From: Deltaproteobacteria bacterium
GTDB lineage: Bacteria; Desulfobacterota; DSM-4660; Desulfatiglandales; HGW-15
Length of the DNA: 21,487 nt
Direction: 5' to 3'
NCBI GenBank assembly: GCA_016926135.1
Contig: JAFGPH010000189.1
Span: forward strand, 1 to 21,487
The position numbers were made by a program, and so were the translations under genes. A model generated the notes under the pieces. That model was not told the origin of the DNA. It made no database searches and saw only the letters and a program-made list of their open reading frames with translations. Shown here in pieces: positions 1 through 21,487 of the stretch (position 1 is the stretch's first letter; the number at the start of each line of letters is the position of its first letter).

Positions 1-399
1 TACGAGGGAAAGAAAGAGAACTCCGGGACGTACTTCATCGACACGGTTCTGGCCAATGCCTCCAAGATCCATGAGGGAAAGGAACTGAGCGAGGCAATCC
101 GGCTCATGGTGGATGTGAGCGGGGGATTCGTTTCCGACCTGCCGTCCGACCGCGACCTGGTGAATCCGGAAATCGGGCATCTGCTCAAGAAGTACCTGAA
201 GGGGGTGGACGAGGTGCCGGTGGAAAACCGTGTCAAGATGTACCGCCTGGTGGAGAAGATGGCCATGGAGAGTGCCGATACCATCTCCGACATCCACGGC
301 GGCGGCTCGCCCGAGGCCCATCGGGTCACCATCTTCCGTGAAACGGACACGGAGAGCAAGAAGAAGGCCGCCAAGCGGCTGGCCGGGATCGGGGGCTGA
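1..399 (+). CDS. 4-hydroxyphenylacetate 3-hydroxylase / 4-hydroxybutyryl-CoA dehydratase family protein (3' end only)
   Basis: The reading frame is open from base 1 and ends with TGA at 397-399, giving the last 132 residues of a larger protein; family members are about 480-500 residues. Seen: the C-terminal signature HGGGSPEAHR, preceded by VNPEIGHLLKKYL and followed by ESKKKAAKRLAGI. From memory this closely matches the C-terminus of 4-hydroxybutyryl-CoA dehydratase/vinylacetyl-CoA isomerase (AbfD), a flavin and [4Fe-4S] enzyme that dehydrates 4-hydroxybutyryl-CoA to crotonyl-CoA; the related flavin hydroxylases share the fold. The cluster-ligand cysteines and histidine lie in the missing upstream part, so dehydratase cannot be separated from hydroxylase here. 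In an anaerobe the dehydratase-type reading is likelier. A hairpin terminator follows at 433-479. Confidence 0.75.
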   Translation, partial: YEGKKENSGTYFIDTVLANASKIHEGKELSEAIRLMVDVSGGFVSDLPSDRDLVNPEIGHLLKKYLKGVDEVPVENRVKMYRLVEKMAMESADTISDIHGGGSPEAHRVTIFRETDTESKKKAAKRLAGIGG

Positions 400-432
400 G
401 GAAGAGGTCCCGATGGCATGGAGGAAAGATCG

Positions 433-479
433 GGGACGATAAGAAGTTGGGCACGCTGCCCTTCTCGTCCCTTTATATT
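433..479 (+). terminator. Hairpin terminator between convergent genes
   Basis: GGGACGA at 433-439 pairs with TCGTCCC at 465-471. Inside it, GAAG/CTTC and a GGGC-ACGCT-GCCC hairpin continue the stem, with a small bulge (TAA). The stem is followed by TTTATATT. It sits between the end of the dehydratase-type gene (399) and the end of the oppositely oriented kinase (479). The T-run favours termination of the plus-strand transcript; the stem may also slow the minus-strand one. Confidence 0.6.
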
Positions 480-2767
480 CATTTGCTTTTCAGGGCCTTG
501 GCTATTTCCTCTGATAGGTCCGCCAGGCGAAAGGGCTTTTCCACGAAGGCCTGTGCCCCGGCCTTCAGCAGCTCCTGGACAGGACCGTCGTGGAAATAGC
601 CGCTGCAGACGATCACCTTCAGGCCCGGACGCTGCTCCATCATGCGGTGGTAGACGTCTCTCCCCCGCATGTCGGGCAGGAGAATGTCGAGCAGCATAAG
701 ATCGATTTGGCCCTTGTAGGACTTTGCCAGATCCAGGGCCTCCTTGCCGGTTGCGGCCGTCAGCACCTTGTAGCCCAATCTCTCCAGCAGGGTTCGGGTC
801 GTATCCGATACCGTCCTGTCATCTTCCACCAGCAGTATCGTACCACCGGCCTCGGGTTTTGCCATGTCGTCTTGCTTGATTCCTTTTGGCCACGCTGCCA
901 CGGGCGGGAGAAGGATGCGCACCCGCGTTCCCGTGCCGGTTTCAGATTCCACCTGAATCCAGCCGCCATGGTTCTTCACGATTCCGTAAACGGCGGCCAT
1001 CCCCAGACCGCTTCCCACGAGTTTGGTCGTGAAGAAGGGCTCAAAGATGCGGCTCCGGGTCTCTTCATCCATGCCCTTTCCATTGTCCTCAACGCTCAGG
1101 ACCGCATAGTCTCCGGGAATCAGCCCCGGATGGAGGGCTGCCTCCTCCGGGCCGACCGTCTCGTTTCCGCAGGTGACCCGAATGATCCCACCCCTTTGGG
1201 TGGCCTCCGATGCGTTGGCCAGCAGGGCGGAGAGGACCATCTGCAATTGTATCACGTCCGCCCGGACGTGCCGGGTATCATCGGGAAGATGGGTCTCCAC
1301 GGAGATGCCGGGGCTCAGGGTGTTTTCCAGCAACGGGAGGGTGTCTCGTACAAAATCGCCCAGGGGGATAACCCTGGCCCTGTATTTCCCACCCCTGGCA
1401 TAGGCCAACAACTGACTGGTCAGGCCGGCCATCTGCATGGCGGAATCCTTCATGGAATGCGCAGCTCTCACCACGCCCTCTTCTTCGGCGAAGTCCATCT
1501 CCAAGAGGTCCAGGTTCGCGGTGATCACGGTCAGGGCATTGTTGAAACGGTGGGCAACACCGCCAGCCAGCGTGGCGATGGCCTCCATCTTCTGGGCCTG
1601 CCGGAGTTGCCTTTCCAGGGCTTTGTGTTTCTCTTCGGCGCGCCTGCGCTCGGAAATATCGCGGCCCACCCCCAGGATGGCGACCGCCTTTCCGTCAGGG
1701 TCCCTCAGAAAGCTGAGTTTCACCTCACTCCAGTGGGTGGTTCCGTCCTTGCAGCGGGACTCGATTTCCAGGGTTCTGGACCTGAGAGGATCACTCCCGG
1801 GTGTGCTTTCCAGTGCCTTTTCTTCCGCCAGGACCTTCAGGGACAGGGCGAGGGAGTCCGGTGTGAGGACTTCCTCCACCCCCTGGGCCATGGCCTCTTC
1901 CGCCGTGTACCCCCGTGCACGCTTGACCGAGGGGCTGACGTAGGTGACATGGAGGTCCATGTCCGTGGTCCAGATCACGTCCGTCGCGTTTTCCGCAAGC
2001 AATCGGTATTGCCTTTCGGAACGGGTGAGCCTGTGGATCAGCTCCTCGCGTTCCCTGAGGAGGGCCTCATACTCCTCCACAAGGTCCCTCAACCCCACTC
2101 GCAGAGCTCCTCTGAGGAGCCTCTTCCAGAAAGAAGTCTCTTTCCAGGTCAGCCTGAAGATGCAGTGTTCAGCCCCATCCGCACAGCACTGGATCTCTTC
2201 GCATTGCACCCTTGTGGCCCCGGTGACCTTTGAAATGCCTGAGTATACCCCGAGATTCCAGTTGCAGATGTCTCTGGACACCGTGAACCCGGGGTAGTAG
2301 GAGAGTTGGAACACGGCCGAGTGATCGGTCAATTCAATGAGCTTCACTTCTTTGGTTCTGTTGAATTTTTTGTTGATCTTGGCGACCTGTTTCGCAAGGA
2401 ACTGGATCCCGAAGATGCGGCTGATAAAGAAGGAGGTCCTGGAAAAGGACTCCACAGCAGAGACCTCTCCTGCCGTAAAGAGGGGATTTGCCCCTCCGAC
2501 CACCCGCTTCACATTGGAGAACAGGGCCAGGCAGAAGGCGTAGGAGACCCAGTAGGCCGGATCCGTGAGGTGCTCGATCTGAACCGGCGATACATGGGAA
2601 GGATCATATTTGTACGCAATGAGGTATTGCTCGGTTCCCACCAGTCCCTCCACGACCTTCCCCACGCCCTCCTCACCGTAGTGGTTGCGGAGGAAGGCCA
2701 TCAACCCCTTGAAGTTGTGGCAGCTGACCTCCTTGGCCATGACCCTTGTGGTTTCTTCCGCGCCCAT
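479..2767 (-). CDS. Hybrid sensor histidine kinase: V4R-like sensor, PAS, HisKA, HATPase, receiver
   Basis: 762 residues. Residues about 1-215 form a sensory domain ending in a cysteine-rich CCADGAEHCIFRLTW strand, resembling V4R/heme-NO-binding-like domains. A helical linker (218-250) leads to a PAS domain (about 250-375). The H-box GGVAHRFNN places the phospho-accepting histidine at His406. The ATPase domain follows, with N-box Asn518, DNGKGMD near 561-567 and GSGLGM near 586. A C-terminal receiver domain (about 643-760) has Asp694 (LLDILLPD) and Lys744 (EKPF). No membrane segments are visible, so it is probably cytoplasmic. There is no DNA-binding output, so the signal presumably passes by phosphorelay to a protein outside the window. 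The start at 2767 has AGGAAAAGGG just upstream; ATG 2740 is an alternative. The gene is read through a c-di-GMP riboswitch and terminator (2788-2924), so its expression should follow the second messenger. The ligand of the N-terminal domain is unknown. Confidence 0.9.
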   Translation of the reverse strand: MGAEETTRVMAKEVSCHNFKGLMAFLRNHYGEEGVGKVVEGLVGTEQYLIAYKYDPSHVSPVQIEHLTDPAYWVSYAFCLALFSNVKRVVGGANPLFTAGEVSAVESFSRTSFFISRIFGIQFLAKQVAKINKKFNRTKEVKLIELTDHSAVFQLSYYPGFTVSRDICNWNLGVYSGISKVTGATRVQCEEIQCCADGAEHCIFRLTWKETSFWKRLLRGALRVGLRDLVEEYEALLREREELIHRLTRSERQYRLLAENATDVIWTTDMDLHVTYVSPSVKRARGYTAEEAMAQGVEEVLTPDSLALSLKVLAEEKALESTPGSDPLRSRTLEIESRCKDGTTHWSEVKLSFLRDPDGKAVAILGVGRDISERRRAEEKHKALERQLRQAQKMEAIATLAGGVAHRFNNALTVITANLDLLEMDFAEEEGVVRAAHSMKDSAMQMAGLTSQLLAYARGGKYRARVIPLGDFVRDTLPLLENTLSPGISVETHLPDDTRHVRADVIQLQMVLSALLANASEATQRGGIIRVTCGNETVGPEEAALHPGLIPGDYAVLSVEDNGKGMDEETRSRIFEPFFTTKLVGSGLGMAAVYGIVKNHGGWIQVESETGTGTRVRILLPPVAAWPKGIKQDDMAKPEAGGTILLVEDDRTVSDTTRTLLERLGYKVLTAATGKEALDLAKSYKGQIDLMLLDILLPDMRGRDVYHRMMEQRPGLKVIVCSGYFHDGPVQELLKAGAQAFVEKPFRLADLSEEIAKALKSK

Positions 2768-2787
2768 CCCTTTTCCTGACCCCGAAC

Positions 2788-2822
2788 AAAAAAACGCCCG
2801 CCACCTGAAGGGGAAGCGGGGT
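2788..2822 (-). terminator. Riboswitch-controlled intrinsic terminator
   Basis: Read on the minus strand, CCCGC...GCGGG forms the stem (with an internal mismatch and a further CC/GG pair), followed directly by a run of seven T (complement of 2788-2794). It lies between the c-di-GMP aptamer and the kinase start codon, about 20 bases upstream of the ATG. Its 5' arm ACCCCGCT (complement of 2815-2822) is perfectly complementary to AGCGGGGT in the 3' part of the aptamer (complement of 2843-2850), so terminator and aptamer compete. Confidence 0.7.
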
Positions 2823-2832
2823 TACGTCCTGC

Positions 2833-2924
2833 TCGCCTGGCGACCCCGCTACCTGGTGAAGATCAGACACGTTCAGGCCGGTGGCTTTGCGTCCCAACCT
2901 CTCGGATGGTTTGCCCTTCAGCGA
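2833..2924 (-). promoter_or_regulatory. Cyclic-di-GMP-I (GEMM-I) riboswitch aptamer
   Basis: On the minus strand the diagnostic core elements occur in order: GGGCAAACC, a stem CCATCC-GAGA-GGTTGG with a GNRA tetraloop, GGGACGCAAAGCC, ACCGGCC, a stem CCTG..GTG/CAC..CAGG, and GGTAGCGGGGTCGCC. The outer helix closes with TCGCTG pairing to CAGGCGA (one bulge). The position equivalent to G20 of the Vibrio Vc2 aptamer is G, as in c-di-GMP binders, not the A of the 3',3'-cGAMP-binding variants. It lies in the leader of the hybrid kinase gene, followed by a terminator. The overlap of aptamer 3' bases with the terminator 5' arm predicts an OFF switch: ligand-bound aptamer frees the terminator. The identification rests on recalled consensus and is strong; the direction of control is inferred. 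Confidence 0.93.
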
Positions 2925-3125
2925 AAAAAAGGTTTATACCTGAACATTCTATCGGCATCTTTAATCGAAAAAACAAGGATCTTCTTGGGTGTCCAAAAGA
3001 ACCTGCCACATTTCCACACCTCGAACAAGTCAAGAGGAGGTGATGAAGGTATCGTTTGTGGTTTCAGCACAAGAGGTGTACACGGCCCTCCCCCCCTGGT
3101 CAAGTCCCTCCGAAAAAAATCCACG

Positions 3126-3154
3126 TTGACACCTCACAGAACTTGATATAAATA
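3126..3154 (+). promoter_or_regulatory. Sigma-70-type promoter of the GntR regulator
   Basis: A perfect -35 TTGACA at 3126-3131 is followed after 17 bases by TAAATA (3149-3154), or after 15 bases by TATAAA (3147-3152). The region is markedly AT-rich against the GC-rich background. It lies about 55 bases upstream of the regulator start codon, and the palindromic operator begins ten bases downstream of the -10. Confidence 0.7.
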
Positions 3155-3163
3155 AATAAAATT

Positions 3164-3180
3164 AATTGGTCATACCATTC
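3164..3180 (+). promoter_or_regulatory. FadR/PdhR-type GntR operator (TGGT-N3-ACCA)
   Basis: An inverted repeat TGGT-CAT-ACCA at 3167-3177 lies within AATTGGTCATACCATTC. This matches the TGGTnnnACCA half-site pattern recognised by FadR-subfamily GntR regulators such as PdhR and LldR. It lies just downstream of the -10 region and ahead of the regulator's own ribosome binding site, the classical position for autorepression. Confidence 0.65.
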
Positions 3181-3206
3181 TACTTTTTCCTCTTGGAGGC
3201 AGACCT

Positions 3207-3938
3207 ATGGAACCCAAGGTCACCTTCCTGCCGACCATTCAGATACGGGCCTTTGAGGATGTGGCCGCCCAGATCAGGCAGGTCATCCTGGGTAAGCGCC
3301 TGCAACAGGGAGACCGACTCCCTTCCGAGAGATCCCTGGCAGAGCAGTTTCAGGTGGGCCGGCTCACCGTTCGGGAGGCCCTGAGAACCCTGGAGGCCAA
3401 TGGGTTGATCAGGATCAAGAAGGGCAGCAGCGGTGGGTCCTTTGTGGGCACTGCCGACCCCGGCGCGGTAGCCTCCATCATCAGGGACAATATGGTCCTA
3501 GAGGGCCTGACGAGCTCTCAGATCACGGAGGCCAGGCTTGCCCTGGAGCTTGCAACCGTCAAGTCGGCCATCGAGCGTGCCACCCCGGAGGACATCGACC
3601 GGATCCGGCACGACCTCAAAGAGACGAGAAAAATCATCGGGGAGGCGAGCCCCGGGCGGGCGGTCTCTCAGATGATCCGCTTTCACATTCTCGTTGCCGA
3701 AGCGTCCCACAACCTCCTTTTCATCATGTTCGTCCGGGCGCTGATGGAATGGGCAGAGAGCAGACCCATCCTCACCCAGTGGGTGCCCACCGTGGAGGAT
3801 CAGCGCTATTCGCAGCAGGCCCATGAACGGATCTTCGAGTCGATCAACAAGAGGAGTCTCCTTTCAGCCCAGCGGCTGATGAAAAAGCATATCGAAAGGA
3901 TGGCTGACCTGCTGAGCCCAAGCGGCGCCCGCGGGTGA
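3207..3938 (+). CDS. GntR/FadR-family transcriptional regulator (FCD domain)
   Basis: 243 residues. Residues about 8-78 form a GntR winged helix-turn-helix, with the typical GDRLPSERSLAEQF...GRLTVREALRTLEANGLI. Residues about 95-230 are an FCD ligand-binding domain with the usual histidines (FHILVAEASHN, AHERIF, KKHIERM), which in this family bind a metal that contacts carboxylate effectors. The start at 3207 is preceded by TTGGAGG at good spacing. It is the first gene of the transporter/redox block, with only 124 bases to the solute-binding protein gene. A matching operator (3164-3180) sits beside its promoter, so autoregulation and effector-controlled expression of the block are likely. The effector is probably the transported organic acid or a CoA derivative (inference). 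Confidence 0.9.
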   Translation: MEPKVTFLPTIQIRAFEDVAAQIRQVILGKRLQQGDRLPSERSLAEQFQVGRLTVREALRTLEANGLIRIKKGSSGGSFVGTADPGAVASIIRDNMVLEGLTSSQITEARLALELATVKSAIERATPEDIDRIRHDLKETRKIIGEASPGRAVSQMIRFHILVAEASHNLLFIMFVRALMEWAESRPILTQWVPTVEDQRYSQQAHERIFESINKRSLLSAQRLMKKHIERMADLLSPSGARG

Positions 3939-4062
3939 CAGACCCGTCAGGGGAGTGCAGGGTTTTGGAGAAGTGCCCACCGGCCGACCTCAATGCAGGA
4001 CGCCGTGATTGGCCGAAGGGTTCTTCGGTGTGAACCTTCCATCACAAGACAGGAGGACGGAG

Positions 4063-5121
4063 ATGAGAGGGAAAAGTTCTGGTTTTCGGTTCTTGGTCGC
4101 CGGTGTGAGTCTGTTCCTTGCCGCCACATTTTTCACCCCGACGGGTTCCGGGCGCGCTTTGGCCCAGCAGCCCTTTGAGATCACGATATCCACCCTTCCC
4201 GCCGGTTTTGCCTCCTACATCATGGGTGTCGCCCTAGCCGAGCAGGTCAACAAGAACAGCAAGTGGTTGCGTGCAACCGCCACAGAGGGAAGAGGGCCTG
4301 CGGAACACATGAAACTCCTGGTCACGAAACCGGAGAAACGCAAGGACTACCTCTTCTTCAATACCACCTGGGATATCTGGGAGGCCAAGAAAGGTATCGG
4401 ACCCTACGCCGGATTTCCCTTCAACTACGACGAATTCCGTTTTGTGTGCATCATGGGGATCGCCGGGAACGGGCTCTGCACCCTGGACCCCAAAATCAAG
4501 ACCCTCAAGGACATCGAAGGCAAAAGGGCCATCTTCGACTCCGGCAAAGGCAAAGGGAGGGAGATCACCTATTCGGGCGTGCTCCAGGCAGCCGGCGTGG
4601 CCGTGGACAAGATCAAGTTCCAGTACTCTACGGGCAGTGCGGCCGCCAATGCCCTCAGGGACGGACTCGTGGATGTCATCTATACGGGCCACGTTCTGAA
4701 GGATCTGCCTAACGTGTACGTCAATAGCCCCTATCAGGCGGAGCTGGTGGCTGCCAAGGACACCTACTTCATTCCCTTCGATGCCAAGTCCGTGAAGGCA
4801 TACAAGGAAAAGACGGGGCACCCCTTGGCCCTTGTAAAGGTGCCATCCAAGATGCTCGGACCCAAGCAACCCGAGCCGTGCGGCGTCCTCATCAAACCGC
4901 TCGGCTTTGCCGCCCACGTCAGCATGCCTGAACATGTGGTCATGGAAGTCCTGAGGGTGGCCTATGAGAATGCCCAGAAATTCAAAGAGTACACTCCCAT
5001 GGCGGCAATCTTCACCAAAGAGACGCTGGCCTCCCTGAGCATACCCGCTGAAGGATATCATCCCGCTGCGGTCAAGTTTTTTAAGGAGAAGGGCGTCAAG
5101 ATCACGGGTTTCGACGAATAG
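4063..5121 (+). CDS. TAXI-family TRAP transporter solute-binding protein
   Basis: 352 residues from the ATG at 4063, chosen because AGGAGG (4051-4056) precedes it and it opens directly with a signal peptide. An in-frame ATG at 4009 would add 18 residues with no better signal. The signal peptide is RGK, then a hydrophobic VAGVSLFLAATFF stretch, cut near ALAQQP. The mature protein has the TAXI fold pattern: ITISTLPAGFASYIMGVALAEQVN at the start, later AIFDSGKGKGREITYSGVLQAAG and GSAAANALRDGLVDVIY. It should bind an organic acid in the periplasm and hand it to the permease encoded next. TAXI proteins bind ligands such as glutamate, 2-oxoglutarate or other dicarboxylates; the ligand here is unknown. 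Confidence 0.88.
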   Translation: MRGKSSGFRFLVAGVSLFLAATFFTPTGSGRALAQQPFEITISTLPAGFASYIMGVALAEQVNKNSKWLRATATEGRGPAEHMKLLVTKPEKRKDYLFFNTTWDIWEAKKGIGPYAGFPFNYDEFRFVCIMGIAGNGLCTLDPKIKTLKDIEGKRAIFDSGKGKGREITYSGVLQAAGVAVDKIKFQYSTGSAAANALRDGLVDVIYTGHVLKDLPNVYVNSPYQAELVAAKDTYFIPFDAKSVKAYKEKTGHPLALVKVPSKMLGPKQPEPCGVLIKPLGFAAHVSMPEHVVMEVLRVAYENAQKFKEYTPMAAIFTKETLASLSIPAEGYHPAAVKFFKEKGVKITGFDE

Positions 5122-5247
5122 GACTCTCCTGGAGAAGGGCGCCGTCCCCTTCAGGGCAGACCCGATTCCCCTGTCTCTGAAGCGGATGGAACCCGCGTGA
5201 CGATCATCCTGCTCGGCAGGAATCCACCTCTGACCGCGCGCGATTGC

Positions 5248-5270
5248 GCAGGGCACGCGGAATGCCCTGC
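5248..5270 (+). promoter_or_regulatory. Perfect 8-bp hairpin between binding-protein and permease genes
   Basis: GCAGGGCA (5248-5255), a 7-base loop and TGCCCTGC (5263-5270) form a perfect GC-rich hairpin about 20 bases upstream of the permease start. No T-run follows, so it is not a classical terminator. In transporter operons such hairpins after the binding-protein gene protect that part of the mRNA or dampen downstream expression; that role is inferred. Confidence 0.5.
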
Positions 5271-5290
5271 CTGTGGAGGGGTATCCCGGA

Positions 5291-7165
5291 ATGGAGAAGA
5301 CTGAAAAGGAGAAGACTCCCCTCATCATGGTCGTGGTCGGCCTGGCCATGGCACTCTACCATATGCTGGCCACCCAGGTTTTTCTGCAGCCCGTCAAACC
5401 TCATTTGAATACCCATCTTGCCTTCTGCCTGCTCCTTGTATTCCTGGGGGACGCTACCGGCCGAAAGGGCGGTTTTCAGAGATGGTCAGCCGTCATCCTT
5501 GCCCTGCTGGCCCTGGCCTCCACGCTATACGTGCAGGTTCTCTGGGAGGACCTGGAAAACAGGGCCTACTTCAACAACCTCCCGGACCTGATCGTCGGAG
5601 TTGTCCTGATCGTGCTCGTCCTCGAAGCGACTCGCCGCGACTTCGGTGTCATCCTTCCTCTTCTGAGCCTCCTCATGGTCCTGTACCCATTTCTGGGCAA
5701 GGCCCTTCCCGAGCCCTTTCGATGTCAGGCCATGGACCTGGAGCAGACCATCTCCAATCTCTCGATCGGGCTTCAGAATGGGATCTTCGGCATCGTGCTG
5801 CCCACCTCCGCTAATTTCATTTTTCTCTTCGTGCTCTTCGGGGCCCTCCTCCAGGCCATGGGGGGGACGCGGTTCTTCATGCTTCTTGCAAAGCTTGTGG
5901 CCGGTAAGATGCAGGGCGGACCCGGAATGATGGCGGTCATCAGCAGTACCCTGGTGGGATCCATCACGGGCAGCGCGGCCGCCAACGTGGCCATCACGGG
6001 GTCCTTCACCATACCGCTCATGAAACGGGTGGGCTACAAGCCCGAATATGCGGGCGCCATCGAAGCGGCGGCCTCAAACGGGGGCCAGATCATGCCCCCC
6101 GTGATGGGAATCGTGGCCTTCGGCATGGCGGGCATTACCGGGATACCCTACCTGACCATCATTGCCATGGCCCTGATCCCCGCGCTGCTCTATTACTGGA
6201 CGGTGGGATTGTATGTCTATTTTCGCGCTGGCCAGCTCCGGATCAAGGGCATAGAGGACGAACGCGTCGATATCCGGGATGTGCTCTACGCCATGCCGTC
6301 TTTTGTCGCACCCTTTGTGGTCATCATCGTGCTTCTCGCGAAGGGTTACAGCGTCATGTACGTGGCCTTCTGGGCGATTGCAAGCTCCATCGTGATCGCC
6401 TATCTGAAGAAGGATCGTCCCTCCGTCAAAGACATGATAGCGGGCTTTGCCAAGGGTGCCAGGGCTGGGGCCGGGATAGGCGTATCCGCTGCCTGCGTGG
6501 GGCTCATCATGGCCACGGTGACCATGAGCGGCCTGGGTGTCAAGCTCTCCTCCGGCATTCAGGCCTGGAGCGGAGGGTATCTCTTTTTGGGTCTCGTCAT
6601 CATTGCCGCCATATGCGTCCTCATGGGGTGCGGCGGGCCTTCTCTCACCGCCTATTTTATCGTATCCATGTTCGCCACGCCCGCCCTGATGAAAATGGGG
6701 GTAGGCTTCGAACAGTCTCACTTCTTCACCATGTTCTTCGCCGTGTTCGCGTTCTTGACCCCCCCCGTCGCGGTGGTGGCCTTGGTCGCGGCAAAGCTTG
6801 CAGGGGCCTCCTATATGCGGACCGCCGTAGAAGCCACGAAGGCTGCGATCGGGGGATTCGTCATTCCCATCATGTTCACCTACTGTCCTGTTTTGCTGCT
6901 GCAACCCCAGGAACCCTTCGCAGCCGTCCTAGGGGTGACGGCCAGCATTCTGTGCCTTTCCATCTTTGAGGTGGCTGTGGTGGGCTATTACCTCGTGCCC
7001 TGTTCCAGGCTGGAAAGGTCGCTGGCCCTCGCAGGGGCCCTGTCTCTTTTCCTCTTCTTTATCTTGCAGAGCTTGGTGCTCATGGCTGCAGGGGTCGTTC
7101 TGTGTGTTCTGGTGACATCCCTCCAGATCACCAAGAGAAAGGCTGCAAAGGTCGTGGGCGGGTGA
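5291..7165 (+). CDS. TRAP transporter fused permease (DctQ-DctM type, TAXI partner)
   Basis: 624 residues from the ATG at 5291, which has GGAGGGG at 5275-5281; a GTG six codons upstream is possible but lies on that ribosome binding site. Many hydrophobic segments run along the length: a small N-terminal DctQ-like part (about residues 10-130) fused to the large DctM channel. The channel signature lies around the middle of the protein: GSITGSAAANVAITGSF, then EYAGAIEAAASNGGQIMPP, and later MGCGGPSLTAYFI and FLTPPVAVVALVAAKLAG. This fused form is typical for TAXI systems, which use a sodium or proton gradient. It lies directly downstream of the solute-binding protein gene; its stop is 21 bases ahead of ferredoxin 1. 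Confidence 0.92.
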   Translation: MEKTEKEKTPLIMVVVGLAMALYHMLATQVFLQPVKPHLNTHLAFCLLLVFLGDATGRKGGFQRWSAVILALLALASTLYVQVLWEDLENRAYFNNLPDLIVGVVLIVLVLEATRRDFGVILPLLSLLMVLYPFLGKALPEPFRCQAMDLEQTISNLSIGLQNGIFGIVLPTSANFIFLFVLFGALLQAMGGTRFFMLLAKLVAGKMQGGPGMMAVISSTLVGSITGSAAANVAITGSFTIPLMKRVGYKPEYAGAIEAAASNGGQIMPPVMGIVAFGMAGITGIPYLTIIAMALIPALLYYWTVGLYVYFRAGQLRIKGIEDERVDIRDVLYAMPSFVAPFVVIIVLLAKGYSVMYVAFWAIASSIVIAYLKKDRPSVKDMIAGFAKGARAGAGIGVSAACVGLIMATVTMSGLGVKLSSGIQAWSGGYLFLGLVIIAAICVLMGCGGPSLTAYFIVSMFATPALMKMGVGFEQSHFFTMFFAVFAFLTPPVAVVALVAAKLAGASYMRTAVEATKAAIGGFVIPIMFTYCPVLLLQPQEPFAAVLGVTASILCLSIFEVAVVGYYLVPCSRLERSLALAGALSLFLFFILQSLVLMAAGVVLCVLVTSLQITKRKAAKVVGG

Positions 7166-7186
7166 GGAAGAAAAGGAGCCGATGGT

Positions 7187-7441
7187 ATGGGATTCAATCA
7201 CATCTATTTCGACGAGGAGAGTTGCGAGGGGTGCAACATGTGTGTCGAGGTCTGCATGTGCGACACCTTTGCGCCCAATCCTGTCAAGGGGAAGCCCCCC
7301 ATCGTCCGGTATCCGGATGAATGCTGGTTCTGCGGCAGCTGCATCACCCACTGCCCTCGCAAAGAGGATGGCGCCATCCGCATTCTCACCCCATTTCAGA
7401 TGCGCGGCTCCTTCCAGAGGAGCGCAGACCGAGCGTGCTGA
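7187..7441 (+). CDS. 2x[4Fe-4S] ferredoxin, AprB-like (ferredoxin 1)
   Basis: 84 residues. Two complete cluster motifs are visible: Cys13-x2-Cys16-x2-Cys19-x3-Cys23 and Cys46-x2-Cys49-x2-Cys52-x3-Cys56-Pro. The insert between them (NPVKGKPPIVRYPDECW) is like that of the beta subunit of adenylylsulfate reductase, but the long C-terminal tail of true AprB is absent. AAGGAG (7172-7177) precedes the ATG at 7187. It lies between the permease and flavoprotein 1 (34 bases to the next start), so it is very probably the electron-carrying subunit of that flavoprotein. It is paralogous to the ferredoxin at 11353, which has lost one ligand. Confidence 0.9.
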   Translation: MGFNHIYFDEESCEGCNMCVEVCMCDTFAPNPVKGKPPIVRYPDECWFCGSCITHCPRKEDGAIRILTPFQMRGSFQRSADRAC

Positions 7442-7475
7442 TGGGTTGTGCGGAAGAAAGGGAGAAGGCTGAAAC

Positions 7476-9251
7476 ATGGTGGCGATGAATATCCTTTCGG
7501 CAGAGACGGATGTTTTGATCATCGGGGGCGGCCTGGCCGGCTGCATGGCGGCCATCCGGGCTGCTGAGCAGGAAGGGGTCAGGGTCACCCTCGTGGACAA
7601 GTCAAACACCCTTGCGAGCGGTTGTGCCGGTTCGGGCATTGACCATACCTGGGCCTATGTCCCCCCGGTCCACGAGAGAATGGGCTATCGCCTGGAGGAC
7701 ATGGCCGAGGACCATCGTATTGGGACGTCTTACGGGTTCTTTCGCTGCGACCTCTTCCATCTTGCCGCAGCCACGATGTATGAGCGGGTGCTGGACCTGG
7801 AACGATTCGGTATCCGCTTCAGATATGAGGACAGTCGGATTCCGGGCGGGTTCAGGGTAGTCCAGCAGTTTCACAGCGTTCCCACCTCCCTGAACTTCGA
7901 CGGGGAACCCCTGAAACCGGTACTCACGAGGGTGGCAAGGAAAAGGGGGGTCAGGATCGTGAATCGGGTTCAAACCACGGACCTCGTCGTGACCGACGGG
8001 CAGATCGCCGGGGCCGTGGGGGTGGGCACGCGGACGGGGGATGTCCACTTCTTTCGCGCAAAGGCCGTCGTGCTCGCTTCCGGGAGGTCCAACCGCCTCA
8101 GCCGCAACCCTGGCGGATTTGACTTCAACACACGCATGCCCTCCCCCATGAGCGGGGACGGCACGTCCATGGCCATGCGCGCCGGGCTGTCCGTGATCAA
8201 CATCGAGTTCCTCAGCAACATCCTGGGTCTGGGGCCCTGCGGCAATTACAACCCCAACTACGGCGATCCGCGCAACACGGTCCAGCCCGCGGCCAGGATC
8301 GTGGACGGGAAGGGAAACGTGATCATCCCCAGGACCCAATTCTATGACTGGGAGAGCCTGGGCAAGGAGACGTGGACGCAGGAGGTGAGGAGGAGGTGGC
8401 TGGAGGATCGAAAGGCATGGCGAGGTGCCCGGGCAGGCCTGCCCAAAAGGCATGCCGCAGGTGAAGGGCCTTTCTTTCTGGACTTCAGCGAGGCCACGGA
8501 CGATGAGATCGACTACATTGAATGGTCCATCAGGAACGAGGGCAAAGGCACGCAGTTCCTGCGCTACTTCCAGGAAGAGGAAAGGGCAGATCTGAGACGA
8601 AACAGGCAGGAGTATGCGGGCCTTTGGCCGCGCGAGATCTCAGGAACGGCGGCCAAGGGGCTGTGGGTGGACCGGGACCTGGAGACGGAGGTGGGCAACC
8701 TTTTCGCGGCCGGCGATGAAGTGGGCGGACTGCCGTGGCAGGCCTCGACCGGGGCCTTTACCCAGGGGTGGCATGCCGGTGCCATGGCTGCCGAACGCGC
8801 AAAGAGGCAGCAGGGCTTCAACCCTTCGAAAGAGGAGACCGTCAAGAGAAGGGCGGAGATGTGTTCGGACATCCTGCAGCGGAAAAGGGGGTTTCACTGG
8901 AGGGAGGTGGAGGTCGGGGTTCAGAACCTCATGGACTTCTACTGCGGAGATGTGCGCAGCGCGGATCTCCTGAAACGGGGGATCGAACGTCTCGAAGACG
9001 CCAAATCCGCGCCCCTCGGGGCGGAAAACCCCCATGAGCTGGCACGGTGCCTGGACGTAAAATCCATTGTGGACAACGCAGAGCTGGTCCTGCGGTCTTC
9101 TCTGGAAAGACGGGAGAGCCGACCGGGACCGCTCGGTTTTGTGAGGGCGGACTATCCTGAGCAGGACGATCAGAACTGGCTTGTGTTCCTGGCCGTCCGA
9201 AAGGCTGAAAACGGGGAGTTCCAGTTCTCGAAGCTCCCCGTGGACCGATAG
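7476..9251 (+). CDS. FAD-dependent oxidoreductase, fumarate reductase/AprA-like (flavoprotein 1)
   Basis: 591 residues. The N-terminal Rossmann motif DVLIIGGGLAGCMAA (Gly17-Gly22) binds the ADP part of FAD; a second FAD contact is GNLFAAGDEVGG near residues 406-417. This is the FAD_binding_2 architecture of fumarate reductase and adenylylsulfate reductase alpha. A C-terminal helical part ends in SLERRESRPGPLGFVRADYP, as in those subunits. The capping-loop segment after the second FAD motif reads LPWQASTGAFTQG, without the histidine expected there in AprA, so APS reduction is unlikely. The start at 7476 has GGGAG upstream; ATG 7485 is an alternative. The paired ferredoxin 1 gene lies immediately upstream. 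It probably reduces or oxidises the carboxylic acid imported by the adjacent transporter; substrate unknown. Confidence 0.87.
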   Translation: MVAMNILSAETDVLIIGGGLAGCMAAIRAAEQEGVRVTLVDKSNTLASGCAGSGIDHTWAYVPPVHERMGYRLEDMAEDHRIGTSYGFFRCDLFHLAAATMYERVLDLERFGIRFRYEDSRIPGGFRVVQQFHSVPTSLNFDGEPLKPVLTRVARKRGVRIVNRVQTTDLVVTDGQIAGAVGVGTRTGDVHFFRAKAVVLASGRSNRLSRNPGGFDFNTRMPSPMSGDGTSMAMRAGLSVINIEFLSNILGLGPCGNYNPNYGDPRNTVQPAARIVDGKGNVIIPRTQFYDWESLGKETWTQEVRRRWLEDRKAWRGARAGLPKRHAAGEGPFFLDFSEATDDEIDYIEWSIRNEGKGTQFLRYFQEEERADLRRNRQEYAGLWPREISGTAAKGLWVDRDLETEVGNLFAAGDEVGGLPWQASTGAFTQGWHAGAMAAERAKRQQGFNPSKEETVKRRAEMCSDILQRKRGFHWREVEVGVQNLMDFYCGDVRSADLLKRGIERLEDAKSAPLGAENPHELARCLDVKSIVDNAELVLRSSLERRESRPGPLGFVRADYPEQDDQNWLVFLAVRKAENGEFQFSKLPVDR

Positions 9252-9354
9252 CAGGGTTTTTCTTGGCAACGTGTCGGGCACAAAGGACGTGCTTCGAGTG
9301 AGCCGCCTTGAGGCCTCTCATGGAACACGCACAGAGGGGGAAAGGGAGTAGAAC

Positions 9355-11295
9355 ATGCTTTGGAGAGAACTGGTTCTTCGTCACGGTATCCCGGAGTGGC
9401 CCTATCCGGTTCGCTATGGAGAGGAGTCCCAGCTCAGCGGGGATGTGCTGGTGCTGGGCGGCGGTATCGCGGGTTGCTGGGCCGCCATCGGCGCGGCCCG
9501 CAAGGGCGCGGATGTCATCCTGGTCGAAAAGGGCGCCACCATCAAGAGCGGTTCCGGAGGGTCGGGGTGCGATCACTGGCTGAACACGCCCCACCCCGGC
9601 TCGCCAGTGACCCCCGAAGAGGTGGTGGAGTGGGAGCTGGAGATGACCGGCGGTTATACCAATGCCCTTTCGAGGTATATCGCGGCAAGGGAGAGTTTCG
9701 AGACCCTTCTTGAACTGGAGAAGATGGGCGGAAGGATCCGGGACACCAGGGACGAATTCAAAGGCGCCCCTTTCCGTGACGAGGAAACGCGCTTCCTCTT
9801 CGCCTATGATTACGAAGGAAGGGTCCACTTCCGCGTCTGGGGAAGCACCTTTAAGATATCCCTTCACAAGGAATGCAGGAGACTGGGGGTTCGTATCTTT
9901 GACAGAATCATGGCGACAGGGCTCCTGACCGAAGGGGGAAGATCGTGCCGCAGAGTCATCGGTGCCGCGGGAGTCCACTCCAGGACGGGGGCGTTCTTCA
10001 CCTTCCGGGCAAAGGCCGTGGTGGACTGCCTGTCGCGGCACCAGCGGAACTGGTGCTTCTCCACGGAAATCAGGGGGAATGCCAATTTCAGGCCCACCCA
10101 GATCGTCGGAGACGGCCATGCCATGGCGTGGCGAGCGGGTGCGGAATTCACCATGATGGAGAAGTCCCTGCCCACTTCCTTTGCAAGCGGGAATGTGTTC
10201 CCGCCTTACGGCCATGGCAACGCGCTCAACACATGGGTTCCCTGTACCCTGGTGGATGCCCGGGGAAAGCAGATTCCGTGGGTGGACCGGGACGGGAAGG
10301 TGCTCACTTCCGTGGAGGAACGCACCAGGCCCTCAGCGGGCCAGAAGTTCATGGGCGAACGGACCCCTGCCTACAAACACAAACGGCCGGAACCGATTCC
10401 GGACCTGGAGGAACGCATCCGAAGGGGAGAATTTCAGCTTCCCCTCTACGCGGACCTGCCCGGGATGCCGGAACACGAGAGGAAGGCCATCTGGGGTCTC
10501 ATGGTCGGGGAGGAGGGAAAGACCAGGATCCCCGTATACACCCTTTACACGGAGTCCGGCTTTGACCCGAGCAGGGATTTGCTTCAGAGCTACACGTTCC
10601 TGGGCAGCGACCCCATGAGGGCGGGTGTACGGCCCCAGGACCGGACCGGAGGGGAGATCGGGGATGCCGGTGGGCTCGTCACGGACTGGACCCTCATGAC
10701 CAGCCTGGAGGGTCTCTTTGCGGCGGGCGACGCCCTCTTCGGGGCCAACTACCACTATCACGCGGCAACGACGGGGAGGTATGCGGGCAGGAAGGCGGCG
10801 GAATACGCCATGAAGGCGCAGGAGATCTCCCCCGTTCGCAGCCAGGTGGACGAGGAAAAGGCCAGGGTCTATTCGGTTCTGGGGAAGAGCGGCCGAATCG
10901 AATGGAAGGAGTTGAATGCGGCTGCCTGCAGAATCATGCAGAATTATTGTGGAGAGTACAAGAACGAGGGACTTCTCACCATCGGCCTCCACTGGCTGGA
11001 AGATCTGAGAAGGAATGAAGGCGCTGAGTTGTGTGTGGATACGCCCCACAAGCTGATGCGCGCCCTGGAGGTGTTCAACATCCTAACCTGCGACGAAATG
11101 ATCATCCATGCCTCCCTGGCCAGAAAGGCAAGCTGTGGCCCCTTGGGCTTTTTCCGTCTGGACTTCCCCCAGGTCGATCCTCCCCCTTGGCGCAAGTGGG
11201 TGATCCTCAGACAGGAAGAGGGTACGGTGAAGACCGGTGATCTGCCCCTTGATTTCTGGAAACCTCTGGCGCAGAACTACGAGAGACACCGTTGA
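9355..11295 (+). CDS. FAD-dependent oxidoreductase, fumarate reductase/AprA-like (flavoprotein 2)
   Basis: 646 residues, with GGGAAAGGGAG ahead of the ATG. The Rossmann motif DVLVLGGGIAGCWAA (Gly35-Gly40) is preceded by about 29 extra residues relative to flavoprotein 1. The second FAD motif is GLFAAGDALFGANYHYHAATTG near residues 451-472; it is rich in histidine where flavoprotein 1 has tryptophan and glutamine, so the two enzymes differ at the active site. The C-terminal domain is paralogous to flavoprotein 1: YCG, LLxxGLxxLED, PHxLxRALEV, SLARKASCGPLGFFRLDFP and a tryptophan-containing tail. It lies 103 bases after flavoprotein 1 and is followed by its own ferredoxin. Likely a second redox enzyme of the same pathway, or the partner subunit of a heteromer (inference). 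Confidence 0.87.
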   Translation: MLWRELVLRHGIPEWPYPVRYGEESQLSGDVLVLGGGIAGCWAAIGAARKGADVILVEKGATIKSGSGGSGCDHWLNTPHPGSPVTPEEVVEWELEMTGGYTNALSRYIAARESFETLLELEKMGGRIRDTRDEFKGAPFRDEETRFLFAYDYEGRVHFRVWGSTFKISLHKECRRLGVRIFDRIMATGLLTEGGRSCRRVIGAAGVHSRTGAFFTFRAKAVVDCLSRHQRNWCFSTEIRGNANFRPTQIVGDGHAMAWRAGAEFTMMEKSLPTSFASGNVFPPYGHGNALNTWVPCTLVDARGKQIPWVDRDGKVLTSVEERTRPSAGQKFMGERTPAYKHKRPEPIPDLEERIRRGEFQLPLYADLPGMPEHERKAIWGLMVGEEGKTRIPVYTLYTESGFDPSRDLLQSYTFLGSDPMRAGVRPQDRTGGEIGDAGGLVTDWTLMTSLEGLFAAGDALFGANYHYHAATTGRYAGRKAAEYAMKAQEISPVRSQVDEEKARVYSVLGKSGRIEWKELNAAACRIMQNYCGEYKNEGLLTIGLHWLEDLRRNEGAELCVDTPHKLMRALEVFNILTCDEMIIHASLARKASCGPLGFFRLDFPQVDPPPWRKWVILRQEEGTVKTGDLPLDFWKPLAQNYERHR

Positions 11296-11352
11296 GGGCT
11301 TCGCCGATTCCGGAAACCGATACCGTGAGAGACATGAACCAAGGAGACAACC

Positions 11353-11655
11353 ATGGCTGAGCAGAAGGTGTATGCCCTTCCCAACTGGTGCACGCCCAGC
11401 ACCCCTGTCACCTTTGACCCGGACATCTGCAACGGCTGCAACCAATGCGTGGAGGTCTGTCAGGTGGACGTCCTGATCCCCAACCCGGAAAAGGGAAGAC
11501 CCCCGATCGTGCTCTACCCTGAGGAATGCTGGTACGGCGGCTGTTGTGAGGGCGCCTGTCCCAGGCCGGGCGCCATAACCCTACACCTCCCCGTTCCCCA
11601 GTTGGTCCGGTGGAAAAGGAAGAAGACGGGGGAGCATTTTCGCGTCAAGAGATAG
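11353..11655 (+). CDS. Ferredoxin, AprB-like, with one altered cluster motif (ferredoxin 2)
   Basis: 100 residues; AAGGAG precedes the ATG. The first [4Fe-4S] motif is complete (Cys26, Cys29, Cys32, Cys36). The second reads C-W-Y-G-G-C-C-E-G-A-C-P: Cys59, Cys65 and Cys69 are in register, but the second ligand position is Gly62 (GGC codon), and an extra Cys64 is present. In ferredoxin 1 the same position is Cys49. The spacer NPEKGRPPIVLYPEECW is nearly the same as in ferredoxin 1, so the two are paralogues. The protein has an additional N-terminal extension with Cys13 and a basic C-terminal tail. It probably serves flavoprotein 2 just upstream. Cluster II may be [3Fe-4S] or use Cys64. Confidence 0.88.
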   Translation: MAEQKVYALPNWCTPSTPVTFDPDICNGCNQCVEVCQVDVLIPNPEKGRPPIVLYPEECWYGGCCEGACPRPGAITLHLPVPQLVRWKRKKTGEHFRVKR

Positions 11656-11765
11656 CCGGGGCGAAGGACCATCCAGGATGATCCCCCTGTTCATTTTCAG
11701 GCGGAAATGGTAGGAAGCACGGGAACACGCTGGAATGGATTCCCGGAGGCCCCTTACTGAACGGT

Positions 11766-13100
11766 ATGGAGAAAGGCAGCACAAGAGCCCGCATCCTGGT
11801 CATCGACAACGACGCTGTGGCCTGTGAGTTCCTGGAAGAGGCCCTTTCCCGGGAGGGCCATGAGGTTCATTCCTTCACCTCCCCGAAGGCGGCCTTCCAG
11901 CAGGACATCCCCCAGTATGACCTCCTCATCTCGGATATCCGCATGCCGGAAATGGACGGTCTTCAGCTCCTCCATCACGTGCGGGGGCACCACCCGAACC
12001 TGCCTGTGATCCTCATGACCGCTTACGGGTCCCTGGAGACAACCATGGAAGCCCTCCATTCCGGCGCCTGGGACTACATCAGCAAGCCGTTCTCCCCCGA
12101 GGCCATCCGTTCCATGGTGAAAAAGATCCTGGCCGTGAGGGATCTTCACCAGCGACGGATGAGGGGACAGCCGGAGAAGGAGGAAGAACCCCAGTTCATC
12201 GGCTCCTCATCAACCATGGTGGAGTTCTACAAGCAGCTCGTGAGGGTGGCCGATGCCTGGGCGAGCGTTCTCATCGAGGGCGAGAGCGGCACGGGCAAGG
12301 AACTCACCGCCCGCTCCCTTCACCAGCTCAGCTCCCGCAGCGAAAAGCCCTTTGTGGTGGTGCATTGCGGGGCCATACCGGACACCCTGCTGGAGTCGGA
12401 GCTCTTCGGTTACGAGAAGGGGGCCTTTACCGGAGCTGATCACACCCATCCGGGATTGCTGGAATCCGCCTTGGGCGGCACCATCTTCCTGGACGAACTC
12501 ACGGAAATGTCTACGGCCCTCCAGGGAAAGCTGTTGCGTTTCATGCAGAACGGCGAGATCCGGAGGCTTAGAGGTCGCGACATCCGGAGGGTACAGGTCC
12601 GCGTGGTGGCTGCGGCAAACAGGCGCGTGGACGATGAGGTGGCCGAGGGCCGGTTCCGGTCGGATCTGCTCTACCGCTTTGTGGTGCGACTCCATATGCC
12701 CGCCCTGAGGGAACACAAGGAGGACCTTCCCCAGTTGATCAAGTCTCTGCTCGGCAAGATGGGGTTTCCTGCGGTGCGCCTGCCGGATGAGACCATGGAG
12801 CGTCTCATGGCCTATGACTGGCCCGGAAATGTGCGGGAACTCCAGAACGTGCTCCAGCAGACCCTGCTTCTGTCCCCGTTTCCTCTCATTCTTCCCGAGA
12901 ACCTGCCGGAGAGATTTCGTCGGAAGGAGGAAGCCCCCCTGCCTTCCCTGAACCCGCTGGAGGCCGCAGAACGTGCACAAATCCTGCAGACGCTTCGGGC
13001 CACCTCGTGGCACCAGAGCAAGGCAGCCCGGATCCTCGGGATCGATCGAAAGACCCTGCGGGCCAAGATCCAGCGCTACGAACTGGCAAGGGAGGGGTGA
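11766..13100 (+). CDS. NtrC-family sigma-54-dependent response regulator
   Basis: 444 residues in three domains. The receiver (about 8-120) has the phosphorylation site Asp57 (LLISDIRMPEMDG) and Lys107 (SKPF). The AAA+ domain (about 143-375) has Walker A GESGTGKE (172-179), the sigma-54-contact loop GAFTGA (219-224), Walker B TIFLDEL near 239-245, and arginine-finger region RFRSDLLYRF. The C-terminal Fis-type helix-turn-helix is QSKAARILGIDRKTLRAKI near 417-435. It should activate a -24/-12 promoter when phosphorylated. No convincing GGCAC-N5-TTGC site was found by eye within the window. The ribosome binding site at the ATG is weak: GGAGG at 11745-11749 is 16 bases away and better spaced for an in-frame CTG at 11757. 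Its gene overlaps by 25 bases the 3' end of a broken histidine kinase gene on the other strand, probably its former partner. Confidence 0.92.
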   Translation: MEKGSTRARILVIDNDAVACEFLEEALSREGHEVHSFTSPKAAFQQDIPQYDLLISDIRMPEMDGLQLLHHVRGHHPNLPVILMTAYGSLETTMEALHSGAWDYISKPFSPEAIRSMVKKILAVRDLHQRRMRGQPEKEEEPQFIGSSSTMVEFYKQLVRVADAWASVLIEGESGTGKELTARSLHQLSSRSEKPFVVVHCGAIPDTLLESELFGYEKGAFTGADHTHPGLLESALGGTIFLDELTEMSTALQGKLLRFMQNGEIRRLRGRDIRRVQVRVVAAANRRVDDEVAEGRFRSDLLYRFVVRLHMPALREHKEDLPQLIKSLLGKMGFPAVRLPDETMERLMAYDWPGNVRELQNVLQQTLLLSPFPLILPENLPERFRRKEEAPLPSLNPLEAAERAQILQTLRATSWHQSKAARILGIDRKTLRAKIQRYELAREG

Positions 13101-13910
13101 GTCCGCCGGGTGTCCCCTGTGAGCGGAAAATGGAGGGTGATCCCGGTCCCGGTTCCGGGGTCACTCCGGATCTCCATGCGGACCCCGTGTATCTTGACGA
13201 TGTCCTGAACAATGGAGAGGCCTAGGCCCTTCATTCCCTGTTCGGACCGGGTGCTGAAAAAGGGCTCAAAGACCCTTTCCATCAGCTCCGGAGGGATACC
13301 GGGTCCCGAATCCTGAACCGTCAAGGCCACGGCTTCACCGTTCGGCAGACAGGATGCAGCGACTGTTATGCTCCCCCCGCCGGGCATGGCCTCCACAGCG
13401 TTCTGGATCAGATTGAAGAGGGCCGTCTGAAGGCGGTACCGGTCCACATAAATGGGAGGGATCCCCGGTTCGATCTGGACGTCAAGGTGGATACCCGATT
13501 TCTGAATCATGGGCTCGGCGAGGGGTAGGGTCTCGTTGAGCAGTTCCTGGACCGGGACCGACTCGAAATGGGGCTCAGGCAGGCGTGTAGCCCGGCGCAC
13601 GTTCTGGATAACCCTGTCCAGTCGCTGGGTCTGCTGCACGATGAGCTCCAGTTTGCGGCTCACATCCGCCGGCGAGGCTGACATCGGCCATGAGGTGATC
13701 CCTCAAGGCGGTGTCTAGGGCCGACAGACCCTTGCGGGTGGGGAAGTGCTGGTAGTAGGTGCCCACGGTTTCAGCGATCGCTTGGAGTTTCCGCCCCACT
13801 TGGCCGTCCAGGATCTCATCCAGGGCCTTCAACTGAACCCAGCCCCAGGCGGCCATGGCCACGGCCAACCCAAGGATGGAGGCGATCATCAGCCTGGCGC
13901 GTACGGTCAT
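13076..13910 (-). pseudogene. Membrane sensor histidine kinase broken by internal deletion and frameshift
   Basis: Starting at ATG 13910 (GAGGG upstream), the first frame encodes a membrane anchor (RARLMIASILGLAVAMAAWGWV) and the start of a sensor domain, up to about MADVSLAGG. The rest of a kinase is encoded in another frame (13684 down to 13076): the helix after the H-box (QQTQRLDRVIQNVRRATRLPEP), the N-box NLIQNAVEA, DSGPGIPPE, FEPFFSTR and GLGLSIVQDIV. Missing between them are most of the sensor, the second membrane helix, any HAMP/PAS and the H-box with the phospho-accepting histidine. The junction lies in an imperfect 13-base direct repeat, 13657-13669 and 13676-13688 (11 of 13 identical, 19-base period), so frame is lost there. 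It converges on and overlaps the NtrC-type activator gene by 25 bases. Confidence 0.8.
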
Positions 13911-14181
13911 AGGGAACCCTCACTGACCCTCATATCCTGGGAGACCACCCCCCGACGGCCCCTCCCAGCGTCCTATATTTGTAAACCGTTTTGTGGGACA
14001 CGACACCCGTCCGGCCCTGGCTTCCTTTTTTGGAGGCATCATACCTTCGGAAGGGAGTAGGTTCCTGTGTTCCCGCAATAGCTTGAAAGCCCTTGGGATA
14101 TGTAGGGGATGGCCTGCTTTCAGAGGGGGGGTGTGGGTTCCAATGAGAGGCATTCTGCCCCTTTCGGGGGGGAATTATTCC
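13911..14181. other. Intergenic region upstream of the broken kinase, with a GTGGGACAC motif
   Basis: No convincing ORF on either strand. It holds TTTGTGGGACACGACACC at 13990-14007, which recurs with two mismatches at 20238-20255, a C4-TTTC-G4 hairpin around 14157-14170, and a poly-G tract. The strong GC skew near 14110-14180 is unexplained. No promoter could be identified with confidence. Confidence 0.4.
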
Positions 14182-14409
14182 TCAAGACTCTTCGTTCATC
14201 TCAAAGGGGAGGTCGTGGATCTGCATGGAATCACCGCTCACGGAAGAGAGGATATCGGTCTTCGGGTCCCGCGTCCATCTGTATTGGCATTCCGAGCAGT
14301 CCCAGTAGGCCCAGGTCTTACTGACAGCTTCATCCAGGCAGGCACTGTAAAAGGGGCAGAATACATTCCTTTCCCCTTTCCTATGTAATGGATATCGTTC
14401 TTCAGCCAT
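14182..14409 (-). CDS. Small zinc-ribbon-like protein, uncharacterised
   Basis: 75 residues from ATG 14409, chosen because GGAGG stands a few bases upstream on the minus strand; a longer frame back to 14514 has an implausible, basic and hydrophobic extension. Two cysteine pairs suggest a metal site: Cys18-x5-Cys24 (FCPFYSACLDEAV) and Cys38-x2-Cys41 (WDCSECQYRW). I recall similar short proteins with CPxYxxCLxxA...CxxC in other deltaproteobacteria, but know no function for them. No membrane segment or signal peptide; the C-terminus is acidic. Divergently placed from the radical SAM remnant and the DUF711 gene. It could be a regulator, a redox-sensing adaptor or a metal-storage protein; nothing in the sequence decides. 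Confidence 0.7.
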   Translation of the reverse strand: MAEERYPLHRKGERNVFCPFYSACLDEAVSKTWAYWDCSECQYRWTRDPKTDILSSVSGDSMQIHDLPFEMNEES

Positions 14410-14665
14410 GACCCGCCTCCGCAACCACTGAGACTGACCGGGCACTCTGCAGGGCATCATGAAGTACGAAGAGGAAAGAAACCTACACGAGAGGGAGGGT
14501 GCGATGCATATCATGTTTCATGAGCACCCGGAACCGCCTATGGTCCTTAAGTATAAAAAATATAGTTATTTTCCCCCCGAAGTCAACATGGCGGATGATG
14601 CTTTGACGGTGGACAAGGGCAGGACCGCCCGGCCAAGCTTGCATCCAAGAAGAGAGGAGGTTACC
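14410..14665. other. Intergenic region between divergent genes
   Basis: This stretch lies between the zinc-ribbon gene and the radical SAM remnant. An AT-rich patch at 14549-14574 (TATAAAAAATATAG) stands out from the GC-rich surroundings and could hold promoter elements for either direction, but no pair of -35/-10 boxes with good spacing was found. The open frame running through it from 14459 has no recognisable protein features before 14666. Confidence 0.35.
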
Positions 14666-14776
14666 ATAGTCCCCAGGATTACCATAAAAGCGCTCCTTCT
14701 TCAGCCGCCCGTCCAGGACTTCAAAGACCCGGACATCCGTTCCCGGCCTTCCGGACTCTTCGCACGCCCTTTTTGA
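14666..14776 (+). pseudogene. N-terminal remnant of a B12-binding radical SAM protein gene
   Basis: The frame beginning at 14666 reads IVPRITIKALLLQPPVQDF followed by KDPDIRSRPSGL and then stops (TGA 14774-14776). LLLQPPVQDF...DIRxxPxGL is the typical opening of cobalamin-binding radical SAM proteins. A good ribosome binding site (AGGAGG, 14655-14660) stands five bases ahead of ATA at 14666, where an ATG would be expected, suggesting a mutated start codon. Nothing of the B12 or radical SAM domains follows in any frame before the DUF711 gene (14879), so the bulk of the gene has been deleted. Identification rests on about 25 residues. Confidence 0.5.
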
Positions 14777-14878
14777 GGGTTATGGGGAAGGCAGGTGGGG
14801 TCCGGACCCGGCAGGGGGCGATGATCGACCTGCCCGGGATTCCTGAGGCTTGACGTAACAACCGTCTGTCGAGGTGAC

Positions 14879-15901
14879 ATGAACCCCACAAAGAACAAGA
14901 TCGTACGAAGCCTGTGCTGGTTTGCCGAATCGACGGACCCGCAGATCATTCATGGTCTCGGCCAAATCGAATCGGTGCTGACCGGGCATGGCTACGAAGT
15001 CCAGTCGCGACGGGTGTGCTTCAAGCAGACGTCCATCGAGGAGCTCGAATCCTGGAGTTCCCCTGGGGATCTGTACCTCGGCATGGGCACGCTGAGCCCT
15101 GAAGAAGCGCAGACCCAACTGGGGGATTTCCTGCGTGCATCCAGGGTGTCTTTCAACCTGGATGCGAGTGCCGCTGTCGGTCCGGCCGAGGTAGAGGTGC
15201 TTCAGCGCATCATCCGTGAATCGCCCGCCAGGACATTCCTTTTTGCCTATACCTTCCACAACCGCCCCTCCAGCCCCTTCTTTCCGTCCGCCGCCTTTGA
15301 TCGGCCGGGCTTCAGCCTGGGGCTCCAGTCCACGGACCTCGCCGAAAACTGCACGACCCTGGGAGAGTGGATGGATGCCATGAGGGAGGTCTGGCGGGAG
15401 ATGGTTGGGATCCTGGATGAGCACCCGGGATTCCTGGGAATCGACTCCTCTGTGGCACCGCTTTTCAGGGGAAAGAGCAGCCTGGTTCATTTTGTCAAGA
15501 GGCTCTGCGGGAGCTTCTCCAGTGCCGTCACCACGGACCTGTTCCTGAAACTCACCCGCTTTCTGGAGGAAGAGAACCCCAGGCCCGTAGGGCTTTGCGG
15601 CCTGATGCTCCCCTGCCTGGAGGACTTCGAACTGGCGGACGAGTACGAGGCAGGAGAATTCACGGTGGAGAGAAACCTTTTTCTCTCTCTCCACTCTGGC
15701 CTCGGCGTGGACACCTATCCGGTCGGGATCGACGAGGACCCCGACAGGATCCTGGAGGTGCTTCGACTCATTCGGGGCCTGTCCGAGAAGCACGCAAAAC
15801 CCCTCTCGGCCCGTTTCGTATCGGACGGAAAGGCCCGGATCGGCGACATGACCGATTTTGGCAACCCCTACCTGAAGGATGTAAGGATCCGTCCGCTGTG
15901 A
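14879..15901 (+). CDS. DUF711 (UPF0210-like) family protein
   Basis: 340 residues; GAGGTGAC precedes the ATG. The C-terminal half carries DUF711 hallmarks: GLGVDTYPVGIDEDPDRILEVLRLIRGLSEKHAKPLSARF, then GKARIGDMTDFGNPYLKDVRI, close to the recalled family pattern GxDxVPVPGDT...KPLxxRLxPVPGKxxGDMTxF. An IDSSVAPLF segment in the middle matches the conserved active-cleft region. The family is structurally related to glycyl-radical enzymes but is not known to form a radical; its reaction is uncharacterised. No signal peptide, so cytoplasmic. It is shorter than many UPF0210 members (about 450). It lies upstream of and co-oriented with the acyl-CoA dehydrogenase/Etf genes, but a 178-base gap with a possible promoter separates them. 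Confidence 0.75.
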   Translation: MNPTKNKIVRSLCWFAESTDPQIIHGLGQIESVLTGHGYEVQSRRVCFKQTSIEELESWSSPGDLYLGMGTLSPEEAQTQLGDFLRASRVSFNLDASAAVGPAEVEVLQRIIRESPARTFLFAYTFHNRPSSPFFPSAAFDRPGFSLGLQSTDLAENCTTLGEWMDAMREVWREMVGILDEHPGFLGIDSSVAPLFRGKSSLVHFVKRLCGSFSSAVTTDLFLKLTRFLEEENPRPVGLCGLMLPCLEDFELADEYEAGEFTVERNLFLSLHSGLGVDTYPVGIDEDPDRILEVLRLIRGLSEKHAKPLSARFVSDGKARIGDMTDFGNPYLKDVRIRPL

Positions 15902-15990
15902 GTCCCTCCCAAACCCGAGCCCGCATTGAATGTGTGTAGGTGTCAAATCCGATCGGAGGGAATGATCTCCGCCATGGGGGTTGTTTTTCG

Positions 15991-16018
15991 TTTTCAAAAC
16001 AAGGCGGGATTTTATATA
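15991..16018 (+). promoter_or_regulatory. Possible promoter of the acyl-CoA dehydrogenase-Etf operon
   Basis: TTTTCA (15991-15996), a 16-base spacer and TATATA (16013-16018) lie about 60 bases upstream of the acyl-CoA dehydrogenase start in a locally AT-rich stretch. A palindrome GTTTTCAAAAC covers the -35 and could be a binding site. Weak match to -35 consensus. Confidence 0.4.
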
Positions 16019-16079
16019 CAGAATGGGATCGTGCCGGTAGCCCAAATTTTCACCGTCCCACATGCGAAAGGAGTGCGCC

Positions 16080-17225
16080 ATGGAATTCAGTCTCTCCCGT
16101 GTCAGTGAAATGATGGTGAAGTCCGCAAGGGACTTCTGCGCCCGCGAAGTGCCCCGAATCGACGGGTACATGATCGAGCACGACGATTACCCCCCGGACG
16201 TGATGCAAACCTTTGCCCGGTCCAGGATGCTGGGGCTCATGGTTCCGAAGGACTACGGCGGGGTGGGGACCACCAACCTGAACTGTATTCTCCTGTGCGA
16301 AGAACTGGGGAAAACGGGGTCGACCTGTTTCCTCCCCCTGATGATGAACAACAGCGTGGCGGAAACCATTCACTTCTTTGGCTCGGAGGAGGTGAAGAGG
16401 AGATTCATTCCGCCCCTGTGCGACGGGACCGCATGGGCCACCACGGCCTTCACGGAGCCGGGAACCGGATCGGACCCCAGGGCACTTACCTCCACGGCAG
16501 AGCCGGACGGGGACGCCTTCCTGCTGAACGGCACCAAGCGGTTCATCAGCATGGGCAACAAGCCCGGATACGGCATTTACTATTGCAGGGACGCCACCCT
16601 GCAGGGGGAGAAGAAGGACGTGACGGCCTTCATCGTGGACAAGGGCGCCGAGGGGTATTCGTGCTCCGGGCACTACAGGATGATGGGGCTGGAGGGATCG
16701 GACACCTGCGATGTGTTCCTGAAGGATGTCCGCGTGCCCGCAGGGAACATCCTGGGCCAACCCGGGAACGGTTTCAGTATCCTGCTCCGGTGGATTGCGG
16801 GCGAGAGGATCCAGCAGGCTGCGGGCATGGTCGGAACCGGACAGGCGGCCCTGGAGGAGTCGGTCAGGTACTGCAAGGAAAGAACCGTCGGAAAGGTGCC
16901 CATCGGCTACATGCAGGGTTTCACGTGGATGTTGGCGGAGATGAAGGCGAAGCTGGAGGCATGCCGGTTGATGGTATGGAGAGCCGCATGGAAGCAGGAC
17001 GAAGGCCAGCCGTTTGAGTCGGATTCCTCCGAGCTGAAGGTCTTCACCACCCCGACCATCCAGGAGGTCACCCGCATGGCCGTCCAGATCCATGGGTCCT
17101 ACGGATACAGCAAGGAGTACAAGGTGGAAAGGCTTCACCGCCTCGCCATGCACCAGGGGGTCGTTGCCTCGAGCCTGGAGATCAACAAGACCATCGCAGG
17201 CATGGCCCTTCTGAAGGGCTCCTAA
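16080..17225 (+). CDS. Acyl-CoA dehydrogenase family protein with atypical active site
   Basis: 381 residues. The start at 16080 is chosen because AAAGGAG lies 8 bases upstream; an ATG at 16062 would bury that site. The family layout is clear: N-terminal helical domain, FTEPGTGSDPRAL near 124-135 (FAD contact), a beta domain with GLEGSDTCDVFLKDVRVP near 203-220, and C-terminal helices with QIHGSYGYSKEYKVERL near 336-352. The usual catalytic glutamate of the YEGTSEIN segment is replaced: the segment reads VVASSLEIN, with Ala363 at that place. Glu242 (AGERIQQAAG) lies where isovaleryl-CoA dehydrogenase carries its base and may serve instead. It would oxidise or reduce a CoA thioester and exchange electrons with the EtfBA encoded directly downstream. 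Substrate unknown. Confidence 0.9.
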   Translation: MEFSLSRVSEMMVKSARDFCAREVPRIDGYMIEHDDYPPDVMQTFARSRMLGLMVPKDYGGVGTTNLNCILLCEELGKTGSTCFLPLMMNNSVAETIHFFGSEEVKRRFIPPLCDGTAWATTAFTEPGTGSDPRALTSTAEPDGDAFLLNGTKRFISMGNKPGYGIYYCRDATLQGEKKDVTAFIVDKGAEGYSCSGHYRMMGLEGSDTCDVFLKDVRVPAGNILGQPGNGFSILLRWIAGERIQQAAGMVGTGQAALEESVRYCKERTVGKVPIGYMQGFTWMLAEMKAKLEACRLMVWRAAWKQDEGQPFESDSSELKVFTTPTIQEVTRMAVQIHGSYGYSKEYKVERLHRLAMHQGVVASSLEINKTIAGMALLKGS

Positions 17226-17306
17226 GCACACCTTTTCATAGATACGATGACGCAGGATGGCATGTGCTAAGGATCTGGATCGATTCTGATCGGGTATGGA
17301 GGCCCC

Positions 17307-18095
17307 ATGAACATCATCGTTTGTATCAAGCAGGTCCCGGACGTGAAGGAGGTCAAGTGGGACCCGGAAACCGGATCGCTCATCCGAAAGGGGATCCCCA
17401 GCATCATCAACCCCAATGACCGGAACGCCATCGAAGCGGCCCTCCAATTGAGAGAAGCGCACGGTGGGGAGGTCAGCGTTCTCTCCATGGGGCCGTCCCA
17501 GGTGGAAGAGGCCCTCCGGGAGGCCCTGGCCATGGGTGCCGACAGGGCCGTGCAGTTGACGGACAAGGGGTTTGCGGGTTCGGACACCTGGGCAACCACC
17601 TATGCCCTCGGTCTGGCCATCCGCAAAATGGCGCCCTGGGATCTGGTGGTCTGCGGCAAAGAGGCCATGGACGGAATGACCGCGCAGGTCGGTCCCCAAC
17701 TGGCCGAGTTCCTCCATGTCCCCCAATTGACCTATGCCGTATCCCTGAACATCGTGGAGGGCGGCAGGGTACGGATCAGGCAGAAGCTGGGGAAGCTCCA
17801 GAGGGTTCTGGAGGCGTCCCTTCCGGCCCTCGTGACCGTGGAGCGGGAGATCAACGAGCCGAGGATCGCCCCCATGGATACCATCATGGAGGCCTACGAA
17901 AAGGATATCCCCGTGTGGAAACCGGATGGCCTGGACGGAGATCCCGGGCGATTCGGTCTGGGTGGCTCCCCCACGCGGCTCAGAAAGGTGTTCTCCCCAA
18001 AGATGCTCAAGGGAAGAGTGGAGATTCTCGAAGGGGAACCCGGCGAGGCGGCGGCAGGACTGGTCCGCGTGCTCAGGGAAAAGTTCATTTTGTGA
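17307..18095 (+). CDS. etfB: Electron transfer flavoprotein, beta subunit
   Basis: 262 residues, with GGAGG before the ATG. It shows the EtfB pattern: MNIIVCIKQVPD at the start, INPNDRNAIEAAL near 34-46, and the nucleotide-binding segment CGKEAMDGMTAQVGP (116-130). The DGxTAQVGP form resembles EtfB of bifurcating or anaerobic Etfs more than the mitochondrial-type form, but this is only suggestive. It forms a heterodimer with EtfA, encoded 11 bases downstream, and accepts electrons from or donates them to the acyl-CoA dehydrogenase encoded upstream (81-base gap). Cytoplasmic. Confidence 0.95.
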   Translation: MNIIVCIKQVPDVKEVKWDPETGSLIRKGIPSIINPNDRNAIEAALQLREAHGGEVSVLSMGPSQVEEALREALAMGADRAVQLTDKGFAGSDTWATTYALGLAIRKMAPWDLVVCGKEAMDGMTAQVGPQLAEFLHVPQLTYAVSLNIVEGGRVRIRQKLGKLQRVLEASLPALVTVEREINEPRIAPMDTIMEAYEKDIPVWKPDGLDGDPGRFGLGGSPTRLRKVFSPKMLKGRVEILEGEPGEAAAGLVRVLREKFIL

Positions 18096-18106
18096 GGTGA
18101 CCTGAT

Positions 18107-19126
18107 ATGGCGGTGGGTGTTGACACGAGTCAGTACCGGGGGTGCTGGGTTTTTGTGGAACAGGACCGGGGCAGGCCTGCAAGGGTTTCGCTGGAACTCC
18201 TGGGCAAGGGAAGGGAATTGGCAGGGAAACTGGGGGTGAAGCTCACGGCGATCGTGCTGGGGGAATCGCTGGAATCCCTGCCCCGGGAACTCATCGCTTA
18301 TGGTGCGGACACGGTCCTGGTGGCAGATGATCCCCTGTTGGGCGACTACAGGACCGAGGTCTATGCGGATATCGTCGCCGCAGCGGTGCTTGAGAGGAAA
18401 CCCGAGGTGCTCATCGTGGGGGCAACACCCATCGGCAGGGACCTGGCCCCGAGACTCTCCTTCCGTCTGAATGCGGGCTGCACCGCGGACTGCACGGGCC
18501 TGGATATCGACGAGGAGAACCGGCTCTTTGTTTCGACCCGGCCCGCCTTCGGGGGCAATGTGCTGGCCACGATCATCTGCCCGGACCACAGGCCACAGAT
18601 GTCCACTGTCAGGCCCGGCGTCATGCCCCTGCCCGAAAGGAACGACGGCAGGAGCGGCGAGGTCGTCCCCCTGAAGGTTCACCTCAGGGAAGAGGACGTG
18701 AGGGTGAAGATCCTCGAGACGGTCGAGGCGGAAAGCGAGGGCATCGCCATAGAGGATGCGGAGCGCCTGGTGTGTGTCGGGATGGGCGGGGCGGATCGGG
18801 AAACCTTTGACCTGATCACGGATCTGGCCCGCCTCCTGGATGCGGAGGTGGCGGCCACGCGCATGGCCGTGGAGGCGGGATGGCTTACCCATGATTCGCA
18901 GGTGGGGCAGACCGGCCGGACCGTCCGCCCCGAACTCTATGTGGCCTGCGGCGTGTCTGGCGCCGTGCAGCACACGGCGGGCATGACCGGATCGAAGATC
19001 GTCGTCGCCATCAACAAGAACCCGAAGGCGGAGTTCTTCCAGTATGCGGACTACGGCATTGTGGGGGATCTGCGCAAGGTGCTGCCGGCCCTCATCGCGG
19101 AAATCAAGGCCCTCAGGGGTGAGTAA
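18107..19126 (+). CDS. etfA: Electron transfer flavoprotein, alpha subunit
   Basis: 339 residues, with GAGGTGACC before the ATG and only 11 bases from etfB. The N-terminal alpha/beta domain (WVFVEQ...GKGRELAGKLG) is followed by the C-terminal FAD domain: GQTGRTVRPELYVACGVSGA near 267-286, then QHTAGM and INKNPKAEFFQYADYGIVGD near 304-323, the standard FAD-binding signature. No extra ferredoxin domain is fused to it. It pairs with EtfB to carry electrons between the adjacent acyl-CoA dehydrogenase and a quinone reductase or ferredoxin/NAD system not present in this window. Confidence 0.95.
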   Translation: MAVGVDTSQYRGCWVFVEQDRGRPARVSLELLGKGRELAGKLGVKLTAIVLGESLESLPRELIAYGADTVLVADDPLLGDYRTEVYADIVAAAVLERKPEVLIVGATPIGRDLAPRLSFRLNAGCTADCTGLDIDEENRLFVSTRPAFGGNVLATIICPDHRPQMSTVRPGVMPLPERNDGRSGEVVPLKVHLREEDVRVKILETVEAESEGIAIEDAERLVCVGMGGADRETFDLITDLARLLDAEVAATRMAVEAGWLTHDSQVGQTGRTVRPELYVACGVSGAVQHTAGMTGSKIVVAINKNPKAEFFQYADYGIVGDLRKVLPALIAEIKALRGE

Positions 19127-19170
19127 AGGGTTAAGCGATGGAGGTCCATATGCCATAAGGAGGATGTTCC

Positions 19171-20181
19171 ATGAATACCAGAGAAGCCATGAAAAAGGTT
19201 TTGCCTGCGCTCTGCGTCGTCCTGGTCTGTTGTTCCTGTGCACCGACCATCGCGACCCAGCGGATTCCGGTATCCACCAATCCTTCGGGCGCGCAGGCCC
19301 TGGTGGACGGCAAACTATCCTGCACGACCCCGTGCACGGTGGAGATGACCCGCAACCAGGACCATATTCTGACCCTTCAGAAAGAAGGGTACCGGCAGCA
19401 TGATGTGCCTGTAAGGCGCGAGTATCAGAGCGAGACGGCCCTGGTCAACGCCATCAACTCCGGGGTCAACTCCGGCACCTTCTTCAACAACGCGGCCATG
19501 GGTCTGAACAGTGCAGTGATGAAGATGAATTCGGACCGATCAACGGGGGAGGCCTATGCGCTGGTTCCCACGACGGTGTCCGTCACACTTGTTCCTGCCG
19601 GGGGTTTTCCAAGCAAGAGCACGGAGGGTGAGGCGGCCAAAAGTCTCGGGAAGAACGTTTCGCCCCTGGACGTCATGGACGCAAGCGATGAGCACATGCT
19701 GGAGAGCTCGCTGGAGACGTCCGCCACGGGGCATCCGTCGGTCTGGACAAACGACAAGACGGGTTTCTCCTTTGCCGTGGAACCCGAGGATTCCAGGACC
19801 GAAAATGGTGTTGTTGTGAGAAACTTCAGGATCGGGGCCCAGAAGGGTGCCGAAAAGGTCACCCGCGTCTACCCGGCCTATCGGGCAGGCCGCGGGGAAT
19901 GGGTCGTGGGAAACCCGCCCCAGGGCGGGGAGGTCCCTGCCGCAGGATCGGACCGGACAGGCAGCCGGACCGCCTCCGAGTATCGCGCCCTAACCGAGCT
20001 TCCCTGGCCGGTAGTGAGCAAAGAGAAGACCCTCAAAGACTCCAGTCACACCACTTCCCGCCGGAATCCCGATGGTTCCGTGAGCACGGAGACCAAGGGG
20101 AGTTCCACAAAGGTGGGGATCGGCGTCTCCCCCGGTTCGGTCCTGGGGATCCTGGATGCACTGAAGAGCCTGGAGAAGTGA
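19171..20181 (+). CDS. PEGA-domain lipoprotein, function unknown
   Basis: 336 residues, with AAGGAGG well placed before the ATG. The N-terminus is a lipoprotein-type signal: MNTREAMKKV, a hydrophobic stretch, then CCSC with Cys23 as the probable lipidated residue. A PEGA repeat follows (about 31-90: IPVSTNPSGAQALVDGKL..TPCTVEM...HILTLQKEGY), a beta-sandwich found on cell-surface proteins. Residues about 190-250 (SVWTNDKTGFSFAVEPEDSRTENG...VVRNFRIG...YPAYRAGRGEWVV) resemble the C-terminal domain of 17-kDa surface antigens, but without their cysteines. The C-terminal third is rich in Ser, Thr and charged residues, with repeated SST/KGSST. Probably anchored in the outer membrane, facing the periplasm or outside. 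Not obviously linked to the Etf genes before it. Confidence 0.75.
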   Translation: MNTREAMKKVLPALCVVLVCCSCAPTIATQRIPVSTNPSGAQALVDGKLSCTTPCTVEMTRNQDHILTLQKEGYRQHDVPVRREYQSETALVNAINSGVNSGTFFNNAAMGLNSAVMKMNSDRSTGEAYALVPTTVSVTLVPAGGFPSKSTEGEAAKSLGKNVSPLDVMDASDEHMLESSLETSATGHPSVWTNDKTGFSFAVEPEDSRTENGVVVRNFRIGAQKGAEKVTRVYPAYRAGRGEWVVGNPPQGGEVPAAGSDRTGSRTASEYRALTELPWPVVSKEKTLKDSSHTTSRRNPDGSVSTETKGSSTKVGIGVSPGSVLGILDALKSLEK

Positions 20182-20256
20182 GCGCGGCCCTTTGGTGGTG
20201 GACGGTTCCCTACTCGGCACGAGAATAGGTTAAGGTATTTGTGGGACACAACACTG

Positions 20257-20345
20257 TTGACGGCTTCCTAAAAAGTCCATCTGCTGCGTTGCGCTTCATC
20301 TTTCTTCGTTGCGGCGTGCTTTGATGTGCGCCTCATTCCTCAATA
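20257..20345 (+). repeat. Truncated interspersed repeat (MITE/REP-like)
   Basis: The segment beginning GACGGCTTCCTAAAAAGTCC and continuing through CTGCTGCGTTGCGC and CTTCGTTGCGGCGTGC to GCGCCTCATTCCTCA matches, from memory, the first half of a dispersed repeat seen in deltaproteobacterial genomes, whose ends are inverted copies of the GGCTTC..AAAAAGTCC motif. Only one end is seen here; the expected inverted copy (GGACTTTTT..GAAGCC) is absent, so the element is truncated. It runs into the 5' end of the DUF3795 ORF. No second copy lies in this window. Confidence 0.45.
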
Positions 20346-20683
20346 ATCCATACATGCATTCAGAGAAATGCAGGATGTTTACTTGCGCAGCTCAGCGAGG
20401 CATCGACTTCTGCAGCCAATGTGAGGACTATCCCTGCGACGATCTGAGGCGATTTCAAGCCGCAAGGCCTCATCGGATTGAACTGTGGGCCAATCTTGAG
20501 CGAAGCAAATCCATTGGCTACAAAGCGTGGCTTGAAGAAGGCAGGAAGAGCTGCACCTGCCCACGGTGCCAAATCATCAATTCCACCTACGACCTCAAAT
20601 GTCGAAAATGTGGTGAAGAGCCTAGCTGCGATTACGTAGCCAGACACAGGCAGGAGATCGAGCGGTATTTGAAGAAACGTTGA
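20324..20683 (+). CDS. DUF3795 family cysteine-rich protein, 5'-truncated
   Basis: 119 residues from ATG 20324; TTG 20309 is possible, and neither has a ribosome binding site. The body matches the DUF3795 family: KCRMFTCAAQRGIDFCSQCEDYPCDDLRRF, then KSIGYKAWLEEG, CPRCQIINSTYDLKCRKCGEEPSC and a helical end. Eleven cysteines, apparently metal ligands. Full-length members (about 160-180 residues) begin with another cysteine cluster (CGLxCxxC...CxGC) that is missing here: the sequence upstream of about residue 10 looks like the repeat at 20257-20345. The gene is therefore probably a remnant, or a shortened gene with a start supplied by the repeat. Function of the family is unknown; redox or metal-related roles are proposed by its cysteines only. 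Confidence 0.65.
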   Translation: MCASFLNNPYMHSEKCRMFTCAAQRGIDFCSQCEDYPCDDLRRFQAARPHRIELWANLERSKSIGYKAWLEEGRKSCTCPRCQIINSTYDLKCRKCGEEPSCDYVARHRQEIERYLKKR

Positions 20684-20781
20684 CGAAATTGGAAGATAGG
20701 TCAAACAACAGCCGTCCTGGACGCACGGATGGTCCCTGAGTGATGGGGGCGAGCTGAACATGATACGTTGAGGAGGGAAGC

Positions 20782-21255
20782 ATGGCTGAAACCGAAAAGT
20801 CTGGAAACCATGAGCAGAGCCCGGATCTCAATGAATACAAGAAGGAGATCCTGCCTGTAAACAAGGGCCGGGTGACGCTTCAGAGGGATCTCTACTTCGT
20901 GGGAACGACCCAGCGGGGTTATGAGGTGGAGTTTGACGTCCGATATGAAGAGGGATGTTCCCCCACCGAAACCCTGCTTCTGAGTGTAGCCGGGTGCATT
21001 TCCATCGATGTGGTTCATATCCTTCGCAAGATGCGCTGTGAGATCTCCCGATACGAGATGAGCATAGAGGGTGCCAGAAACCTCGATCCACCCCAGTATT
21101 ACAAGTCCTTTGACATGCTGATCCACGTCTCAGGAGAAGGGATCACACCCAAGAAGGTGGAACGGGCCATTTCCCTTTCCCGCGACAAGTACTGCTCCGT
21201 ATACCACTCCATCCGGAAGGATATCGACGTGAATATCCAATATCGGATCGAGTGA
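20782..21255 (+). CDS. OsmC/Ohr-family protein
   Basis: 157 residues, with GAGGAGGG before the ATG. OsmC fold: a beta-rich N-terminal half (RVTLQRDLYFVGTTQRGYEVEFDV), then the central helix LLLSVAGCISIDVVHILRKMR with Cys72, and a second cysteine Cys138 in RDKYCSVYHSI. In Ohr/OsmC proteins this pair reduces organic hydroperoxides with dihydrolipoyl partners. Cys59 and Cys86 are additional. An N-terminal extension of about 25 charged residues is unusual. It could defend an anaerobe against peroxides, or belong to the less well known OsmC-like thiol proteins. A 54-codon ORF overlaps its stop codon. Confidence 0.85.
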   Translation: MAETEKSGNHEQSPDLNEYKKEILPVNKGRVTLQRDLYFVGTTQRGYEVEFDVRYEEGCSPTETLLLSVAGCISIDVVHILRKMRCEISRYEMSIEGARNLDPPQYYKSFDMLIHVSGEGITPKKVERAISLSRDKYCSVYHSIRKDIDVNIQYRIE

Positions 21256-21416
21256 GGGTCGATGTGGCCGCCTGGCAGGAGAAGGCCCTCCGGCCGGACG
21301 TGGAACTCCGGATGAACGCGTTCAAGGAGCGGATGAAAAACCTCATCACCTACCGCCGGGAGGAGTGGCCCTTTAAGTATGAGTACTGGTGCAGGTTCAG
21401 GGGACTGAAGGACTAG
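21252..21416 (+). CDS. Possible small protein overlapping the OsmC gene stop
   Basis: An open frame from GTG 21252 (overlapping the OsmC stop as GTGA) to TAG 21414-21416 encodes 54 residues; GTG 21264 with GAGGG (21254-21258) upstream is an alternative 50-residue start. The composition looks protein-like: a charged amphipathic helix (RMNAFKERMKNLITYRREEW) followed by an aromatic-rich end (PFKYEYWCRFRGLKD). No family recognised. It is placed for translational coupling to the OsmC-type gene and its stop overlaps the stop of the convergent outer-membrane protein gene. Confidence 0.4.
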   Translation: MRVDVAAWQEKALRPDVELRMNAFKERMKNLITYRREEWPFKYEYWCRFRGLKD

Positions 21417-21487
21417 AAATCGTAATTCAGGATAACCCGGTAATCGCTGTAATCCCTGTCCGGGCTATCCAGGGAATTGTCCACAAA
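21413..21487 (-). CDS. Outer-membrane beta-barrel protein, last 24 residues (partial)
   Basis: Reading the minus strand from the window edge, the frame encodes 24 residues ending in YRVILNYDF and a TAG stop (complement of 21413-21415). The C-terminal phenylalanine with hydrophobic or aromatic residues at positions 3, 5, 7 and 9 from the end (Y, L, V, Y) is exactly the beta-signal recognised by the BAM complex on porins and other outer-membrane barrels. The preceding NSLDSPDRDYSDY fits an extracellular loop or turn. The rest of the gene lies outside the window, so the type of barrel is unknown. Confidence 0.6.
   Translation of the reverse strand, partial: FVDNSLDSPDRDYSDYRVILNYDF

Follow-up and report, generated by a model that had tools for sequence, protein, structure and literature searches.

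We found a canonical c-di-GMP-I (GEMM-I) riboswitch, probably of the Cd1 (OFF) type, on the minus strand of the window (the whole stretch of DNA analyzed, 21,487 bases), which we predict with reasonable confidence to control the synthesis of a hybrid histidine kinase. Its leader displays the layout of Cd1-type OFF switches, namely an independent terminator and an antiterminator that share the 3′ strand of the aptamer. The description of this platform draws on its sequence elements, a covariance match, complementarities that are rarely reached in shuffled sequences and computed folding energies; from these we infer the ligand, the direction of the switch and a physiology in which the kinase would be made only at low c-di-GMP.

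The aptamer and its predicted ligand

An Rfam covariance search recovered RF01051 (c-di-GMP-I/GEMM-I) at 2925-2836 on the minus strand over the whole model (1-87/87), with 59.7 bits against a curated cut-off (gathering threshold) of 35 bits and an E-value of 1.2e-9. This is the sole Rfam match at the gathering threshold on either strand of the whole 21,487 bases. The search, which the first-pass annotation had itself proposed for the minus strand, bears out its claim that the minus-strand leader is a GEMM-I aptamer with the conserved elements of the family. With the leader numbered from nt 1 at 2925 on the minus strand, P1 (2925-2920/2837-2832, i.e., nt 1-6/89-94; UUCGCU/GGCGAG) is present in the minimum-energy folds at each of the transcript lengths folded (96, 100 and 104), and the full aptamer including P1 therefore occupies 2925-2832 of the minus strand. 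These folds also contain P2, which is capped by a GNRA loop (GAGA), and P3. The letters expected to contact the ligand in GEMM-I are found as G11 (2915), A38 (2888) and C86 (2840). G11 and A38 are given in the available text on the Bc1 riboswitch as the equivalents of Vc2 G20 and A47 (PMC11218506), and this equivalence is carried over here by position, with G11 additionally placed by the RF01051 alignment; the likely equivalence of C86 to Vc2 C92 is deduced from its position.

The letters of the pocket favor c-di-GMP over the ligands of the GGC and cGAMP variants, both of which share the overall aptamer fold with the window. The c-di-GMP-I-GGC variant (RF03167) has a consensus G at position 47, where the window has an A (A38). 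By E-value, this model was the best match of its clan in two short-range scans, but its 57.7 bits fall under its cut-off of 59, and the A at position 47 together with this score rules the variant out. The cGAMP-selective GEMM-Ib RNAs, such as Gmet_0970, have an A at position 20, and we reject such a type for the window on account of its G (G11); the role of this nucleotide is taken from the accessible portion of PMC6456294, in which an A20G change converted a cGAMP riboswitch to c-di-GMP. The same letter prevails among 139 sampled aptamers (see below), with G in 122, A in 7 and 10 unreadable by pattern. The part of PMC9262584 that bears on this, however, treats position 20 as one factor in selectivity and not as a hard filter, and another ligand (cGAMP or that of a rarer variant) is hence conceivable, although with the above points against it we consider it very improbable. 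The earlier prediction of c-di-GMP from the G at the Vc2 G20 position thus agrees with the pocket letters, but that position is less decisive than had been assumed.

Terminator and antiterminator contacts

Downstream of the aptamer, nt 104-132 can form an intrinsic terminator hairpin (2795-2822, minus strand; terminator arms T and H) with one bulge and one mismatch, which runs into a tract of seven U at 2794-2788. Its local fold energy is -14 to -16 kcal/mol, varying with the choice of ends, and in one terminator fold the first U of the tract is also paired. For nt 99-133, an equally stable fold arises in 2.65% of 2000 dinucleotide shuffles. A simple terminator scanner missed the hairpin, probably because of the mismatch and bulge in the stem, but the terminator with seven T that had been read from the sequence by eye is present. 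The T7 run at 2794-2788 is one of three in the window when both strands are counted, all of them on the minus strand. Another of these (2924-2930, minus strand) lies immediately upstream of the aptamer, right after TATAAA, and may coincide with the transcription start or come after a tiny AGGT/ACCT hairpin. A simple scan of the minus strand for a sigma-70-like promoter in 2700-3300 returned none, which weighs against the proposed switch.

Two stretches of the terminator are complementary to the aptamer. The first contact joins the A strand (2843-2850, minus strand; AGCGGGGU, nt 76-83), which is the 3′ strand of P3 and is common to the aptamer and the antiterminator, to the T strand (2815-2822, minus strand; ACCCCGCU, nt 104-111), which is the terminator 5′ arm and its perfect complement over 8 bp. 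The first-pass annotation had pointed to these same stretches, AGCGGGGT (complement of 2843-2850) and ACCCCGCT (complement of 2815-2822), and both their positions and their full complementarity are exact. A perfect 8-bp match between the downstream stretch (nt 95-131) and the P3 3′ strand (nt 70-83) is reached in 0.72% of 5000 shuffles, in keeping with a real contact, while 7.1% of 5000 shuffles contain an 8-bp match to some place in the aptamer, which weakens the claim. There is a second antiterminator contact that was overlooked in the earlier reading: the 5′ lock strand (2914-2921, minus strand; CUGAAGGG, nt 5-12), which spans the edge of P1, J1/2 and the ligand-contacting G11, is perfectly complementary over 8 bp to the terminator loop with its closing pair (2805-2812, minus strand; CCCUUCAG, nt 114-121). 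In 2.0% of 5000 shuffles, nt 6-13 find a complement of 7 bp or more, by a test chosen after the pairing was seen, and in 0.02% of the 5000 this occurs together with an A:T match of at least 8 bp, the second criterion again being set post hoc. The minimum free energy of the whole leader is unremarkable (z -0.31), and the case accordingly rests on the covariance match and these specific pairings.

We compared this platform with other GEMM-I leaders in a set of 140 (the 139 sampled and the window), in 101 of which the terminator finder called a weak terminator or none. The remaining 39 terminator-bearing leaders (window included) comprise 33 of OFF type (window included) and 6 that are ON-type by a crude rule. 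Among the former, the window has the longest match between the A strand and the downstream sequence (8 bp, reached in 0/200 shuffles), with at most 6 bp in the other 32. At a shuffle p<=0.05, the A:downstream match is seen in 3 of the 33 and the match to the 5′ strand in 5, and by this test neither contact is general in OFF-type leaders.

Predicted direction of the switch

We propose that the aptamer would be complete at about nt 94 and that its fate would be decided as nt 104-121 emerge. If no ligand is bound, the terminator 5′ arm would strip the 3′ strand from P3 (A:T, 8 bp), and the terminator loop would seize the aptamer 5′ strand with its pocket G (5-12:114-121, 8 bp). Such a double lock would both break the aptamer and remove the terminator arm, allowing RNA polymerase to read on. 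If instead c-di-GMP is bound before about nt 111, the aptamer would keep P1 and P3, the terminator hairpin would form and transcription would stop at U7. High c-di-GMP would then mean OFF, with the kinase produced only when c-di-GMP is low.

Ensemble energies were computed for growing transcripts with the aptamer, the antiterminator or the terminator enforced. The aptamer dominates at n=94-102, where 1.0-1.4 kcal/mol separate it from the full ensemble, and at n=114-126, with the terminator 3′ arm incomplete, the A:T (antiterminator) ensemble beats it by 8.0-14.4 kcal/mol. At n>=130 with the aptamer enforced, essentially the whole ensemble holds the terminator. At n=138 and equilibrium, the terminator has a probability of 0.0004 without ligand, which rises to 0.036, 0.46 and 0.87 with ligand bonuses of -4, -6 and -8 kcal/mol, respectively. 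However, at n=122-126 the antiterminator accounts for >99% even at a bonus of -10 kcal/mol, which counts against an OFF switch at equilibrium; given this dominance, we infer that OFF would need capture of the ligand between about nt 94 and 111, i.e., kinetic control. The computed energies and the aptamer-enforced folds thus lend support to the earlier proposal that ligand binding frees the terminator, with the full-length minimum-energy fold leaving room for the opposite direction.

In that fold (-50.8), the aptamer segment GACGC..GCCACC (nt 33-46) pairs with GGUGGC..GCGUU of the terminator 3′ arm beside the U-tract, in a helix that could itself terminate. If the ligand-free RNA formed this extended terminator and the ligand broke it, the riboswitch would be an ON switch. 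The helix belongs to both the minimum-energy and the centroid fold of the whole leader and is as favorable as the A:T ensemble at n>=134, and ON-type GEMM-I leaders exist, both in the published pilM example (PMC9262584, in the text available) and in the six recognized above by the crude rule. Yet the loop it closes is multibranched and some 75-95 nt in size, and the helix can form only once the U-tract is being made, whereas the aptamer-held state makes a strong local terminator of its own. Moreover, the pilM terminator, as far as its description in the same source goes, uses the aptamer A strand (T+A+H), while here the partner of A is T, which lies 20 nt ahead of the U-tract. On balance, an ON switch appears unlikely, and we retain the OFF reading.

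The putatively regulated kinase and its genomic context

The gene downstream of the leader (479-2740, minus strand) codes for a hybrid histidine kinase that combines a V4R/H-NOX-fold sensor with PAS, HisKA, HATPase_c and receiver domains, as assigned by Pfam and a fold search, and has no response-regulator gene adjacent to it. Translation probably starts at the ATG at 2740, not at 2767, because the Met there is invariant in 30 aligned sequences (window included). The product had first been described as a V4R-PAS hybrid kinase; the V4R match itself is below the Pfam cut-off (25.8 vs. 31 bits; PF02830). The sensor domain has a conserved zinc-type site. A PDB sequence search with the sensor-domain profile returned no match, and the fold search took its place.

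In H-NOX domains, heme is bound with the YxSxR motif and a proximal His (His103 in S. oneidensis). The YxSxR motif is found in 0/30 of the aligned kinase sequences, and no column between residues 58 and 240 has His in >=50% of them, whereas His57 is present in 30/30 and His20 in 80%, as compared by alignment column. With YxSxR missing, heme binding by this sensor looks unlikely. The lack of YxSxR and of such a His column, as well as the sub-threshold Pfam V4R score, set it apart from the known V4R (e.g., DmpR and PoxR) and H-NOX sensors.

The window features a second histidine kinase (13076-13910, minus strand), which adjoins a sigma-54 response regulator (11766-13100) and is split over two overlapping frames, of which 13575-13910 is without a Pfam match and 13076-13684 carries HATPase_c; it is either a broken gene or the product of an assembly error. 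Genes for two fumarate-reductase-like flavoproteins, each paired with a small 4Fe-4S protein, occupy 7187-11655 of the plus strand; they adjoin a DctM-type transporter with an NMT1-like binding protein (4009-7165), and near the transporter, at 3207-3938, is a GntR/FCD regulator. Our guess is that the cluster at 4009-11655 takes up an organic acid and metabolizes it reductively. The window also codes for a DUF711 protein (14879-15901, plus strand), the Pfam match of which spans the C-terminal part of the profile only and which has 1047 related proteins at E<=0.001. A search for it in 395 genomes at E<=1e-80 gave no match, an empty result that carries no weight by itself. Relatives of this protein and of the kinase suggest an origin in the Thermodesulfobacteriota, and the host is probably an uncultured anaerobe.

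GEMM-I leaders and their target genes

The combination of this leader with this kinase was seen only in the window among the loci we compared. RF01051 was found in 0/28 loci with relatives of the sensor domain (27 informative), and the GNCGCAAAG core in 0/28 of these loci within 500 bases upstream, where L001 offers only 19 bases. Further stretches (L059-L076) likewise gave 0/18 matches to RF01051, 16 of them being new (L059 and L075 duplicate L004 and L005), and a plasmid collection had no match to 2500-3300. No close relative sharing this leader turned up in these loci, so covariation lends the platform no support. The absence of the pairing from every relatives' locus examined also speaks for a relic or constitutive leader, whose aptamer may bind although the kinase is no longer regulated, and Bc1 is reported, in the available part of its description, as a conserved GEMM-I RNA that hardly regulates and is unresponsive in vivo (PMC11218506). 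However, the aptamer elements, the terminator and the two antiterminator contacts are all intact in the window, an unlikely outcome of neutral decay, and we see only a slim chance of such a relic compared with a working OFF switch.

RF01051 is common, with matches at E<=0.001 in 177 of the 395 genomes taken from the phylum to which G003, the source of locus L004, belongs. The 139 GEMM-I loci sampled are high-scoring matches and not a random draw: 30 come from 17 kinase-bearing genomes (one of them Desulfotruncus arcticus), to which 29 and 80 among the matches listed were added, with some tandem neighbors and repeats skipped in the 80-locus part. Four of the 139 had no usable frame, and the commonest Pfam domains downstream in the 135 frames read are fn3 (24), InlB-type repeats (12), PKD (10) and TadE (9). 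With a kinase profile built by us from relatives of the window's kinase, a kinase domain was found in the first downstream gene of 0/139 sampled leaders within short flanks; many loci extend only about 1.5 kb downstream (three were extended), such that a farther kinase domain could be missed. The profile did match in 5/139 loci, but in three of these the matching frame begins right at the edge of the locus, some 1.5 kb upstream of the aptamer, and in one the match is on the other strand. In the fifth (L123), GEMM-I is followed by an HDOD gene and then by a GAF-PAS-HisKA kinase as the second gene.

Other sampled leaders precede sensory or signaling genes. One (L186 of G335, also L088) has GEMM-I and a strong independent terminator before a triple-PAS, GGDEF-like protein (GGDEF read by eye) and is a candidate c-di-GMP feedback loop. 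GEMM-I precedes a Cache receptor in L047 and, as read by eye from the translation, a CHASE2 protein with a protein-kinase-like part in L187. Receiver or PAS domains occur 1-2 kb downstream of GEMM-I in L173, L181 and L148; the first of these, which has both domains and an A at position 20 (the cGAMP-type letter), is possibly a two-component operon.

Relation to known systems and significance

The closest published scheme is that of Cd1, the flgB leader of Clostridioides difficile, which in the accessible text of PMC9262584 is likewise a GEMM-I switch of the transcriptional OFF type with its terminator (T+H) downstream of the aptamer and an antiterminator (T+A+H) that uses the aptamer A strand. 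The likeness is one of scheme, and the window differs in its second perfect 8-bp contact, between the terminator loop and the aptamer 5′ strand with the pocket G, and in its target, which is a hybrid kinase in place of flagella.

Control of a kinase had been put forward as a novel link between c-di-GMP-binding RNA and the phosphorelay, but this was overstated: Cdi-2-2 of C. difficile is a c-di-GMP riboswitch that precedes the cmrRST operon with its histidine kinase gene cmrS and raises the operon's expression (PMC6837544, from the portion available). Going by its name, Cdi-2-2 belongs to class II; it activates a three-gene operon that has an invertible element, in contrast to the class I, predicted repressing, leader of a single hybrid kinase in the window. 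Bc1 of Bacillus thuringiensis, with its G11 and A38 at the same positions, is also a GEMM-I leader of a sensory gene (a chemotaxis receptor), but it differs from the window in having two terminators, and it activated reporter genes in B. subtilis and responded poorly in its own host (PMC11218506, in the text available). Judging from the available portions of these sources, the Cdi-2-2/cmrRST and Bc1/chemotaxis receptor pairs mean that an RNA link from c-di-GMP to two-component gene expression was already known. In the literature searched, with partial coverage, we recognized no GEMM-I before a V4R-type kinase, nor a V4R/H-NOX-fold hybrid kinase preceded by a class I OFF switch.

The GEMM-I riboswitch described here is hence of a known kind and well supported, its platform is unusually legible and its target gene is unusual. 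If our reading is right, it defines no new class of system but adds histidine-kinase synthesis to what GEMM-I RNAs switch and offers a compact, fully legible OFF switch with a double lock that would be useful for in vitro transcription. More tentatively, the double-lock platform may make the OFF response to c-di-GMP unusually sharp, and the orphan hybrid kinase under its control might read the redox state or an aromatic compound through its V4R/H-NOX-fold sensor with the zinc-type site. If this were true, the cell would drop this sensing pathway at high c-di-GMP, and the phosphorelay would be gated by the second messenger at the RNA level.
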